Shown here one piece after another: positions 1 through 64,000 of a stretch of DNA of 64,000 nucleotides; the first letter of the stretch is position 1; every line of letters starts with the position of its first letter. Source of the stretch: Pelagibacterium sp. 26DY04 (GTDB lineage: Bacteria; Pseudomonadota; Alphaproteobacteria; Rhizobiales; Devosiaceae); contig NZ_CP101731.1 in the NCBI RefSeq assembly GCF_031202305.1, positions 682,001-746,000 on the forward strand, in the 5' to 3' direction. Made by a program: the position numbers and the translations under genes. The notes under the pieces are model-generated. The model saw only the letters and a list, made by a program, of their open reading frames with translations. It was not told the origin of the DNA and made no database searches.

Positions 1-2
1 AG

Positions 3-512
3 ATTTCCGAGCGGCTCAACTATCGCTTCGCCGCCGCCTATGCCTATGGCGCCATCCTCAGGCGCCGGCTGGAAAAGCTGCGCGAGGAAACGCTGGGGCA
101 GGGCTCTTCGCTCTCAAGCTTTATCGGCAACCGGGTGGAACCGGCGCTGGCCACCTGCGAGGCCATGGACAAGCGGTTGACGGTGCTGTCGCAAAAGCTC
201 GAACGTGCCGTCGAACTGCTCAACGTCCGCATCAGTCTCGACATGCAGATCCAGAACAAATCGGTGCTCGAAACCATCGCCGAAACAGCCCGCAGCCAGT
301 TCCGGCTGCAGCACACCGTCGAAGGCCTCTCGACCATCGCCATCACCTATTACCTGATCGGCATCCTGGGCTACGCCTTGGCCGGGCCGTTGGAGGCCAC
401 GGGCTGGAGCAAGACGCTGGTGATCTCGATCTTGTCCCCGCTGGCGCTGATTGCCGTATTCTTCGGCCTGCGAGCTATCCGCCGGGGGTTCGAGAAAAAT
501 TCAAAGCACTAG
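3..512 (+). CDS. DUF3422 family protein, C-terminal part
   Basis: The reading frame is open from the window edge, so the start lies upstream. The visible 169 residues are helical and charged, with a probable coiled-coil stretch, then two hydrophobic segments (around TIAITYYLIGILGYALAG and TLVISILSPLALIAVFFGL) and a basic tail. This layout, a long soluble domain followed by a C-terminal membrane hairpin, is that of DUF3422 proteins, whose function is unknown. It converges on the sugar kinase gene and the two stop codons overlap by a few bases. The family call rests on sequence resemblance recalled from memory. Confidence 0.75.
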   Translation: MSERLNYRFAAAYAYGAILRRRLEKLREETLGQGSSLSSFIGNRVEPALATCEAMDKRLTVLSQKLERAVELLNVRISLDMQIQNKSVLETIAETARSQFRLQHTVEGLSTIAITYYLIGILGYALAGPLEATGWSKTLVISILSPLALIAVFFGLRAIRRGFEKNSKH

Positions 513-1417
513 CCGAGCACTTCTTTGGGCACCAGAGCGCCATGGTGGCCGATGACCACCGAGGCGGTGGCGTGGCCCGCCTTCGCTGCCTCCTCGGGCG
601 AGGCGTCCGAGAGCCGGGCAGCGAGATAGGCGCCGTTGAAGCTGTCACCGGCGCCTGTGGCATCGACCACGCTCTCGACTCGGCGCGCGCCGACCGTCCA
701 CGAGCCATCGTGGGTGACGACCAGCGCCGGATCGGCGCCGTTCTTGACCACCACTTCCTCGCAGCCTGCCTTCAGATACCGCGCCGCCGTCGCCTGGGCA
801 TCGGCGTCGCCAAAATAGGGCACCTCGTCCGCATGGGTCGGCAGCACGATGCTCGCAACGTCCGCCGCAGCCGTGAGCGCTGCCGCGACGCTTGCCTTAT
901 CCGGCCAAAGGGCGGGCCGGATATTGGGATCGAACGCCACCCGCGCTCCGGCCCTGCGCCGCGCCCCGATCGCGTCGATCAGCCTCTGCCGCGCCGGAGC
1001 AGCCAGGATAGCCAGCGTGATGCCCGAAAAGTAGATGAGATCGGCTTCACCCAGCGCCGTCTCGAGCGCATGGGCATCGTCGGCCAAAAGCTTGGCCGCC
1101 GATGTGTCCCGCCAATAGGTGAAGTGCCGGTCGCCCTCGGCCTGATGGATCATATAGAGCCCGGCCCGCTTGCCCGCTATCGTCGCTATGGATCCCGTGT
1201 CGATCCCTGTACCGGCGATGAACTCGACCATCTTGCGCGAATAGATGTCGTCCCCCACGGCGGTGAAATAGCTCACCGACCAATCCGCATCCAAGAGGGC
1301 CTTGAGATAATAGGCGGTGTTGAGCGTATCGCCGGCAAAGCCGAGCCGGTAGCTCCCGCCCGTACCCCCGCTCATTTCAATCATCGCTTCCCCGATGGAA
1401 ACGGCCTTCTTGACCAT
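509..1417 (-). CDS. kdgK: PfkB-family sugar kinase, probable 2-keto-3-deoxygluconate kinase
   Basis: A 302-residue ribokinase/PfkB-fold kinase, predicted to phosphorylate 2-keto-3-deoxygluconate to KDPG in the Entner-Doudoroff/uronate pathway. The N-terminus has the substrate-side motif GEAMIEM and the C-terminal part has the PfkB signature VVDATGAGDSFNGAYLA, which contains the catalytic Asp and the anion hole. Length fits KdgK. The ATG has a strong ribosome binding site (AGGAGGAC). It is probably co-oriented with ppk2 across a 33-bp gap, but the functions are unrelated. Specificity within the PfkB family is inferred; other sugar or nucleoside kinases are possible. Confidence 0.8.
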   Translation of the reverse strand: MVKKAVSIGEAMIEMSGGTGGSYRLGFAGDTLNTAYYLKALLDADWSVSYFTAVGDDIYSRKMVEFIAGTGIDTGSIATIAGKRAGLYMIHQAEGDRHFTYWRDTSAAKLLADDAHALETALGEADLIYFSGITLAILAAPARQRLIDAIGARRRAGARVAFDPNIRPALWPDKASVAAALTAAADVASIVLPTHADEVPYFGDADAQATAARYLKAGCEEVVVKNGADPALVVTHDGSWTVGARRVESVVDATGAGDSFNGAYLAARLSDASPEEAAKAGHATASVVIGHHGALVPKEVLG

Positions 1418-1450
1418 GCTGTCCTCCTCGTACTACCGCTGCGCCATACC

Positions 1451-2290
1451 CTATCCGGCGCGCGCGAGAAAGGCCTCGGGCGACATGACGATCTTGTGGT
1501 CGATCTCGCCGATCGCGGAAAAATCCTTGTCCTTGTAAGCAATGGGCCAGAGCACGGATTGGATAGCCGCGATCCGCGCGCGCTTCTTGTCATTGGCCCG
1601 GATCACCGTCCAGGGCGTAGCCGGCGCGTCGGTGGCGACGAACATTTCATTGCGCGCCGCCGTGTATTCGTCCCACTTTTCCAGAGCTTGAAGATCAACC
1701 GGCGACAGCTTCCAGACCTTTACCGGGTCGTGCCGGCGTTTATGAAACCGCTTGATCTGCATTTCACGCCCGATTTCCAGCCAGAATTTGAAGAAATGCA
1801 GCCCCTCTTCGGTGATCATCCGCTCGAAGGCGGGCGCTTCGCGCAAGAATATCTCGGTCTCTTCGGGCGTGCAGAACCCCATGACGGGCTCGACAACCGC
1901 CCGGTTGTACCAGGAGCGGTCGAACAGAGCGATTTCCCCGCCGGCCGGCAGATTGCTCACATAGCGTTGGAAGTACCAAAGACGCGCCTCCCTGTCGGAC
2001 GGTTTGGGCAACGCTACGGTGCGTGCATTGCGAGGATTGAGGTTTTCGAGAAACCGTTTGATCGTGCCGCCCTTGCCGGCGGCGTCGCGCCCTTCGAACA
2101 GGGCCACCACCCGCTCGCCCGTTTCAATGAGATGGCTCTGCAGCTTTACCAGCTCAATCTGCAGGGCACGAAGATGGGTTTCATATCCGTCATCATCGAT
2201 TGCATCTCGATAAGGATATCCACCGCTTTCCAAGGCGCGGTCCTTGATCGTCTCGTCCAGTTCCGGGTTTTCAAGATCGAACTCAATCAT
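1451..2290 (-). CDS. ppk2: Polyphosphate kinase 2 family protein
   Basis: PPK2-type enzyme of 279 residues that transfers phosphate between polyphosphate and nucleotides in the cytoplasm. It has the Walker A motif GRDAAGKGG at about residues 67-75 and the lid/Walker B motif FDRSWYNRA at about 123-131, both diagnostic of PPK2. An upstream ATG at 2320 is in frame, but the ATG at 2290 has a GAGG ribosome binding site about 10 bases away and starts the usual acidic N-terminus, so I prefer it. The gene is divergent from phoR and the pst operon, which suggests a link between polyphosphate and phosphate supply. Whether it favours GDP, ADP or AMP cannot be told from the sequence. Confidence 0.9.
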   Translation of the reverse strand: MIEFDLENPELDETIKDRALESGGYPYRDAIDDDGYETHLRALQIELVKLQSHLIETGERVVALFEGRDAAGKGGTIKRFLENLNPRNARTVALPKPSDREARLWYFQRYVSNLPAGGEIALFDRSWYNRAVVEPVMGFCTPEETEIFLREAPAFERMITEEGLHFFKFWLEIGREMQIKRFHKRRHDPVKVWKLSPVDLQALEKWDEYTAARNEMFVATDAPATPWTVIRANDKKRARIAAIQSVLWPIAYKDKDFSAIGEIDHKIVMSPEAFLARAG

Positions 2291-2394
2291 TGGGAAATCC
2301 TCACAAATTTTAACCTGCATGTCGAAATTGTCATGACGAGGCGGCAGCTTGGCGCATCACGCCATTGTCATGCACGCGCGTTATGGCCATTGTC

Positions 2395-3684
2395 ATGATT
2401 GATGATTCCTTTTCAATGAGTGCTGGAAAAAGCGTGAAGACGCGTCCCGAAACGGGTCGGCGGATTGTATTGGCACCGCCCTTGCTCGTCGGCGGCGGAG
2501 CCCTCCTGATCATCTTGGCGCTGGCTGTTTTTGGACGCCTGCCTCTCATTGAAACCGGTATCGCCACCATCGCTATCGCTGCCGTCACGGCAATTGCGGC
2601 GCGTAGCACGCCTGGAGAAGTTGAGGACGAGGAAAGTCACGAACTCTCCCTCGAACTCGATGCCGCGGTTGAGCGGTTTGCCGATATTCTCACCGAACCG
2701 TGCTTGATCATCAATGAGCGCGCGGTGCTGACTTACCGTAACGCTGCTGCGGTCCGGCAATTTCCTCGTGCACGCCTCGGCGATCCGCTGGCCTTCACAT
2801 TGCGCGATCCGGATCTGGTCGCCGCCATCGATGCCGCTGTTGAAACAGGCAGCGCCCAGTCGACCGAACTCCATATCTCGGTGCCCAACGATACGTGGTA
2901 TCGTGCTTCAGTGGTTCCCTATCGCCCGAGCGAGGGTGAGCGGTTCTTCATCGTGATCACGCTCTATGATTTCACCGAGCAGAAGCGCACCGATCGCATG
3001 CGCACCGACTTCATCGCCAATGCCAGCCATGAACTGCGCACGCCTTTGACTTCGCTGATGGGTTTCATCGATACCCTGCAGGGACCCGCCGCCAAGGACG
3101 AGGCGGCCCGTGGGCGCTTTCTGGGCATAATGCGGTCGCAGTCCGAACGCATGTCGGGGTTGATAGATGATCTACTCTCGCTCTCGCGCATCGAATTGCG
3201 TCAGCACGTCAAGCCCACCACCGAGGTCAACCTCAATCTCTTGCTGCGCGAGGTATCGGAAAGTCTTGAGCCACAGCTCGAGGCCGAGAACCTCGAGCTC
3301 GAGCTCAAACTTCCCGAGCAGACCGTGTCCGTCATCGGCGATCGTCAGGAACTGTTCGAGGTCGTGGAAAACCTTGCGGAAAATGCCATCAAATATGGGG
3401 GGGGCGGGGGAAAGGTGGAGATCGCCCTGGTTGCCGGCGGCAGCCGAAGCGGAACGCACCATGCCATCACCGTCACCGATTTCGGCGCCGGTATCGCTGA
3501 GGAACACGTTCCGCGGCTGACCGAGCGCTTCTATCGCGTCGACGCGGAATCGAGCCGCAAGAAAAAGGGCACCGGGCTGGGCTTGGCCATCGTCAAGCAC
3601 ATCGTCGCCCGCCACCATGGCCATCTCTCCATTCGTTCCAAGCTGGGCGAGGGCACCCGTGTGGAGATCCTTCTGCCACGTTGA
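2395..3684 (+). CDS. phoR: Phosphate regulon sensor histidine kinase PhoR
   Basis: Membrane sensor kinase that would phosphorylate PhoB when phosphate is low. Order of parts: one or two N-terminal membrane segments, a PAS-like linker ending near YDFTEQKR, the HisKA box DFIANASHELRTPLTS with the phospho-accepting His, and a HATPase domain with N box (ENLAENAIKYG), G1 (DFGAGIAEEH) and G2 (KGTGLGLAIVKH). The start is unresolved: in-frame starts lie at 2365 (TTG), 2383, 2395 and 2416 and none has a clear ribosome binding site. A run of eight G at 3397-3404 sits just after the N box. It opens the phosphate gene block. Confidence 0.92.
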   Translation: MIDDSFSMSAGKSVKTRPETGRRIVLAPPLLVGGGALLIILALAVFGRLPLIETGIATIAIAAVTAIAARSTPGEVEDEESHELSLELDAAVERFADILTEPCLIINERAVLTYRNAAAVRQFPRARLGDPLAFTLRDPDLVAAIDAAVETGSAQSTELHISVPNDTWYRASVVPYRPSEGERFFIVITLYDFTEQKRTDRMRTDFIANASHELRTPLTSLMGFIDTLQGPAAKDEAARGRFLGIMRSQSERMSGLIDDLLSLSRIELRQHVKPTTEVNLNLLLREVSESLEPQLEAENLELELKLPEQTVSVIGDRQELFEVVENLAENAIKYGGGGGKVEIALVAGGSRSGTHHAITVTDFGAGIAEEHVPRLTERFYRVDAESSRKKKGTGLGLAIVKHIVARHHGHLSIRSKLGEGTRVEILLPR

Positions 3685-3765
3685 AAACCGCTGTCACACA
3701 ACGATGGCTGAATCGGCCATTCACAGGCCGAAAATTGAATTCGATCTGATTTGCAATGACTTGCG

Positions 3766-3799
3766 CTGTCACGGAACTGTCATTAAACCGACATATAAC
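3766..3799 (+). promoter_or_regulatory. Pho box (three half-sites) and -10 element before pstS
   Basis: Three 7-bp direct repeats spaced by exactly 4 bp: CTGTCAC (3766-3772), CTGTCAT (3777-3783) and CCGACAT (3788-3794). The 11-bp period is the known PhoB binding pattern. A TATAAC at 3794-3799 could be the -10 element, with PhoB replacing the -35. The site lies about 125 bp before the pstS start and 80 bp after phoR, so pstS has its own phosphate-controlled promoter. Confidence 0.85.
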
Positions 3800-3923
3800 C
3801 TTTAGCGGCGAAGCCTAGGTTGCCCCCGTTTTCGAGATGGAGCCGCAGAAAAGTCCGGCCTTCATCCGACCCAGGGGGCTCATTGCCCGGACGCTTCTGA
3901 CACGAACCAAAGAGATCAGAGAC

Positions 3924-4955
3924 ATGAAAACCGCACTTTATGCCAGCGCCGCGCTCGCCGTGGTCGCCGCCTTCGGCGTTACCGCCGCTCAGGCTCAGAC
4001 CCGCGACACCATCCAGATCGCCGGCTCTTCGACGGTTCTGCCGTTTGCCTCGATCGTCGCCGAAGAATTCGGCAACGCATTCCCTGATTACAACACGCCC
4101 AATGTTGCGGGTGGCGGTTCGGGCGGCGGCAAGCGCCAGCTCTGCGAAGGCGTGGGTGAAAACACCCTCGATATCGCCAACTCCTCGAGCAAGATGAGCG
4201 CCAGCGAGCTGGAAAGCTGCCACGCCAACGGCGTCGAAGACGTGCGTGAAGTCGTGTTCGGCTATGACGGCATCGTGTTCGCCACCGGCATCGATCAGGG
4301 CGATTTCGCTCTCGAGCCCGTGCACCTCTACCAGGCTATTGCCGCCCAGGTTCCGGTCGACGGCGAAATGGTCGACAACCCCTACACCAACTGGTCCGAA
4401 ATCGACGAGTCGCTGCCCGACCAGGGCATCTTCATCGCCATTCCGGGCACCAACCACGGCACTCGCGAAGTTTTCGATGAGCGCGTTCTGGAAGCTGGCT
4501 GCGAAGCCGCCGGTCTGCCGGAAATGGACGAAGAGGCCATGGAAGCTGCTTGCCTGACCCCGCGTCAGGACGTGGTGGTCGAGATCGCTGGTGACTACAC
4601 CGAGACCCTGGCTCGTCTGCAGTCCAACCCCGAAGCCATCGGCGTGTTCGGCCTCTCCTTCTACGACCAGAACCGTGACACCCTCAAGGTTGCCACCGTC
4701 TCTGGCGTCGAGCCTTCGCTCGAAACCATTGCTTCGGGCGAATACCCGATCTCCCGCCCCCTGCAGTTCTACGTCAAGGGCGCGCACGTCGGCGTGATCC
4801 CGGGCATTGAAGATTACGTTGCCTTCTTCCTGTCCGATCAGATGGCCGGTGGCGGCGGCACTCTTGAAGCCGCTGGTCTGGTTCCCGCTTCCAGCGAGTT
4901 CCTCGCTGCCCAGCTCGACGCCTTCAACAACGCCGAGCAGTACCAGCCCGAATAA
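3924..4955 (+). CDS. pstS: Phosphate ABC transporter, periplasmic binding protein PstS
   Basis: 343-residue exported phosphate-binding protein of the high-affinity PstSCAB importer. A signal peptide (MKTALYASAALAVVAAFGV, cut after AQA) is followed by the phosphate-loop motif IAGSSTVLPF, then GGGSGGGKRQLCEG and ANSSSKM. An in-frame upstream start at 3837 would put 29 extra residues before the signal peptide, so I chose the ATG at 3924, which has GAGATCAGA before it. A Pho box lies upstream. Its four cysteines, including one in GGKRQLCEG and one in LESCHANG, are as in the alphaproteobacterial form. Confidence 0.95.
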   Translation: MKTALYASAALAVVAAFGVTAAQAQTRDTIQIAGSSTVLPFASIVAEEFGNAFPDYNTPNVAGGGSGGGKRQLCEGVGENTLDIANSSSKMSASELESCHANGVEDVREVVFGYDGIVFATGIDQGDFALEPVHLYQAIAAQVPVDGEMVDNPYTNWSEIDESLPDQGIFIAIPGTNHGTREVFDERVLEAGCEAAGLPEMDEEAMEAACLTPRQDVVVEIAGDYTETLARLQSNPEAIGVFGLSFYDQNRDTLKVATVSGVEPSLETIASGEYPISRPLQFYVKGAHVGVIPGIEDYVAFFLSDQMAGGGGTLEAAGLVPASSEFLAAQLDAFNNAEQYQPE

Positions 4956-5029
4956 TCGGCTGGAGCAATATGCGGAGAACCCCGGCTTGGTCTGGGGTTC
5001 TTCACCAAACAGGGAAGGACTGATCCGCT

Positions 5030-6406
5030 GTGAACGCCTTGGTTATCGCTGCACTCCTGTTGGTCCTTCTGACACTCTCCTACCAGGTTGGGTGGTCGCG
5101 CAGCCGCCGGCTCGCCACCGACAAAGGGGCCCGGCTTCATTCCCGCCCTATTTATCACGGCGTGCTCGTTGCCCTTTTTGCGCTGCTCCCGGCCATCCTC
5201 GTGCTCGGCCTATGGGCGCTGTTCAGCCAATCCGTCTCGAACAACTATATTCTTGCGCAACTGCCGCCCGAAACGGCGCAATTGCCCCAGGTCCAGCTGC
5301 AGGCTACGCTTGACCGCGTCCGTGCTCTGGCCAATGGATTTGGTGTTCTCGGGGAGCCTGCCCCCGAGGAGGCGGCGGCCGCGAGTGCTTACGAGACCTT
5401 CCAGCTTATTGGGTTTCTAACGGTCATCGCCGCGGCATCCGCCTTGGGCGCCGCCGGTCTGTTCTGGGCGCAACGCCGTATCGGTCCGGCCTTGCGCGCA
5501 CGCAATCAAGTCGAATTCGCCGTTCGCATTGGTCTGGTTGCCTGCTCTACCGTGGCCATCCTCACCACCATCGGTATTGTGCTTTCGCTCCTGGCCGACG
5601 CGATCCGCTTCTTCTCGTTCATCAACCCGATCGACTTCTTCTTCGGCACTGTCTGGAATCCCCGGTTCCAGTCCACCGGCACCGGTTCGGCAGGCGAGTA
5701 CGGCCTCCTGCCGCTGCTCACCGGCACTCTCATGATCAGCATCATCGCCATGCTGGTTGCCGTGCCGATCGGTCTTATGTCGGCGATCTATCTCTCTCAG
5801 TATGCCCACCAGCGCGTCCGCGACGTGGTCAAGCCCATCATTGAAGTGCTGGCCGGCATCCCGACTATCGTCTACGGGTTTTTCGCGCTTGTAACTGTCG
5901 GCCCGTTCCTTTCGGGCTTGGGTGCCGCGATCGGCATCGACATCCGCGCAACCAGCGCGCTCACGGCAGGGGTCGTGATGGGGATCATGATCATCCCCTT
6001 TATCTCATCGCTGAGTGACGACATAATCTCGCAGGTGCCGAACGCCATGCGGGATGGCTCGCTGGGCTTGGGAGCCACCCAATCCGAAACCATTCGCAAG
6101 GTCCTGTTGCCCGCCGCGTTGCCGGGCGTGGTCGGTGCCATCCTGCTCGCGGTCAGCCGAGCCATTGGTGAAACGATGATCGTGGTTCTGGCCGCCGGCA
6201 ACAGTCCCGTCCTCCGCTTCAACCCGGCCGAGCCGACCTCAACGGTTACGGTCAGCATCGTTAATCAGTTGACCGGCGACGCCGATTTCACCAGCCCACA
6301 ATCGCTGGTCGCCTTCGCTTTGGGCCTGACGCTGTTCGTCATGACCCTGCTGCTTAACGTCCTGGCACTCTACATCGTCCGTAAATTCAGGGAGCAATAC
6401 GAATAG
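5030..6406 (+). CDS. pstC: Phosphate ABC transporter permease PstC
   Basis: Inner-membrane permease of 458 residues, much longer than the roughly 320-residue E. coli protein. The extra length is an N-terminal block with two or three membrane segments and a loop rich in Gln, Ala and Glu, as in other alphaproteobacterial PstC. The C-terminal half holds the binding-protein-dependent permease domain, with the EAA-type loop around MRDGSLGLGATQSETIRKV. The start is GTG, preceded by AGGGAAGGAC. The gene lies 74 bp after pstS and 2 bp before pstA, so it is co-transcribed with pstA. Confidence 0.93.
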   Translation: MNALVIAALLLVLLTLSYQVGWSRSRRLATDKGARLHSRPIYHGVLVALFALLPAILVLGLWALFSQSVSNNYILAQLPPETAQLPQVQLQATLDRVRALANGFGVLGEPAPEEAAAASAYETFQLIGFLTVIAAASALGAAGLFWAQRRIGPALRARNQVEFAVRIGLVACSTVAILTTIGIVLSLLADAIRFFSFINPIDFFFGTVWNPRFQSTGTGSAGEYGLLPLLTGTLMISIIAMLVAVPIGLMSAIYLSQYAHQRVRDVVKPIIEVLAGIPTIVYGFFALVTVGPFLSGLGAAIGIDIRATSALTAGVVMGIMIIPFISSLSDDIISQVPNAMRDGSLGLGATQSETIRKVLLPAALPGVVGAILLAVSRAIGETMIVVLAAGNSPVLRFNPAEPTSTVTVSIVNQLTGDADFTSPQSLVAFALGLTLFVMTLLLNVLALYIVRKFREQYE

Positions 6407-6408
6407 CC

Positions 6409-7770
6409 ATGACCGACGCATTGCTCTCCAATACGGAAACCAATAACCGCAACCGCGAGCGCGTCAGGGCCGGCCTCGCCCGGCGCCATCGCAGCGAAAA
6501 CCTGTTTCGGTGGGCAGGTGTTCTCGCCATCGTCGCCGCGTTGGGTTTCGTGGTAATTCTGTTCGGAATGATCCTCTCCAAAGGCCTGCCGTCTTTTTGG
6601 CAGTCCACGCTCCATGCCGAAGTCTACTTCGATCCCGAGCTGATCGAGGGTGGTCCCATGCCGGAACGAGCGGACAGCAACTCGGCGGCCGAGTATCAGC
6701 AGGCGGTGAACCAATGGCAGCGTGACGTCACGCTTTCCAACTGGAATGCCCTTGTCGAGACGGCTATCCGTGCCCAAGCGCCTGATGTTGAGATCGAAGC
6801 CAGGGACGTGCTCGCATTGGTGACGTCCGCCGCCCGCTTTCAGTTGCGCGATCTCTATTTTGCCAATCCTGACCTGCTGGGGCAGACGGTGCCTGTGGCG
6901 CTCCTGGCCTCCGCCAATACTGATAACTGGCTCAAGGGGACCATCGATCGCTCGCAGCCCGATGCGCGCCAGCAACTCTCCGCCGACACCCGTGCGCTGG
7001 CCGACCGGCTTCTGGACGAGGATATTATCCGCTTCGATTTCGCCTGGCACATCTTCACCAATGTCGACAGCCGCTCTGCTCCTGCATCGGCCGGTTTGGC
7101 CGGCGCGTTCATGGGGTCGTTGTACATGATGGCGGTGGTGATCGTGCTGGCCGTTCCGATCGGCGTCGCCAGTGCCGTCTATCTCGAAGAGTTCGCGCCC
7201 AAGAACCGGCTGACGGATTTGATCGAGGTCAACATCAACAATCTGGCTGCCGTGCCCTCCATTGTTTTCGGCCTGCTGGGCGCCGCCATTTTCATCAACT
7301 ACATGGGCCTGCCACGCTCGGCACCGCTTGTCGGCGGTCTCGTGCTCACGCTGATGACCCTGCCCACCATCATCATCGCCACCCGCTCTGCGCTCCGCGC
7401 GGTGCCGCCCTCGCTGCGCCAGGCCGCCCTCGGACTGGGCGCGTCGCGCAACCAGACCGTATTCCATCATGTCCTGCCGTTGACCTTCCCCGGAATCCTG
7501 ACCGCGACAATCATCGGCGTTGCGCAGGCGCTCGGCGAGACGGCGCCCCTTCTTCTGATCGGGATGAGCGCCTTTATCGCCAACATTCCGGCCAATCCAT
7601 TGGACTCGGCTACAGCACTGCCAGTGCAGATCTATTTGTGGCAGGGCAACGAGAACCGGAATTTCTTCGAAGCCCGCACATCGGCGGCCATCATCGTCCT
7701 GCTGGGCCTGATGATCCTTCTTAATGCCATCGCCATATTCCTGCGCACGCGATTGGAGCGTAAAAAATGA
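6409..7770 (+). CDS. pstA: Phosphate ABC transporter permease PstA
   Basis: Second permease subunit, 453 residues. It has an N-terminal domain (one membrane segment followed by about 180 periplasmic residues) of the type called DUF3333, and a C-terminal permease domain with the EAA-like loop around [20 protein letters not shown]. It pairs with PstC to form the phosphate channel. The stop overlaps the pstB start by 4 bp (ATGA), which indicates translational coupling. The periplasmic extension is usual in alphaproteobacteria and its role is unknown. Confidence 0.93.
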
Positions 7771-8636
7771 CGAGCGATACCCTGAGCGCAAGGAGCGCAA
7801 CCGATATGTCGGAGAGCCAACCCGAAGCATCCGCGACGCCGGTTCATCAGACTGTACGGATTCCTGATCCCAACGCTGGCCCTTCTCGCCTCAAGGCCAA
7901 GGACGTCTCGGTGTTCTACGGCGAAAAGCAGGCGCTGTTCGACGTCTCGATCGACATCCCTGAAAAGTCGGTTTCCGCCTTTATCGGCCCGTCGGGCTGC
8001 GGCAAGTCCACCTTCCTGCGGTGCATCAACCGCATGAACGACACCATCGAGGGCGCCCGAGTCACCGGCGAGATTTCGCTCGACGGCGACAATCTCTATG
8101 ACGCCAGCCTCGACGTGGTCGAGCTGCGCGCCCGGATCGGCATGGTGTTCCAGAAGCCCAACCCGTTCCCCAAGTCGATTTTCGAGAACGTCGCCTATGG
8201 CCCCAAGATCCACGGCCTGGCTCGCAATAAGGCCGATCTTGAGGAAATCGTAGTGACCTCGCTGCAGAAGGCGGGTCTGTTCGAGGAGGTCAAGGACCGG
8301 CTCCATCAGCCCGGCACCGGGCTTTCGGGCGGCCAGCAGCAGCGCTTGTGCATCGCGCGGGCCATTGCGGTGGGTCCGGAAGTTATCCTTATGGACGAGC
8401 CCTGTTCGGCGCTCGATCCGATCGCCACGGCGATCATCGAGGAACTGATCGACGAACTGCGTACCAATTACACGATCGTCATCGTCACCCACTCCATGCA
8501 GCAGGCCGCCCGCGTATCGCAAAAGACGGCGTTCTTCCATCTTGGCAAGCTGATCGAAGAAGGTCCGACTGAAGAGATTTTCACCAATCCGCGGGAAAAG
8601 CGCACGCAGGATTATATCACCGGCCGGATCGGGTAA
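7767..8636 (+). CDS. pstB: Phosphate ABC transporter ATP-binding protein PstB
   Basis: ATPase that powers PstCA. It has Walker [11 protein letters not shown]-loop [12 protein letters not shown], signature [14 protein letters not shown], Walker [14 protein letters not shown] and H-loop [15 protein letters not shown] is typical of PstB. The protein is 289 residues because of a polar N-terminal extension of about 35 residues. Two starts are credible: ATG 7767 (GGAG 8 bases upstream, overlapping pstA) and ATG 7806 (AAGGAG upstream). I list the first. Confidence 0.95.
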
Positions 8637-8649
8637 GGAGGAGGACCAG

Positions 8650-9357
8650 ATGCCCCCGTCAACAGAACATATCGTTACGTCCTACGAGGACGAACTGACC
8701 GAACTGGCCCGCTCGATCTCCGAAATGGGCGGCCTGGTCGAAAAGGCCATCGTCAACGCCACCGAGGCGCTGATCCGCGCCGATAGCGAACTGGCTCTCG
8801 CCACTGTAGCCGCCGACAAGAAGATCGACGCCATGCAGACCCAGATCGACGATATGGCCGTTTCGATCATCGCCCGCCGCCAGCCCATGGCGCAGGATCT
8901 GCGTCTGGTGATCGCGTCCATCCACGTCGCCAACGATCTCGAACGCATCGGCGACATGGCCAAATCCACGGCCCGCCGTTCGACCCAGATCGAAGGGTTG
9001 GCCATGTCGGTGCAGTTCAAGAACGGTCTGCGCCACATGGGCGAGCTTGCCCTGCGCCAGGTCAAACTCTCGCTGGATGCCTTCGCGGCGCGCGACAAGG
9101 ATATGGCCGTCGATGTCGTCGAACGCGACACTGAAGTCGATGCACTCTATGTCTCCCTGTTCCGCGAGCTTTTGACCTATATGATGGAGGATCCGCGCAA
9201 CATCACCATGTGCACGCATCTTCTGTTCTGCGGCAAGAACCTCGAACGGGTCGGCGACCACTCCACCAACATCGCCGAGCAAGCCTACTTCCTCGCCACC
9301 GGCAAGTCGCTGACTGCCGATGTCGAGGATGTAAAGCGCGAGCAGATCAAGGGCTGA
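8650..9357 (+). CDS. phoU: Phosphate transport system regulator PhoU
   Basis: 235-residue all-helical protein with two PhoU repeats. It links the PstB transporter state to PhoR and keeps the regulon off when phosphate is plentiful. Metal-binding style motifs are visible in both repeats (HVANDLERIGDMAKS and GKNLERVGDHSTNIAE). A strong ribosome binding site (AGGAGGAGG) precedes the ATG. It sits 13 bp after pstB and 3 bp before phoB. Confidence 0.95.
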   Translation: MPPSTEHIVTSYEDELTELARSISEMGGLVEKAIVNATEALIRADSELALATVAADKKIDAMQTQIDDMAVSIIARRQPMAQDLRLVIASIHVANDLERIGDMAKSTARRSTQIEGLAMSVQFKNGLRHMGELALRQVKLSLDAFAARDKDMAVDVVERDTEVDALYVSLFRELLTYMMEDPRNITMCTHLLFCGKNLERVGDHSTNIAEQAYFLATGKSLTADVEDVKREQIKG

Positions 9358-9360
9358 CGT

Positions 9361-10059
9361 ATGACGCCACAGGTTCTTGTCGTTGAAGACGAAGCCGATC
9401 TCGTCGAACTGCTCCGTTACAATCTCGAAGCCGAAAACTTCACCGTTTCCACGGCCGAAGACTCTGAAGAGGCGATGCTGCGCATTGCCGAGAACACGCC
9501 CGACATCGTCCTGCTCGACTGGATGCTGCCGGGCACCTCGGGGATTGAAATCTGCCGGCGCATTCGTGCACGTACCGACACCGCCCGCATCCCCATCATC
9601 ATGCTCACCGCCCGCGGTGAGGAGGAAGAGAGGGTGCGCGGGCTTGCTACCGGGGCCGACGACTATGTCGTCAAGCCCTTCTCGCTGCCTGAGTTGATGG
9701 CGCGCATCAATGCGCTGCTCCGCCGGTCCAATCCCCAGCTCATCGCCGCCGTTCTCAAGGCTGGTGATATCGAGCTGGACCGGACCACCCATCGCGTCCG
9801 GCGTTCTGGCAAGGAAGTCCATCTCGGCCCCACCGAGTATCGCTTGCTCGAATATCTCATGGGCAATCCCGGCCGCGTCTATTCCCGTGAGCAATTGCTG
9901 GATGGCGTGTGGGGCACCGATGTTTATGTCGATGAACGGACCGTCGATGTGCATGTGGGCCGCCTGCGCAAGGCCATCAACAAGGGGCGGGCCAAGGATC
10001 CGATCCGCACGGTGCGCGGTGCCGGCTACGCTTTCGACGAGAAATTCGTGGTTGGTTAG
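9361..10059 (+). CDS. phoB: Phosphate regulon response regulator PhoB
   Basis: 232-residue OmpR-family regulator. The receiver domain has the acidic pocket (ED at 10-11), phospho-acceptor Asp53 in LLDWMLPG, a switch Thr near 83 and Lys105 in VKPFS. The winged-helix domain follows, with YSREQLLDGVWG and the recognition region DERTVDVHVGRLRKAI. It is the last gene of the phosphate operon, three bases after phoU, and a terminator follows. It should bind the site before pstS. Confidence 0.96.
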   Translation: MTPQVLVVEDEADLVELLRYNLEAENFTVSTAEDSEEAMLRIAENTPDIVLLDWMLPGTSGIEICRRIRARTDTARIPIIMLTARGEEEERVRGLATGADDYVVKPFSLPELMARINALLRRSNPQLIAAVLKAGDIELDRTTHRVRRSGKEVHLGPTEYRLLEYLMGNPGRVYSREQLLDGVWGTDVYVDERTVDVHVGRLRKAINKGRAKDPIRTVRGAGYAFDEKFVVG

Positions 10060-10093
10060 ATAGAACTTTATCGAAATTCTGCGCTGTTTTATT

Positions 10094-10141
10094 AAACCGG
10101 CTCGACAAAACGTAAATGTCGCAGCCGGTTTGCTTTTGTTT
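10094..10141 (+). terminator. Terminator after phoB
   Basis: A 9-bp inverted repeat, AAACCGGCT (10094-10102) and AGCCGGTTT (10123-10131), with an additional inner GACA/TGTC pairing, is followed by a T-rich stretch (GCTTTTGTTT). It would end transcription of the pst-pho operon. Confidence 0.75.
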
Positions 10142-10234
10142 CAAATGAAGCGTCATTAACGTTCATTTGCGCTTTGCTTTGCGCTTATCCTCCGCGCCCG
10201 CGATAACCGGTTAGTTCCGGTGCGAGCAGGTGCC

Positions 10235-11710
10235 ATGCCCAAATCAGCCATTGCCGTCAAACGAACCGAGGCTAAAACGGAGCCCCGTCTCTTGCCGCTG
10301 GTTCTCGATCTCGACAACACGCTGATCCGTACCGATCTGCTGCACGAAACGGTATTTGCGTTTCTAAAGGTCAATCCCCTCGGGCTGTTTCTGATTGCCT
10401 TGTGGCTCGTCAAGGGCAAGGCGCATCTCAAACAGCAGCTCGCGGCGCGGGTGACGCTGGAGGTCGATGACCTTCCGGTCAACGAAGCGGTTGCCGCCTA
10501 TGCCGAGGCTGAAAAGAGCAAGGGGCGCACGATCATTTTGGCGACGGCAGCCGACAGCCTTTTGGCCATGCGTATCGCGCGGCGGTTCCCTTTCATCGAC
10601 AAGACACTGGCCTCCGATGGTGTGACCAATCTCAAGGGACGCGCCAAGGCCGAGCGGTTGGCCGATATGTTTCCCGATGGCTTCGTTTATGCCGGCGATT
10701 GCGCGTCCGATCTCAATGTCTGGCGCATTGCCAAGGGTGCGGTACTGGTGGAAACCAATGGCCGCCTCTCTCGGGCCGCAACCAGGTTGACGGCGATTGA
10801 ACACGCCATCACCCGTCCGGCGCGTCTGAGGGATTGGGTCAAAGCCGCCCGACCGCATCAATGGGCCAAGAACGCCTTGGTGTTCGTTCCCCTCATGCTG
10901 GCGGGGCATATGCTCGATCCCGCCGCCTGGGCCAGCGCCGGCATCGCTTTCCTCGCGTTGGGCATTCTCGCCTCGGCCACGTATTTGCTCAACGATCTCT
11001 GGGACATTGCCGACGACCGCCGCCACTGGTCCAAACGTGACCGGCCGCTTGCTTCAGGCCGCATGGCGATCGCTGAAGCTGTTGTTGCCATTCCGGTGGC
11101 GATGGCGATCTCCTTCGTCCTCGGCGCGCTGGTCAATCCGCTGGTCGTTGCAACGCTGGGAGCATACCTCGTCCTGACTGTTGCCTATTCGATGGGCATC
11201 AAGCGCAAGCCCATCCTTGATGCGTTCACCCTCGCAGTGCTCTTCACCCTGCGTCTGGTTCTCGGCATCGTCACTGTCGGCGTCATGGCCTCGCCCTGGC
11301 TGCTGGTGTTCTCGATGTTCCTGTTCGCGTCGCTCTCTTTTGCCAAACGCAACACAGAGGTGCAGCGTCTGGCCGACAAGGGTGGCGTGGGCAAGGTCGG
11401 GGGGAGGGGATATTTCACCACGGATGCGCCCTTCATCATGGCCATGGGCGTGGCGAGCGGTATCGGATCGGTTCTGATCCTCGTGCTCTATCTCACCCAG
11501 GACGCACTGGCGGCGGATTTTTATTCCGACTCCATCTGGCTCTGGCTAATGCCCGCTGCCCTGTTCCTATGGATCGGCCGCATCTGGATGCTGTGCTTTC
11601 GCGGCGAACTCAACGACGACCCAGTGGCCTTCGCCATGAAAGATCCCAAGAGCCTGATGCTCGCCGCCGGGCTGGCGCTGGGCTTCTTTCTTGCCTGGAT
11701 CGGCATATGA
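10235..11710 (+). CDS. HAD phosphatase-UbiA prenyltransferase fusion protein
   Basis: 491-residue two-domain protein. The N-terminal ~200 residues are a HAD-type hydrolase with the nucleophile motif LVLDLDNTLIRTD and a late acidic motif YAGDCASDLNVW. The C-terminal part is a UbiA-superfamily prenyltransferase with about eight membrane segments and the Mg-diphosphate motif NDLWDIADDRRHWSKRDRP. Such UbiA domains resemble decaprenyl-phosphate phosphoribosyltransferase, which moves phosphoribose to a polyprenyl phosphate; a fused phosphatase could remove the 5-phosphate. That activity is inference. A GTG at 10220 is an alternative start. The gene overlaps the GtrA gene by 4 bp. Confidence 0.8.
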   Translation: MPKSAIAVKRTEAKTEPRLLPLVLDLDNTLIRTDLLHETVFAFLKVNPLGLFLIALWLVKGKAHLKQQLAARVTLEVDDLPVNEAVAAYAEAEKSKGRTIILATAADSLLAMRIARRFPFIDKTLASDGVTNLKGRAKAERLADMFPDGFVYAGDCASDLNVWRIAKGAVLVETNGRLSRAATRLTAIEHAITRPARLRDWVKAARPHQWAKNALVFVPLMLAGHMLDPAAWASAGIAFLALGILASATYLLNDLWDIADDRRHWSKRDRPLASGRMAIAEAVVAIPVAMAISFVLGALVNPLVVATLGAYLVLTVAYSMGIKRKPILDAFTLAVLFTLRLVLGIVTVGVMASPWLLVFSMFLFASLSFAKRNTEVQRLADKGGVGKVGGRGYFTTDAPFIMAMGVASGIGSVLILVLYLTQDALAADFYSDSIWLWLMPAALFLWIGRIWMLCFRGELNDDPVAFAMKDPKSLMLAAGLALGFFLAWIGI

Positions 11711-12144
11711 GGCCCCAAGCATTTCTTCGGTTGCCGCAGCTCGTGCGGTTCCTACTGCTGGGAGGACTGGCGGCCGCGATCAATTGGCTGGTGCGCTTCC
11801 CGCTCTCGCTGGCGATGCCGTTTTCCGCCGCCGTGTTCGTCGCCTACCTCATCGGAATGAGCGCGGGCTTCACGCTCTATCGCGCCTATGTCTTTCCCAA
11901 TTCGCCCCGGCCGATCGCCATGCAGGCGGCGCTGTTCCTCATCGTCAATGCCGTGGGCGCCGTGGTGGTCATGACTATTTCGGTCAGTCTTCTCGACCAT
12001 ATCTTGCCGCTTATCGGCTGGTGGCTGCTGCCTGAAGCGGTGGCTCATGGCACGGGTATTGCCGTCGGGGCGGTTGTCAATTTCGCCGGACACAAATATC
12101 TCAGTTTCCGAGTACATCCCGGTCGCGCCGGAAACCTGACTTGA
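11707..12144 (+). CDS. GtrA-like membrane protein
   Basis: 145-residue protein with four hydrophobic segments in the GtrA/DPMS pattern: an N-terminal QLVRFLLLGGLAAAINW, a GFTLYRAYVFPNS loop, and a C-terminal NFAGHKYLSFR. GtrA proteins are thought to flip polyprenyl-linked sugars across the inner membrane. The ATG overlaps the stop of the HAD-UbiA gene (ATGA). An open frame extends upstream to 11569 but runs inside the previous gene and is not family-like. Coupling to a polyprenyl-phosphate sugar enzyme supports a lipid-linked sugar role. Confidence 0.8.
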   Translation: MRPQAFLRLPQLVRFLLLGGLAAAINWLVRFPLSLAMPFSAAVFVAYLIGMSAGFTLYRAYVFPNSPRPIAMQAALFLIVNAVGAVVVMTISVSLLDHILPLIGWWLLPEAVAHGTGIAVGAVVNFAGHKYLSFRVHPGRAGNLT

Positions 12145-12194
12145 CGGGTCCATTTTAAGCGCCTACTCGGGACACGTTCGTAAAGTGATCCGAT

Positions 12195-13922
12195 ATGCTG
12201 CGCCGCTTCTTTTCCTATTACGTCCCCTACAAGGGCTTGTTTGCCCTTGATTTCGGCTGCGCCGTGGTCGTTGGCCTGCTCGAGCTTGGCTTTCCGGTAG
12301 TCGTCCAGCTCTACGTGGATCGGCTCCTGCCCAGCCAGAACTGGTTCTGGATACTCGCGGCTGCGGGCGGGTTGCTGGCGGTTTATCTGCTCAACGCCGT
12401 GCTGCTCTCGATCGTCAACTATTGGGGCCACGCGTTGGGCATCGGGATCGAAACCGACATGCGCCGGCAGGCCTTCGATCATCTGCACAAGCTTTCGTTC
12501 GGCTATTTCGACAATAAGAAAACCGGACATCTGATCACCCACGTCACCAAGGACCTCGAGGATGTGGGCGAGATAGCCCACCATGGCCCGGAGGATGTGT
12601 TCATCGCGATCATGACCTTTATCGGCGCCTTCATCATCATGGCGCTGATGAATCTCCAACTCGCGATGTTGACCCTGATCATCGTGCCCGTCGCTGCTTT
12701 CATAGTTTTCCGCTACGGCAGCGCCATGACCATGACCTGGAAGCGGCTCTACAGCCGGGTGGGCGATTTCAACCAGCGCATCGAAGAATCGATCGGCGGC
12801 GTCCGTGCCGTACGCGCCTTCGCCAATGAAGGACACGAGCGGCGCCTGTTCGAAGGCGACAATCAGAAATACCGCACGACCAAGCTCCAGGCTTACAAGA
12901 TCATGACGGCCTCGATCTCGATCTCCTATCTCGCCAAGAGCTTCGTGCAGCTTCTGGTCATGCTGGCCGGCACGGCATTGGTGATGTACGGCCAAATGAC
13001 CTATGGCGAGTTCGTGGGATTCCTGCTGATCGTCACAGTGCTGTTCCGCCCCATCGACAAGATCATTTCCGTTATCGAGAGCTACCCCAAGGGCATTGCC
13101 GGCTTCAAACGCTTCACCGAACTGATCGATACCGAGCCCGATATCGTCGATGCGCCCGACGCGAGAAAAGTCACTTCGCTCAAGGGCGATATCGTCTTTG
13201 ATGCCGTGAGTTTTGCCTATTCGGATGCTCGCCCCACCGTGCGGGATATCTCGCTCGACATTCGCGCAGGCGAAACCGTTGCCCTCGTCGGCCCCTCGGG
13301 CGCCGGCAAGACGACCATATGCTCTCTTCTGCCGCGCTTTTACGAAATCGACAGCGGCTCGATCACCGTCGATGGCATCGACATCCGCCAGATCACCCAG
13401 GATTCCCTGCGCAATCAGATCGGTATCGTGCAGCAGGACGTCTTCATGTTCGGCACCTCGATCCGAGACAACATCGCCTATGGTCGTCTCGGTGCCACCG
13501 ATGAGGAAATCATGGATGCGGCCCGCAAGGCGCAGTTCGATGGCGTCATTGCCCAGCTTCCAGACGGACTCGATACCATGATCGGTGAACGCGGCGTCAA
13601 GCTCTCGGGCGGTCAGAAGCAGCGCCTCGCCATCTCGCGCATCTTCTTGAAGAACCCGCCGATCCTCATCCTCGATGAGGCAACTTCGGCGCTCGACACA
13701 GAAACCGAACTCCAGATTCAGCAGGCACTTGCCGCGCTTTCGGAAGGGCGGACCACCCTGGTCATCGCCCACCGCCTCGCCACCATCCGCAACGCCGACA
13801 GGATCGTCGTCGTCGATGGCGGCCGCGTTGTCGAACAGGGCAGCCACGAGGAGCTTCTAGCCCGCAATGGCGCCTACGCCCGCCTTCACAACGCCCAATT
13901 CGGCGCCTGGGCGGCAGAATAG
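12195..13922 (+). CDS. ABC exporter, fused permease and ATPase
   Basis: 575-residue half-transporter of the MsbA/bacterial multidrug type. Six membrane segments span about residues 15-300, followed by an ATPase with Walker A VGPSGAGKTT, signature LSGGQKQRLAISR, Walker B ILILDEATSALD and H-loop VIAHRLATI. Substrate could be a lipid, lipid-linked sugar or drug; the sequence does not tell. It lies 50 bp after the GtrA gene on the same strand and converges on the next gene with a one-base gap. Confidence 0.88.
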   Translation: MLRRFFSYYVPYKGLFALDFGCAVVVGLLELGFPVVVQLYVDRLLPSQNWFWILAAAGGLLAVYLLNAVLLSIVNYWGHALGIGIETDMRRQAFDHLHKLSFGYFDNKKTGHLITHVTKDLEDVGEIAHHGPEDVFIAIMTFIGAFIIMALMNLQLAMLTLIIVPVAAFIVFRYGSAMTMTWKRLYSRVGDFNQRIEESIGGVRAVRAFANEGHERRLFEGDNQKYRTTKLQAYKIMTASISISYLAKSFVQLLVMLAGTALVMYGQMTYGEFVGFLLIVTVLFRPIDKIISVIESYPKGIAGFKRFTELIDTEPDIVDAPDARKVTSLKGDIVFDAVSFAYSDARPTVRDISLDIRAGETVALVGPSGAGKTTICSLLPRFYEIDSGSITVDGIDIRQITQDSLRNQIGIVQQDVFMFGTSIRDNIAYGRLGATDEEIMDAARKAQFDGVIAQLPDGLDTMIGERGVKLSGGQKQRLAISRIFLKNPPILILDEATSALDTETELQIQQALAALSEGRTTLVIAHRLATIRNADRIVVVDGGRVVEQGSHEELLARNGAYARLHNAQFGAWAAE

Positions 13923-13923
13923 A

Positions 13924-15153
13924 TCAGGCCGCCAGCCCGAGCGCCAGAAACGTCATGGTCGCGAGGTTGAGCCCGATTCCGTAGGTCACCAGCAGGGCCA
14001 GTCCGCGAATATCCTTCTCGCTCACCGCCAGCGCCAGCAGGTAGAAAACGATCGGCAGCCAATCGAGCGCGTACCGCTGTACGTTGTACTGGGAATAGCC
14101 ATTGGAGTGATAGAACAGCGTCGGTACCGCGATCACCAGGATCGTCGCGATCCCGATCAATACGGGGCGGCGCATGGGCGCGAAGAAGGCGAAAAGCACG
14201 AACGGGCTGGCGGCCAGGATCGCCGTGCCGGCGGCATCGAGGCCCACGGGGTCGACCATGGAATTGCCGCCGAACTCGAGGTGGAAGCCCTGGAGGAACA
14301 TATAGACCGTGTTGAACAGCAGATATGCCGTCGACCACAATCCATGCTCGGCCAATCGATAGTTGATCATCGATCCGCCCTCGGAAATGTCGGCACCCAT
14401 CATGTAGGGATAGCCGGTCTGCATCGGATCGCCGAAGCGGAAATAATTATAGGCGAGATAGACCAGCACCGCGACCGCCACGGGAAGCCCGAGCTTTAAA
14501 GCCCGTATGATGTGCTCGCGCCGAAAGCTGATCAGTGGCTCGTATCTGTCCAGCGCCAGGGCGAACAGGAACGGCAGGTAGAACACCGCCATTTGCCGAC
14601 ACAAAAACGCGGCACCGATGCAGGCCCCAGCCAGGACGAGGCTCCCTCCGCGCACGAGCTGATGGATGGCGAGTGAGGTAAACGCAAATCCAATAGCCTG
14701 GGCAAAAAACCACACCCCATCCCCACGGATGGTCACGAAATAGAGCGGTGTGGCGAACGCAATCCCCAACAGCAGCCACGTGGCGACGTCGCGATCGATC
14801 TTCAGCCCCTCGAAGATCCGCCACCAAAGCCACACCGAGAGTGCGAAGGCGAGACCCGAGAGCAGCACGAAGCCGGAAAAATCCACCCCGAACAGCGCAA
14901 CGAAGGGCAGGGCGATAATCGCCGGAACGGGAGGGAACATCACGAAGATCTTGTCCTCGAACCGCGCGCAATCTCCATCGTAGCAGGTGGTGGTATCGAG
15001 GCGGCCATTGAGGAACGCCTCGGCAAGCAGCGCATAGCTGTTCGAACCCGGATTCTCGAGGATTGCATAGAGCACCAGTCCGCCGACCAGGGCCAGCGCC
15101 ATCAACGCGGCGATCGCGAACAGAACGCCCATGGCGTTGATGCGGCTGAGCAT
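13924..15153 (-). CDS. Polytopic membrane protein, GT-C glycosyltransferase-like
   Basis: 409 residues with about ten hydrophobic segments. The first periplasmic loop contains NGRLDTTTCYDGDCARFEDK followed by FVMFPPVPAI; acidic residues in the first loop and the FPPxPA stretch recall GT-C enzymes that use polyprenyl-phosphate sugars. I do not recognise a specific named family. It sits beside the HAD-UbiA/GtrA pair, in keeping with a lipid-linked sugar pathway, but is on the opposite strand. Two short cysteines (TCYDGDCA) could form a disulfide. Confidence 0.6.
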   Translation of the reverse strand: MLSRINAMGVLFAIAALMALALVGGLVLYAILENPGSNSYALLAEAFLNGRLDTTTCYDGDCARFEDKIFVMFPPVPAIIALPFVALFGVDFSGFVLLSGLAFALSVWLWWRIFEGLKIDRDVATWLLLGIAFATPLYFVTIRGDGVWFFAQAIGFAFTSLAIHQLVRGGSLVLAGACIGAAFLCRQMAVFYLPFLFALALDRYEPLISFRREHIIRALKLGLPVAVAVLVYLAYNYFRFGDPMQTGYPYMMGADISEGGSMINYRLAEHGLWSTAYLLFNTVYMFLQGFHLEFGGNSMVDPVGLDAAGTAILAASPFVLFAFFAPMRRPVLIGIATILVIAVPTLFYHSNGYSQYNVQRYALDWLPIVFYLLALAVSEKDIRGLALLVTYGIGLNLATMTFLALGLAA

Positions 15154-15199
15154 GATCCTCGTCCCCCAAGCTTCAAGCTCCGTTTATGGACGAACCGAC

Positions 15200-15616
15200 T
15201 TAAGATTTGGTGTGGTCATGGCCCGGTTTGCCGGCAAACACCCACTCGCCGGCGGTCCAGCCGGCCCAGGCGGCCGCGAGCCAAAGAACGACGGACGCGA
15301 GAACATAGACCCCCGCCCCGGCCCAGTTCCCGCCCACGATCAGCATCACCGTTTCGAGGGAAAATGCCGAGAACGTGGTGAAACCCCCGCAGAATCCTAC
15401 AATAAGGAACGCTTCGAGCGTCGGGGATAGGCTGCGCCGCACCGCCCAGGTCGCACCCAGCCCGATAGCGAATGATCCAAAGATGTTGACGATCAGCGTT
15501 CCCGCTACGCTCCAATCCGGCCACAGGGCCAGCGCCGCCATCGAAACGACAAATCGCAGCAGCGCGCCCATTGCTCCGCCCACTGCGATAAAACCGGCCA
15601 GCCGCCCCCCGTTCAT
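15200..15616 (-). CDS. crcB: Fluoride exporter CrcB, second copy
   Basis: 138-residue CrcB/Fluc channel protein with four membrane segments and the family motif GFCGGFTTFSAF. The start at 15616 forms an ATGA overlap with the preceding crcB gene; the longer open frame upstream reads through that gene and is not real. Two different CrcB chains encoded together usually form an antiparallel heterodimer that lets fluoride leave the cell. Confidence 0.88.
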   Translation of the reverse strand: MNGGRLAGFIAVGGAMGALLRFVVSMAALALWPDWSVAGTLIVNIFGSFAIGLGATWAVRRSLSPTLEAFLIVGFCGGFTTFSAFSLETVMLIVGGNWAGAGVYVLASVVLWLAAAWAGWTAGEWVFAGKPGHDHTKS

Positions 15617-16017
15617 AAGACGGCTCCGAGGCTGTAGGTAACGGCAAAGCCGGTCACCGTAGCGCTGAGGCAAAAAAGCAGCGAAGCTCCGATATTGACC
15701 AACGCCATCCCACCCTTGCCCGCACGCAACAGGGTTAGCGTCTGTAACGAAAAGCTCGACACGGTGGTGTAGCCACCCAGAAGACCAGTCACCAGCAATA
15801 GCCACGCGGCCCCCTGGGGGCTCAGTCTTCCATCCGCACCAACGGCAAGCCCCCCGGCAAGCCCGATAACCAGGCACCCGGAAAGATTGACAGCAAAAGT
15901 GCCGATTGCTCCGTGCCCGAAGCCGCGGCTGACGACCGTGGAGACGAGATGGCGCAGCACCGCTCCTCCCGCGCCGCCAATTCCCACCAGCACCATGGCG
16001 ATGACCGCTTCCAACAT
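15613..16017 (-). CDS. crcB: Fluoride exporter CrcB, first copy
   Basis: 134-residue CrcB protein with four membrane segments and the motif GLLGGYTTVSSFSLQ. The core begins at LEAVIAMVLVGIGGAGG. In-frame starts also exist at 16041 (ATG) and 16107 (TTG); none has a good ribosome binding site, so the start is chosen by family length. It overlaps the second crcB by 4 bp. I found no fluoride riboswitch in the 220 bp upstream. Confidence 0.82.
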   Translation of the reverse strand: MLEAVIAMVLVGIGGAGGAVLRHLVSTVVSRGFGHGAIGTFAVNLSGCLVIGLAGGLAVGADGRLSPQGAAWLLLVTGLLGGYTTVSSFSLQTLTLLRAGKGGMALVNIGASLLFCLSATVTGFAVTYSLGAVL

Positions 16018-16240
16018 GGGCTGACTTGAGGCCGATTCCATTGTGCTGTCGAGTGGTTGACTTGATGCCTTTGCACTCGTACTCAAACCCAGCCGAAAAA
16101 ATTTCAAGGCCGGTTTGGTTATTCCGGCCCCTGTTTCCCAGGATAGAGTCGCTCTGAGCGAACCCGCGGCACCACCCTAATCCGGCTGGTGCTGAGGGAG
16201 ACGTGCTCCGTCAGCCGCTGGCCCTTCTGGAAAAACAAGC

Positions 16241-16471
16241 ATGACTGACAAAAAGACCCTTCTCCTCGCCCAGATCTTCATCACCTTCATGATGGCGCTA
16301 TCGATGTCGGGCATCATGAGCCTGCTCCAACTTGGCGCCACTGCCCAATGGCTGACGATTTGGCCGCGCCAATTCATCATCGCTTGGCCCATCGCCTTTG
16401 TCCTCACCATGGTCATCAGCCGGCTCGGCTTTGCCCTTGCGCATCGGATTACCGCCAGCCGGAATGCCTAA
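16241..16471 (+). CDS. DUF2798 small membrane protein
   Basis: 76 residues with two hydrophobic segments (IFITFMMALSMSGIMSLL and QFIIAWPIAFVLTMVIS). Size, the early FMM.LSMSG segment and the W.RQFIIAWPIAF stretch are those of DUF2798, a family of unknown function often found near small efflux or stress genes. A strong hairpin follows directly. Confidence 0.75.
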   Translation: MTDKKTLLLAQIFITFMMALSMSGIMSLLQLGATAQWLTIWPRQFIIAWPIAFVLTMVISRLGFALAHRITASRNA

Positions 16472-16472
16472 G

Positions 16473-16506
16473 AAGATGGGGCATCCGGTATCGTATGCCC
16501 CATCTT
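16473..16506 (+). terminator. Strong hairpin after the DUF2798 gene
   Basis: Perfect 12-bp inverted repeat, AAGATGGGGCAT (16473-16484) and ATGCCCCATCTT (16495-16506), with a 10-base loop, starting two bases after the stop codon. No U-run follows, so it may act with Rho, protect the 3' end, or be an operator. It separates the DUF2798 message from the riboswitch that follows. Confidence 0.5.
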
Positions 16507-16542
16507 GACTTCCCGCCCCGGGGTACTAAATACCCCTCTCGC

Positions 16543-16586
16543 GAGGACGACCTCCCCCACGATGGGCATCATTCGGGACGGCCCGA
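16543..16586 (+). promoter_or_regulatory. Guanidine-II (mini-ykkC) riboswitch
   Basis: Two short hairpins with ACGR loops, the hallmark of the guanidine-II class: GAGG-ACGA-CCTC (16543-16554) and TCGGG-ACGG-CCCGA (16573-16586), joined by an 18-base linker. Each loop is closed by G-C pairs, giving the conserved GGACGRCC core twice. It lies 55 bp before the start of a PACE-family efflux gene on the same strand. In known cases guanidine binds both loops and exposes the ribosome binding site. The consensus is from memory; the hairpins are directly visible. Confidence 0.8.
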
Positions 16587-16641
16587 TCTTGACCCCGCCG
16601 CTGCAAGGCGCGGGCAAGCCATTGAGCTAGGAGTTCTCAAA

Positions 16642-17076
16642 ATGCGTACATCCTGGGATCGCGTCCGTCACGCGCTGCTGTTTGAGGTTTTCGGGTTAAT
16701 TCTCGTCATCCCCCTCGGCGCGCTCGTTTTTTCCATGCCCATGCACGACATCGGCGTTGTCGGTGTCGTCTCGGCCACGCTCGCCATGGTGTGGAACTAC
16801 GTCTACAACCTGATCTTCGACACTGTGCTCCAGCGCATGCGGGGCAACACGCTCAAGACGGTGCCGCTGCGCATCGCTCATGCGGTATTGTTCGAAGTCG
16901 GTCTGCTGATCGTCCTCATGCCGTTCATCGCATGGTATCTGGGCATCTCGCTCATGCACGCGCTGGTCATGGATATCAGCTTCGCTCTGTTTTATATGGG
17001 TTACGCCTTCGTCTTCAATCTGGGCTATGACAAGGTGTTCCCGCTGCCGGAATGGCAGAGCGTCGAGGCGAGCTGA
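16642..17076 (+). CDS. PACE-family efflux transporter
   Basis: 144 residues, four membrane segments, two repeats of the bacterial transmembrane pair domain. Each repeat begins with a similar stretch: RVRHALLFEVFGLILVIPL and RIAHAVLFEVGLLIVLMPF; the Glu in the first helix matches the essential Glu of the chlorhexidine exporter AceI. The conserved WNYVYNLIFD and LGYDKVFPLPEW also fit. The ATG at 16642 has GCTAGGAG upstream; the longer open frame has no support. The guanidine-II riboswitch upstream suggests it exports guanidine or a related cation, which is inference. Confidence 0.88.
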   Translation: MRTSWDRVRHALLFEVFGLILVIPLGALVFSMPMHDIGVVGVVSATLAMVWNYVYNLIFDTVLQRMRGNTLKTVPLRIAHAVLFEVGLLIVLMPFIAWYLGISLMHALVMDISFALFYMGYAFVFNLGYDKVFPLPEWQSVEAS

Positions 17077-17085
17077 GCAGGGCGG

Positions 17086-17286
17086 TCACCGCGGTGGTGG
17101 CCGCTCCCAAGACGGGCCGCCCCGCAATTCAGACCGCATGGTAGCGATGATGTCATCGACGCTGACATGGGCTTCCGGATGCCGTTCCAACAAGGCTCGG
17201 GCCTCGGTTTCGATATCGAAGGGGCGCCGATTGGTTTCCGTTTTGCGTAACCAGTCGGCGATGTCTACGGCAAGCAAGAGTTTCAT
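17086..17286 (-). CDS. Small hypothetical protein
   Basis: 66 residues, acidic and soluble, beginning MKLLLAVDIADWLRKTE and ending in a Pro/Arg tail. The ATG has GGGAG seven bases upstream, and it lies antisense to nothing else, between the PACE gene and the next small gene. I do not recognise a family. The N-terminal DIADWL and a later VSVDDIIATM suggest a short helical protein. Confidence 0.5.
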   Translation of the reverse strand: MKLLLAVDIADWLRKTETNRRPFDIETEARALLERHPEAHVSVDDIIATMRSELRGGPSWERPPPR

Positions 17287-17472
17287 GGCGCATCTCCCTG
17301 CGCAGTTTTAGTTTTCTTGCCCCTTTTTGGAATAAAAGCCCGGTGGGTTGCGTCTCGTCAAGGCGCCTGATCGTGCAATATTGCACCAGAAGGGGGAGAA
17401 ACTATGGTCGCCTTGCCATTGCTGTACCCAATGACAAGATATTCCTCATCGGATGAAGAACTGGAGGGCTCC

Positions 17473-17685
17473 ATGGCAATCTCGACCATCACCATCGTCG
17501 GCCTGTCTCATGACCTCGCGCAGAAAAAGTCCTATGTGAACTTCGTCTGGGCGGACGATCCGTCAAAACGGCTCGGCCTCGAAGTGCCCTACGGTACGTC
17601 CCTGGATGAGATCGAAGAGGCCGCCGGAAAGGCGGTGGCCGATTTCGCGCGTGAAATGACCGAGTGCCGGATCAGAATGCCCTGA
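17473..17685 (+). CDS. Small hypothetical protein
   Basis: 70 residues starting MAISTITIVGLSHD, with a mixed beta-alpha pattern and an amphipathic C-terminal helix (SLDEIEEAAGKAVADFAREM). The ATG is preceded by GGAGGG; the in-frame ATG at 17404 would add 23 residues unlike the rest. It ends just before a bidirectional terminator shared with gcrA. No family recognised. Confidence 0.55.
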   Translation: MAISTITIVGLSHDLAQKKSYVNFVWADDPSKRLGLEVPYGTSLDEIEEAAGKAVADFAREMTECRIRMP

Positions 17686-17694
17686 TTGCAAAGC

Positions 17695-17726
17695 AAAAGG
17701 CCCCGGCTTTCGCCGAGGCCTTTTTT
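17695..17726 (+). terminator. Terminator between a small gene and gcrA
   Basis: AAGGCC-CCGGC-TTTC-GCCGA-GGCCTT hairpin followed by TTTTTT (17721-17726) on the plus strand, with AAAA on the other side, so it may serve the plus-strand gene and gcrA, which converge here. Confidence 0.85.
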
Positions 17727-17742
17727 GCATTTCACGGAGCGA

Positions 17743-18297
17743 TCAGCGCTTCCGGCGATCGATCTGATGATAGGCCCGCCGCGAGTGAAACTCGCAATAA
17801 GGCTTGCCTTCATCCGAATCCCGCCCGCAGAAGTGAAATTCGCTGCTCATCGGATCACCGATCGGCCACTTGCAGGTCTTTTCGGTCAATTGCAGCAGCG
17901 AAATGCGTTCTTCGACGGGAATGAACAGCTCAGCCACCTTGGCGGTGGTTTCCACCACCGCTTCCATTTCCATCTCGGCGTCGATCTTGAGCGCCGTCGC
18001 GCCCATGGTCGGTGCTGACGTGGTCCGCCGCTGGCTTACCGCGCTTGCGGCCGCCGATGCCGTGCCCCGCGGTCCCGAGGGCGCACTGGGGCGCCGCGGC
18101 GCGGCCGGGCGCGGTGCCTTGGCACGCGGAGTTACGCTTGCCGGCTTGGCCCGCGCCGAAAGTTTGAGGCGGTGAACCTTGCCGATCACGGCATTACGGG
18201 TCACCCCGCCGCTCAGTTCAGCAGCGATCTGGCTTGCGCTGAGCCCCTCCATCCAGAGTTTCTTGAGGAGTGCGACGCGCTCGTCCGTCCAGGTCAT
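17743..18297 (-). CDS. gcrA: Cell-cycle regulator GcrA
   Basis: 184-residue GcrA. The N-terminal helix-turn-helix is clear: MTWTDERVALLKKLWMEGLS then ASQIAAELSG.VTRNAVIGKVHRL. A Pro/Ala/Arg-rich linker and a C-terminal domain (ISLLQLTEKTCKWPIGDP with FHFCGRDSDEGKPYCEFHSR) follow. GcrA binds sigma70 RNA polymerase and methylated GANTC sites to control cell-cycle genes in alphaproteobacteria. A GAGTC lies at 18328-18332, 31 bp before the start. Confidence 0.97.
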   Translation of the reverse strand: MTWTDERVALLKKLWMEGLSASQIAAELSGGVTRNAVIGKVHRLKLSARAKPASVTPRAKAPRPAAPRRPSAPSGPRGTASAAASAVSQRRTTSAPTMGATALKIDAEMEMEAVVETTAKVAELFIPVEERISLLQLTEKTCKWPIGDPMSSEFHFCGRDSDEGKPYCEFHSRRAYHQIDRRKR

Positions 18298-18749
18298 CGA
18301 TAGTGCTCCAGGCCGTATTCCTAAATAGAGTCAACTCGCGTGCGGACAAACGCCATTGACCGCCGGCATACTAGCTGTCGTATGATGATGGGGTCCGCCA
18401 CACGAGATGTCGTGTTCCCAATGCCGCCATACTACACAGTCGGCGGAATCGGTGGCAAGGGTCGGGCAGGGACTTTCCCCGGTTTATCCCATCTCATTTT
18501 CATGCCTGCGGGTAATTGAACTGGCATGTTGCAACGAGCACACAAGCGAGGGTTGCGCGGTTGATGAATCAGCAATGTGGCAGAGGTGAGTCGATGCCTC
18601 CCTAGCCCCGGAAAACCGGGCTATAGAATTGACTTTTCGCCCCTCGGCCAGCATAAGCGAACGCGTTAGCTGCGTGCCTGGGCGTTCCCCTCGCGCGCTT
18701 TTGTTTTCAGGGACCATGTCCCCGCCACCCTACGAAAGGCTTTATCGAA
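18298..18749. other. 452-bp gcrA-argD divergent region with several hairpins
   Basis: No credible gene: the open frames here lack ribosome binding sites and family features. It must hold the promoters of gcrA (minus) and argD (plus). Visible structures are a GAGTC site at 18328-18332, a hairpin ACACGA-GATG-TCGTGT at 18400-18415, and a hairpin TAGCCC-CGGAAAACC-GGGCTA at about 18603-18623. An untranslated leader or small RNA is possible but unsupported. Confidence 0.5.
18629..18657 (+). promoter_or_regulatory. Candidate sigma70 promoter for argD
   Basis: TTGACT (18629-18634), 17-bp spacer, CATAAG (18652-18657), about 90 bp before the argD start. The -35 is close to consensus and the -10 is weaker. 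Confidence 0.4.
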
Positions 18750-19937
18750 ATGTCTGCGCTCTATGGCACGTATGCCCGGTCCGAACTCGCCTTTGTGCGG
18801 GGCGAGGGCATGCGATTGTTCACGGAGGATGGCACGGCCTATCTCGATTTCGCCGCCGGCATTGCCGTCAACGCGCTGGGCTATGGCGATAGGCACGTTA
18901 CCGAGGCATTGAAGGCCCAGGCCGACAAGGTCTGGCACACTTCCAATATCTTCATCATTCCCGAGCAGGAAAAGCTCGCCAGGCGCCTCACTGAGATCAC
19001 GTTCGCCGACAAGGTGTTCTTCACCAATTCGGGCGCCGAGGCACTCGAATGCGCCATCAAGACGGCGCGGCGCTATTTCTGGGACAAGGGCGAGAAGGAG
19101 CGCGTCGATATCATCGGCTTTTCCGGCTCGTTCCACGGCCGCACCACCGCCACCATCGCGGCGGCCGGCAATCCCACCTATACCGAAGGCTTCGGTCCCA
19201 TGCCGGGCTATAAGCACGCAAAGCCCGGTGATCTTGCCGCCGTCGAAGCATTGATCGACGACAAGACGGCCGCCATTCTGATCGAGCCTGTCCAGGGCGA
19301 GGGCGGCGTCACCGCGTTTTCCGACAGCTTCCTCAAGGGTCTGCGCACGCTCTGCGACAAGCACGGCCTGTTGCTGATCTTCGATGAGGTCCAGTGCGGC
19401 TATGGCCGGACGGGCAAGTTCAACGCTTACGAATGGTCCGGCGTCATCCCTGATATCATGACCGTCGCCAAGGCAATCGGCGCGGGCTTCCCGCTCGGCG
19501 CTTGCCTGGCTACCGAAGAGGTCGCCAAGGCCATGGTTCCGGGCACCCACGGTTCGACCTATGGTGGCAATCCGTTGGCCTGCGCCGTGGGCAATGCGGT
19601 GCTCGATCGGATCCTTGAGCCAGGCTTTCTCGATCATGTCGATGAGGTCGGCAAGGTCCTCGCCCATGAGCTGCAGCAATTGATGCAGAAATTCCCGCAA
19701 TACGTCACGGAGGTGCGGGGCAGGGGGCTGATCGCGGGCATCAAGATCACCCCGCCTGTGCGCGATTTCGTCCAGCGCTTGCGCGAGCACAAGCTGCTCA
19801 CCGTCGCCGCCAGCGACAATGTTCTGCGCCTTCTGCCTCCGCTCATTGCTAGCGAGGACGACGTCAAGGAGGCCGTGCGTATTATTGCCGAGGCCTTCGC
19901 CGAATTCGAAGCCCAAACGGCTAGCGCCGCGCAATAG
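18750..19937 (+). CDS. argD: Acetylornithine aminotransferase
   Basis: 395-residue class-III PLP aminotransferase that converts N-acetylglutamate semialdehyde to acetylornithine in arginine synthesis. Visible are the PLP phosphate-binding [10 protein letters not shown], the cofactor Asp in [16 protein letters not shown] (Asp212), and the Schiff-base Lys241 in [14 protein letters not shown]. It may also act in lysine synthesis (DapC activity), as in other bacteria. argF follows after 31 bp, so the two form an arginine operon with hslO downstream. Confidence 0.95.
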
Positions 19938-19968
19938 CGGCCTCCTCTTTGCTTTCAGGACATTGATT

Positions 19969-20889
19969 ATGACCGCGAGACATTTTCTCGACCTCAAGGA
20001 TTTTTCCTATTCCGAACTCCGGGCCATCCTCGATCTCGCCCACGAACTCAAAAAGCGCTTGAAGGCTGGCGAGCGCCCGCGCCTGCTCGAAGACAAGGTT
20101 CTGGCCATGATTTTCGAGCGCCAGTCCACGCGCACCCGCGTCTCCTTCGATGTCGGCATGCGTCAACTCGGTGGACAGACGCTTATGCTCACCGGCCAGG
20201 AAATGCAGCTTGCCCGCGAGGAAACCATCGAGGATACGGCTCGGGTGATGAGCCGCTATGTGGATGCCATCATGATCCGCATCCTTTCCCATGACGACCT
20301 GCTCGATCTCGCCGGCGCCTCGAGCGTGCCGGTCATCAACGGGCTGACGCGTCGTTCCCACCCCTGCCAGGTGATGGCCGACATCATGACCTACGAGGAA
20401 CACAACGGCTCGCTCGAGGGCAAGAAGGTCGCCTGGATCGGGGATTCCAACAATGTTCTGGCTTCCTGGGTCCACGCCACGGCGCTGTTCGGCAACACGC
20501 TGGCCATTGCCTGCCCCAAGGAATATTGGCCCGACCAGGGACTCCTTTCCGACATCGCCGAAGTGGGCGAGGCCGTAACGCTGGGCACCGATCCGCACCA
20601 GGCAATCGCTGATGCCGATCTCGTCATCACCGACACCTGGGTTTCCATGGGCGATACCGATGAAGGCGAACGCCGGCGCATCTTGAAACCTTACCAGGTC
20701 AACACCAGATTGTTCTCCAACGCCGCGACCGGGGCGCTCTTCATGCATTGCCTGCCTGCCCACAGGGGGGACGAGGTCACCGACGAGGTGATCGACGGGC
20801 CGCAATCGGTCGTATTCGACGAAGCTGAAAACCGTCTGCACATCCAGAAAGCCATTCTCTGCTGGGCCTTCGGGATCGAGACGCTTTAG
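19969..20889 (+). CDS. argF: Ornithine carbamoyltransferase
   Basis: 306-residue anabolic OTCase that makes citrulline from ornithine and carbamoyl phosphate. It has the carbamoyl-phosphate site STRTR (residues 53-57), HPCQ (131-134), the ornithine-site DTWVSMGD and the catalytic HCLPAHRG. The start at 19969 follows the argD stop by 31 bp; upstream in-frame starts lie inside argD. Confidence 0.96.
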
Positions 20890-20952
20890 CGCCACCCAAT
20901 CGGCGGTTCATGCGTTCCGGTCACGGAGCGGAAAACAACGTTAGGACAAGAG

Positions 20953-21939
20953 ATGAGCCAGACCTCTCTCGAACAGTTCGGGCTCGACCGGCCCGAGAGT
21001 GGGGACAATGTTGCCGTCCCCTTCACCCTCGACAATCTCGATAGCCGCGGGCGCGTCGTTCGGCTGGGCGCCGAACTCGACACGATCATCTCGCGCCATG
21101 GCTATCCCGAGCCCGTGGCGCGCCTGTTGGGCGAAGCGGTGACGCTGGCCGCTCTGATCGGTTCGTCGCTTAAATTCGAAGGGCGCTTCATTCTTCAGTC
21201 GCGCACAGATGGCCCGGTGAGTTTGCTGGTTGTCGATTTCGACACGCCCGACGGCCTGCGTGCCTATGCGCGCTTTGATGAGGAAGCGCTGGCTGAAGCC
21301 GAAAAGTCCGGCCGCACCAAGCCCGAAGACCTGTTGGGCAAGGGCATTCTGGCGCTCACCGTCGATCAAGGCGCCCATATGGACCGCTATCAGGGCATCG
21401 TGGCGCTGGAAGGGGAAGGGCTCGAAGAGGTTGCCCATACCTACTTCATGCAATCAGAGCAGATCCCGACCCGCGTGCGCCTTGCGGTCGCCGAGCATTC
21501 CGAGCGCGGTGGATCGAGGCCCATGTGGCGGGCTGGCGGCGTGCTGCTCCAGCATTTGCCCGAGCACGGCCAATCGGTGATGCCTGATCTCCCCGGTGAC
21601 GGCGATTTCGAGAATGAGGAAACCGCAGATCCCGATTTCGTTGAAGACGACCGCTGGACCGAAGCCAAGGTCCTGCTCGACAGCCTCACCGATGCTGAAC
21701 TTGCCGATCCCGACCTTTCGGCCGAACGGCTCCTGTTCCGCCTCTATCACGAGACCGGCGTGAGGGTATTCGAGCCCCAGCTTCTGGTGGAACGCTGCAC
21801 CTGCTCGGCCGAACGCGTAGAGCAGATGATCAACGACTTTACCCCCGAGGACCGCACGGAAATGGTGGTCGATGGCCAGATCGAAGTGGTGTGCGAGTTC
21901 TGCTCGACCCACTATCACTTCAATCCCAACCAGTTCTAA
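20953..21939 (+). CDS. hslO: Redox-regulated chaperone Hsp33
   Basis: 328-residue cytoplasmic holdase activated by oxidation. The C-terminal zinc switch is complete: Cys282 and Cys284 (ERCTCS) and Cys314 and Cys317 (VCEFC). The N-terminal core and the long linker domain match family length. RBS AGGACAAGAG precedes the ATG at 20953. The gene ends the argD-argF-hslO run, an order seen in many alphaproteobacteria, and a terminator follows. Confidence 0.95.
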   Translation: MSQTSLEQFGLDRPESGDNVAVPFTLDNLDSRGRVVRLGAELDTIISRHGYPEPVARLLGEAVTLAALIGSSLKFEGRFILQSRTDGPVSLLVVDFDTPDGLRAYARFDEEALAEAEKSGRTKPEDLLGKGILALTVDQGAHMDRYQGIVALEGEGLEEVAHTYFMQSEQIPTRVRLAVAEHSERGGSRPMWRAGGVLLQHLPEHGQSVMPDLPGDGDFENEETADPDFVEDDRWTEAKVLLDSLTDAELADPDLSAERLLFRLYHETGVRVFEPQLLVERCTCSAERVEQMINDFTPEDRTEMVVDGQIEVVCEFCSTHYHFNPNQF

Positions 21940-21960
21940 GCGGCATGCGATCGGACAATA

Positions 21961-21988
21961 AAAAGGCGGCTTTCGGGCCGCCTTTTTG
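21961..21988 (+). terminator. Terminator after hslO
   Basis: AAAAAGGCGGC (21961-21971), loop TTTCGG, then GCCGCCTTTTT (21978-21988): an 11-bp stem ending in a T-run, intrinsic in both directions. Confidence 0.9.
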
Positions 21989-22139
21989 TGTTTTCGATCC
22001 CATTCGACTGCAAAGCCTTACCGGGCTTTCCAAAAGTTCATTTGTGACGCTGTCCTCTCGCAGGTAAAAATTGCCCGATTCCGAAACGATGCGGCCAGCG
22101 CCGGCCGCCCGAACGCGTTCTGGGCAAGGAAAAACCGCC

Positions 22140-23531
22140 TTGGAAAACCTCACCGGCTCCGGCTATACCGTCTCGCCGCAAAAGAGCGAAAACGAGCCTC
22201 ACACCGCGTCCAACCCGCGCAGGTTCGGATTGATGTCCGCTCTGCTTCGGCTTGCATTGGCGGTGCTCATCCTTGGCGCTGCGGTGTATTGGGCGCTCAG
22301 TTGGGCCGCCCAGCGCCCCGAGGCGCCCCAACGTATGAATCGCGAGCGCACCTTCACCGTCGAGGTGATCGAGCCGGTTTACGCCACCCATAGCTCCGAT
22401 ATCACCGCCTATGGTCAGGTGGCCGCCGCCCGCACCATAGAATTGCGGTCGCTGGTTGCGGGCAGGGTGCTGGAAATTTCACCCAATTTCGCCGTCGGTG
22501 CGCAGGTGGAGGAGGGCGAGCTGCTCGTGCGTGTTGACCCCTTCACCTACAATGGCGCGGTGATCGAAGCGCGGGCAGCGGTGGCCGATGCCGAACTCGC
22601 GCTGACCGAGGCCCGGGAAGCCTATTCACTTGAACAGAGCGCGATTGCTGCCGCCGAGGACGCATTGGCGTCGGCCCAGATCGATCTCGAGCGTGGCCAG
22701 TCCCTGCTCGCCAGCGGCGCTGTCACCCAGCAGACGGTTGATACCCGTGTGTTGACGGTTTCGGAACGCCAACAGGCTCTCGATCAGCGCCGATCCAACC
22801 TTGTTACGCTTAACGCTCAGATATTGCGCCAGCAGGCCGCGATCGAGCAGGCGCAATATGCGCTCGAAACAGCCGAGCGCGATTTGGCCAACACCGAGAT
22901 CACCGCGCCCTTTACCGGCATCGTTACCGCCCGCAATGTCACGGCGTCCGCTTATGTGAGCGCCAATGAGGCTGTGGCTTCGATCTATGAAAGCGAGGCG
23001 CTCGAAGTCAGCTTCATGGTCTCGGATGCCAACTATGCAATTCTGCGGCGCGATGGGCTTTTCGATCGTCCCGTGCAGGTCACGCGCACCACGGGCGTCG
23101 GCGCCGAGGCCATTGATGGGCGGATCGCCCGTGTCGCGCCGGAAATCGATTCCGCGACGGGCGGCGTGACCCTCTATGCGGTGCTCGATAATGAGCAGTT
23201 CGATCTCCTGCGCCCGGGCACCTTCGTCACCGTCGAAGTCGAAGGCGTGGCTCACGAAAACGCTCTACTCGTGCCCGAAACCGCGATCTACGACGACAAT
23301 CACCTCTACGTCATCCGCGACGGACGCATGGCTGCCATTGCGCTCGAAATTCTCGACCGTGACGGCTCCCAGGTCATCATCGCGGCCGATATACCGCAAG
23401 GCGAGCGCATCATCACCACGCGCCTCTCTCAGGCTGGCGAAGGGGTTGCTGTTGCGGTCGAAGGTGAGGAGCAAACTGCCGGCCCCGGTGGGCCGGGCGG
23501 TGGCGTCGTGATGCGCGGACCGGGAGGCTGA
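22140..23531 (+). CDS. RND efflux periplasmic adaptor (MFP/HlyD type)
   Basis: 463-residue adaptor. A cytoplasmic stub and one membrane anchor (MSALLRLALAVLILGAAVYWAL) precede the beta-barrel/lipoyl/hairpin core: AAARTIELRSLVAGRVLEI, a coiled-coil hairpin around residues 130-220, and the second lipoyl half AERDLANTEITAPFTGIVTARN. I chose TTG 22140, which has AAGGA nine bases upstream; alternatives are TTG 22071 and ATG 22233. One base separates it from the pump gene. No outer-membrane factor gene is nearby. Confidence 0.88.
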   Translation: MENLTGSGYTVSPQKSENEPHTASNPRRFGLMSALLRLALAVLILGAAVYWALSWAAQRPEAPQRMNRERTFTVEVIEPVYATHSSDITAYGQVAAARTIELRSLVAGRVLEISPNFAVGAQVEEGELLVRVDPFTYNGAVIEARAAVADAELALTEAREAYSLEQSAIAAAEDALASAQIDLERGQSLLASGAVTQQTVDTRVLTVSERQQALDQRRSNLVTLNAQILRQQAAIEQAQYALETAERDLANTEITAPFTGIVTARNVTASAYVSANEAVASIYESEALEVSFMVSDANYAILRRDGLFDRPVQVTRTTGVGAEAIDGRIARVAPEIDSATGGVTLYAVLDNEQFDLLRPGTFVTVEVEGVAHENALLVPETAIYDDNHLYVIRDGRMAAIALEILDRDGSQVIIAADIPQGERIITTRLSQAGEGVAVAVEGEEQTAGPGGPGGGVVMRGPGG

Positions 23532-23532
23532 A

Positions 23533-26500
23533 ATGCGTCCTTCGCCGCAGGCCTCGACCGGGGTGATCGCCGCTTTCGTGCGGCACCGCAACGCCGCCAA
23601 TCTCTTCATGATCCTCTTCGTGCTCTTCGGCTGGTGGGGGCTCGACAACCTCAACCGGCAGTTGATGCCGAACACCGAAACCCGGTCTGTCGAGGTCAGT
23701 GTGAGCTGGCCGGGCGCCACGGCCGAAGACGTCGAGCGCAATATTCTGTTGCTGATCGAACCTGCTGTGCAGAGGCTGGACGGCGTCATCTCGATGACCT
23801 CGAACGCCCGCGAAGGCCGCGGTTCGATCACGCTCAATTTCGAGCGCACCGTGGAGATGCAGACTGCCGAGCGGCAGGTTCAGACTGCGGTCTCCTCGGT
23901 CACGGGCCTGCCCGAGGGGGCAGAAACCCCCAACGTCTCGGCGCCTCGCTTCTTTGACCCCGTCGCCGCCATCGCCATTTCCGGCCCGTTCCCCGAAGAT
24001 GCGTTGCGCCGCTACGCCCGCGAAATCCGTGACGGCCTGCTCGCATCCGGCGTTGATCGCGTGGAATTCACTGGTTATCGGGACCGCCAGATCGTTGTGG
24101 AGGTCGATGACGCCAAGCTGCGTCAGTTGGGCCTGACGCTCGACGATCTTTCCGCTGCCCTCACCCCCAATTTCGCCGACCAGCCCTCCGGCTCGCTCAC
24201 CGGCGATTTCGATGCGCAAATCCGTGCCGCAGCCAACGAATTGTCGGCCCGCGAAATCGCCGAAACCGAGATCTTGTCCTCGGCAACGGGACAAAGCCTC
24301 ACATTCGGCGATGTCGCCACCATCACCGACACCTACGACCCCGATACGCCGCTTGGCTACATGCGCGGCGAACCAGCCATCAAGCTCCAGGTTTCCCGCG
24401 CCGCCAATGCCGATACGGTCACGACCTATGAGGCGGTCAGGGCCTATGTGGACGAACTCCAGCCCACACTTCCCCAATCGCTCGAGGCTGTGGTTTTCGA
24501 TGCGGCGGCCGAACAGGTCAATCAGCGGCTTGGGCTTTTGATCTCCAACGGCATTGCCGGTTTTTTCCTGGTTCTCATCGTCTTGTTCCTGTTCCTTGAT
24601 GGCCGCATCGCCATCTGGGTGGCCATGGGCATTCCTGTCGCCATTATGGGCACGCTGGGGGCCATGTATCTCATGGGGCTGACGCTCGATATGATTTCGA
24701 TGTTCGCGCTCATGATGGTGCTAGGCATCATTGTCGATGACGCCATTGTCGTGGGCGAACACACGGCCACGCTCTACCGGCAGGGCCTATCGCGCAGCGA
24801 AGCCGCGATCCGTGCTGCCGGTTCCATGGCTGCTCCCGTCATCGCGTCGGCACTCACCACCATAGCCGCCTTTGCCCCCATCTGGCTGGTGGGCGATGTG
24901 GTCGGTCAGATCATGTCGCCGCTTCCCGTGGTCGTCGTTGCGGTTCTGATTGCCAGCCTCATCGAGTGCTTCTTCATCCTGCCCGGCCATTTGGCCCATG
25001 CGCTGCCCCGCGAGCGCAAGCAGCCCGGACCCTTCCGGCGCACCTTCGACAGGGGCTTTGATTTCTTCCGCGAACGCATCTTCGGTGGGTTGGCAGCGAT
25101 CAGCTATTCATGGCGCTACGCCACGGCAGCCATTGCCATCGCCATCACACTGGGCGCCCTTGGCGTCTACGCCTCGGGCGCGCTGCGTTTCGAGTTTTTC
25201 CCCACGGCAGAAGGCGAAAGCTTCAATGTCCGCGCTCAGTTCCAGGCCGGAACGCCGCAGTCGGAGATGGCCGCGATCATCGGGGAAATTGAAAATGCCG
25301 TGTCCGAAGTGGAGGCCGGCCTGGCGCCCGGTGGCGAACAGCTCATCGTCACCACCTATGCCAGCCTCGAACTCGAGGATGGCCAAGCCAGCTTTGACGT
25401 GTACCTGACACCCTCCGAACGCCGCTCGGTACGCACCGATGAGATCATCCAGGCGCTCAACGACAATCTGCCCTCAGTGGCCGGCGTTGAGGACATCCGC
25501 GTCCGCCAGTACCGTGGCGGTCCGCAGGGCTCGGCCGTCGATGTCCGCTTCGTGGGTGCCGACGCCGCAACGCTCAAGCTCGCCGCCGAAGACTTAAAGG
25601 ACGTGCTCGAAGGGTTTGACGAGGTCGACGGCACCTTCGATACTCTTTTTTATGGCAGCCCTGAACTCGTCATGTCGCTCAATGCGCGCGGCGCCGCGCT
25701 TGGTTTCGACCTTGCGACCCTGGGCTCGCAGATCCGCAGCGCGTTCCAAGGGCGGGACGTGGCGACCATCGCCTCCAATGAAGACGAGATTACAGTCCGC
25801 CTGGTACGCACTTTCAACGCCGAGGGCTCGTCAGCGCTCAGAGATATGTGGGTCCGCGCCCCCAGCGGGGAATACGTACCGCTCTCCTCGATCGTGACTT
25901 TTTCCGAGCATCAGGGCTTTGCCTTCATCGCCCGCGAAGAGGGACGCACCGCGGTTTCGGTGCGTGCCGCTGTGACCGACGGCGTCGATCACGCAGATAT
26001 CCTTTCCCGCCTCGAGACGGACTACCTGCCCCAGATCACCAGCCGCTACGGCATATCCTACGAGTTCGGTGGCCGGCAGGCGGAACAGAACGCGGCTTTC
26101 GCCGATCTGGGCAGGGGGATGATTATCGCCCTTGCCGTGATGTACATCATCATCGCTTGGATTTTTGCCGCCTATTTCACGCCGCTCGCCGTTATGGTCA
26201 TCATTCCTTTCGGCGTGGCGGGCGCGATCTGGGGCCACTATCTGCTCGGCCACAATCTCACGATCATCTCGATGATGGGCATGCTGGGGCTGGCCGGTAT
26301 TCTGGTCAATTCCTCGATCGTGCTGATCTCACGCATGAATGAGCGTATCGCCGTGGGCGAGGGCTTGCGCGACGCCGCCATCGGTGCGTCGAAGGATCGG
26401 CTGAGAGCTGTGATCTTGACTTCGCTCACCACCATCGGCGGGCTTTTGCCTTTGCTCTTTGAAACCAGTCTGGTCGCTCAGATGCTCGTGCCCATGGCGC

Positions 26501-26688
26501 TGACCATCGTGTCAGGCCTGGCGGTGGCTACGCTGCTTGTCCTGTTTCTCGTTCCCGCCATTCTCGGGATCGGCGCCGATATCAAGGCTTTGCTGCAGTG
26601 GATGTTCCTGACCCCCAACGCACTGACGGTGCGTGAAATGCTGGCTGGCCGCCACCATCAAGCGCCGCCCGCCGGGCCGGCTGAGTAG
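23533..26688 (+). CDS. RND-family efflux pump
   Basis: 1051-residue inner-membrane proton antiporter of the AcrB/MMPL superfamily, with 12 membrane segments and two large periplasmic loops. TM4 carries the paired Asp of the proton relay (MVLGIIVDDAIVVGE). TM10-12 motifs such as MMGMLGLAGILVNSSIVLIS are clear. It works with the adaptor immediately upstream to expel hydrophobic compounds. Substrate unknown. It ends 6 bp from convergent trkH. Confidence 0.92.
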   Translation: MRPSPQASTGVIAAFVRHRNAANLFMILFVLFGWWGLDNLNRQLMPNTETRSVEVSVSWPGATAEDVERNILLLIEPAVQRLDGVISMTSNAREGRGSITLNFERTVEMQTAERQVQTAVSSVTGLPEGAETPNVSAPRFFDPVAAIAISGPFPEDALRRYAREIRDGLLASGVDRVEFTGYRDRQIVVEVDDAKLRQLGLTLDDLSAALTPNFADQPSGSLTGDFDAQIRAAANELSAREIAETEILSSATGQSLTFGDVATITDTYDPDTPLGYMRGEPAIKLQVSRAANADTVTTYEAVRAYVDELQPTLPQSLEAVVFDAAAEQVNQRLGLLISNGIAGFFLVLIVLFLFLDGRIAIWVAMGIPVAIMGTLGAMYLMGLTLDMISMFALMMVLGIIVDDAIVVGEHTATLYRQGLSRSEAAIRAAGSMAAPVIASALTTIAAFAPIWLVGDVVGQIMSPLPVVVVAVLIASLIECFFILPGHLAHALPRERKQPGPFRRTFDRGFDFFRERIFGGLAAISYSWRYATAAIAIAITLGALGVYASGALRFEFFPTAEGESFNVRAQFQAGTPQSEMAAIIGEIENAVSEVEAGLAPGGEQLIVTTYASLELEDGQASFDVYLTPSERRSVRTDEIIQALNDNLPSVAGVEDIRVRQYRGGPQGSAVDVRFVGADAATLKLAAEDLKDVLEGFDEVDGTFDTLFYGSPELVMSLNARGAALGFDLATLGSQIRSAFQGRDVATIASNEDEITVRLVRTFNAEGSSALRDMWVRAPSGEYVPLSSIVTFSEHQGFAFIAREEGRTAVSVRAAVTDGVDHADILSRLETDYLPQITSRYGISYEFGGRQAEQNAAFADLGRGMIIALAVMYIIIAWIFAAYFTPLAVMVIIPFGVAGAIWGHYLLGHNLTIISMMGMLGLAGILVNSSIVLISRMNERIAVGEGLRDAAIGASKDRLRAVILTSLTTIGGLLPLLFETSLVAQMLVPMALTIVSGLAVATLLVLFLVPAILGIGADIKALLQWMFLTPNALTVREMLAGRHHQAPPAGPAE

Positions 26689-26694
26689 GTTCGC

Positions 26695-28140
26695 TCACGC
26701 CTTCCAGAAACGGGGTGTGAACAGCACCAGGATCATCATCACTTCAAGCCGGCCGACCAGCATGCCGATCGTCATCAGCCATTTTGCCGCGTCGGACAGA
26801 CCGGCAAAATTGCCCGCCGGCCCCAGTTCGGGGCTGAGCGCCGGGCCCACGTTCGAGATCGCCGTTGCCGCACTCCCCAGCGCATCGAGCGGCTCGAGGC
26901 CGGAAAGCGAGAGCAGCACGGCAAGGATCAGAAAACTCGAAAAATACAGAAAAACAAAGCTTTGCACCGAGGTCGAGACACTGTCGGGCATCGGCCGACC
27001 ATTGTAGCGTTTGATATAGATCATTGAGGGAAAGATGATCTGCCTGATGTGCTGGTAGAGGTCGCGCGCCAGAACCTGGAAGCGGAATACCTTGATGCCG
27101 CACGAGGTCGAACCGGTGCATCCGCCAATGAACATGATGACGAAGAATATCGTTATCGCGAGAGCACCCCAGTTCGAAAAATCGGCAATTCCCAGCCCGG
27201 TGCCCGTCATCACCGACACCACGGAAAACAGCGCGTCGCGAAAGGCCTCTTCGCCCGTTGCGATATCGCTGATGATGAGCACCAGCGTAACCACTAGGGT
27301 CGTCATTGCGAGCAGCGTGAGGAAGAGCCGCACCTGGGAGTCGCTATAAAGTTGCACGAGGCGTCCCTGCAGCACGCCGATATAGAGTACGAAGGGGAGG
27401 GCGCCCAGGATCATGAACACCACGCCCACATAGTGGATCGCTGGCTCCTCGAATGCGGCAAGCGATGCGTCGCGCGTCGAAAACCCACCTGTCGCCACGG
27501 TCGAGAGCGCATGAACCGCCGCATCGAAGGTGTTCATCCCGGCGAGCCAATATGCCACTGCACAACCAAAGGTGAGGATGCAATAGACAACGGTCATGGC
27601 GCTGGCGATCTGCGCGGCGGCGGGCAGGATCTTGTCGGGCGTCTCGAACGCCTCTGCCCGAAACATCTGCATGCCGCCCACCCGCAGCATGGGCAGCACG
27701 GCGATGGCCATCACCACCACGCCCAGCCCGCCGAACCATTGCAGCAATCCGCGCCAGAGCAGGATGCCGGGCGGGGATGAGTCGAGAGTGGTGATCACCG
27801 TCGCTCCGGTCGTCGTTATCCCCGACATCGCCTCGAACAGCGCGTCGACAAAGCTCAGCCCCAGGTCCGACATATAGAGCGGCAAGGCCGCAAAAAGCGT
27901 CAGCACCACCCAGATCATCACCGTCATGAGGAAGGCTTGACGCAAATTGAGCTCGGAGCGCCGACCGCTCGAGGATGCCCACAGGCCCGTGCCGAAAATC
28001 GTCGTGATCAGCGAAGCGGTGAGGAACACCTGCCAGTCGGGATGCCCCACCATAAGGTCCGCGAAGGCGGGCAGCAGCATGGCGATCCCGAGCGCCGCGG
28101 TCAGCGCGCCGACAGCCGAGAAGATGGTGCGAAAATCCAT
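26695..28140 (-). CDS. trkH: Trk-type potassium uptake protein TrkH
   Basis: 481-residue potassium channel subunit. Four pore loops are visible, for example SGITTTGATVIT, STVATGGFSTRD, SVMTGTGLGIADFSNW and GGCTGSTSCGIKVFR; the last is the TrkH-typical pore. It needs a cytoplasmic TrkA partner that is not in the window. It lies 41 bp downstream of metZ on the same strand, so read-through is possible, but no functional link is evident. Confidence 0.93.
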   Translation of the reverse strand: MDFRTIFSAVGALTAALGIAMLLPAFADLMVGHPDWQVFLTASLITTIFGTGLWASSSGRRSELNLRQAFLMTVMIWVVLTLFAALPLYMSDLGLSFVDALFEAMSGITTTGATVITTLDSSPPGILLWRGLLQWFGGLGVVVMAIAVLPMLRVGGMQMFRAEAFETPDKILPAAAQIASAMTVVYCILTFGCAVAYWLAGMNTFDAAVHALSTVATGGFSTRDASLAAFEEPAIHYVGVVFMILGALPFVLYIGVLQGRLVQLYSDSQVRLFLTLLAMTTLVVTLVLIISDIATGEEAFRDALFSVVSVMTGTGLGIADFSNWGALAITIFFVIMFIGGCTGSTSCGIKVFRFQVLARDLYQHIRQIIFPSMIYIKRYNGRPMPDSVSTSVQSFVFLYFSSFLILAVLLSLSGLEPLDALGSAATAISNVGPALSPELGPAGNFAGLSDAAKWLMTIGMLVGRLEVMMILVLFTPRFWKA

Positions 28141-28181
28141 GCCCGACGCGCCGCGTCCTTAAGAGTCCCTCACCGATCAGC

Positions 28182-29390
28182 CTATATCTGATCCAGCGCA
28201 AACTCCAGATCGGCGATCAAATCATCAGCGTCTTCCAGCCCCACCGACAGCCGCAGCAGCCCGGCGGTGATGTCCATCTCCGCCTTTTCCTCATCGGAAA
28301 AGCGCTGGTGGGTGGTGGTGGCGGGATGCGATATGATCGACTTCGCATCACCCAGATTGTTCGAGATCGCAATCACCGCCAGCGCGTCGGCCAGCGCGAA
28401 CGCCGCCGCCTTGCCACCCTTGGGCGTAAAGGCCACCAGCGTCGAACCGCTGCCCATCTGCCTCTTGGCCAGCTCATATTGGGGGTGCGATCTGTGATGC
28501 GGATAGCTGATGGATTCGATTTTGGGGTGCTCGGCGAGGTAGTCAGCGATCTGGCCGGCGCTATCGGTCATAGCCTTCACCCTCAAAGGCAGCGTTTCCA
28601 GGCCCTTCAGAAGCACCCAGGCGTTGAAGGGCGAGATCGAGGGGCCGGTCTGGCGGATGATCGTATGGATATCGGCTTCGATCAGCTCCTTGCGTCCCAG
28701 GATCACCCCACCCATGGCGCGGCCCTGGCCGTCCATATGCTTGGTGGCCGAATAGGTGACGAGATCCGCACCCAATTCCAGCGGCTTCTGCCAGATGGGG
28801 GTGGCGAACACATTGTCGACGATCAGCACGGCGCCATGCGCGTGGGCGATATCGGCGACAGCCGTGAGGTCCACCAGTTCCAGTGTGGGATTGGTCGGCG
28901 TTTCGACGAATACCACCTTCGTGTTGGGCCGCATAGCGCGCGCAAAGTTTTCCGGGTCTCGTCCGTCGACCAGCGTCGATTCTACCCCCCAGCGCGGCAT
29001 ATAGGTTTCGACCACGAACCGGCATCCGCCAAACAGCGCCCGCGCTGCGACCACGTGGTCACCGGCACGCAATTGGCTCATCACGGCGGTGGTCACTGCC
29101 GCCATGCCGGTGGCAGTCGCCCGCGCCGCCTCGGCGCCTTCGAGCAGCGCGGCCCGTTGCTGAAACATTTCCACAGTGGGGTTGGAGAACCGCGAATAGA
29201 TGTGCCCCGGCTCTTCCCCCTTGAACCGCGCTTCGGCCCCTTCCGACGTGGGATACACATAGCCCGAGTTGAAAAAGATGGCCTCGGACGTCTCCCCGTG
29301 CTGGCTGCGTTCCATGCCGCCATGCACCAACATCGTCTGCGCCCTGCGGCGTTTCGGGTCGTTGAGCGGATTGGCGGTCTTGTCGGCCAT
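28182..29390 (-). CDS. metZ: O-succinylhomoserine sulfhydrylase
   Basis: 402-residue Cys/Met-metabolism PLP enzyme making homocysteine by direct sulfhydrylation. Visible are HIYSRFSNPTVEMFQQR, ATATGMAAVTTAV, the aspartate VDNVFATPIWQKP and Schiff-base Lys217 in TYSATKHMDGQGR. The N-terminal RRRAQTMLVHGG is typical of MetZ. A SAM-II riboswitch and a terminator lie in its leader, so excess S-adenosylmethionine should shut it off. ATG 29390 follows GAGGTG. Confidence 0.95.
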   Translation of the reverse strand: MADKTANPLNDPKRRRAQTMLVHGGMERSQHGETSEAIFFNSGYVYPTSEGAEARFKGEEPGHIYSRFSNPTVEMFQQRAALLEGAEAARATATGMAAVTTAVMSQLRAGDHVVAARALFGGCRFVVETYMPRWGVESTLVDGRDPENFARAMRPNTKVVFVETPTNPTLELVDLTAVADIAHAHGAVLIVDNVFATPIWQKPLELGADLVTYSATKHMDGQGRAMGGVILGRKELIEADIHTIIRQTGPSISPFNAWVLLKGLETLPLRVKAMTDSAGQIADYLAEHPKIESISYPHHRSHPQYELAKRQMGSGSTLVAFTPKGGKAAAFALADALAVIAISNNLGDAKSIISHPATTTHQRFSDEEKAEMDITAGLLRLSVGLEDADDLIADLEFALDQI

Positions 29391-29407
29391 GGGAACACCT
29401 CTAAAAC

Positions 29408-29437
29408 AAAAAAAACCGGCGCGCGATGCGGCCGGTT
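29408..29437 (-). terminator. Leader terminator between SAM-II and metZ
   Basis: On the minus strand AACCGGC (29437-29431), a 10-base loop, GCCGGTT (29420-29414) and a run of eight T. It sits between the SAM-II aptamer and the metZ ribosome binding site, so it is likely the expression platform of the riboswitch. Confidence 0.75.
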
Positions 29438-29445
29438 CGACTGGT

Positions 29446-29499
29446 CACTTTAGCAAGTTGTTTTAGGTGGCTTGCAATCGGACCGGCCAAATCGCCACC
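29446..29499 (-). promoter_or_regulatory. SAM-II riboswitch upstream of metZ
   Basis: Read on the minus strand, the segment has the SAM-II landmarks: GGTGGCGATTTGGCCGG, then GATTGCAAGCCACC, an A-rich AAAACAA, and TTGCTAAAG. GGTGGC pairs with GCCACC to form P1, and the 3' end folds back in the pseudoknot. SAM-II is known mainly in alphaproteobacteria before metA, metX and metZ. Its position 55 bp before metZ fits. Confidence 0.88.
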
Positions 29500-29595
29500 A
29501 ACCGCATTGCGGTCAGTGCTGAGTTACGCCGAAATCGCCCTTGGCGTCAATCGCTTCGCTTGCTAAGCCAGACCAACAGGTTCGCCGGAGACATC

Positions 29596-30705
29596 ATGAC
29601 TATAAACCAGGCTTGGCCAACCGGGATCTTCTCAGCCCGGCTGATCGGTAGATTGTCCGAGGCAGGCGCCATCAGTGCCGATCGCCCCTATGATGGCGAT
29701 CAGATCCAGCCTGCCAGCCTGGATTTGCGGCTGGGCGAAAAAGCCTTTCGCGTTCGCTCGAGCTTTCTTCCCGGGCCGGGCAAGACCGTTGCCGATCGCA
29801 TCCAAACCTTGAAACTCCACGAGATCGACCTGACCAAGGGCGCCGTGCTCGAACGCGGCTGCGTCTATATCGTCCCGCTGCTCGAAAGCCTCGACCTTCC
29901 CGATGAAGTCAGTGCCTCGGCCAATCCCAAATCTTCCACCGGCCGGCTCGATATCTTCACCCGCGTCATCTCGGACGGGGCGCGCAGCTTCGACATCGTT
30001 CCGGCCGGCTATAAGGGCGCGCTCTATCTCGAAATCTCTCCGCGCACCTTTCCTGTCCTCGTGCGCACCGGCTCACGCCTCTCGCAAATGCGCTTTCGTG
30101 TCGGCGACGCGCGGCTGTCGGCCGCCGAACACAAGGCTGTCCATGCCGCCGAGACACTGGTGTTCGATCCCAACATGGATGTGGGGGAGGGTGTTTCACT
30201 TTCGATCGATCTCGTCGGCGAAGGCCGCAACGGCCTGATCGGCTTTCGCTCAAAGCGGCACACCGCGGTGGTCGACGTGGACAAGAAAGATGCCCTCGAC
30301 GTCCTCGACTATTGGGAGCCCCTCATCAACCGCGGTTCCGGTGAACTCATCCTGGATCCGGACGAGTTTTACATTCTCGTCTCGCGTGAAAGTGTCCATG
30401 TGCCGCCCGATTACGCCGCCGAGATGGTGCCTTTCGATCCGCTGGTCGGCGAATTCCGCGTCCACTATGCGGGGTTTTTCGATCCCGGCTTCGGCCACTC
30501 GGCCGCCGGAGGCACCGGTTCGCGCGCCGTGCTGGAAGTGCGCAGCCGCGAAGTTCCCTTTCTTCTCGGCCATGGCCAGACCATCGGCAGGCTGATCTAC
30601 GAACGCATGGCGGAGCGCCCGGACATGCTCTATGGCGCCGCGCTTGGCTCGAACTACCAGGCCCAAAGTCTCAAACTCTCCAAGCACTTCAAATCCTATC
30701 CCTAG
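29596..30705 (+). CDS. dcd: 2'-deoxycytidine 5'-triphosphate deaminase, long form
   Basis: 369-residue double-length member of the Dcd/dUTPase family, which deaminates dCTP to dUTP for thymidylate synthesis. It has SLDLRLGEKAFRVR and the catalytic-region ANPKSSTGRLDIFTRV in the first half, and a second Dcd-like half with LDPDEFYILVSRESVHVPPDYAAEM and GFFDPGFGH. ATG 29596 follows GGAGACATC; an open frame back to 29467 runs over the SAM-II region. Divergent from metZ. Long-form enzymes are common in alphaproteobacteria. Confidence 0.9.
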   Translation: MTINQAWPTGIFSARLIGRLSEAGAISADRPYDGDQIQPASLDLRLGEKAFRVRSSFLPGPGKTVADRIQTLKLHEIDLTKGAVLERGCVYIVPLLESLDLPDEVSASANPKSSTGRLDIFTRVISDGARSFDIVPAGYKGALYLEISPRTFPVLVRTGSRLSQMRFRVGDARLSAAEHKAVHAAETLVFDPNMDVGEGVSLSIDLVGEGRNGLIGFRSKRHTAVVDVDKKDALDVLDYWEPLINRGSGELILDPDEFYILVSRESVHVPPDYAAEMVPFDPLVGEFRVHYAGFFDPGFGHSAAGGTGSRAVLEVRSREVPFLLGHGQTIGRLIYERMAERPDMLYGAALGSNYQAQSLKLSKHFKSYP

Positions 30706-30767
30706 GCCGTTCGGCGGCCCTGAGAGCCGAGGCCTACGCCGGCTTCTGCGGAAACTGAGAAAACAAA

Positions 30768-30791
30768 AAAGGCCGGGAGAACCCGGCCTTT
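30768..30791. terminator. Bidirectional terminator between dcd and proX
   Basis: AAAGGCCGGG (30768-30777), loop AGAA, CCCGGCCTTT (30782-30791). The minus strand has a run of six T after the stem, so it best serves proX; dcd converges on it. Confidence 0.85.
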
Positions 30792-30813
30792 CAATTTGGT
30801 TTGAGCGAAACGC

Positions 30814-31833
30814 TTACGATGCGGCAGCGCGAGCTGTTTCCAGCCAGCCATCCACGGCTTCGCGGTTTTCTTCGATCCAGGCAGCAGCCTGGGCTTCGAT
30901 GTCGTCGTCGCCGGCATTCATCGCCGCATTCTGGGCAAAGATATCGCCGAGCGGGATTTCTACGGCTTCGAGCAGGGCGCCCACTGCCGGGTTCTCTTCG
31001 AGGAACGCCGAATTGGCGACCGGCACGATGTCATTGGCCGGGAAGCCCAGCATGCACGGATCGTTGACACAGCCTTCGACACCTTCGAGCGTTGCCGCAT
31101 CGGCAAGGCTCATATCGGGCAGGTCGACTTCCGGAACCTCGATCCACATCACGTCTTCGCCCGGCACGAGCTCATTGACGGTCCAGTTCGGGGTCCAGGT
31201 GTAGAACAGGATGTTCTCGCCCGCTTCATAGGCGGCAACCGCATCGGCCATCGAGGCGGCATAGCCGGCCTTGATCGGGTTGACGTGGTCGCGCAGCTCA
31301 TAGGCATCCATGTGATGCTCGATATTGACTTCGCAGCCCCAGCCTGGAGGGCAGGCAACCAGATCGGCCAGTCCGTCGCCATTGCGGTCGAACGCTTCCT
31401 TCACCTCGTCGCGCTTGAAATCCTCGAGCGAGGTGATGCCGAATTCCTCGACCGCCGAAGCGTTGACGAGATAGCCTTCCAGCGCGCCGCCTTCGGCCAC
31501 CGAGCCGATGATCTCCGCACCCTGGCTGAAGGTCGGCTCATAGGTGTTGTGCAGCGGGAACCAGCCATTGACCCAAAGGTCCATGTCGCCCTGCGCCACC
31601 GCCTGGTAGAAGGGCGGGTTGTCCAGCGTCGTGATCTGGGGAACGTCATAGCCCAGTTCCTGGAGAAGCTGGCGGTAGATTTCGGCGTGAAACCAACCGG
31701 TGTCCCAAGTGGCCTGTGCCATGTTGACGGTTACGCCGTCGCCGGGATTGTCCTGAGCCACGGCCGGAACTGCCGCTGCGCCCAGAAGGGCGGCGGCGGA
31801 AAGGGTTGCAAGGGTCTTTTTGAGACTGAACAT
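30814..31833 (-). CDS. proX: Glycine betaine/proline-type ABC transporter, binding protein ProX
   Basis: 339-residue exported protein with signal peptide MFSLKKTLATLSAAALL...PAVAQ. The mature part holds aromatic-rich segments that would cage a quaternary amine: MAQATWDTGWFHAE, DLWVNGWFPLHNTY and FYTWTPNWTV. The stretch DRNGDGLADLVACPPGWGCE is typical of ProX. Start 31833 follows AAGGAGAC; the upstream in-frame codons encode no signal. Last gene of the proVWX operon. Confidence 0.9.
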   Translation of the reverse strand: MFSLKKTLATLSAAALLGAAAVPAVAQDNPGDGVTVNMAQATWDTGWFHAEIYRQLLQELGYDVPQITTLDNPPFYQAVAQGDMDLWVNGWFPLHNTYEPTFSQGAEIIGSVAEGGALEGYLVNASAVEEFGITSLEDFKRDEVKEAFDRNGDGLADLVACPPGWGCEVNIEHHMDAYELRDHVNPIKAGYAASMADAVAAYEAGENILFYTWTPNWTVNELVPGEDVMWIEVPEVDLPDMSLADAATLEGVEGCVNDPCMLGFPANDIVPVANSAFLEENPAVGALLEAVEIPLGDIFAQNAAMNAGDDDIEAQAAAWIEENREAVDGWLETARAAAS

Positions 31834-31950
31834 TTCTGCCTTTGTCTCCTTTTCTTTGGTTCTGAAATGGACGGGCTTACCCGCCATGCGAAACCCGCAA
31901 AGATACGGGCGATAGAAGCAGCGGCAGTGCTGCCGCCGCATCAAGAGCTA

Positions 31951-32880
31951 TCAGGCTGTCTTTTCCCTCTCCCCGATCGCCTGCGTGCCGCGAAGCCGGA
32001 CGAGATTGCCCAGCACCTGGCGCAGGGAAATGGTGTTGCCCTGATTTTCGCCGAAGCCCTGCGTGATACGGTCGAGGACGATGGCGAGGATCACGATCCC
32101 CACGCCACCGGCTGTCGCGCCGCCCACGTCGAGCCGGCCCAGCCCGGTATTGACCACCAGCCCCAGCCCGCCCGCGCCGATCAGCGCGGCGATCACCACC
32201 ATCGAAAGGGCCAGCATCAGCGTCTGATTGAGGCCTGCCATGATGGTGCGCATCGCTAGAGGGATCTGCAGGTCGACCAGCATCTGCCATCCGGTCGAGC
32301 CGAACGCCTGCGCCGCTTCGATCAGATCGCCGCGCACATTGCGGATGCCCAGATTGGTCAGCCGGATGATCGGCGGCACCGCAAAGATGATGGTCGCGAT
32401 GATTCCAGGCGCCATACCCACGCCGAACAGCATGACGATCGGCACGAGATAAACAAAGCTCGGGATCGTCTGCATGATGTCGAGCACCGGCCGGAGCACT
32501 TTCCAGACGAGGTTGGAACGCGCCGCGACGATGCCAGCCGGAATGCCGATCACGGCGCAGAACAGCACCGAGGTGATGATCATCGCCAGGGTGGTCATCG
32601 TCTCGGGCCAGAGCCCGATCATGTCGATAAAGGCAAAGCCGATCAGGGTGAAGATCGCCATGCCTCGCCCGGCCCATTTCCAGGCCGCCAGTGCAAAGGC
32701 TCCGGTGGTCAAAAGCATGGGCAGGAAGTTGAAGAAATCGTCCAGCGCATTGAGCACCATGGTGATGGGCACCTGCGCCGCCCGGAAGGCAGGCCGGAAA
32801 TTGGGCACCAGCCATCCGCGCACGAAATCGTTGATCCAGTCGTCAAAGGGGATGACCAGGAGGTCGCCGGGACTAAACAT
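31951..32880 (-). CDS. proW: Glycine betaine/proline-type ABC transporter permease ProW
   Basis: 309-residue permease starting MFSPGDLLVIPFDDWINDFV, with six or seven membrane segments and the coupling-loop EAAQAFGSTGWQMLVDLQIPLA. It overlaps the end of proV by 8 bp. A longer frame to 32979 lies inside proV. Imports osmoprotectants with ProV and ProX. Confidence 0.92.
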   Translation of the reverse strand: MFSPGDLLVIPFDDWINDFVRGWLVPNFRPAFRAAQVPITMVLNALDDFFNFLPMLLTTGAFALAAWKWAGRGMAIFTLIGFAFIDMIGLWPETMTTLAMIITSVLFCAVIGIPAGIVAARSNLVWKVLRPVLDIMQTIPSFVYLVPIVMLFGVGMAPGIIATIIFAVPPIIRLTNLGIRNVRGDLIEAAQAFGSTGWQMLVDLQIPLAMRTIMAGLNQTLMLALSMVVIAALIGAGGLGLVVNTGLGRLDVGGATAGGVGIVILAIVLDRITQGFGENQGNTISLRQVLGNLVRLRGTQAIGEREKTA

Positions 32881-34120
32881 GCGCGCTCTCCTTTTCGTTT
32901 GTGGTGTTTGTTTCGGTAGGTATGGCGTCGGCATCCTCGCCCGAAAGCTGCGCGAACACCGCTTCCGGTTCGACGACACCCACCAGACGGTCCTTCTCGT
33001 CGGTCACCGCAATGGGCAGCCCTGCGCTCGCCGCGCTGTAGAGATCGGCCAGTTGCTGATCGGCCTCGGCGGTGGGAAAGTCGGTGAGCATCACCTCTTC
33101 GAGTACCGGGTCGGGCTTGCTCTCGTCGAACGTGGCCGCCGCGAGATCCTGGTAGGTGACAACGCCGGCCACCTTGTCCTTGTCATCCACCACATAGAGC
33201 GCGTTGCGGTTGAGGTCTTCCATGACCCGCATGGCGTCTTCCGCACTGGCTTCCCCGAGTTTGACCGGCGCGGCCTCACCCGAAACGTCCTCGGCCGTAA
33301 ACACTCGTCCGCGATCGATATCGGCAACGAAAGCGGCAACATAGTCATCGGCCGGATTGGAAACGATCTCCTGGGCGGTTCCCACCTGCACGAAACGCCC
33401 ATCCTTCATGATGGCGATCTTGTCGCCGAGCAGCAGGGCTTCGTTGAGATCGTGGGTGATGAAGATGATGGTTTTCTTGAGCGAGCGCTGCAGCGCGATC
33501 AACTCGTCCTGCATTTCGCGGCGAATGAGCGGATCGAGCGCGCCGAACGGTTCGTCCATCAGCAGCACTTCCGGGCCGGTGGCCAATCCGCGAGCCAGGC
33601 CCACGCGCTGCTGCATGCCGCCCGAGAGTTCGGACGGCAGGCTATCCGCCCAGGCCGTCAGCCCTACCTGTTCGAGCGCCTTGAGAGCCTTTTCCCGGCG
33701 CTCATTGGCGGCAACGCCCTTGATCTTGAGTCCATAGGCGGCGTTGTCGGCCACGCTCCAATGTGGGAACAGGGCGAAGTGCTGGAACACCATGGCGATC
33801 TTTTCGCGCCGGATGCGTCGCAACTGCTCTTTCGAGCAGTTCGCCACGTCCACGCCGTCGATCATGATCGAGCCGGATGTGGGCTGAATTAGCCCGTTGA
33901 GCATGCGCACCAGGGTCGATTTGCCGGATCCCGAGAGTCCCATGACGACGAAGATTTCCCCTTCGCCGACATCGAAGCTCGCATCCCTCACACCCACCGT
34001 CGCGCCGGTGGCTTCCAGGATCTCTTCCTTGCTCTTGCCGGCTTCGAGCATCCCGAGCGCTGCATCGGTCTTCTCACCGAATATCTTATAGACGTTCCTT
34101 ACGGATAACTTGACTGCCAT
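32873..34120 (-). CDS. proV: Glycine betaine/proline-type ABC transporter ATPase ProV
   Basis: 415-residue ATPase with Walker A GLSGSGKST, signature LSGGMQQRVGLARG, Walker B VLLMDEPFGALDP, H-loop FITHDLNEAL, and two C-terminal CBS domains (about residues 280-400) that sense ionic strength in related transporters. RBS AAAGGAGACAC precedes the ATG. First gene of the operon; osmotic induction is likely but no promoter is obvious. Confidence 0.94.
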   Translation of the reverse strand: MAVKLSVRNVYKIFGEKTDAALGMLEAGKSKEEILEATGATVGVRDASFDVGEGEIFVVMGLSGSGKSTLVRMLNGLIQPTSGSIMIDGVDVANCSKEQLRRIRREKIAMVFQHFALFPHWSVADNAAYGLKIKGVAANERREKALKALEQVGLTAWADSLPSELSGGMQQRVGLARGLATGPEVLLMDEPFGALDPLIRREMQDELIALQRSLKKTIIFITHDLNEALLLGDKIAIMKDGRFVQVGTAQEIVSNPADDYVAAFVADIDRGRVFTAEDVSGEAAPVKLGEASAEDAMRVMEDLNRNALYVVDDKDKVAGVVTYQDLAAATFDESKPDPVLEEVMLTDFPTAEADQQLADLYSAASAGLPIAVTDEKDRLVGVVEPEAVFAQLSGEDADAIPTETNTTNEKESAHV

Positions 34121-34467
34121 GTGTCTCCTTTAAGATGCGCGGCGCTGAAAACAATAAATATCGATGTGTATTCGAAATTGCTTCCCTGCGCGCAAAAAGA
34201 TATCGAGCCAGGTTCGCGCACGATCCTAGCCAGATATGAGATAAATGATACGCTGTTGATCCGCGATAATAGGGGTAGGTTGCCCCGAGATCAACCTTTG
34301 GCGCCGACTTTCTGCCGCAATTGGTCTGCGGAGAAGGGCGGAACTACAGCGAAACGCCCCTGAATCCGGCCAGATATGCTGTTAGATAACAGCGATGTGA
34401 GTGCGGAGATACCCTCCGCGCACCCTCTCTTGACGCAGCATCGGATTTGCCGCAAACAGGCAGTCGC
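34121..34467. other. 347-bp region between proV and tRNA-Gly, with palindromes
   Basis: No gene is supported. It holds the proV promoter (minus strand, not resolved) and the tRNA promoter. Visible structures: direct repeats of GCCAGATATG at about 34230 and 34369, the palindrome GCTGTTA-GA-TAACAGC (34378-34393), and a hairpin with GCGGAG/CTCCGC arms at 34403-34419. Confidence 0.5.
34430..34458 (+). promoter_or_regulatory. Candidate promoter of tRNA-Gly
   Basis: TTGACG (34430-34435), 17-bp spacer, CAAACA (34453-34458), nine bases before the mature tRNA 5' end. The -10 is poor but spacing and position are right. Confidence 0.45.
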
Positions 34468-34541
34468 GCGGGTGTAGCTCAATGGTAGAGCAGAAGCTTC
34501 CCAAGCTTACGACGAGGGTTCGATTCCCTTCACCCGCTCCA
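34468..34541 (+). tRNA. tRNA-Gly (anticodon CCC)
   Basis: 74-base cloverleaf. The acceptor arms GCGGGTG and CACCCGC pair fully and are followed by TCCA with encoded CCA. D arm GCTC...GAGC, anticodon loop TTCCCAA giving anticodon CCC for GGG codons, and T arm GAGGG-TTCGATT-CCCTT. The anticodon stem has a mismatch-prone outer pair (G-A), as is also seen in other tRNA-Gly(CCC) genes. Confidence 0.95.
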
Positions 34542-34667
34542 ATCTGATCTAACTGGCCGGCAAGGTATGGAAGTCCGCTAGAACGAATTCTTGCGGTGGG
34601 TATGTCGCGCTCTTCTGCACCCGGCTCTAAGCACACCAAGATCATCCCCCATCTTAACCGACTCGAC

Positions 34668-34688
34668 TATATCGGGACACCTGATATG
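34668..34688. promoter_or_regulatory. Operator TATATC-N9-GATATG before the regulator gene
   Basis: TATATC (34668-34673), nine bases, GATATG (34683-34688). The same half-sites with the same 9-bp spacer recur before the GH51 gene (35720-35740) and before the ABC binding protein (37351-37371). Located 45 bp before the regulator start, so it fits autoregulation. Confidence 0.6.
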
Positions 34689-34732
34689 TATGAACGGTGA
34701 ACTGCTGCGGCACGAGAGGAGGCTGATAGATA

Positions 34733-35659
34733 ATGGCGCGAAACTTTCTCGTGGTGGATCCTGAAGAAGGAATGGACGTGCTCAAGGGGCTGGCCTCGCC
34801 CGTGCGCGTGCAAATCCTTAAGCTGCTGCATGTGCGTGGAGCGCAGAATATCAACGATATCGCCAGTATTCTTAGCCTGCCGCAATCAACTGTCTCGTCC
34901 AATGTGAACATTTTGGAGGAGGCTGGGCTGATCCGCTCGGAGACGCAAAAGGCGCGCAAGGGAAACCAGAAGATCTGCCATTCCACTTTCGACGAGGTCC
35001 TTGTGGCGTTCAAGGAGGACATCGCCAAAGTCAAGGGCGGGCATATCGAGGTATCCATGCCGCTGGGACTTTACACGAGCTGCGACGTCATGGCGCCGTG
35101 TGGGTTGTGTACCCCGGACGGTATCGTGGGCCTGCTCGACGTCCCCGATACGTTCCTTGATCCCTCGCGGATGCGTGCAGGACTGATCTGGTTCACGCGG
35201 GGCAATGTGGAATATCAGTTTCCCAACAACGCCAAGCTCTCCAACAGCGAGATCGAGGCCATCGAGTTTTCCATGGAGCTCTCGTCCGAAGTGCCGGGTA
35301 CGAGCGCCGATTGGCCTTCCGACATCACCATATGGGTGAATGGCACGGAAATCGGCACATGGACTTCTCCGGGGGATTACGGGGACAAGCGTGGCGTCTA
35401 TACCCCCGACTGGTGGAAGCTCAAGGGGTCGCAATATGGCAAGCTCAAGAGCTTCCGCGTAAATTCAGTCGGAAGCTTCGTCGACGGGTTGCAGATTTCT
35501 TCCGTCACCCTCGCCGATCTCGGTATCGCTGCCCACCATTCCATCCGACTTAAGATCGGAATCCGCGAAGATGCCGCTCATCCCGGAGGGCTGAACATAT
35601 TTGGGCGCGGCTTCGGAAATTACGATCAGGACATCCTGATGCGCATCTATCAGGCGTGA
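34733..35659 (+). CDS. ArsR-like winged-helix regulator with beta-rich C-terminal domain
   Basis: 308 residues. The first ~95 form a winged helix: MDVLKGLASPVRVQILKLLH, then INDIASILSLPQSTVSSNVNILEEAGLI. The remainder is rich in beta strands and aromatic residues (ITIWVNGTEIGTWTSPGDYG, TPDWWKLKGSQYG) and may bind a sugar or polyol. A Cys pair in CDVMAPCGLC could bind metal. This is not a plain SmtB/ArsR metal sensor, which is about 100 residues. It stands 115 bp before the arabinofuranosidase gene on the same strand and probably controls it. RBS GAGGAGG. Confidence 0.75.
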   Translation: MARNFLVVDPEEGMDVLKGLASPVRVQILKLLHVRGAQNINDIASILSLPQSTVSSNVNILEEAGLIRSETQKARKGNQKICHSTFDEVLVAFKEDIAKVKGGHIEVSMPLGLYTSCDVMAPCGLCTPDGIVGLLDVPDTFLDPSRMRAGLIWFTRGNVEYQFPNNAKLSNSEIEAIEFSMELSSEVPGTSADWPSDITIWVNGTEIGTWTSPGDYGDKRGVYTPDWWKLKGSQYGKLKSFRVNSVGSFVDGLQISSVTLADLGIAAHHSIRLKIGIREDAAHPGGLNIFGRGFGNYDQDILMRIYQA

Positions 35660-35701
35660 TAGGCGCGTCCTTCGCAAAATCGTCGTCAGACTCCGGTGCT
35701 G

Positions 35702-35748
35702 TTGACAAGCGCGACCTTGTCTATCATAAATTCCGATATAAATCGGAA
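35702..35748 (+). promoter_or_regulatory. Promoter and overlapping operators before the GH51 gene
   Basis: TTGACA (35702-35707), 17-bp spacer, CATAAA (35725-35730): a good sigma70 promoter. Across the -10 lies TCTATC-N9-GATATA (35720-35740), the operator shared with two other genes here. A perfect palindrome TTCCGAT-ATAA-ATCGGAA (35731-35748) lies just after the -10, and GACAAG/CTTGTC (35704-35721) spans the spacer. This layout suggests repression by blocking polymerase. Confidence 0.65.
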
Positions 35749-35774
35749 ATTCTGCGCAAAAGAGGGAGGGGGCA

Positions 35775-37274
35775 GTGAAGGCTACGGCGGTCGCCCACAA
35801 GAACTTTACGGTCAGCAAGATCGATGACCGGTTGTATGGGGCATTTCTTGAGCACCTGGGCCGGGCGATCTATACGGGCATATACGAGCCGGACCACCCC
35901 ACGGCCGATGCAAACGGCATGCGCGGTGATGTGATCGAACTGGTCAAGGAGCTCGACGTACCTGTAGTACGCTATCCAGGCGGTAACTTCGTTTCGGCCT
36001 ACAATTGGGAAGACGGCATTGGGCCCAAGCAAGATCGGCCGACCCGGCTGGACTTGGCCTGGCACACTGCCGAAAGCAATGAGGTCGGTATTCACGAGTT
36101 CGCAGAATGGTGCAAATCGGTGGGGACCGAGATGATGCTCGCGGTCAATCTCGGCTCACGCGGGCTCGATGCCGCGCGGAACTTCGTTGAATATGTCAAT
36201 CATCCCGGCGGCAGCTATTGGAGCGATCTGCGCAAGAAAAACGGGCAGGAGGAGCCTTGGAACGTCAAGCTCTGGTGCCTGGGCAACGAGATGGACGGCC
36301 CCTGGCAGATCGGCCACAAGGACGCCGAGGAATATGGCAAGCTCGCCGCCGAGACGGCAAAGGCGATCCGCGCCTTCGACAAATCGCTGGAGCTGGTGGT
36401 TTGTGGGTCGAGCCACTCCAACATGCCCACCTATCCCCAGTGGGAAGCGACGGTGCTCGAGCACACCTATGACGTGGTGGATTACATCTCGCTGCACATG
36501 TATTTCGCCAACCATGAGAAAAACGCAAGCAACTACCTGGCGCTAAACCAGAAGCTCGATGACTACATCGTTGCCGTCCAGGGCGCCATAAATTATGTCA
36601 AGGCCAAGAAGCGCTCGAAAAAGGATATTTATATTTCATTCGATGAATGGAATGTCTGGTATCATTCTCGCCAGCAGGACCGGAAAATTCTCGAAGGGCA
36701 GGAAGGGTGGCCGCACGCACCGGCACTTCTCGAGGATGTCTATAATTTCGAGGATGTTCTTCAGGTCGGTCTGATTCTCAATACGTTCATCCGTCGCTCG
36801 GACGTGGTGAAGATCGCGTGCATCGCGCAACTGGTGAACGTCATCGCTCCGATCATGACTGAAAAGGGCGGAGATGCCTGGCGGCAGACGATCTACTATC
36901 CCTATTACTTTGCCTCCCGCTTTGGACGCGGTACCGCACTCGACCTTTCGATCGACTGTCCGACCTATGACAGCGGCGTTGCCTATGCCGATGTGTCTGC
37001 CGTCCACAACCAAGAGGAGGGGGCTGTCACGGTGTTCGCGGTCAACCGGCATCCCGATGAGATGGTGGATTTTTCTGTGGAGCTTCAGGGTTTTGGCGAC
37101 ATGCGCGTCATCGACCATCAAGTGATGACCCATGGCGATCTTAATGCGGTCAACACCAGCGCTAAGCCGGACGAGGTGGCGCCGCGTAAAGGCGAAGGTG
37201 CCTCGGTTTCGGGCGATACGCTGTCCGTGTCGCTCCCGCCTTACTCCTATCAGATGGTCCGGCTGGGCCGGTAA
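35775..37274 (+). CDS. abfA: GH51 alpha-L-arabinofuranosidase
   Basis: 499-residue retaining glycosidase that releases terminal L-arabinofuranose from arabino-oligosaccharides. The acid/base Glu172 is in CLGNEMDGPW and the nucleophile Glu291 in ISFDEWNVWYH; both are in the expected GH51 contexts. VRYPGGNFVSAYNWEDGIGP is also characteristic. No signal peptide, so it acts in the cytoplasm on imported oligosaccharides. RBS GAGGGAGGGGG. It is flanked by the regulator and by a complete Dpp-type importer. Start ATG or GTG near 35775 gives the family N-terminus. Confidence 0.95.
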   Translation: MKATAVAHKNFTVSKIDDRLYGAFLEHLGRAIYTGIYEPDHPTADANGMRGDVIELVKELDVPVVRYPGGNFVSAYNWEDGIGPKQDRPTRLDLAWHTAESNEVGIHEFAEWCKSVGTEMMLAVNLGSRGLDAARNFVEYVNHPGGSYWSDLRKKNGQEEPWNVKLWCLGNEMDGPWQIGHKDAEEYGKLAAETAKAIRAFDKSLELVVCGSSHSNMPTYPQWEATVLEHTYDVVDYISLHMYFANHEKNASNYLALNQKLDDYIVAVQGAINYVKAKKRSKKDIYISFDEWNVWYHSRQQDRKILEGQEGWPHAPALLEDVYNFEDVLQVGLILNTFIRRSDVVKIACIAQLVNVIAPIMTEKGGDAWRQTIYYPYYFASRFGRGTALDLSIDCPTYDSGVAYADVSAVHNQEEGAVTVFAVNRHPDEMVDFSVELQGFGDMRVIDHQVMTHGDLNAVNTSAKPDEVAPRKGEGASVSGDTLSVSLPPYSYQMVRLGR

Positions 37275-37350
37275 GGCGTCCGCATGCCTACTCGGTGAGG
37301 ATCATTGGAGACTTGCCGGCCATCGCTCGCACCGGTCGGCAAAATGTTAG

Positions 37351-37416
37351 TATATCAATTAAGGCGATATATATCATATAATATGTTGACAGAAAGAAAC
37401 GCTGCGGTAGCATAAC
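37351..37416 (+). promoter_or_regulatory. Operator and promoter region before the ABC binding-protein gene
   Basis: TATATC (37351-37356), N9, GATATA (37366-37371) is the third copy of the local operator. TTGACA at 37386-37391 with a TAGCAT at 37408-37413 (16-bp spacer) is a candidate promoter. A perfect TATAAT at 37377-37382 is an alternative -10, but with no good -35. Operator placement differs from the GH51 promoter, where it covers the -10. Confidence 0.55.
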
Positions 37417-37468
37417 GAGGCAGGAGGAAGGGGCGTCGAGGGGCGCTCCATTAAATCGGGAGGAAAAG

Positions 37469-39370
37469 ATGAAGATGTGGAAGACGCTTCTGGCGTCTGT
37501 CGCTGTCGTTGCCATCATGGGCAGTGCATCGATAGCCCAGGATGCTCCGGCAGAACTGCCGCCGATCAACGAATTCCCACGCGAACAAACTCTGATCGTC
37601 CACAACCCGGAGCCGCCGTCCATCAGCCCGGACTGGTTTAATATCTGGGTGCCGGGGTACAGCGTTGCCAATGGTCTGCATCAGCTTGCCATGGATACGC
37701 TCTGGTATATCGATCCGGACGCGGGCCTGGACGGCGCGCTCTACAATTCCCTGGCCGCAGAGCCTTGGGAATATAACGAGGACTTCACGCAGATGACCGT
37801 GCGCCTGCGTGAAGGCATCTACTGGTCCGATGGCGTTGAATTCACGGCCGATGATGTTGTCTATACGGTGGAGACGCAGGCCGAAATGCCGGCCACCAAC
37901 TGGGGCGCCACTTTCGCCCAGCAGGTTGAGAGCGTCGAAGCGGTTGACGACTATACCGTACTGTTCAACCTCAAAGAGCCCAACTCGCGTTTCCATGCGA
38001 TCTTCTCGGTCCGCTGGAACGGCGCGTGGATCATGCCCAAGCATGTCTTTGAAGAGTTTGAAGATCCATCATCCTACGACTTCAATCCGCCCGTCAGCCT
38101 CGGTCCTTACACGCTGCACAGCCATGATCCGAACGGCGCGTGGTATATCTGGGAAAAGCGGGAGGATTGGGAGCGGACGACTGTTGCCCAGTATGGCGAA
38201 CCCGCACCCCAATATATCATCTATCGCTCCATTCCGGCGATAGACAGCCGGCTGATCGAAATGGTGAACGGCAATCTGGACATGATCCATGACCTGACGC
38301 CCGAAGCCATGTTCAGCCTCGTCGAGCAGGACGAGACGGCGCGCGGCTGGTTCCCCGGCTTCCCCTACGCCCATCCTGATCCCACGTTGCCGATGGTGAT
38401 CTTCAATCACAACAATGAGCTGTTCCAGGATCGCCGGGTGCGCTGGGCGCTGGCGTTGATGCTTGACGCGCGTCAGATCTCGATGGCCGCTTATCGCGGA
38501 GCGGCGACCCTTTCGGCCATTGCCATCCCGCCCACCGGAACCCATCCCGACGACTATCACGATCCGTTGCAGGAATGGTTGGTCGATTATGAACTCGATA
38601 CGGGCAGTTCGGTCATCAAACCCTATAACCCCGATATCGGAATCCAGGTCGCCGATATGGTGCGTCCGCAATTCGGCGATGCCGTGCCAACCGATGAAGA
38701 CGAGATTCGGCGGGCATTTGGTTACGGCTGGTGGGAGCAAAATCTCGACGCCGCTGCCGAACTGCTCGAGGACGCCGGATTCACCCGTCAGGGCAATGAC
38801 TGGTACACCCCCGATGGCGAGCGTTTCGCCTTCACCATCACGACCTTCGAAAGCGGGGTTATGAACCGCTTCGGCACCATGGCAGCCCAGCAATGGAGCC
38901 AGGCAGGCGTGGACGTGACCGCTCAGGTGACCCCGCAAATGTTCGCTCAGGACCTGCCGTTGGGCGACTTCGACGCGGCAACGGCGTGGTCGATCGAGAC
39001 CTGGGGCGGCGACCCCGACCTTTCGTTCTTCCTTGAGAGCTGGCATTCAAGCTATGTCGCGCCCGAAGGCGAGCGGCAGCCGCAGCGCAACTGGCAGCGC
39101 TGGCAGCATCCCGAACTTGACCGCATTATCGAGGAAATTCGCGTGACCCCGTTTGGGAGCGAGGAGAACCTCGAGCTCGGCCATGACTTCGTCCGGCTGA
39201 TGGTCGAGGAGATGCCGGTCATCCCGATGATGTCGTTCAACGTGTTCGCTGCCTATTCGGAAAGGTATTGGACCGGTTTTCCAACTGCAGAGGAAAACCC
39301 CTATGCCAATATCGTGACCAACTGGGCGAACTCACGCTACATCTTCACTCAGCTTGAGCCGGCCCAGTAG
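37469..39370 (+). CDS. ABC transporter substrate-binding protein, family 5 (Dpp/Opp type)
   Basis: 633-residue periplasmic protein with signal peptide MKMWKTLLASVAVVAIMG...SIAQ. Family-5 landmarks include MTVRLREGIYWSDGVEFTADDVVYT and a C-terminal VEEMPVIPMMSF. Family-5 proteins bind peptides, opines or oligosaccharides; the length and the aromatic content (many Trp) plus the GH51 neighbour suggest an oligosaccharide with arabinose. RBS GGGAGGAAAAG. It heads the operon of two permeases and two ATPases. Confidence 0.88.
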   Translation: MKMWKTLLASVAVVAIMGSASIAQDAPAELPPINEFPREQTLIVHNPEPPSISPDWFNIWVPGYSVANGLHQLAMDTLWYIDPDAGLDGALYNSLAAEPWEYNEDFTQMTVRLREGIYWSDGVEFTADDVVYTVETQAEMPATNWGATFAQQVESVEAVDDYTVLFNLKEPNSRFHAIFSVRWNGAWIMPKHVFEEFEDPSSYDFNPPVSLGPYTLHSHDPNGAWYIWEKREDWERTTVAQYGEPAPQYIIYRSIPAIDSRLIEMVNGNLDMIHDLTPEAMFSLVEQDETARGWFPGFPYAHPDPTLPMVIFNHNNELFQDRRVRWALALMLDARQISMAAYRGAATLSAIAIPPTGTHPDDYHDPLQEWLVDYELDTGSSVIKPYNPDIGIQVADMVRPQFGDAVPTDEDEIRRAFGYGWWEQNLDAAAELLEDAGFTRQGNDWYTPDGERFAFTITTFESGVMNRFGTMAAQQWSQAGVDVTAQVTPQMFAQDLPLGDFDAATAWSIETWGGDPDLSFFLESWHSSYVAPEGERQPQRNWQRWQHPELDRIIEEIRVTPFGSEENLELGHDFVRLMVEEMPVIPMMSFNVFAAYSERYWTGFPTAEENPYANIVTNWANSRYIFTQLEPAQ

Positions 39371-39392
39371 GCTCTCCTTCGAGCAAAACCAA

Positions 39393-39414
39393 GTGTCCGG
39401 CTTCGGCCGGACAC
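39393..39414 (+). other. Intercistronic hairpin with UUCG loop
   Basis: GTGTCCGGC-TTCG-GCCGGACAC, a perfect 9-bp stem with a TTCG tetraloop, 22 bp after the binding-protein stop. No T-run follows. It probably protects the upstream message and lets the binding protein be made in excess over the permeases. Confidence 0.75.
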
Positions 39415-39448
39415 CCCCGAACGAAGAGGGGAAGGCGTAGCGTCGACA

Positions 39449-40453
39449 ATGAAGGACTATCTGTTTTTCGCTTTTAAGCGGTTGTTGCAGTTAGCGGTCG
39501 TTATTTTCGCCGGTATTTCGGCTGCTTTTTTCATTACGCACCTCTCGCCTGTTTCTCCGGTCGAAACCATTATCGGTCGCGTCGCGGGACAATCGAACTT
39601 CAGTCCCGAAGCAATCCAGGCCCTACGCGAGACGCTGACGGAGCTTTTCGGGACCGATCGGCCGCTCCTCGAAAAGTATGTGAACTTCTGGTCGCGCTTC
39701 ATCGTCGGCGATCTCGGTCCATCCCTCATCGCGTTTCCCTCTCCGGCCATGCGCCTTGTCATGCTGGCGCTGCCCTGGACGGTGGGGCTCCTCGTCACCT
39801 CGATCGTGCTGTACTGGATCATCGGCAATTTGCTGGGTGGCTTGGCCGGTTATTACCAGAACAACAGGTTCCTCAAAGCCTTCGGCATCGTCGCCATGGG
39901 CATCCAACCCATACCTTATTATATCGTCGCCTTCTTGCTGGTGGTCATTTTCGGCTATCTGTGGCCGGTCATGCCGATCTCCGGCGGCTTTGCCATGAAT
40001 GTGCGGCCCGGCTTTACGCCCGAGTTCATTTTCTCAGTGCTCCATCATTCCATCCTGCCGGCCACCTCGTTGGTGATCGTCGGCCTGGGGATTTCATTTC
40101 TGGGGATGCGGGCGCTGGTCTCCAACATCATCACCGAGGATTATGTGACCTATGCCGAACTGGCCGGGGTCAAGACCCAAAGGGTGGTCTTTTCCTATGT
40201 GATCCGCAACGCGATGGTGCCCCAGCTCACCGGGCTGGCAATGGCGCTTGGGGGCATTTTCTCGGGAACGATCATCACCGAGCAGGTCTTCGCCTATCCG
40301 GGGTTGGGCACGTTGCTGGTTCGCGCAGTCAATGGCGGCGATACGACGCTGGTCCTCGCGGTCTCTTCGATTGCCGTCATCGCGGTCGCAAGCGCCATCT
40401 TCATCATCGATCTGCTGCACCCGCTGCTCGATCCACGCGTGAGGGCGAAATAG
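39449..40453 (+). CDS. ABC transporter permease, DppB type
   Basis: 334 residues with six membrane segments. It starts at MKDYLFFAFKRLLQLAVVIFAGISAAFFITHL and carries a coupling loop YAELAGVKTQRVVFSYVIRNAMVPQLTGLA, typical of the B-type permease. AAGGCGT and AGAGGGGAAGG lie before the start. It pairs with the C-type permease three bases downstream. Confidence 0.9.
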   Translation: MKDYLFFAFKRLLQLAVVIFAGISAAFFITHLSPVSPVETIIGRVAGQSNFSPEAIQALRETLTELFGTDRPLLEKYVNFWSRFIVGDLGPSLIAFPSPAMRLVMLALPWTVGLLVTSIVLYWIIGNLLGGLAGYYQNNRFLKAFGIVAMGIQPIPYYIVAFLLVVIFGYLWPVMPISGGFAMNVRPGFTPEFIFSVLHHSILPATSLVIVGLGISFLGMRALVSNIITEDYVTYAELAGVKTQRVVFSYVIRNAMVPQLTGLAMALGGIFSGTIITEQVFAYPGLGTLLVRAVNGGDTTLVLAVSSIAVIAVASAIFIIDLLHPLLDPRVRAK

Positions 40454-40456
40454 CCA

Positions 40457-41317
40457 ATGTTTGCGATCGTCAGGGACCTCGTCCGCTACAATATCGAATT
40501 CGCCATCGGCTGCATTCTTGTCGGCGGCATCGTGATCTTCGCGCTGGCCAGTTTTTTCTCGCCGGTCGATCCTGTGCTGATGTACGTCGTCATTCCCGAC
40601 CAGCCGCCCTCCGCCCAATACTGGTTTGGCACCAATTCACGCGGTCAGGACATGTTCTGGCAGCTCAGCTTCGCCTTCCGCAACACGCTGGCTTTCGGAT
40701 TGATAGTGGCCGTGCTCAGCCGCATCATCTCGATCACCGTGGGATTGCTGTCTGGCTATCTCGGTGGTTGGACCGACCGGGTGCTGATGTTTTTCAACGA
40801 CATCTTCGTTGCCCTGCCGATCTTCCCTATCCTGATCCTGTTCTATTTCGTGATGCGCTCGGAACTCGACTTATTCCGGCTCGCGCTGGTGATGGCGTGC
40901 TTCGGCTGGCCGTTCGACGCGCGGCTGATCCGCTCGGTCGCGCTCGGCCTGCGTCATCGCGAATTCACTCGCCATGCGGTGTTTTCGGGCATGAGCGCGC
41001 GCCGGATAATGTTCGAGGAACATTTGCCCTATGTCATGCCCATCGTCTTCGCCACCGCCATCGCCAACATGATCTGGTCGATCGGCATGGAAGTGACCCT
41101 CGCGGTGCTCGGCTTTACCAACGTCAACATACCCACCGTCGGCACTACGCTCTATTGGGCCAATAACCACTCGGCGATGGTGGTCGGGGTCTGGTGGTGG
41201 ATCCTTATCCCCGTGATCATGATCGTGATGCTGTTTATCGGCCTGTTCCTGCTCACGGTGTCCATGAACGAATACATCGATCCGCGTTCGCGCTTGCGGC
41301 GCATGGGGGGTGCATGA
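40457..41317 (+). CDS. ABC transporter permease, DppC type
   Basis: 286 residues, with the C-type features YWFGTNSRGQDMFWQLSFAFRNTL, a coupling loop EFTRHAVFSGMSARRIMFEEHLPYV and a final cytoplasmic tail. The stop overlaps the first ATPase start by 4 bp, so translation is coupled. Confidence 0.9.
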   Translation: MFAIVRDLVRYNIEFAIGCILVGGIVIFALASFFSPVDPVLMYVVIPDQPPSAQYWFGTNSRGQDMFWQLSFAFRNTLAFGLIVAVLSRIISITVGLLSGYLGGWTDRVLMFFNDIFVALPIFPILILFYFVMRSELDLFRLALVMACFGWPFDARLIRSVALGLRHREFTRHAVFSGMSARRIMFEEHLPYVMPIVFATAIANMIWSIGMEVTLAVLGFTNVNIPTVGTTLYWANNHSAMVVGVWWWILIPVIMIVMLFIGLFLLTVSMNEYIDPRSRLRRMGGA

Positions 41318-42357
41318 TGACCGCAACCGACGCCCTTGACGTGCTGACCGTGAAAGGCCTCAAGGCCTATTATCAGATGGGCTATTTCGGGGTCGAACGC
41401 GAAGTGCGCGCCGTGGACGACGTGACCCTCTCCATCCGCAAGAACGAGATCTACGGCATTGCCGGGGAAAGCTCATCGGGCAAGACAACGCTGATCAAGA
41501 CCTTCGCCGCCGCGATCCGGCCTCCGCTCAGGATAGTGGACGGGTCGATGACCTATCGTTTCGGCGATCTCGAGATCGACCCCTACAAGGCCAGCAGGGA
41601 AGAGATCGACGCGATCCGTTGGAAACACCTGTCCTATATCATGCAGGGCTCGATGAGCCTGCTCAACCCGGTGCGCCGGGTACATAAGACGTTCCGCGAC
41701 TTCGCTTTCCGCCCCATGGGGTTGCCGAGGCGAGAGTTCTGGGCTCGGGTCGAAGCCCATCTCCAGCGGCTGGGTCTATCGCCCGACGTGCTGTCCGCAT
41801 TTCCCCATCAGCTTTCGGGCGGAATGCGCCAGCGGGTGGTTATTGCGCTGGCGACCGTATGCCAGCCCGAATTCGTGATCGCCGACGAACCGACGACCGC
41901 GCTCGATGTCGTAGTGCAAAAGGACGTGCTGGCGATGATTCGCGACGTACAGCGCCAGATGCAGGCTTCGGTGGTTTTCGTGACCCACGACATGAGCGTA
42001 CATGCCAACATCGCCGATCGGATCGGGATCGTCTATGCTGGGCGACTGGTGGAGGAGGCGCCGACGCGGACAATCTTTACCGCCCCCAAACACCCCTATA
42101 CCGCCCATCTCGTGGCATCGCTCCCCAGGATTGGGGATACGGCACCCAAGGCCGCGCTGGAAGGGCGTCCGCCCAATCTGGCCGAGCCGCCGCAAGGGTG
42201 CCGCTTCCACCCAAGGTGCCCGCTCGCCATCGACAAGTGCAAGCAAGTGCCGCCTCTCGCCCCCGTAGGCCTTGATCATCGCGCCGCCTGCTGGCGCAGT
42301 GAGGATGTAAAGCCGCTCGTGCGCATCGGTACGCCGGTGGAGGAGGCCGTGCCATGA
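41314..42357 (+). CDS. ABC transporter ATPase, DppD type
   Basis: 347 residues. Walker A is GESSSGKTT, a variant with Ser for the usual Gly; signature LSGGMRQRVVIALA, Walker B FVIADEPTTALDV and H-loop VTHDMSVHA. The C-terminal extension has the oligopeptide-transporter cysteine motif GCRFHPRCPLAIDKCKQVPP, which can bind an iron-sulfur cluster in some relatives. Start ATG 41314 or 41317 within ATGATGA. Confidence 0.9.
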   Translation: MMTATDALDVLTVKGLKAYYQMGYFGVEREVRAVDDVTLSIRKNEIYGIAGESSSGKTTLIKTFAAAIRPPLRIVDGSMTYRFGDLEIDPYKASREEIDAIRWKHLSYIMQGSMSLLNPVRRVHKTFRDFAFRPMGLPRREFWARVEAHLQRLGLSPDVLSAFPHQLSGGMRQRVVIALATVCQPEFVIADEPTTALDVVVQKDVLAMIRDVQRQMQASVVFVTHDMSVHANIADRIGIVYAGRLVEEAPTRTIFTAPKHPYTAHLVASLPRIGDTAPKAALEGRPPNLAEPPQGCRFHPRCPLAIDKCKQVPPLAPVGLDHRAACWRSEDVKPLVRIGTPVEEAVP

Positions 42358-43265
42358 CAGCGCTGCTCGATGTCTCCAACGTCTCCAAGCGTTTCGTGAT
42401 GGGCGGGCCGCTCTCGCGCAATTCCATCGACGCTGTTGTGGATGCGAATTTCTCGCTTTCGGCCGATAGGGCGGAAATTTTCACGATCATTGGCGAGTCC
42501 GGTTCGGGCAAGACGACGCTCGCGCGAATGATTCTGGGGATCGAAAGCCCGACCAGTGGCGATATCCTGTTCGAGGGCAGGAGCGCGGCGGAGCGCCGGA
42601 GCCGGGCGGCACGGCTCGATTTCATGCGACGGGTGCAGCCGGTATTCCAGAACCCGTTCGAAACCTTCAACCCGCTCAAGCAGGTCGACCGCTATCTTCA
42701 GGCGAGTGCGCGCACGCTCCTCGGCGCGAGAACCCGGCCCGAGGTTGAAGCGGCAATGGATGCGGCGCTTCAGAAGGTGGGGTTGAGTCTCAGGGAAATC
42801 GCCGGACGTTATGCTCATGAGCTTTCCGGCGGGCAGCTTCAGAGGATCGCGATTGCTCGTGCGCTGATCTCCAATCCCTCGCTGCTGATTGCCGACGAGC
42901 CGGTATCGATGGTGGACGCCTCGCTGCGCATGTCGATCGTCAATCTCTTGCGCGACCTGCGCGATACGCTTGAGGTCTCGGTGATCTACATCACCCACGA
43001 TCTCGCCACGGCCTACTACATATCGGATCGGCTGGTGATCATGCAGAAGGGCTATGTGGTGGAGATGGGGCCTGCTCGACCGATACTGGATACGCCCGAA
43101 CATCCCTATTCGCGGCTTCTCAAGAGTTCGGTGCTCGCGATCGATGCGGCGACCGATAACGCAGATCTCCGGCCGGCCGACCGGAGCATCGCCGCAGCGG
43201 CCTGGGAGCGGGTAGGGGACGGCGTGCTGCAGCCGCGCGCGGATGGCCGGCTGGTGAGGGTTTAA
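42354..43265 (+). CDS. ABC transporter ATPase, DppF type
   Basis: 303 residues, overlapping the previous gene by 4 bp. Walker A GESGSGKTT, signature LSGGQLQRIAIARAL, Walker B LLIADEPVSMVDASL (Val-Asp in place of Leu-Asp) and H-loop ITHDLATAYYIS. The C-terminus lacks the cysteine motif and is short. Forms the ATPase heterodimer with the upstream gene. Confidence 0.9.
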   Translation: MTALLDVSNVSKRFVMGGPLSRNSIDAVVDANFSLSADRAEIFTIIGESGSGKTTLARMILGIESPTSGDILFEGRSAAERRSRAARLDFMRRVQPVFQNPFETFNPLKQVDRYLQASARTLLGARTRPEVEAAMDAALQKVGLSLREIAGRYAHELSGGQLQRIAIARALISNPSLLIADEPVSMVDASLRMSIVNLLRDLRDTLEVSVIYITHDLATAYYISDRLVIMQKGYVVEMGPARPILDTPEHPYSRLLKSSVLAIDAATDNADLRPADRSIAAAAWERVGDGVLQPRADGRLVRV

Positions 43266-43279
43266 GGTCGACGCCGGTT

Positions 43280-43304
43280 CCCGAAAGGACTCGCTTCTTT
43301 CGGG
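43280..43304 (+). terminator. Hairpin after the Dpp-type operon
   Basis: CCCGAAAG (43280-43287), 9-base loop, CTTTCGGG (43297-43304), 15 bp after the last stop codon. No T-run, so termination may need Rho. Confidence 0.5.
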
Positions 43305-43437
43305 TTCCCGCAGCAATCCGTGGCTTACCTGCTCAATGAGCCTCTCCCGCCTCGCCGCCAAAGCGCGCTTCTCGGCGCCGGGCCATTAAAGCTCCGAGCT
43401 TTGTTGCTTTGGTGATCGAGCCTTGCCATGGTGGTCG

Positions 43438-43453
43438 ATGAGATCGATCCAAA
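43438..43453. promoter_or_regulatory. Imperfect LacI-type operator before the lacI-like gene
   Basis: ATGAGATCGATCCAAA matches the perfect palindrome at 44547-44562 at 13 of 16 positions, including the whole GATCGATC core. Located 34 bp before the regulator start, it suggests autoregulation. Confidence 0.55.
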
Positions 43454-43487
43454 GGGGAGCGCGCAAGCGCCGGTTCTATAACCAACC

Positions 43488-44528
43488 ATGAGCAAGCAAA
43501 CTCGACGCATAGCCCGTCCCACGCTTATGGATGTGGCTCGGCACGCCGGCGTCTCGCGCGCGACCGCATCGCTGGTCGTGCGCAAGAGCCCGCTGGTGAG
43601 CCGGGAGACGCGGGCCAGCGTCGAGGCCGCAATGGCGGAGATCGGTTATGTCTACAATGCCGGTGCGGCAGGCATGCGGGCCGCGCGCAGCCGTACGATC
43701 GGCGTGATCATTCCCAACCTTTCCAATCCCTTCTTCGGCATCCTGCTCACCGGCATCGACCATGTGGTGGAAGGCGCCGGGCTGGCGACCTTCATCGCCC
43801 AATCCGCCGAGTCCCAGGAAAAGCAGGATGGTTTCGTCACCCGCATGCGCGAGCACGGAGTGGATGGTCTGATCGTTTGTCCCGCCGCGGGCACCAAGGC
43901 CGACTTCACCCAGAAGCTGCAGATGTGGGGCATGCCCGTGGTCGAAGTCCTGAGGACGGTCGGTGGAGAAGCCGATTACGTAGGGATGGACCAGTTCGGC
44001 GGCATGTACGGAGCGGTTTCGCGGCTGGTTGACCTTGGGCACGTGAGGATCGGGTTCGTCACCGCCAATCTCGATCATTCGGCCCGTGAAGAAAGGCTCA
44101 GCGCTTTCCGGGCCGCCATCGCGCGTTACCATGCGGTGGATGCGGTCGAGATGACAATCGAACCCACCCATGGGGAAGCAACGGCTCTGGCGCTGAGGAT
44201 GGCGCGGCAAAAGGGCGCCCCCTCCGCCTGGATATGCCACAATGACGTCATCGGGCTCGGCATGCATCGCGGCTTTTGCGAAGCCGGGCTGGTGCCCGGA
44301 CGCGACGTATCGCTGATCGGATATGACAATGTCGCGGAAACCGAGCTGGTGCGGCCGGCGCTGGCTTCGGTTGCAACCGAAGCGGTTGAGATCGGGCAAC
44401 TGGCAGCCAGCCAGTTGCTGCGCCGGATCGAAAACCCCGACGCGCCGCGCCAGCGGATGACGGTGCCCAGCCATTTCGTCGACCGGGGTTCGGTTGGACC
44501 CCGCGCGTTCGATCCCCTAGAGGGTTGA
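43488..44528 (+). CDS. LacI-family transcriptional regulator
   Basis: 346 residues. N-terminal helix-turn-helix TLMDVARHAGVSRATASLVV with hinge region YVYNAGAAGMRAARS, then a periplasmic-binding-protein-like ligand domain (TIGVIIPNLSNPFFGILLTG to the C-terminus). ATG 43488 has no strong ribosome binding site. Palindromes with the same GATCGATC core lie before this gene and before the following transporter operon, so it probably represses that operon. The ligand is unknown; LacI members usually bind sugars, yet the operon encodes a polar amino acid-type importer. Confidence 0.93.
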   Translation: MSKQTRRIARPTLMDVARHAGVSRATASLVVRKSPLVSRETRASVEAAMAEIGYVYNAGAAGMRAARSRTIGVIIPNLSNPFFGILLTGIDHVVEGAGLATFIAQSAESQEKQDGFVTRMREHGVDGLIVCPAAGTKADFTQKLQMWGMPVVEVLRTVGGEADYVGMDQFGGMYGAVSRLVDLGHVRIGFVTANLDHSAREERLSAFRAAIARYHAVDAVEMTIEPTHGEATALALRMARQKGAPSAWICHNDVIGLGMHRGFCEAGLVPGRDVSLIGYDNVAETELVRPALASVATEAVEIGQLAASQLLRRIENPDAPRQRMTVPSHFVDRGSVGPRAFDPLEG

Positions 44529-44546
44529 CTCGGTGGCTCGGCTATA

Positions 44547-44562
44547 TTTAGATCGATCTAAA
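44547..44562. promoter_or_regulatory. Perfect 16-bp palindromic operator
   Basis: TTTAGATCGATCTAAA, a perfect palindrome with the central CG typical of LacI-family operators, in the 69-bp gap between the regulator stop and the first permease gene. An upstream near-copy lies at 43438-43453. Confidence 0.75.
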
Positions 44563-44597
44563 CGACGGCAGGCAAGGGCCGCGGGAGGAACGGGCGC

Positions 44598-45269
44598 GTG
44601 AACTATCAGTTCAACTTCGCTCCGGTGATCAACAATTTCGACCAGTTGATCTATGGCGCATTGGTTACCATTCAGCTCAGCTTCGGAGCGATCCTGATCG
44701 GCATGCTGATCGCCGTCCCGTGCGCCGCTGCCAAGACGGCAGGCCCCAGCGCGCTCCGCTGGCTGGTGAACGTCTATATCGAGGTGATCCGCAACACCCC
44801 GTTCCTGATCCAGATATTCTTCATCTATTTCTCGCTGCCCGCCCTGGGAATCAGGTTCGATCCCAACACCGCCGCACTGGTTGCGCTGTCGGTCAATGTC
44901 GGAGCCTACGCGACCGAAATCGTGCGCGCGGGGATCGAGTCGGTCAATCGCGGGCAAGTGGAAGCCGGTCGGGCCCTTGGACTCAAGAGCCATCAGATCT
45001 TCCGCTACATCATCCTCAAGCCGGCGCTGCGCACCATCTATCCCGCGCTCACCAGCCAGTTCATCTACCTGATGTTGACCTCGTCGGTGGTCTCGGCGAT
45101 TTCGGCGACGGATCTCGCCGCGGCCGGCAACAATATCCAGTCTGCCACCTTCGCGGCCTTCGAGGTCTATCTGGTGATCACGCTGATATACTTCATTCTC
45201 TCGCTCGGCTTTTCCGGCCTGTTTTCTGCACTCGGGCGGATCGCTTTCCGCTATCCCCTGGCGCGGTGA
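44598..45269 (+). CDS. Polar amino acid-type ABC permease (HisMQ family), first
   Basis: 223 residues with a GTG start preceded by GGGAGGAACG. HisMQ features: IEVIRNTPFLIQIFFIYFSLP and the coupling loop QVEAGRALGLKSHQIFRYIILKPALR. Five or six membrane segments. It forms a heterodimeric channel with the next gene, 9 bp downstream. Confidence 0.9.
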   Translation: MNYQFNFAPVINNFDQLIYGALVTIQLSFGAILIGMLIAVPCAAAKTAGPSALRWLVNVYIEVIRNTPFLIQIFFIYFSLPALGIRFDPNTAALVALSVNVGAYATEIVRAGIESVNRGQVEAGRALGLKSHQIFRYIILKPALRTIYPALTSQFIYLMLTSSVVSAISATDLAAAGNNIQSATFAAFEVYLVITLIYFILSLGFSGLFSALGRIAFRYPLAR

Positions 45270-45278
45270 GGGCAGCCC

Positions 45279-45935
45279 ATGTTTCGCACATTCGGGTTTA
45301 ACGAAGCGCTGTTCATCATAACCGCCGTGCAATGGACGCTGTTGCTTTCGGCGATCGCCTTCGCTGGCGGAGCGTTGGGCGGCATCGCCATCGCGCTGGC
45401 CCGCGTGTCGCGCGTCGCGCCGCTGCGCTATGGAGCGCTCGCCTTCATTCGGGTGTTTCAGGGCACTCCGCTCCTGATGCAGCTCTTCCTGGTCTATTTC
45501 GGCCTTTCGATCGTGGGGGTGGGGATCAATCCCTGGATCGCGGCGGCATTGGCCCTCACGCTCCATGCCAGCGCCTATCTGGGCGAGATCTGGCGCGGCT
45601 GCATCGAGGCCGTGCCCGCGGGACAGTCCGAAGCGAGTTGGGCGCTGGGGCTGAAATATCGTGATCGCATGCGCTACGTGGTTTTGCCCCAGGCGGCAAA
45701 GATATCGGTGGCGCCGACCGTGGGCTTTCTGGTGCAGCTGATCAAGGGCACCTCGCTGGCCTCCATCATTGGCTTTGTCGAGCTGACACGGGCCGGCCAG
45801 ATCATCAACAACGCGACGTTCCAGCCCCTGACCGTCTTTTCGCTGGTGGCGGCGCTCTATTTTATCCTCTGCTGGCCGCTCTCGCTGTGGGCGCGGCACC
45901 TGGAAGGACGGTTTGCCGTGGCGACCACGCGCTGA
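45279..45935 (+). CDS. Polar amino acid-type ABC permease (HisMQ family), second
   Basis: 218 residues, with AFIRVFQGTPLLMQLFLVYFGLS and coupling loop QSEASWALGLKYRDRMRYVVLPQAAK. It pairs with the preceding permease. The binding-protein gene follows after 31 bp. Confidence 0.9.
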   Translation: MFRTFGFNEALFIITAVQWTLLLSAIAFAGGALGGIAIALARVSRVAPLRYGALAFIRVFQGTPLLMQLFLVYFGLSIVGVGINPWIAAALALTLHASAYLGEIWRGCIEAVPAGQSEASWALGLKYRDRMRYVVLPQAAKISVAPTVGFLVQLIKGTSLASIIGFVELTRAGQIINNATFQPLTVFSLVAALYFILCWPLSLWARHLEGRFAVATTR

Positions 45936-45966
45936 ACTCGACGACATCAACCAAGGGAGAGAGAAT

Positions 45967-46767
45967 ATGGAACTGCGCAAAACTTTGATCGGAATGATGG
46001 GCGCCGCGGCGCTTGTGGCGGGCCTTGTGGCTGGCCCGGCCATCGCCCAGACGCCCGAGGAAATCCAGCAACGTGGCACGATCAATATCGGCCTGCTCGT
46101 CGATTTCCCCCCGTTCGGCATTCTCGATGAGGCGGGCAATCCGGACGGCTATGACGCCGACGTCGCCCGCCTGCTCGCCGAGGACATGGGGGTGGAGCTC
46201 AACCTGGTTCCCGTGACCGGGCCCAACCGTATTCCCTATCTCGTGTCCAACCAGATCGACGTTCTCGTCGCTTCTCTGGGCATTACGCCCGAACGTGCCG
46301 AACAGGTCGATTTCTCAGCACCCTATGCCGGTATCGAGATCTTCGTTTTCGGCGACGCCAATCTCGAGGTGACGGGACCGGAAGATCTTTCCGGCCACAG
46401 CATCGCCGTTGCGCGCGCATCCACACAGGACACCTCGATCACCGAGATCGCGCCGGCCGATGCGAACATCCAGCGCTTCGATGACGACGCCTCGGCGGTG
46501 CAGGCGCTGCTTTCGGGGCAGGCCCCGTTGATGGGCGCGTCCAACGTGGTGATCGCACAGATCAATGAAATGGCGCCGGGCCGGTTCGACACCAAATTCT
46601 CGCTGCGCCAGCAGAGCCAGGCGATTGCCGTCCGTCCGGGCAGCACCGAGCTTTTGGACTACATCAACGACTTTCTGGCCCGGGTGAAGGAAGATGGAAG
46701 TCTGAACGCGCTGCACGAGGAATGGGTCGGCGGTCCGCTGCCTGAATTCGTTCTGGCGGGCGAATAA
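45967..46767 (+). CDS. Polar amino acid-type ABC substrate-binding protein
   Basis: 266 residues with signal peptide MELRKTLIGMMGAAALVAGL...AIAQ. The family-3 pattern is clear: RGTINIGLLVDFPPFGILDEAGNPDGYDADVARLLA and later the DQIDVLVASLGITPERAEQVDFSAPY stretch. Start ATG 45967 follows AGGGAGAGA. It likely binds an amino acid or a related small carboxylate. The 2-hydroxyacid dehydrogenase downstream hints at a hydroxy- or keto-acid-yielding substrate. Confidence 0.9.
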   Translation: MELRKTLIGMMGAAALVAGLVAGPAIAQTPEEIQQRGTINIGLLVDFPPFGILDEAGNPDGYDADVARLLAEDMGVELNLVPVTGPNRIPYLVSNQIDVLVASLGITPERAEQVDFSAPYAGIEIFVFGDANLEVTGPEDLSGHSIAVARASTQDTSITEIAPADANIQRFDDDASAVQALLSGQAPLMGASNVVIAQINEMAPGRFDTKFSLRQQSQAIAVRPGSTELLDYINDFLARVKEDGSLNALHEEWVGGPLPEFVLAGE

Positions 46768-46797
46768 CAAACTCCAGCAAGGCTTTGAGGGCAGAAC

Positions 46798-47559
46798 ATG
46801 GTTACCGATGCTGCACGAAACGATACCGAAATCGCCGTACGCATGAGCGGCGTCGAGAAATGGTACGGCAGCTACCATGCCCTCAAGGCCATCGAACTAT
46901 CGGTCGCACGCGGCGAAAAGATCGTCGTGTGCGGCCCTTCAGGTTCGGGAAAATCCACCCTTATCCGCTGTATCAACCAGCTTGAAACCGTGCAGAGCGG
47001 AACGATCGTGGTGGAGGGAGTCGAACTGACCGCCGGGGCGGAAAATGTCGAGAAGATCCGCCGCGAGGTCGGCATGGTGTTTCAGCAGTTCAACCTCTTC
47101 CCTCACATGACGGTTCTGGACAATTGCGTGTTGGCGCCGATGAAGGTGAGGGGCGTGAGCAGGGCAGAGGCCGAGGCCACGGCGCGCCGCTATCTCGAAC
47201 GCGTGCGCATTCCCGAGCAGGCGGACAAATATCCGGCCCAGCTCTCAGGGGGGCAGCAGCAACGCGTGGCGATCGCACGGGCATTGTGCATGAACCCCAA
47301 GATCATGCTGTTTGACGAGCCGACCTCGGCTCTGGACCCCGAAATGGTCAACGAAGTGCTCGACACCATGATCGATCTGGCCAGCGAGGGGATGACCATG
47401 CTGGTGGTGACCCATGAGATGGGCTTCGCCCGCAAGGTGGCGGACCGGGTGATCTTCATGGACAAGGGCGAAATCGTCGAGAGCGGCGAGCCCGAGAGCT
47501 TCTTTTCCAATCCGCAGAACGAGCGGACCAAGACCTTCCTGGGTCAGATTTCACATTGA
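46798..47559 (+). CDS. Polar amino acid-type ABC ATPase (GlnQ/HisP)
   Basis: 253 residues with Walker [11 protein letters not shown]-loop [16 protein letters not shown], signature [15 protein letters not shown], Walker [17 protein letters not shown] and H-loop [15 protein letters not shown], the standard HisP/GlnQ pattern. It powers the importer encoded just upstream. The hydroxyacid dehydrogenase gene follows within about 12 bp. Confidence 0.93.
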
Positions 47560-47570
47560 TAGGCAAGCCA

Positions 47571-48512
47571 ATGATAGAGCCGATCCTGGCGTTCGACACT
47601 CTTATCGAGCCCATCGGGTCCGACCTCGCGGGCCGCTACCGGTTGATTTCCGCACAAGACGCTTCGGCGGAGACCATGCTCACAGGATTTCGGGCGGTCC
47701 TCACGAACGGAGCGCTCGGGATCGATCGCGCCTGGATCGAACGGATGCCCAACCTCGAACTGATCGCGGTCAACGGCGTGGGGACCGACAGGATCGATCT
47801 CGATCTCTGTGCGCAAAGGAAGATCCATGTTGCAACGACGCTCGGGATTCTGACCGATGACGTTGCGGACATGGCAATAGGGCTGATGCTGGCCGTGCTT
47901 CGCGACATGGGGCGCGGACGGGACCTGGTGCGCTCGGGCGAATGGGCGCAGGGTGGAAAGCTTGCCCTGTCCCGTTCGGCCTCGGGCAAGAAAGTGGGAA
48001 TTGTCGGGCTGGGCGCTATCGGTCGGGCGATAGCGGAAAAGGCGGCGGCCTTCAAAATGGAGATAGGGTTCTGGAACCGGTCGGAAAAGTCGGTGCCCCA
48101 ATGGAGAGCCTTTCTCAGCCCCCTCGAGCTCGCGCGCTGGGCGGACGTGCTGATCGTCGCCGTTGCAGCAACCGCGAGTACTGAGAGCCTCGTCGATCGC
48201 GCCGTGATCGAGGCACTGGGAAACGAGGGATATCTCGTCAATATTGCACGGGGCAGCGTGATAGACGAGAACGCGCTGATCGAGGCGCTCGAAGCGCGGG
48301 CTATTGCGGGTGCCGGTCTCGATGTGTTCCTCGGCGAGCCCAGGATAGATGAGCGATTCCTGAAGCTCGATAACGTTTTCCCCGTGCCCCATGTCGGCAG
48401 CGCCACCGTGGAAACGCGCACCGCCATGGCGGAATTGGTCAGAGAGAATATCGACGCCTATTTCGCCGGGCGCCAACCACCGACATCGGTGACGGCAAGC
48501 CGGTTCACCTGA
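47571..48512 (+). CDS. D-isomer-specific 2-hydroxyacid dehydrogenase
   Basis: 313 residues. It has the NAD(P) motif VGIVGLGAIGRAIA, the substrate Arg in VNIARGSVIDENALI and the catalytic His in VPHVGSATVETR. A TTG at 47556 that overlaps the ATPase stop is another possible start. It reduces a 2-ketoacid or oxidises a 2-hydroxyacid, such as glyoxylate or hydroxypyruvate. Position as last gene in the LacI/ABC cluster suggests it acts on the imported compound; the exact substrate is not visible. Confidence 0.88.
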   Translation: MIEPILAFDTLIEPIGSDLAGRYRLISAQDASAETMLTGFRAVLTNGALGIDRAWIERMPNLELIAVNGVGTDRIDLDLCAQRKIHVATTLGILTDDVADMAIGLMLAVLRDMGRGRDLVRSGEWAQGGKLALSRSASGKKVGIVGLGAIGRAIAEKAAAFKMEIGFWNRSEKSVPQWRAFLSPLELARWADVLIVAVAATASTESLVDRAVIEALGNEGYLVNIARGSVIDENALIEALEARAIAGAGLDVFLGEPRIDERFLKLDNVFPVPHVGSATVETRTAMAELVRENIDAYFAGRQPPTSVTASRFT

Positions 48513-48538
48513 CGCCGCGGGAGCTCGGGGATTTCGCG

Positions 48539-48553
48539 CTCCGTGGCACGGAG
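48539..48553. repeat. Near-perfect palindrome after the dehydrogenase gene
   Basis: CTCCGTG-G-CACGGAG, 7-bp arms with one central base, 26 bp after the stop codon, in a 143-bp gap that holds nothing else I can support. It could be a small terminator hairpin or a binding site for the next gene's regulator. Confidence 0.4.
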
Positions 48554-48655
48554 TGAACCGATAAGGCCATGCTGAACTCCCCGATTGCCAAGGGTTAAGC
48601 TGGACGGCGGAGCGGAACGCATGCCCTGCGGCGCCATTGGGTCAAGGCGACACCA

Positions 48656-49747
48656 ATGAGCCGGAAGGCGTCCTTTATGCCCATTGCTCCCCGCATCGCT
48701 GTCCTCACCTTTCACCGCTGCATCAATTATGGCTCATACTGGCAGGCTCGCTGCCTCGTGGAAGGTCTGCGTGAACGGGGACATGGCGCGGTGCTCCTCG
48801 ATCATCATTCTGAGCGCGTCAAACGCGCCGAGTGGCGCAGCGCTCTTCAACCCCTGCTGCCAAAAAGGAGTGAAAAGGCCGATCTACCGCTTTATGCCGG
48901 CAAGACGCGGAGGTTCCTCGATGCCATCGACAGCTTGCCGCTGTCGAAACCTTTCGCGCTCGATCGGCCATGGGAAATGGACCCTCATGAGCTGGTACTC
49001 GTGGGCAGCGACGAAGTCTGGAATTTGCGCCATCCCTGGTATGGCGGTCACCCCGTCTTTTTCGGCGAGGGGGTGCGGGCCGGGCAAATCGCCTCCTATG
49101 CGGCGAGCTTCGGCAATCAGGATGCCGGTGAAGGGCTCGATGGCCGTTGGGCCGGCAAGCTGCGCGATTTCTCGCGGATTTCCATCCGCGACCAGAACTC
49201 GCGCCGTCTTGTGGAGGATGCGCTTGGCTGCGAGCCCGAATTGGTGCTCGACCCGTGCCTGCAATTTTCCCACCTGATCGAGGGTAAGGCGCTGCGCCGC
49301 CTGCCGCCATATCTGGCCGTCTATGGGCACGGTTTCCCTCAGTGGTTCATCGACAATGTGCGCGTTTTCGCCCAGGATAAAGGCCTGCGGCTTATCAGCA
49401 TCGGCTATCGCAACGATTGGGCAGACGAGCAATGGATCGATGCCGGCCCGGAGGAATTCGCCGGCTTCATGGCCGGGGCTCAGGCGGTGGTCACCACGTT
49501 CTTCCATGGCTGTGTCTTTGCACTCGTCAACCAAAAGCCCTTCGCGTGTGCCTTGACCGATTATCGCTCCAACAAGATCCGCGACCTGACCGAAACCGTC
49601 GGTGCCCAGCGGCATCTGGTGGGGCAGGAGACGCCGTCGAGCCATTATTGGGACATTCTCGGGGAAGCACCCGAGAGGACGATCCCGCATCGAATCGCGA
49701 TCCTCAAACGGCGCTCGGACGCCTATCTCGATGCCGTCTGCAACTGA
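48656..49747 (+). CDS. Polysaccharide pyruvyl transferase family protein
   Basis: 363 residues. It has the family start pattern IAVLTFHRCINYGSYWQARCL, a central VLVGSDEVWNL and the C-terminal VVTTFFHGCVFALVNQKPFA, all hallmarks of the pyruvyl transferase fold (PF04230). Such proteins add pyruvate ketals to surface sugars, or act in related transfer. An in-frame ATG at 48677 is an alternative start. It overlaps the next gene by 17 bp. No other polysaccharide genes are in view here. Confidence 0.82.
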   Translation: MSRKASFMPIAPRIAVLTFHRCINYGSYWQARCLVEGLRERGHGAVLLDHHSERVKRAEWRSALQPLLPKRSEKADLPLYAGKTRRFLDAIDSLPLSKPFALDRPWEMDPHELVLVGSDEVWNLRHPWYGGHPVFFGEGVRAGQIASYAASFGNQDAGEGLDGRWAGKLRDFSRISIRDQNSRRLVEDALGCEPELVLDPCLQFSHLIEGKALRRLPPYLAVYGHGFPQWFIDNVRVFAQDKGLRLISIGYRNDWADEQWIDAGPEEFAGFMAGAQAVVTTFFHGCVFALVNQKPFACALTDYRSNKIRDLTETVGAQRHLVGQETPSSHYWDILGEAPERTIPHRIAILKRRSDAYLDAVCN

Positions 49748-51131
49748 GCCCGCACAGCCCGCCATCAGCCCCAAAGCTATGCTGCGCTCGGGCCTCTGCA
49801 TCGGCTGCGGCGGCTGTGTCGCCCAGGCGGGCAGGGGGGACGTGCATATGGCGTGGAACGCCTATGGGCAGCTCCAGCCAACCGGCGCGCGCGATTGGCT
49901 GGAGACGCCGAGTCCCACCCTGGCGCGCACATGTCCGTTCTCCCCCTTCGCCCGCGATGAGGACGACCTGGCGGCCGGCAATTTTCCCGCCGCACCCAAT
50001 CGGGATTGGCATATCGGCCGCTATGAGGCCGCTTATGTCGGCCACGCCGCCGAGAACGCGTTCCGTGCCCAGGGGAGCTCCGGCGGCATGGTGAGTTGGG
50101 TCGCAACCGAGTTGTTGCGGCGGGGCCTCGTGGATGGCGTGGCCCATGTTGCGCCTGCCGATGATGGCGCGTTTTTCCGCTATGTGGTCTCGCGCAGCCC
50201 GGAACAGATCCATGCCGGGGCGAAGTCGCGCTACTATCCCATCGAGCTTTCAGGGGTGATCGAGACCATCCGGACCGTGCCCGGACGCTATGCGGTTGTC
50301 GGCATCCCCTGTTTCATCAAGGCCGTCCATCTGCAGTGCGCGCAGGACCCGGTGCTTGCCGAGCGCATCGCCTTCACCCTTGGCCTGTTCTGCGGACATA
50401 TGAAAAGCGCCCGGTTCGTTGAAAGCTTCGCCTGGCAGATGGATCAGCAAATCGATGCCGTCGAAAAAGTGGACTACCGCCTCAAGAACGCCGATCGTCC
50501 CGCCAATTGGTACACTGCGCAACTGACCGATCGAAGCGGCGAAAAGCGCGTCAAGGATTGGTGGCATCTTGCCGATGGCGATTGGGGCGCGGGGTTCTTC
50601 CAGAGTCCGGCCTGCAATTTCTGCGATGACGTGGTGGCGGAAACCGCCGATATCGCCTTTGGTGACGCCTGGGTGGAACCCTATGCATCCGATGGTCGAG
50701 GGACCAATGTGGTGATCGTGCGCTCGCCGCAGCTCAAGGCCATCCTTGACGAGGGAATGGCTCAAGGCCGTCTCGCGCTTGACCAGGTCGATCACGAATT
50801 CATCCGCCAAACTCAGGCCGCCGGCTTCCGCCAGCGGCGCGAGGGATTGGCCTTCCGCCTCACCTGGCCGCGCTTGGGCATCAGGCCCAAAAAGCGTGTC
50901 GCGCCCGGCGCCGAGGGTCTCTCGCTGCGCCGAAAGCTCATCTATTTCATGCGCTATCAGATCAGCGCCTGGAGCCATCGCATGTTCTGGCTGGCCCGCA
51001 GGCTCGATCGGCCGGGCCTCTACCTGGGCTGGGCGCGCCTTGCCCTTTCCACCTATCATGGCCTGGCCTATTCGCGCGGACGTATAGGCCAGGCCATGGA
51101 CCGGATGGGCCTCAAGGGCAGGGAAGGCTAG
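49731..51131 (+). CDS. FrhB-like iron-sulfur flavoprotein
   Basis: 466 residues related to the coenzyme F420 hydrogenase/dehydrogenase beta subunit. The N-terminal cluster motif is Cys23-x2-Cys26-x2-Cys29 (LCIGCGGCVAQAG), where the usual fourth Cys and Pro are missing; Cys68 in RTCPF could replace it. Core motifs are AQGSSGGMVSWVATELL, GIPCFIKAVH, and the second ACNFCDDVVAETADIAFGDAW. The start 49731 lies inside the upstream gene. FrhB-like proteins are found beside pyruvyl transferases in surface-sugar clusters and are thought to be reductases. Confidence 0.8.
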   Translation: MPSATEPAQPAISPKAMLRSGLCIGCGGCVAQAGRGDVHMAWNAYGQLQPTGARDWLETPSPTLARTCPFSPFARDEDDLAAGNFPAAPNRDWHIGRYEAAYVGHAAENAFRAQGSSGGMVSWVATELLRRGLVDGVAHVAPADDGAFFRYVVSRSPEQIHAGAKSRYYPIELSGVIETIRTVPGRYAVVGIPCFIKAVHLQCAQDPVLAERIAFTLGLFCGHMKSARFVESFAWQMDQQIDAVEKVDYRLKNADRPANWYTAQLTDRSGEKRVKDWWHLADGDWGAGFFQSPACNFCDDVVAETADIAFGDAWVEPYASDGRGTNVVIVRSPQLKAILDEGMAQGRLALDQVDHEFIRQTQAAGFRQRREGLAFRLTWPRLGIRPKKRVAPGAEGLSLRRKLIYFMRYQISAWSHRMFWLARRLDRPGLYLGWARLALSTYHGLAYSRGRIGQAMDRMGLKGREG

Positions 51132-51134
51132 ATC

Positions 51135-52094
51135 TTACCTCAGTTCCGGAAGCACCCGCTCGCCAAACGTTTCGATGAACGGCCGCTGTTCGAGCCCCAC
51201 ATGGTGGAGGTAAAGCCCGTCAAAGCCCAGATCGGCCAACTCTCCCAGCCACTCGACGAACCGGCCCGGCTCGCTCGAGATCAGCACTGAACCGTGCATG
51301 TCCTCCTTGCGCACGAATTTCGATGCCTCATCGAAATGCTCGGCAAGCTCCAGATCCCAGCACAGGGGAGGGGAAAACACGTTCGTTCGCCATTGCTCGA
51401 ATGCGATGGCCAGCGCCGTTTCGTCATCATGCGCATAAGCGAGGTGGATCTGGATGTAGATCGGCTTGCCCTTGCCGCCGCCAGTTCGGAAAGCCTCGAT
51501 CACGCGCCGCAAAGTGTCATGTGGCTGGTTGATGGTGATGAGCCCGTCGGCCCACGAGCCCACCCATCGTGCTGTTTCGGCGCTGACGGCGGCGCCGATC
51601 AGCTCCGGCGGCCGCTCCGGAAGCGTCCAGAGCTTCGCCCGGTCGACGGCAACCAGCCCGTCATGGGTCACCGTCTCGCCGGCAAAGAGCCGTCGCATCA
51701 CATCCACGCACTCACCCAGCCGCGCATTGCGCACCGGCTTGATGGGCCAGGGATCGGCTGTGATGTGTTCGTTTGCCGCTTCCCCCGAGCCGAGCGCCAG
51801 CCAGAAGCGGCCGGGAAACATCTGGGCCAGCGTGGCTCCCGCCTGCGCGATGATGGCGGGATGGTAACGCTGTCCGGGCGCGTTGACGACGCCGAACCCG
51901 AACGATGTCGCCTGCAGCGCCGCGCCAAGCCAGGCCCAGGCAAAGCCCGATTGCCCCTGTCTTGCGCTCCAGGGCGCAAAATGATCCGAACACATCGCCG
52001 CTTGGAAACCGGCTTGTTCGGCAAGGCATACCGCCTTGAGCAGAGACGCTGGGTCGATCTGCTCGTGAGAGGCGTGAAATCCGATAAGGGGCAT
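51135..52094 (-). CDS. Luciferase-like flavin oxidoreductase (probably not F420-dependent)
   Basis: 319 residues of the LLM fold, beginning IGFHASHEQIDPASLLKAV and containing CSDHFAPWSARQGQSGFAWAWLG and FPGRFWLALGSGEAANEH. It resembles the TIGR03885 type, thought to have reverted from F420 to FMN. It converges on the FrhB-like gene with a 3-bp gap. The substrate is unknown. Confidence 0.8.
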   Translation of the reverse strand: MPLIGFHASHEQIDPASLLKAVCLAEQAGFQAAMCSDHFAPWSARQGQSGFAWAWLGAALQATSFGFGVVNAPGQRYHPAIIAQAGATLAQMFPGRFWLALGSGEAANEHITADPWPIKPVRNARLGECVDVMRRLFAGETVTHDGLVAVDRAKLWTLPERPPELIGAAVSAETARWVGSWADGLITINQPHDTLRRVIEAFRTGGGKGKPIYIQIHLAYAHDDETALAIAFEQWRTNVFSPPLCWDLELAEHFDEASKFVRKEDMHGSVLISSEPGRFVEWLGELADLGFDGLYLHHVGLEQRPFIETFGERVLPELR

Positions 52095-52139
52095 CGTCTA
52101 GGAAGCTCCAGGCCAACCATGGCAGAACGGCAGCGCCTC

Positions 52140-52985
52140 TTATGTGTTCCCCCATTCCGGCCGCAGCCCGGCCCTGCCGTGGAACCCGCCGCCACGATCG
52201 GCCCGCACGCGATGCCCGCATGTGAACACCTCGAACCCGTCATCCCGCGCAACGCCGATCAGCGTAATGTTGCACGCCTCGGCGGTGCGCACCGCCAAAG
52301 CTGTAGGGACCGAAACGGCCGCGATGAGCCCGAACCCCGCTATAGCCGCCTTCTGGATCAGTTCGATCGAAACCCGGCTGGTGAGAAGCAGGATCGCAGG
52401 CTGCTGATCGCCCGTCAGCATCGCCCCGATGAGCTTATCGAGCGCATTGTGACGTCCCACGTCCTCCCGCACCATCCCAAACCCCCGTTCGGGCGACCAG
52501 CTTGCCGCCGCGTGTACAGCGTGGGTGAGCCCGTTGAGGTGCTGCTCGCCGCGCAGCAATTGCATCGCCTGCCGCAGCAAAGACGCATCGACGGCAAGGT
52601 TCTCGTGGAGCACCGCCGGAAGCGCCCGGCTGGCTTCCTGCAGGCTTTCGATCCCGCACAGGCCGCAGCCGGTCGGCCCAGCCGCTCTGCGCCGGCGCGC
52701 CAGAAGGCGATCGGCCTTGCTCGCCTCGATCCATAGCCGAAGTTCTATCCCCTCGCCATGCTCGACGATATCGAGGCTTTCGATCTCCCGCTTGTCGTCG
52801 ATAATGCCTTCGGAAAAGCAGAACCCCAGCGCAAAGTCGGCGAGATCGGCGGGCGTGGCCATCATCACACCCACGCTCGTGCCATTGCAGACAATCGCCA
52901 CCGGAACTTCCTCGGGCACGGCCCGGGTGATCACTTCCGCCTTGGCTCCCAGTTTAAGCGGATGGGTTAGCCGTGCCGGGTTCAC
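52140..52985 (-). CDS. fdhD: Formate dehydrogenase accessory sulfurtransferase FdhD
   Basis: 281 residues. FdhD passes sulfur to the molybdenum cofactor of formate dehydrogenases. It has the family motif GPTGCGLCGIESL with the sulfur-carrying CxxC, and GFGMVREDVGRHNALDKLIGA. It overlaps the upstream molybdoenzyme gene by 4 bp, which ties it to that enzyme. Confidence 0.95.
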   Translation of the reverse strand: MNPARLTHPLKLGAKAEVITRAVPEEVPVAIVCNGTSVGVMMATPADLADFALGFCFSEGIIDDKREIESLDIVEHGEGIELRLWIEASKADRLLARRRRAAGPTGCGLCGIESLQEASRALPAVLHENLAVDASLLRQAMQLLRGEQHLNGLTHAVHAAASWSPERGFGMVREDVGRHNALDKLIGAMLTGDQQPAILLLTSRVSIELIQKAAIAGFGLIAAVSVPTALAVRTAEACNITLIGVARDDGFEVFTCGHRVRADRGGGFHGRAGLRPEWGNT

Positions 52986-55291
52986 GCCGTATTCTCCCGC
53001 ATGGGCACGATGGTCACGGGAACCGATTTGGCGGCCGGCACATGGCTGCGTTCAGCCCGCTGGTAAAGCGGCACGAGCACGTTGGCTTCCGGATAATAGG
53101 CGCCCACACACCCACGAGGAATGTCGTAGGGAACGACCGTCAGCCCATCGAGCCGCCGGTGAACCCCGTCATCGGCCTTGGCGACAAGGGCGATCTCCTG
53201 GCCCTTGTCGAGGTCGAACCGTTCCATATCGGCCTCGTTGAGCAGCACCACCATGCGCGATCCATAGATGCCCCGGAACCGGTCGCGATAGCCATAGACA
53301 GTTGTGTTGAACTGGTCATTGCTGCGAAGGGTGACGAGTCTCAGCACCCCATCGTCCTCGCCGGTATCGAAGCTGGCATTGAGCGCGCTTGGGGTGATGA
53401 AATTGGCCTTGCCCGTCTCGGTATTCCATTTCCGCTCGCGTGCCGGGATCGGCTTGCCGAACCCGCCCTTTTCGCGGATGCGCGTGTTGAACCCGCCGAA
53501 CGTATCCGGCCAGGTCTGGGCAATCGCATCGCGGACCAGGTCGTAATTGCTCACCCAGCCATCCCAGTCCGGCCCATTGTTGCGCGGACCCAGCGTCGCC
53601 TTGGCCATGTTGGCTACGATCCAGGGCTCGGAGCGCAAATGCTCGCTGGCCGGCTCGCGCTTGCCGTAGGAAGAGTGGAAGACCCCGGTGGAATCCTCCA
53701 TCGACACCATCTGTTCGCCGCTCGCCTGGCGGTCGATCTCGATCCGGCCCAGGCAGGGCAGCAGGTAAGCCGTCTGACCATTGAACAGATGGCTGCGATT
53801 GAGCTTGGTCGCGATCTGCACCGTAAGGCGCATATGCGGCCAGTGCGTCTCCATCGGGCCACGATCGGGAACCGCCCGCAGGAAGTTGCCGCCAAGCCCG
53901 ATAAAGGCATCGACTTCGCCCTTGATGATTCCTTCGCAGGTCTCCACCGTATCGTGCCCCTTCTCACGCGGCGGCTCGAAGTCAAATTGCTCGGCCAGTC
54001 GGTCGAGAGGCACCAGTTCAGGCTTTTCGGAAATTCCCACCGTGCGCTGGCCCTGCACGTTGGAGTGGCCGCGCACCGGGCAGATGCCCGCACCCGGCCG
54101 CCCGATATTGCCGCGCAAGAGCAGCAGGTTGACCAGCATCTGGACGGTCTCCACCCCCAGCTTGTGCTGGGTCAGTCCCATGCCATAGATGCCGATGACG
54201 TTGCGGGACTTGGCGTAGATCTTTGCCACCATCTCCATGTCGGTGCGCGTTAGCCCGCTTTCGCGTTCGAGCTCGCCCCACTCCTGCGCGGCAACGAATG
54301 CCTCAAGGCCCGCAAAGCCGTCCGTATGCTCGGCGATGAATTCGGTGTCGAACACGCCCCACCCGGCGCCGTCGCGGCTCTCGCGATCCAGGGTGAACAG
54401 CGCCTTGCAGATGCCGGTGATTGCCGCGATGTCGCCGCCGGCCCGCACCTGATAATAAAGGTTCGAAATCTGCGTCTGGTCCGTCGAGAGCATCTGCGCG
54501 GGATTTTGCGGGTCGACGAACCGCTCCAGGCCCCTTTCGCGCAGCGGATTGAACGTGATGATCGTCGTTCCGCGCTCAACCGCATCCTTGAGCTGGTGCA
54601 GCATCCGGGGGCTGTTCGATCCCACGTTCTGACCGAAGAACAAGATCAGGTCGACCTCGTCAAAATCCTCCAGCCGAACCGTGCCCACCGGCACCCCGAT
54701 CGATTCCGGCAGCGCCACGGACGTGGATTCATGGCACATGTTGGAGCTGTCGGGCAGGTTGTTGTGGCCGAACATGCGCGCGAAGAGCTGATACATATAA
54801 GAGGCTTCGAGCGAGGCTCGCCCCGATGTATAAAACACCGCCCGTCGCGAATCGCGCGCCCCGATCGCCCTCAGTTCCCTCCCGATATCGGAGATCGCTT
54901 CGTCCCACTCCACCGGTTCGTACCGGTCGAGGTCGTGATTGAACCGCATGGGATGGGTCAGACGGCCCACCTCTTCGAGGTCGTGGTCGGACCACTCGCG
55001 CACCTCGCTTGCCGTGTGCTTGGCAAAAAAGTCCGGCGTTGCCCGCTTCTTGGTGATTTCGGCAAAAGTCGCCTTGGCGCCGTTTTCGCAAAATTCGGCA
55101 GCATGGGTCGGCCGCGGTTTGGCCCAGGCGCAGCTCACGCACATGAAGCCATCGGGCTTGTTTTGCACCATAAGCTCCGCTGTCGCGCCCGGCATCACCC
55201 CTTGCTTGGCCATGTGCCGGGCCACCGATTTGATCGAGCCCCATCCCCCGGCCGGTCCTTCATAGGGTTCCAAGTGGAGTTTGCGCGCCAT
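52982..55291 (-). CDS. FdhF/YdeP-family molybdopterin oxidoreductase
   Basis: 769-residue enzyme. It has an N-terminal CVSCAWAKPRPTHAAEFCENG likely to bind one 4Fe-4S cluster, the bis-MGD motif FFGQNVGSNSPRMLHQL and a C-terminal cofactor-binding lobe. In the metal-ligand position (SNMCHESTSVALPESIG), Ser or Glu replaces the Cys/Sec of true formate dehydrogenases, as in other YdeP proteins. The reaction is unknown; the coupled fdhD suggests a sulfurated cofactor. Start 55291, 225 bp from a divergent ABC gene. Confidence 0.88.
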   Translation of the reverse strand: MARKLHLEPYEGPAGGWGSIKSVARHMAKQGVMPGATAELMVQNKPDGFMCVSCAWAKPRPTHAAEFCENGAKATFAEITKKRATPDFFAKHTASEVREWSDHDLEEVGRLTHPMRFNHDLDRYEPVEWDEAISDIGRELRAIGARDSRRAVFYTSGRASLEASYMYQLFARMFGHNNLPDSSNMCHESTSVALPESIGVPVGTVRLEDFDEVDLILFFGQNVGSNSPRMLHQLKDAVERGTTIITFNPLRERGLERFVDPQNPAQMLSTDQTQISNLYYQVRAGGDIAAITGICKALFTLDRESRDGAGWGVFDTEFIAEHTDGFAGLEAFVAAQEWGELERESGLTRTDMEMVAKIYAKSRNVIGIYGMGLTQHKLGVETVQMLVNLLLLRGNIGRPGAGICPVRGHSNVQGQRTVGISEKPELVPLDRLAEQFDFEPPREKGHDTVETCEGIIKGEVDAFIGLGGNFLRAVPDRGPMETHWPHMRLTVQIATKLNRSHLFNGQTAYLLPCLGRIEIDRQASGEQMVSMEDSTGVFHSSYGKREPASEHLRSEPWIVANMAKATLGPRNNGPDWDGWVSNYDLVRDAIAQTWPDTFGGFNTRIREKGGFGKPIPARERKWNTETGKANFITPSALNASFDTGEDDGVLRLVTLRSNDQFNTTVYGYRDRFRGIYGSRMVVLLNEADMERFDLDKGQEIALVAKADDGVHRRLDGLTVVPYDIPRGCVGAYYPEANVLVPLYQRAERSHVPAAKSVPVTIVPMRENTA

Positions 55292-55516
55292 GCCTTCACC
55301 TCGTCCTATCGCATTGATTGCTCAATGTCGGTGGCAAGGCTCGGTTCCGGGACGCATCGGACGGGCTAACCGAAATGATGCCGGAATGAACAAATACCGT
55401 AGGCGGCGTGCATATAGTTTGATCACTTGCAAGTCATTGCCTAAGAACAGGCATTTTCCCCTTTACAGCCCGGAGATCGCGAGCTTTGATCCCCTTGGAA
55501 AACAAGAGGGAACCAA

Positions 55517-56548
55517 ATGCTTCACCTGAGACAATTCGCGTTTGCCGTCGGGGCTCTGGCTTTCGGCACGGGCCTGGGCGCGCCCGCATGGGCGCAGGAA
55601 TTGACGCCGGTCCGGTTCACGCTCGACTGGCGCATCGAGGGGCCTGCCGCCGGCTTCATGCTCGCCGAGGCCAACGGCTATTTCGAAGAGGAAGGCCTCG
55701 ATGTCACCTTCGACGTCGGCAATGGTTCGGTGGACGTCATTCCGCGCGTTGCGACCGGCGCCTATGACATGGGCTTTGGCGACATCAATTCGCTCATCAA
55801 ATTCCTCGATGAGGACGCGAGCCAGCCGATCAAGGCCATCATGATGATCTACGAAACGCCCACCTTCTCCATCGTGGGCCGCAGATCGCTGGGCATCACC
55901 GACGATCCGGCCTCGCTCGAAGGCAAGACCTTGGGCGCGCGCCCGCCCGACGGTGCGTTCGCCCAATGGCCGGCCTTTGTCGAGGCATCGGGGATCGATA
56001 CCTCCGACATCACCATCGAATCCATCGGCTTTCCGGTGCGCGAGCCCATGCTTGCCCAGGGTGATGTCGATGCGGTGTTCGGCTTTGCCTTTTCGGTGAT
56101 CCTCAATTTGAAGGCCCAGGGCGTCCCCGATGACGATATCGTGCCGATCATGATGGCCGATCACGGGCTCGATCTTTATGGCAACGCCATCATGGTCAAC
56201 ACCAATTTCGCCGCCGAAAATCCCGAGGTGGTTCAAGGCATGCTGAGGGCGCTGACCAAGGGCTTCGCCGATGCTGTGGCCGATCCGGCGGCCGGAGCGG
56301 AGGCCGTGGTCGCTGCCAATGACATTCTCGATGTCGCCATCGAAACCGAGCGCCTGACCATGGCCAATGAGATGAACATCTACACCCCCTATGTGCAGGA
56401 AAACGGGTTCGGCGGCGTGGACATGGAGCGCCTTGACGCCTCCATCGAGCAGTTGGGCACCTCGATCGGCATCTCGTCGGATATTTCCGCGGCGGATGTC
56501 TTTGACGACAGCTTCTTGCCTCCGGCAGAAGAGCGCATGTTCAACTGA
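55517..56548 (+). CDS. NitT/TauT-type ABC substrate-binding protein
   Basis: 343 residues with signal peptide MLHLRQFAFAVGALAFG...PAWAQ and an NMT1/THI5-like fold: VRFTLDWRIEGPAAGFMLAEANGYFEEEGLDV. Such proteins bind taurine, nitrate, thiamine precursors or pyrimidines. No TPP or other riboswitch is visible upstream. RBS GAGGGAACC. A GC-rich hairpin and a repeat element separate it from its ATPase gene. Confidence 0.85.
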   Translation: MLHLRQFAFAVGALAFGTGLGAPAWAQELTPVRFTLDWRIEGPAAGFMLAEANGYFEEEGLDVTFDVGNGSVDVIPRVATGAYDMGFGDINSLIKFLDEDASQPIKAIMMIYETPTFSIVGRRSLGITDDPASLEGKTLGARPPDGAFAQWPAFVEASGIDTSDITIESIGFPVREPMLAQGDVDAVFGFAFSVILNLKAQGVPDDDIVPIMMADHGLDLYGNAIMVNTNFAAENPEVVQGMLRALTKGFADAVADPAAGAEAVVAANDILDVAIETERLTMANEMNIYTPYVQENGFGGVDMERLDASIEQLGTSIGISSDISAADVFDDSFLPPAEERMFN

Positions 56549-56562
56549 CGATAGGCACAAAT

Positions 56563-56582
56563 GCCGGGCCTACGGGCCCGGC
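56563..56582 (+). terminator. GC-rich hairpin after the binding-protein gene
   Basis: GCCGGGCC-TACG-GGCCCGGC, a perfect 8-bp stem, 14 bp after the stop codon, without a T-run. Likely attenuates or stabilises the upstream message, as for the other binding-protein gene at 37469. Confidence 0.6.
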
Positions 56583-56588
56583 TCCAGA

Positions 56589-56712
56589 GCGTGTCCAGCA
56601 AAATCATGTCCCCGGCTTGGCCGGGGATGGAAACGGTTTTTCGGTTCGGACACGCGATAAAACAAAGACTTAGAGCAATTGAAGCGATTCGGAGAAAAGC
56701 GGAAATGCTCTA
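56589..56712. repeat. Composite palindromic intergenic repeat, rhizobial type
   Basis: Outer arms GCGTGTCC (56589-56596) and GGACACGC (56648-56655) enclose an inner TCCCCGGC/GCCGGGGA hairpin and GGAAACGGTTTTTCGG. Next comes TAGAGCA (56671-56677) with TGCTCTA (56706-56712) enclosing ATTGAAGCGATTC. These segments look like the widespread intergenic palindromic repeats of Rhizobiales. The inner TCCCCGGC hairpin may be an insertion. Only one copy is in this window. Confidence 0.6.
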
Positions 56713-56724
56713 GGGAGGATATGG

Positions 56725-57516
56725 ATGGACAAGCCATTGGTTGAAATCGACGATGTCGACATGCGCTATGGCGGCGCCGACGGTACATTGGCCGTTGCCG
56801 GGCTCGACATGAAGGTCAAAAAGGGCGAGTTCGCCGCCGTCGTCGGCCCTTCGGGGTGCGGGAAATCGACATTGATGAAGCTCGTCACCGGGCTTCACCT
56901 TCCTCAGAAGGGCAACGTCACCGTTGCGGGCGCCCGCGTCACCAAGCCGGTGTCGATCGTGGGCATGGCGTTTCAGAACCCCACAATGCTGCCCTGGCGC
57001 ACCACGCTCGACAACATCCTGCTCCCCCTTGAGATCGTCGAAAAACACCGCCATCGCCTGCGCAGGCACAAGGCAGAATATGTGGCCAAGGCCGAAGCGC
57101 TGCTCGAGACCGTGGGCCTCAAGGGCTTCGGCGAGAAATTCCCCTGGCAGCTTTCGGGCGGCATGCAGCAGCGCGCCAATCTGTGCCGGGCCCTGATCCA
57201 CGAGCCCGAACTGCTCATGCTCGATGAGCCGTTCGGCGCGCTCGACGCTTTCACCCGCGAGGAGCTCTGGCAGGTGATCCGCGACCTCCATGCCGCGCAA
57301 GGCGTGACCATCGTGCTCGTCACTCACGATCTGCGCGAAGCGGCGTTTCTGGCCGACACCATCCATGTGATGAGCGCGCGCCCCGGCCGCATCCTCGACG
57401 TGCATGACGTGCCGTTCCCCCGGCCGCGCCAACTCGATGTCATGTACGAGCCCGAGTTCAACGATCTGGTGCACGCCCTGCGCGGCCAGATCGCCGATGC
57501 GAGGGCGGCCGCATGA
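56725..57516 (+). CDS. NitT/TauT-type ABC ATPase
   Basis: 263 residues with Walker [10 protein letters not shown], signature LSGGMQQRANLCRAL, Walker B LLMLDEPFGALDAFT and H-loop VTHDLREAAFLAD, the TauB/SsuB pattern. The RBS AGGGAGG lies in the end of the repeat element, so the repeat contributes to its translation start. It overlaps the permease gene by 4 bp. Confidence 0.92.
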   Translation: MDKPLVEIDDVDMRYGGADGTLAVAGLDMKVKKGEFAAVVGPSGCGKSTLMKLVTGLHLPQKGNVTVAGARVTKPVSIVGMAFQNPTMLPWRTTLDNILLPLEIVEKHRHRLRRHKAEYVAKAEALLETVGLKGFGEKFPWQLSGGMQQRANLCRALIHEPELLMLDEPFGALDAFTREELWQVIRDLHAAQGVTIVLVTHDLREAAFLADTIHVMSARPGRILDVHDVPFPRPRQLDVMYEPEFNDLVHALRGQIADARAAA

Positions 57517-58331
57517 CCGATACGCCCGCTCCCGCCGTGGTCAAGTCCGAGCCGATCGCCAGGCAGCCGTTCAACTGGCTGCCCTGGATGCCCTGGATCT
57601 ACACTGTCGCACTGTTCGTGCTTTGGGAGGTAGGGGTCCTGCTTTCCGGGCTGCCGCACACCATTCTGCCCGCCCCCTCGCGCGTCTTCGGGGCCATCGT
57701 GCAATACTGGCCGGCCATCCAGCGGCACTCCCTCCAGACGCTCTATACCACCTCGTTGGGCTTTGTTCTCGCGGTGGGCGGCGGCTTGGCCCTGGGCCTG
57801 CTGATCGGCTGGTCGCGGACCATCTATGCCGGGATCTACCCCATCATGGTGGGGTTCAACGCCATTCCCAAGGTGGCGCTGGTGCCCGTTCTGGTCATCT
57901 GGTTCGGCATCGGGACGGTTCCGGCGGTGCTGACGGCCTTCCTCATCGCCTTTTTCCCCATCGTCGTGAATGTGGCCACGGGCCTTGCCACCATTGAGCC
58001 GGAAACCGAGGATGTGCTGCGCGCCCTGGGGGCGAAAAAGATCGACATCATGCTCAAGGTCGGCATTCCGCGCTCGATGCCGTATTTCTTCGGCTCGCTC
58101 AAGGTCGCCATCACGCTCGCTTTTGTCGGCTCGGTGATTTCCGAAACCGTCGCCGCCAATTCCGGCCTCGGCTTCATGATGAGCTCGGCCCAGAGCCAGT
58201 TCAACGTTCCGCTGGTCTTCGCCGGCCTGGTGATGCTCGCCATCGAAGGCATTGCGATGTATGCGCTCATGGCCTGGATCGAAAAACGCACCACCGGCTG
58301 GGCGCACCGCTCCACCACAATGGCCGGTTGA
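57513..58331 (+). CDS. NitT/TauT-type ABC permease
   Basis: 272 residues with six membrane segments, loop motif TEDVLRALGAKKIDIMLKVGIPRSMP and NAIPKVALVPVLVIWFGIG, both typical of SsuC/TauC-type permeases. It completes the importer with the two genes upstream. Terminated by convergent meeting with a minus-strand gene 24 bp away. Confidence 0.92.
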   Translation: MTDTPAPAVVKSEPIARQPFNWLPWMPWIYTVALFVLWEVGVLLSGLPHTILPAPSRVFGAIVQYWPAIQRHSLQTLYTTSLGFVLAVGGGLALGLLIGWSRTIYAGIYPIMVGFNAIPKVALVPVLVIWFGIGTVPAVLTAFLIAFFPIVVNVATGLATIEPETEDVLRALGAKKIDIMLKVGIPRSMPYFFGSLKVAITLAFVGSVISETVAANSGLGFMMSSAQSQFNVPLVFAGLVMLAIEGIAMYALMAWIEKRTTGWAHRSTTMAG

Positions 58332-58355
58332 GCAACCGAGTAGGGCGCCCGCGCC

Positions 58356-58877
58356 CTACCTGAAGGTCAGGGGCGCGGCCTGCTCATACGCCCGCGCGGC
58401 GATTTCCTCGACCGCGGCCTGATCCTTGCCGTAGACCCGTACGATGAGCTGCTGCCCGTCGCTCCACAATTGATAGGACACCGCGAAGTCGCCCGTCGCG
58501 GTGCGGGCTTGCGTTACGAACCCGACGGCGGAAGCAAAAGCAATCTCCTTGGTGCCGTAATAGGCCGCTTCGCCGCCCATTTGCGATGCGTTGGCCTCGC
58601 CGATTTCGGTATAGGTCTGAGCGGTGGTTTCGCCCGAACGGATCCGGTCGCCGGTCCCATCGTCTGGGACAACGCGCACCTCGAGCAGCATCGTGCCGTC
58701 GCAGCCCGTGCACATGCCGATATAATTCCCCTCGCGCACGCCGGCAAACCAGTCCGGCGGGCTGACGCCCTCGATTGAGAGGGTGGACCAGTCGGGCGCC
58801 AGAAATTCCGCAGTCGCGGGAACCGGCGCCAATACCGTCAGCGCCGTGAGCGCGGCAAATATACGGGCGGATCGCAT
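58356..58877 (-). CDS. Exported hypothetical protein
   Basis: 173 residues with a signal peptide (MRSARIFAALTALTVLAPVPATA). The mature domain has a Cys pair in YIGMCTGCDGTML and a beta-rich pattern ending AYEQAAPLTF. I do not recognise a family. Start chosen at the second of two adjacent ATGs, because GGGAG lies seven bases upstream. Last gene of a minus-strand run of exported proteins. Confidence 0.6.
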   Translation of the reverse strand: MRSARIFAALTALTVLAPVPATAEFLAPDWSTLSIEGVSPPDWFAGVREGNYIGMCTGCDGTMLLEVRVVPDDGTGDRIRSGETTAQTYTEIGEANASQMGGEAAYYGTKEIAFASAVGFVTQARTATGDFAVSYQLWSDGQQLIVRVYGKDQAAVEEIAARAYEQAAPLTFR

Positions 58878-58959
58878 CATCGGTCTCCCAAACATCTAGC
58901 AACATGCAGGCTAGCGGGCGGCAATAACCGTAGCGTGACGCGCGGAACTCTCGAGCCCG

Positions 58960-59625
58960 CTATTGCGTCCGCCAGGCATCGGGCGCGATCCATGGCGCCT
59001 CTACCGTCGGGTTTTGCGGCCTTGGCAGATTGGTGAAGATGGCAACGGGCAGCACCGTATCTGTCCCGGTTGCGGCGTCCGCATCCGGGCCGATGACGAT
59101 TTGCCCATCCTGTGCATGCGCCGCGCGCCGCCCGAGAATGGCGATGGCAAAGACATAGCCGTCGCGCTGGTATCCGGCCGATGTGATCGCCCAGCCCTCG
59201 TGCCGGAAGCGATCGTCTCGCGTCCAGCCGCTATCGAGCGCGTTCTGGTCCAGCATTTCGATCAGCGTGGCGGGGCCGTCAACCATCTGCCGCGTCTCGC
59301 GCGCATGCAGCGGCCGGTCGGGGCGCCACAGATATGTCGTTTCCCAGACATCGGCATAGCTGGCCTCGGCCAGCGCCTTGTAAGGTGCGGTCATATCGAG
59401 GAACAACAGGCTTTGAACCGGCGGAATCTCCGCCGGATAGCTGCCGATCCCGATGCTTTCAGGCAGCACCATGGGCTCGGGCGCGGAACCGCGCAGCAAT
59501 GGCTGCCATAGGTGGGGCGCCGCCGCCGCCACGGCGATACCCGCGCCGATGATCAGGCCGATGACCAGCCCGATCCAAATCCTCGAAGATCGCAAACCCG
59601 GATGCTCCGCTACGTTATCCTGCAT
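58960..59625 (-). CDS. Membrane-anchored hypothetical protein
   Basis: 221 residues. One N-terminal membrane anchor (IWIGLVIGLIIGAGIAVAAAAP) is followed by a periplasmic domain of mixed type with MDGPATLIEMLDQNALDSGWTRDD-like charged segments. No family recognised. It is 15 bp downstream of the next upstream gene of the run, so likely co-transcribed. Confidence 0.6.
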   Translation of the reverse strand: MQDNVAEHPGLRSSRIWIGLVIGLIIGAGIAVAAAAPHLWQPLLRGSAPEPMVLPESIGIGSYPAEIPPVQSLLFLDMTAPYKALAEASYADVWETTYLWRPDRPLHARETRQMVDGPATLIEMLDQNALDSGWTRDDRFRHEGWAITSAGYQRDGYVFAIAILGRRAAHAQDGQIVIGPDADAATGTDTVLPVAIFTNLPRPQNPTVEAPWIAPDAWRTQ

Positions 59626-59640
59626 GCCCTAGCCCGCTCC

Positions 59641-60045
59641 TCAACGTTGCTGAACCCGGGGGCGAAGCTCCTCGACCCGGCTCTCGAGATTGGCGGGCGA
59701 AACGTCCCATCGCCCGTGATCGTCATATTCGAAATCGGCCGTGATCTGAGGACCAGGCGCCATAAGCTGCAGCAGGCAGACTTTCCAGCTTTCCCGGCCA
59801 TCGACCTGCATGGCGGCCGCGAGTTCCTGGGCCTTTTCGATCGTGGGCCTCGACGCACGCGGTATCGCCGCCTCCCAGCTCCCATCCGGGCGGTAGAGAT
59901 ATCCGAACACGCGGCGGCGCGGCCTGACCCCGATCACCAGGGCTATCGCCCGCCAGGGCTTGCCTTGGAATTCCTCGTCGGCCACGATCTGCCGGGCAAG
60001 CTCGCCCAATATCGTGTCGGCAGCGTCTTGGTCAAAACCGGACAT
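59641..60045 (-). CDS. Small soluble hypothetical protein
   Basis: 134 residues, no signal peptide or membrane segment. The C-terminal ITADFEYDDHGRWDVSPANLE faintly recalls the YezG-like immunity fold (DUF600), but the similarity is too weak to name. It overlaps nothing, and 3 bp separate it from the upstream gene, which strongly suggests coupling. It is the only predicted cytoplasmic member of the run. Confidence 0.55.
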   Translation of the reverse strand: MSGFDQDAADTILGELARQIVADEEFQGKPWRAIALVIGVRPRRRVFGYLYRPDGSWEAAIPRASRPTIEKAQELAAAMQVDGRESWKVCLLQLMAPGPQITADFEYDDHGRWDVSPANLESRVEELRPRVQQR

Positions 60046-60048
60046 GCC

Positions 60049-61326
60049 TCACTCCTCCTTGAGGTAGTTGTCGCCGCCGATCACCAGCAACTCGTCGCTG
60101 CCGGGCTCGGGCAGAAAAAGGCTCTGCGTCACGGTTTGCCCATCCTCACCGGTCAGCATGAGCTCATAGCCCTCCACCCGATAGGTGCCCGACCGGAGCG
60201 GATCGGCACCGGCCCCGGCCACCGATGTGGTCGCATCGGCACCATCGAAGCTGGACATGAACCCCGATGAACCCGTCAGCGAGAACCGGCCGTCGGGCGT
60301 AAGCGTCAGAATCCGTTCGGACGAAACCCCACCCGAACTGGTTGCCGTCATGCCGCTCGATGCCCAGAAAAAACGCCAGGTCCCCTCGAACGTCGTCCCC
60401 GCCGACAGCGGCGGGACGCGATCATAGGTCGTATCGCCGATGACCAGTTGCTCCTTGCCGCCGCTGAACGGTTCCCGGCTGACCTCGAGTATGCCGTATT
60501 CGTTGGCCACCTCGGCCATTTCGATCGTATCGGCCGATGAGAACACCCCTCCGCCCAGCAGCCTGTAGGTGCCGCAATCGGTCGGTGCGCTGGCGCAATG
60601 GTCGGGGATCGTCCCGGCCGGAATGACGGTGCTGAAAAGCCCGCCGGAATCGAGCGCAAGCACCCGGTTCTCGGCCACGAAGTCCAGGCCACCGAACACG
60701 TTGGGCATCAGCGTCGAGGTCAGCGTGGTGTAGATCCCTTCGAGCCCACCGGCCCCCTCGGGCGGCGCAAGCGCGAAGGCCTCTTCGTCGGACGAGAACC
60801 GCACGCTGCGCACGATATCGGAAAACGCCGCCTCGGCCACCTCGGAATCCTCGTCGTGAAGCTCCATTTCGATCAGCATGATGTACTGCCCGAGCCCTTC
60901 GGTGGCGATGCCGGCCAGCGTGGCGGAAACCGTCAGGTCCTGCTGGCTCGTGCAGCAGCGCAGCTCCATGCGGATATCGTGGCCGTTGACGGTACGCCCT
61001 TCGCTGTCGATCAGCGGGTCGTCTTCGGCCAGGTCGGGAAACAGGCCGAAAAGCTGGTCGAAGCTGGCGTCGAAATCGGTGGCGTTGGTGACCGGGAGGA
61101 TCTGGATCAGCGCCGCGCCGGCCTCATCGCGCCCGGCCGCTTCGTCACGATCCCAGGTCCTGCGCAGGATGATGCTGCCCGATCCTTCCTGGCGTTCCCA
61201 GCCCGTGTCGGGCAGGCTGAACGTGACGCCGCTGAGCGTTACGTCCTCGGCGTGGGCGTCCGCCAGGGGCAGAACGCAAATGAGGCAGGCAAGGCATGAT
61301 CTGAGAAAACCCGGAAACTTCGACAT
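60049..61326 (-). CDS. Exported hypothetical protein
   Basis: 425 residues with signal peptide MSKFPGFLRSCLACLICVLPLADAHA. The mature protein begins EDVTLSGVTFSLPDTGWERQE and has two parts: an N-terminal domain with a CC pair and a C-terminal domain with repeated beta-hairpin units (for instance TYRLLGGGVFSSAD, SGTYRVEGYELMLTGED). I recognise no family. ATG 61326 follows GGGGAGGAT; a GTG at 61380 would be longer but without signal-like start. Central in the exported-protein run. Confidence 0.65.
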   Translation of the reverse strand: MSKFPGFLRSCLACLICVLPLADAHAEDVTLSGVTFSLPDTGWERQEGSGSIILRRTWDRDEAAGRDEAGAALIQILPVTNATDFDASFDQLFGLFPDLAEDDPLIDSEGRTVNGHDIRMELRCCTSQQDLTVSATLAGIATEGLGQYIMLIEMELHDEDSEVAEAAFSDIVRSVRFSSDEEAFALAPPEGAGGLEGIYTTLTSTLMPNVFGGLDFVAENRVLALDSGGLFSTVIPAGTIPDHCASAPTDCGTYRLLGGGVFSSADTIEMAEVANEYGILEVSREPFSGGKEQLVIGDTTYDRVPPLSAGTTFEGTWRFFWASSGMTATSSGGVSSERILTLTPDGRFSLTGSSGFMSSFDGADATTSVAGAGADPLRSGTYRVEGYELMLTGEDGQTVTQSLFLPEPGSDELLVIGGDNYLKEE

Positions 61327-61376
61327 TGGCGATCCTCCCCGCTGCCCAATGACATTCCGCTCCCCATTGTGATCGC

Positions 61377-61460
61377 TCACCTTAGCGCGATTACGACACT
61401 TGTGATGTCCTGGGCGGCGGCAGGACCGGTCAGGAGCGCAACCAGGGCAAGAACGCGCAT
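61377..61460 (-). CDS. Very short signal-peptide-like ORF
   Basis: 27 codons: ATG with GGAG eight bases upstream, then MRVLALVALLTGPAAAQ, which is a plausible signal peptide, followed by only ten residues before the stop. It may be a leftover of a broken exported gene, a small secreted peptide or a chance ORF. It lies in the 147-bp gap before the 425-residue gene. Confidence 0.3.
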   Translation of the reverse strand: MRVLALVALLTGPAAAQDITSVVIALR

Positions 61461-61473
61461 CGATGTCGCTCCA

Positions 61474-62073
61474 CTAATTAGCGGGTTCCGGCAGCGGTGC
61501 GCTGGCCAGGGCCTGGATCTGATCGGTGCGGAACGTCCCCAGGCTTTCGAGGAATGCGCGGCCGTTTTCCTCGCCATAAGCCCGGTGGGAGAGGGCGAAA
61601 AGGAGTATGCCCGCATTGCCCTCGCCATCTTCATAGGGCGCATACCGATAGGCATTCCATTCGATAACGAGTTCGCCCTCGGCGGTTCTGTCGCTGAGCA
61701 GAAAATCCAAAAGCGCTTCCCCGCTCGCCTCATTCTCGATGAGGTCCATATTGAGCAGTGGATCGTTGGGACGGCCCTGGTTGAGGTTTTCCACCTGCGC
61801 CGCGGCGGCCTGCAGCGGCTCGATGGCGCCGATCAGCGTTTCGATGATGACCATGTCCTCGAAAGCCTCGACGGTCTGTCCGGCCGGGACATATTCATGC
61901 TTGATGTAATTGTCCTGCGGGTTCGAGCTCCACGCCAGTTCGTATTGCTCGCCACCCAACGCGATCGGCCCGGGCAGCCCGAGGTAATCGTTGATCTGGG
62001 CAAACGGAGCCGTCACCGACAGCGCATAGCCCATCGCAATCGCTGCCAGGCGCAGCGCGAACCCAAAACCCAT
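61474..62073 (-). CDS. Exported hypothetical protein
   Basis: 199 residues with signal peptide MGFGFALRLAAIAMGYALSVTAPFAQ. The mature part is acidic and carries no recognised motif; it includes YIKHEYVPAGQTVEAFEDMV and NAYRYAPYEDGEGNAGILLF. The second of two ATGs fits GGGAGG better. First gene of the exported-protein run, 91 bp after hmuV. Confidence 0.6.
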   Translation of the reverse strand: MGFGFALRLAAIAMGYALSVTAPFAQINDYLGLPGPIALGGEQYELAWSSNPQDNYIKHEYVPAGQTVEAFEDMVIIETLIGAIEPLQAAAAQVENLNQGRPNDPLLNMDLIENEASGEALLDFLLSDRTAEGELVIEWNAYRYAPYEDGEGNAGILLFALSHRAYGEENGRAFLESLGTFRTDQIQALASAPLPEPAN

Positions 62074-62163
62074 TGCCATCCCTCCCGCTCGGTTCCACCG
62101 GACTTTATCCGACCATTTTTGTCAGGAGTACGACAAGCCTTTATTCGTACGCCTTGATCGCGG

Positions 62164-62952
62164 CTACCGCGCCGATTGCGGCAGCAGGAAGGGCATGCCG
62201 GCCGGCGGCGTGCTGTTGAGGCGCAGGGGGCAGGCAAAAACCGTTTCGATCACCGCATCGGTGATCGCGGTGCGGCTCGTTCCTTGGGAGACCACCTGAC
62301 CCTGGCTCATCACCGCGATACGGTCCGCATACATCACCGCCAGGTTGAGATCGTGCAGCACCGCGATCACTCCGCCGCCCGCCTGCGCATAATCGCGCGC
62401 GATGTCCATGATCAGGAGCTGGTGGCGGATATCGAGGCTCGAAATCGGCTCGTCGAGCAGCAGGTAGCGCGGCTCGCCCTCGAGCACCGGCGCCCAGACC
62501 TGGCACAGCACGCGCGCCAATTGCACCCGCTGCTGCTCGCCCCCTGAAAGCTCGTTGTAGTACCGGCCGCCGAACCCGGCGAGATCCACACGGGCCAGCG
62601 CCATCTCCGGCAGGCGTTCGGCCTCACGTTCGGACACTCCCGATATGCCGCCCGAGAGCCCCAGCCGCACAACCTCGTGCACTGAAAATGGAAAGGTCAG
62701 CACGCTCGATTGCGGCAGCACCGCGCGGATCGCCGCGCTCTGCCAGGGTTTGAGGTTCTTGAGCGGATTGCCGTTGATGCTGACCTCGCCACGGGCGGCG
62801 ATTTCCCCGGTCAAGGCCTTCAGCAGTGTCGATTTCCCCGACCCGTTCGGCCCGACAATGACGGTCACCTCGCCCGGCCGCGCCGAAAAATCGACCCCTC
62901 GCAAAATCTCGCGCCGCCCGATCGCGTATCGGATATCGCTTGCGTGATACAT
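62164..62952 (-). CDS. hmuV: Haemin ABC transporter ATPase HmuV
   Basis: 262 residues. Walker A VGPNGSGKST, signature LSGGEQQRVQLARVL, Walker B YLLLDEPISSLDI and H-loop VLHDLNLAVMYAD. It belongs to the FecE/HmuV ATPases that import haem or siderophores. Six bases separate it from hmuU. The haem call follows from the sequence and the adjacent permease. Confidence 0.88.
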   Translation of the reverse strand: MYHASDIRYAIGRREILRGVDFSARPGEVTVIVGPNGSGKSTLLKALTGEIAARGEVSINGNPLKNLKPWQSAAIRAVLPQSSVLTFPFSVHEVVRLGLSGGISGVSEREAERLPEMALARVDLAGFGGRYYNELSGGEQQRVQLARVLCQVWAPVLEGEPRYLLLDEPISSLDIRHQLLIMDIARDYAQAGGGVIAVLHDLNLAVMYADRIAVMSQGQVVSQGTSRTAITDAVIETVFACPLRLNSTPPAGMPFLLPQSAR

Positions 62953-62958
62953 GGCTGA

Positions 62959-64000
62959 CTACCAGGCCAAATGGTTTCTGCGCCGAAGCAGGATATAGAG
63001 GAAAAACGGTCCCCCCACGCTCGCGGTGATGATGCCGATGGGCAGCTCCGCCGGTGCCACGATCACGCGGCTGATCGCGTCCGCGCCGAGCAGGAACGAG
63101 GCGCCCAGCAAGCCAGAGGCCGGCAGCAGATAGCGGTGATCGGGCCCGATCAGGATGCGCAGAAGGTGCGGCACGACGATGCCCACGAACCCGATGCCCC
63201 CGCTCACCGCCACGGCCGCGCCCACACAGGCGGCAACCGCCCCGATGGCGACATTCTTGAGCCTTTGGACATCGACACCCATGTGGTGGGCCGAGGCCTC
63301 GCCCAGCGTCAGCGCATTGAGCCCCCGCCACAGCATGAGCGAAACCACGATCCCGGTGACCATGAATGGCGCGCTGGCGATGACTTTCATCCAATTGGCT
63401 CCGGCCAGCGAACCCAGCCCCCAGAAGGTGAGGTCGCGCAACTGCACGTCGTTGGCGATATAGACCAGCATGCCCGTCACCGCGCCCGAGAGCGCTCCGA
63501 TGGCGATGCCCGCCAGCAGCATGGTGGCGATGGCCGTCTGCCCGCGCTGGGTCGATACCCGGTAAAGAATGATCGTCGTGAGCGCGCCGCCCCCAAACGC
63601 GGCGATCGGCACCGCGTAAATGTCTAGCACGGCGCTGATCGGCGCCAGCACCGTTCCGCCGAGCACGATGAACAGCACGGCGCCGAGCCCGGCGCCGGCC
63701 GAAACCCCCACTAGGCCGGGATCGGCCAGCGGGTTGCGGAACATGCCCTGCATGACGACGCCAGAGATGGCGAGTCCGGCCCCGACCATGGCGCCCAGCA
63801 CCATGCGCGGCAGCCGGATCTCGTTGATGATCAGCATGGCCCGTGCCGCCGAGGCGTCCTCGGCGCCCCCCAGCCCGAGCCAGATCGCCGCCGCATCGAG
63901 GGCCGAAACCCCCGAGGCGCCGGTGAACAGGCTCACGAGGATTGCCACCCCGAGCAGCGCCACGAGGCCAGCCAGCACCAGGCGCGCCAGCCCGCTTCGG
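62959..64000 (-). CDS. hmuU: Haemin ABC transporter permease HmuU, start beyond window
   Basis: FecCD-type permease with about ten membrane segments. Visible motifs include LPRMVLGAMVGAGLAISGVVMQGMFRNPLADPGLVGVSAGAG and a C-terminal FFLYILLRRRNHLAW. The frame has no stop up to the window edge, and the GTG at 63978 is unlikely to be the true start because the family has residues before it. Partial at the 5' end. Confidence 0.88.
   Translation of the reverse strand, partial: RSGLARLVLAGLVALLGVAILVSLFTGASGVSALDAAAIWLGLGGAEDASAARAMLIINEIRLPRMVLGAMVGAGLAISGVVMQGMFRNPLADPGLVGVSAGAGLGAVLFIVLGGTVLAPISAVLDIYAVPIAAFGGGALTTIILYRVSTQRGQTAIATMLLAGIAIGALSGAVTGMLVYIANDVQLRDLTFWGLGSLAGANWMKVIASAPFMVTGIVVSLMLWRGLNALTLGEASAHHMGVDVQRLKNVAIGAVAACVGAAVAVSGGIGFVGIVVPHLLRILIGPDHRYLLPASGLLGASFLLGADAISRVIVAPAELPIGIITASVGGPFFLYILLRRRNHLAW

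Follow-up and report, generated by a model that had tools for sequence, protein, structure and literature searches.

Guanidine-II (mini-ykkC) is a class of riboswitches for which the binding of guanidinium by the two hairpin loops has been solved (PMC5486947, accessible part). The accessible part of a 2025 review of guanidine biology describes it as a translational switch that promotes initiation, names SMR/Gdx and MATE proteins as the pumps, and reports that SugE/Gdx-type SMR proteins have been shown to export guanidine (PMC12186494). In the available text of a 2010 survey, emrE is the commonest gene associated with mini-ykkC (PMC2864571). PACE proteins are a multidrug family that the available text of a phylogeny paper describes as transporting chlorhexidine and perhaps short diamines, with a helix-1 glutamate that is fully conserved in the family (PMC9045395). 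The window, by which we mean the whole analysed stretch of 64,000 nucleotides from Pelagibacterium sp. 26DY04, contains a guanidine sensor of this class before a gene of the PACE family, a reading that is well supported. The features of the locus are as follows.

16505–16510 and 16527–16532, plus strand: promoter-like pair TTGACT and TAAATA with 16 nt between them, ending just before P1 (by eye)
16539–16586, plus strand: Guanidine-II (mini-ykkC) riboswitch aptamer, RF01068 (Rfam match)
16543–16554, plus strand: P1 hairpin, GAGG-ACGA-CCTC (sequence)
16551–16555, plus strand: CCTCC, the 3' arm of P1 plus one base, candidate anti-Shine-Dalgarno (sequence)
16555–16572, plus strand: linker between P1 and P2, which in relatives forms a short CCC..GGG helix (leader alignment)
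16573–16586, plus strand: P2 hairpin, TCGGG-ACGG-CCCGA (sequence)
16588–16618, plus strand: extra predicted hairpin between P2 and the ribosome-binding site (MFE structure)
16629–16633, plus strand: AGGAG, likely Shine-Dalgarno of the PACE gene (read from the sequence)
16642–17076, plus strand: PACE-family transporter gene, 144 aa, with two BTP stretches and Glu15 (profile matches)

Both hairpins carry ACGR loops on GC-rich stems and lie close to the ribosome-binding site of the PACE gene, and the full-length RF01068 model matches positions 16539–16586 on the plus strand with 34.9 bits against a gathering score of 32 (cmscan, Rfam 15). The E-value of this match is 0.0028 for the 64-kb window against 4227 families and 4e-5 for the whole genome against RF01068 alone, and it is the sole match in the 3.89-Mb genome. 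An initial annotation, made from the letters alone, had placed two ACGR hairpins at 16543–16554 and 16573–16586, taken them for a mini-ykkC riboswitch 55 bp before a PACE transporter, and proposed a covariance-model check. The hairpin positions are exact in the sequence, the covariance score passes the Rfam threshold, the distance from P2 to the ATG is 55 nt, and the protein lies above the cut-offs of both PF05232 and PACE_transport. P1 and P2 are also the only ACGR hairpin pair on either strand of the window when at least four Watson-Crick pairs per hairpin and loops 18–60 nt apart are required, and 20 block-shuffled windows yielded no such pair. The idea that the two are a chance pair of GC-rich hairpins, with no riboswitch at all, draws on the small margin over the gathering score (2.9 bits only) and on the folding of the whole leader, which is not better than that of its shuffles (z = −0.81, with 37 of 200 shuffles folding equally well). 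Set against the empty shuffled windows and the occurrence of both hairpins at the corresponding position in 73 of 80 close relatives (the best 80 of 551), this idea is improbable in the extreme.

The TTGACT/TAAATA pair, immediately 5' of P1, may place the transcript start near the aptamer; this pair was not reported by a sigma-70 consensus scan, and many relatives have similar TTG..TATA-like pairs just 5' of P1 (by eye). The distance of about 55–56 nt from P2 to the ATG (16642) is the largest P2-start spacing among 25 linked leaders, and because of this spacing and the extra predicted hairpin the expression platform of the window copy may be unusual. Directly upstream of the PACE leader is a gene for a DUF2798 small membrane protein (16241–16471, plus strand). 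Two adjacent CrcB (fluoride channel) frames on the minus strand (15203–15877 and 15616–16107, overlapping as listed) lie beside the PACE locus, and no fluoride riboswitch was found in the window at the Rfam threshold. Farther along the window, a SAM_alpha riboswitch (29429–29508, minus strand, 55.7 bits against a gathering score of 36) precedes a gene for a 402-aa protein (28182–29390), which looks like a sulfhydrylase of methionine synthesis.

The protein encoded behind the switch matches PF05232 with 163.4 bits in two stretches (cut-off 25.6) and the NCBIfam model PACE_transport (NF033664) with 130.7 bits (cut-off 80), which places the BTP domains and the general PACE model over their curated cut-offs. 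PF05232 is the only family found at E ≤ 0.001, and the protein is not a member of the Gdx/SugE SMR family (PF00893); its likeness to Gdx is one of role, not of membership. With the AceI chlorhexidine exporter model (NF033663) it scores 93.5 bits, below the equivalog cut-off of 180, and it is likewise below the cut-off of the PCE model. Chlorhexidine itself is a bis-biguanide. The conserved glutamate of the first helix is present as Glu15, and in the tree described below this residue occurs in all 46 switch-linked or decayed rows, all 9 unswitched members of the same clade and all 45 rows outside it. Among the best 80 of 551 encoding stretches the nearest PACE protein is that of P. luteolum (78%), and a sequence search found no solved PACE structure.

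A survey of PACE genes for this motif, which the initial annotation had also suggested, revealed a recurrent arrangement and not a one-off. Guanidine-II was matched in 111 of 397 genomes of the order (121 sites) and PACE genes in 65 (67 genes), and 25 of the 121 sites, in 25 genomes, lie directly 5' of a PACE gene. When the first genes behind the 121 sites were clustered, SMR genes accounted for 59, DUF1989 and PACE genes for 25 each, and others for 12; a single representative of the DUF1989 cluster passes the NCBI UAAP1 model, and a single representative of the SMR cluster passes the SugE model. The range of switch-gene spacing is similar for PACE, SMR and DUF1989 genes. Individual reading of leaders added 11 linked PACE genes that had been missed by the fast filters, which brings the order to 36 linked genomes. 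Eight of the added leaders have two ACGR loops (G077, G130, G146, G173, G195, G225, G278, G314), two have a variant second loop (G179, G332) and one has a mismatched P1 (G370). A survey of 398 genomes of the phylum contributed three more linked cases, all within the class (G549, G574, G658). In one genome (G017) the first PACE gene behind the switch is succeeded by two more. Three PACE leaders (L032, L036, L153) are Guanidine-II-like with ACGT or ACGC, not ACGR, as the second loop and represent natural variants of the binding-loop position.

Both elements are present at separate places in nine genomes of the order (G117, G207, G244, G294, G298, G321, G341, G383, G394) and, unlinked, in one genome of the class (G454). 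In other classes, a by-eye comparison within the phylum survey found at least 29 genomes with both elements unlinked and no linked PACE among the matches listed. The typing of downstream genes covered sites other than the class-level Guanidine-II sites L194 and L196–L203.

The sample of named genomes consisted of the best 80 of 551 encoding stretches, picked for likeness to switch-linked PACE, so its counts give no frequency for PACE at large: two ACGR hairpins of at least 4 bp lie upstream in 73 of the 80, and the aptamer reaches the Rfam gathering score in 49 (7 + 15 + 13 + 14). These relatives belong mainly to Rhizobium and its kin, Agrobacterium, Microvirga, Devosia, Pelagibacterium and genera near Rhodobacter. 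One of them is a metagenome bin labelled Arenimonas, a name that belongs outside the class; its leader closely resembles those of Ciceribacter. Upstream of many other PACE genes stands a motif of a clearly different kind that lacks ACGR hairpin pairs (by eye).

In a tree of 100 PACE proteins, every switch-linked protein falls in a single clade of 55 rows, comprising 39 switch-linked proteins, 6 with decayed leaders, 1 operon partner and 9 without a switch. SH-aLRT support for this clade is 82, or 98 with one further row, and four changes of switch state suffice on the tree as against a shuffled mean of about 33; the tree is based on few columns and has many open forks, and one row with a stop codon inside (L156) was removed before it was built. 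Residues D6, R9, G18, F30, Y99, Y118 and P134 are common to the switch-linked rows and also to most of the nine unswitched members, and each is found in a minority of the 45 PACE proteins outside the clade; the alignment used for this comparison was made without AceI and PA2880 themselves. The nine clade rows without a switch, together with the description of PACE as a multidrug family (PMC9045395, available text), would suit a multidrug pump whose leader was captured by chance and kept for general use, with no special link to guanidine. We regard this as quite improbable, since the association recurs in Devosia, Pelagibacterium, Rhizobium, Agrobacterium, Microvirga and several Rhodobacter-like genera and is complementary to Gdx-type SMR proteins, as detailed below. 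Because the switch precedes PACE genes across many alphaproteobacteria, we suggest that this branch of the family expels guanidine, and genome context lends support to the earlier proposal that the PACE protein of the window is a new candidate guanidinium exporter.

Switch-linked PACE and switch-linked SMR genes do not occur together in any surveyed genome of the order: none of the 36 genomes with the former has the latter, which is present in 57 of 397 (hypergeometric 0.003, relatedness ignored). An additional Guanidine-II before a DUF1989 gene is found in 8 of the 36 genomes with switch-linked PACE as against 1 of the 57 with switch-linked SMR; the window's genome has no DUF1989 gene. SMR genes were searched for in the 39 linked genomes and 41 others, and matches of more than 30 bits were typed in the 39 linked genomes and in some of the 41 others; for the SMR of one locus (L218, in G278), which the SMR tree does not include, the type was assigned from its motif. 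The group that includes all 59 switch-linked SMR proteins, which is of the Gdx type, has members among the typed genes of only 4 of the 39 linked genomes (G187, G361, G131, on a long branch, and G370, the genome with the mismatched P1). Most typed SMR proteins of linked genomes are Qac/EmrE-like and fall in a 45-row group without any switch-linked member, and SMR genes of a third type occur as pairs in five linked genomes. The window's genome encodes one SMR protein, which is Qac-like (61.7 bits with the SugE model, cut-off 126). A general replacement of SMR proteins by PACE was rejected, since an SMR match above the cut-off is present in 30 of the 39 linked genomes; the replacement rule holds only for the Gdx type. 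Given the 0 of 36 co-occurrence and the presence of Gdx-type SMR in just 4 of 39 linked genomes, PACE seems to have taken the role of the exporter.

Family f10 includes six genomes in which the Guanidine-II leader before PACE has decayed, with one hairpin left or the loops altered (L057, L142, L147, L154, L157, L161). Five of these six genomes have a Gdx-type SMR gene with a Guanidine-II-like leader, and in these five and in G370 that leader combines a perfect P2 with an altered P1 (both by eye). Neither of the two genomes of the family with an intact PACE leader (G292, G306) has a Gdx-type SMR. Further SMR matches in one of the six (G346) are fragmentary and lie outside the typing. The numbers are small, and the pattern looks like a hand-over between PACE and Gdx pumps. 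We lean towards the view that the PACE clade consists of separate, dedicated, riboswitch-controlled guanidinium exporters that replace Gdx, the two swapping places in the course of evolution, with decay of the switch at PACE where a switch-controlled Gdx is present.

In five genomes a second atpB gene, encoding ATP synthase subunit a, is preceded by a Guanidine-II match (34 to 47 bits) at a distance of at most about 230 nt (G202 C1:609817; G394 C1:1434646; G321 C10:12904; G294 C21:142661; G207 C1:4510365; loci L286, L284, L285, L237 and L243). Each of these genomes has two atpB copies, as compared with one in the window's genome. The switch-linked copies group by themselves (SH-aLRT 96), with SH[SA]VRLFAV as against SLSVRLF[AG]N in six ordinary copies, and are followed by a Gdx-type SMR gene in three of the five genomes; a protein search with AtpB did not separate them from the ordinary ones. 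The switch-linked atpB looks like a guanidine-induced spare proton-channel subunit.

The four pairs of P1 are invariant in all 50 aligned PACE leaders, and because P1 never varies it gives no covariation evidence. In the same leaders the outer pair of P2 appears as C-G, U-A, G-C and U-G, and the linker helix has 76.8% of its cells paired and three of its four pairs changed on both sides. The covariation score of the whole structure is 0.121; shuffled leaders gave 0.051, with 0 of 500 reaching the observed value, and sliding the structure gave no more than 0.028. Two of the five covariation measures are not far from shuffles (double-change pairs, 32 of 500; pair types, 57 of 500). PACE leaders have a style of their own, in which ACGR is followed by CCTCC: among the Infernal-called leaders of the order, this is the case in 20 of 25 before PACE, 7 of 59 before SMR and 0 of 25 before DUF1989 genes.

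With P1 open, the CCUCC could mask the ribosome-binding site; tests of this idea were negative or weak. In 37 leaders, pairing of the anti-Shine-Dalgarno with the leader's own partner was not stronger than with swapped ones (mean −12.1 as against −11.7 kcal/mol permuted; 843 of 5000 as low). When the 5' arm of P1 was blocked in the models, pairing of the Shine-Dalgarno with the 3' arm of P1 and the linker increased in 24 PACE leaders (0.22 to 0.48) and decreased in 57 SMR (0.19 to 0.11) and 24 DUF1989 leaders (0.46 to 0.40). Mean accessibility of the Shine-Dalgarno decreased in PACE leaders (0.31 to 0.23) and likewise in SMR leaders (0.33 to 0.26), so that this drop is no speciality of PACE. 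A modelled drop of more than 0.2 on opening of P1 was seen in 2 of 24 PACE, 11 of 57 SMR and 2 of 24 DUF1989 leaders. In the window copy the modelled accessibility was unchanged (0.54 and 0.55), and a role of its P1 CCUCC arm as a putative anti-Shine-Dalgarno is not borne out.

We consider it likely that the locus represents a translational ON switch for a guanidinium exporter of the PACE family, which occupies the place of Gdx/SugE in these alphaproteobacteria. Computed observations are the aptamer and the gene family, the recurrence of the pairing, the shared clade and, within the survey, the exclusion against switch-linked Gdx; the ligand response of the window copy, its ON direction, the use of the CCUCC arm of P1 as an anti-Shine-Dalgarno and the substrate of PACE are what we infer. 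The Guanidine-II riboswitch would form the start of the PACE mRNA, and accumulated guanidinium would bind both ACGR loops, which would then kiss and hold P1 and P2 together, as is known for the class. The ribosome-binding site would be freed and the PACE pump made. This pump, probably proton-coupled like its relatives, would expel guanidinium or a close guanidino compound and so take the place held elsewhere by the SMR protein Gdx/SugE.

A different cargo is possible but doubtful: the switch may sense guanidinium as an alarm while the pump mainly carries another guanidino or amine compound (methylguanidine, agmatine, biguanides or short diamines). According to the available parts of the respective papers, PACE proteins are described with chlorhexidine and perhaps short diamines (PMC9045395), methylguanidine, aminoguanidine and agmatine bind the Guanidine-II stem loops too (PMC5486947), and guanidine exporters also accept methylguanidine (PMC12508155). 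However, the commonest gene behind the switch in the order is an SMR gene, the representative of which is SugE-type, and switch-linked PACE and SMR genes are mutually exclusive in the survey, both of which speak against a different main cargo.

The pairing of Guanidine-II with PACE is likely, though not proved, to be new. No report of the pairing was found in the literature searched, which was mostly titles and the starts of abstracts; the gene-association supplement of the 2010 survey (PMC2864571) and the 2017 validation paper (PMC5340285) were outside its scope. The accessible part of the 2025 review mentions no PACE pumps, and its sole 'PACE' is an author's name (PMC12186494). The word 'PACE' is likewise absent from the accessible text of the guanidine-IV paper (PMC7736828) and of a 2025 methylguanidine paper (PMC12508155), as is the word 'riboswitch' from that of the PACE phylogeny paper (PMC9045395).

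PACE proteins have become known as biocide transporters whose natural substrates are not firmly established; with a guanidine sensor fixed before much of one clade, there is a natural substrate that is directly testable. It also adds a transporter family to guanidine biology, in which export has so far been credited mainly to a different pump family. If the clade does consist of dedicated exporters, PACE, a biocide-resistance family, gains a further natural substrate. The position of the sensor also suggests that metabolite export may be the root of a small multidrug family, an origin that has been put forward for SMR proteins (PMC12186494, accessible part).

Guanidine-II before SugE/Gdx SMR genes has the same two ACGR hairpins just 5' of the gene, in genomes of this order of bacteria, but the gene here belongs to the PACE and not to the SMR family, and CCTCC after ACGR distinguishes 20 of 25 PACE leaders as against 7 of 59 SMR leaders. 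Guanidine-IV before MepA/MATE genes likewise puts a transporter family under a guanidine riboswitch (PMC12186494, accessible part), although RNA class and transporter family both differ. The PACE transporters AceI of Acinetobacter and PA2880 of Pseudomonas have the PF05232 domains, the match to the general PACE model and the helix-1 glutamate in common with the window protein, which scores under the AceI and PCE model cut-offs and belongs to a clade of its own.
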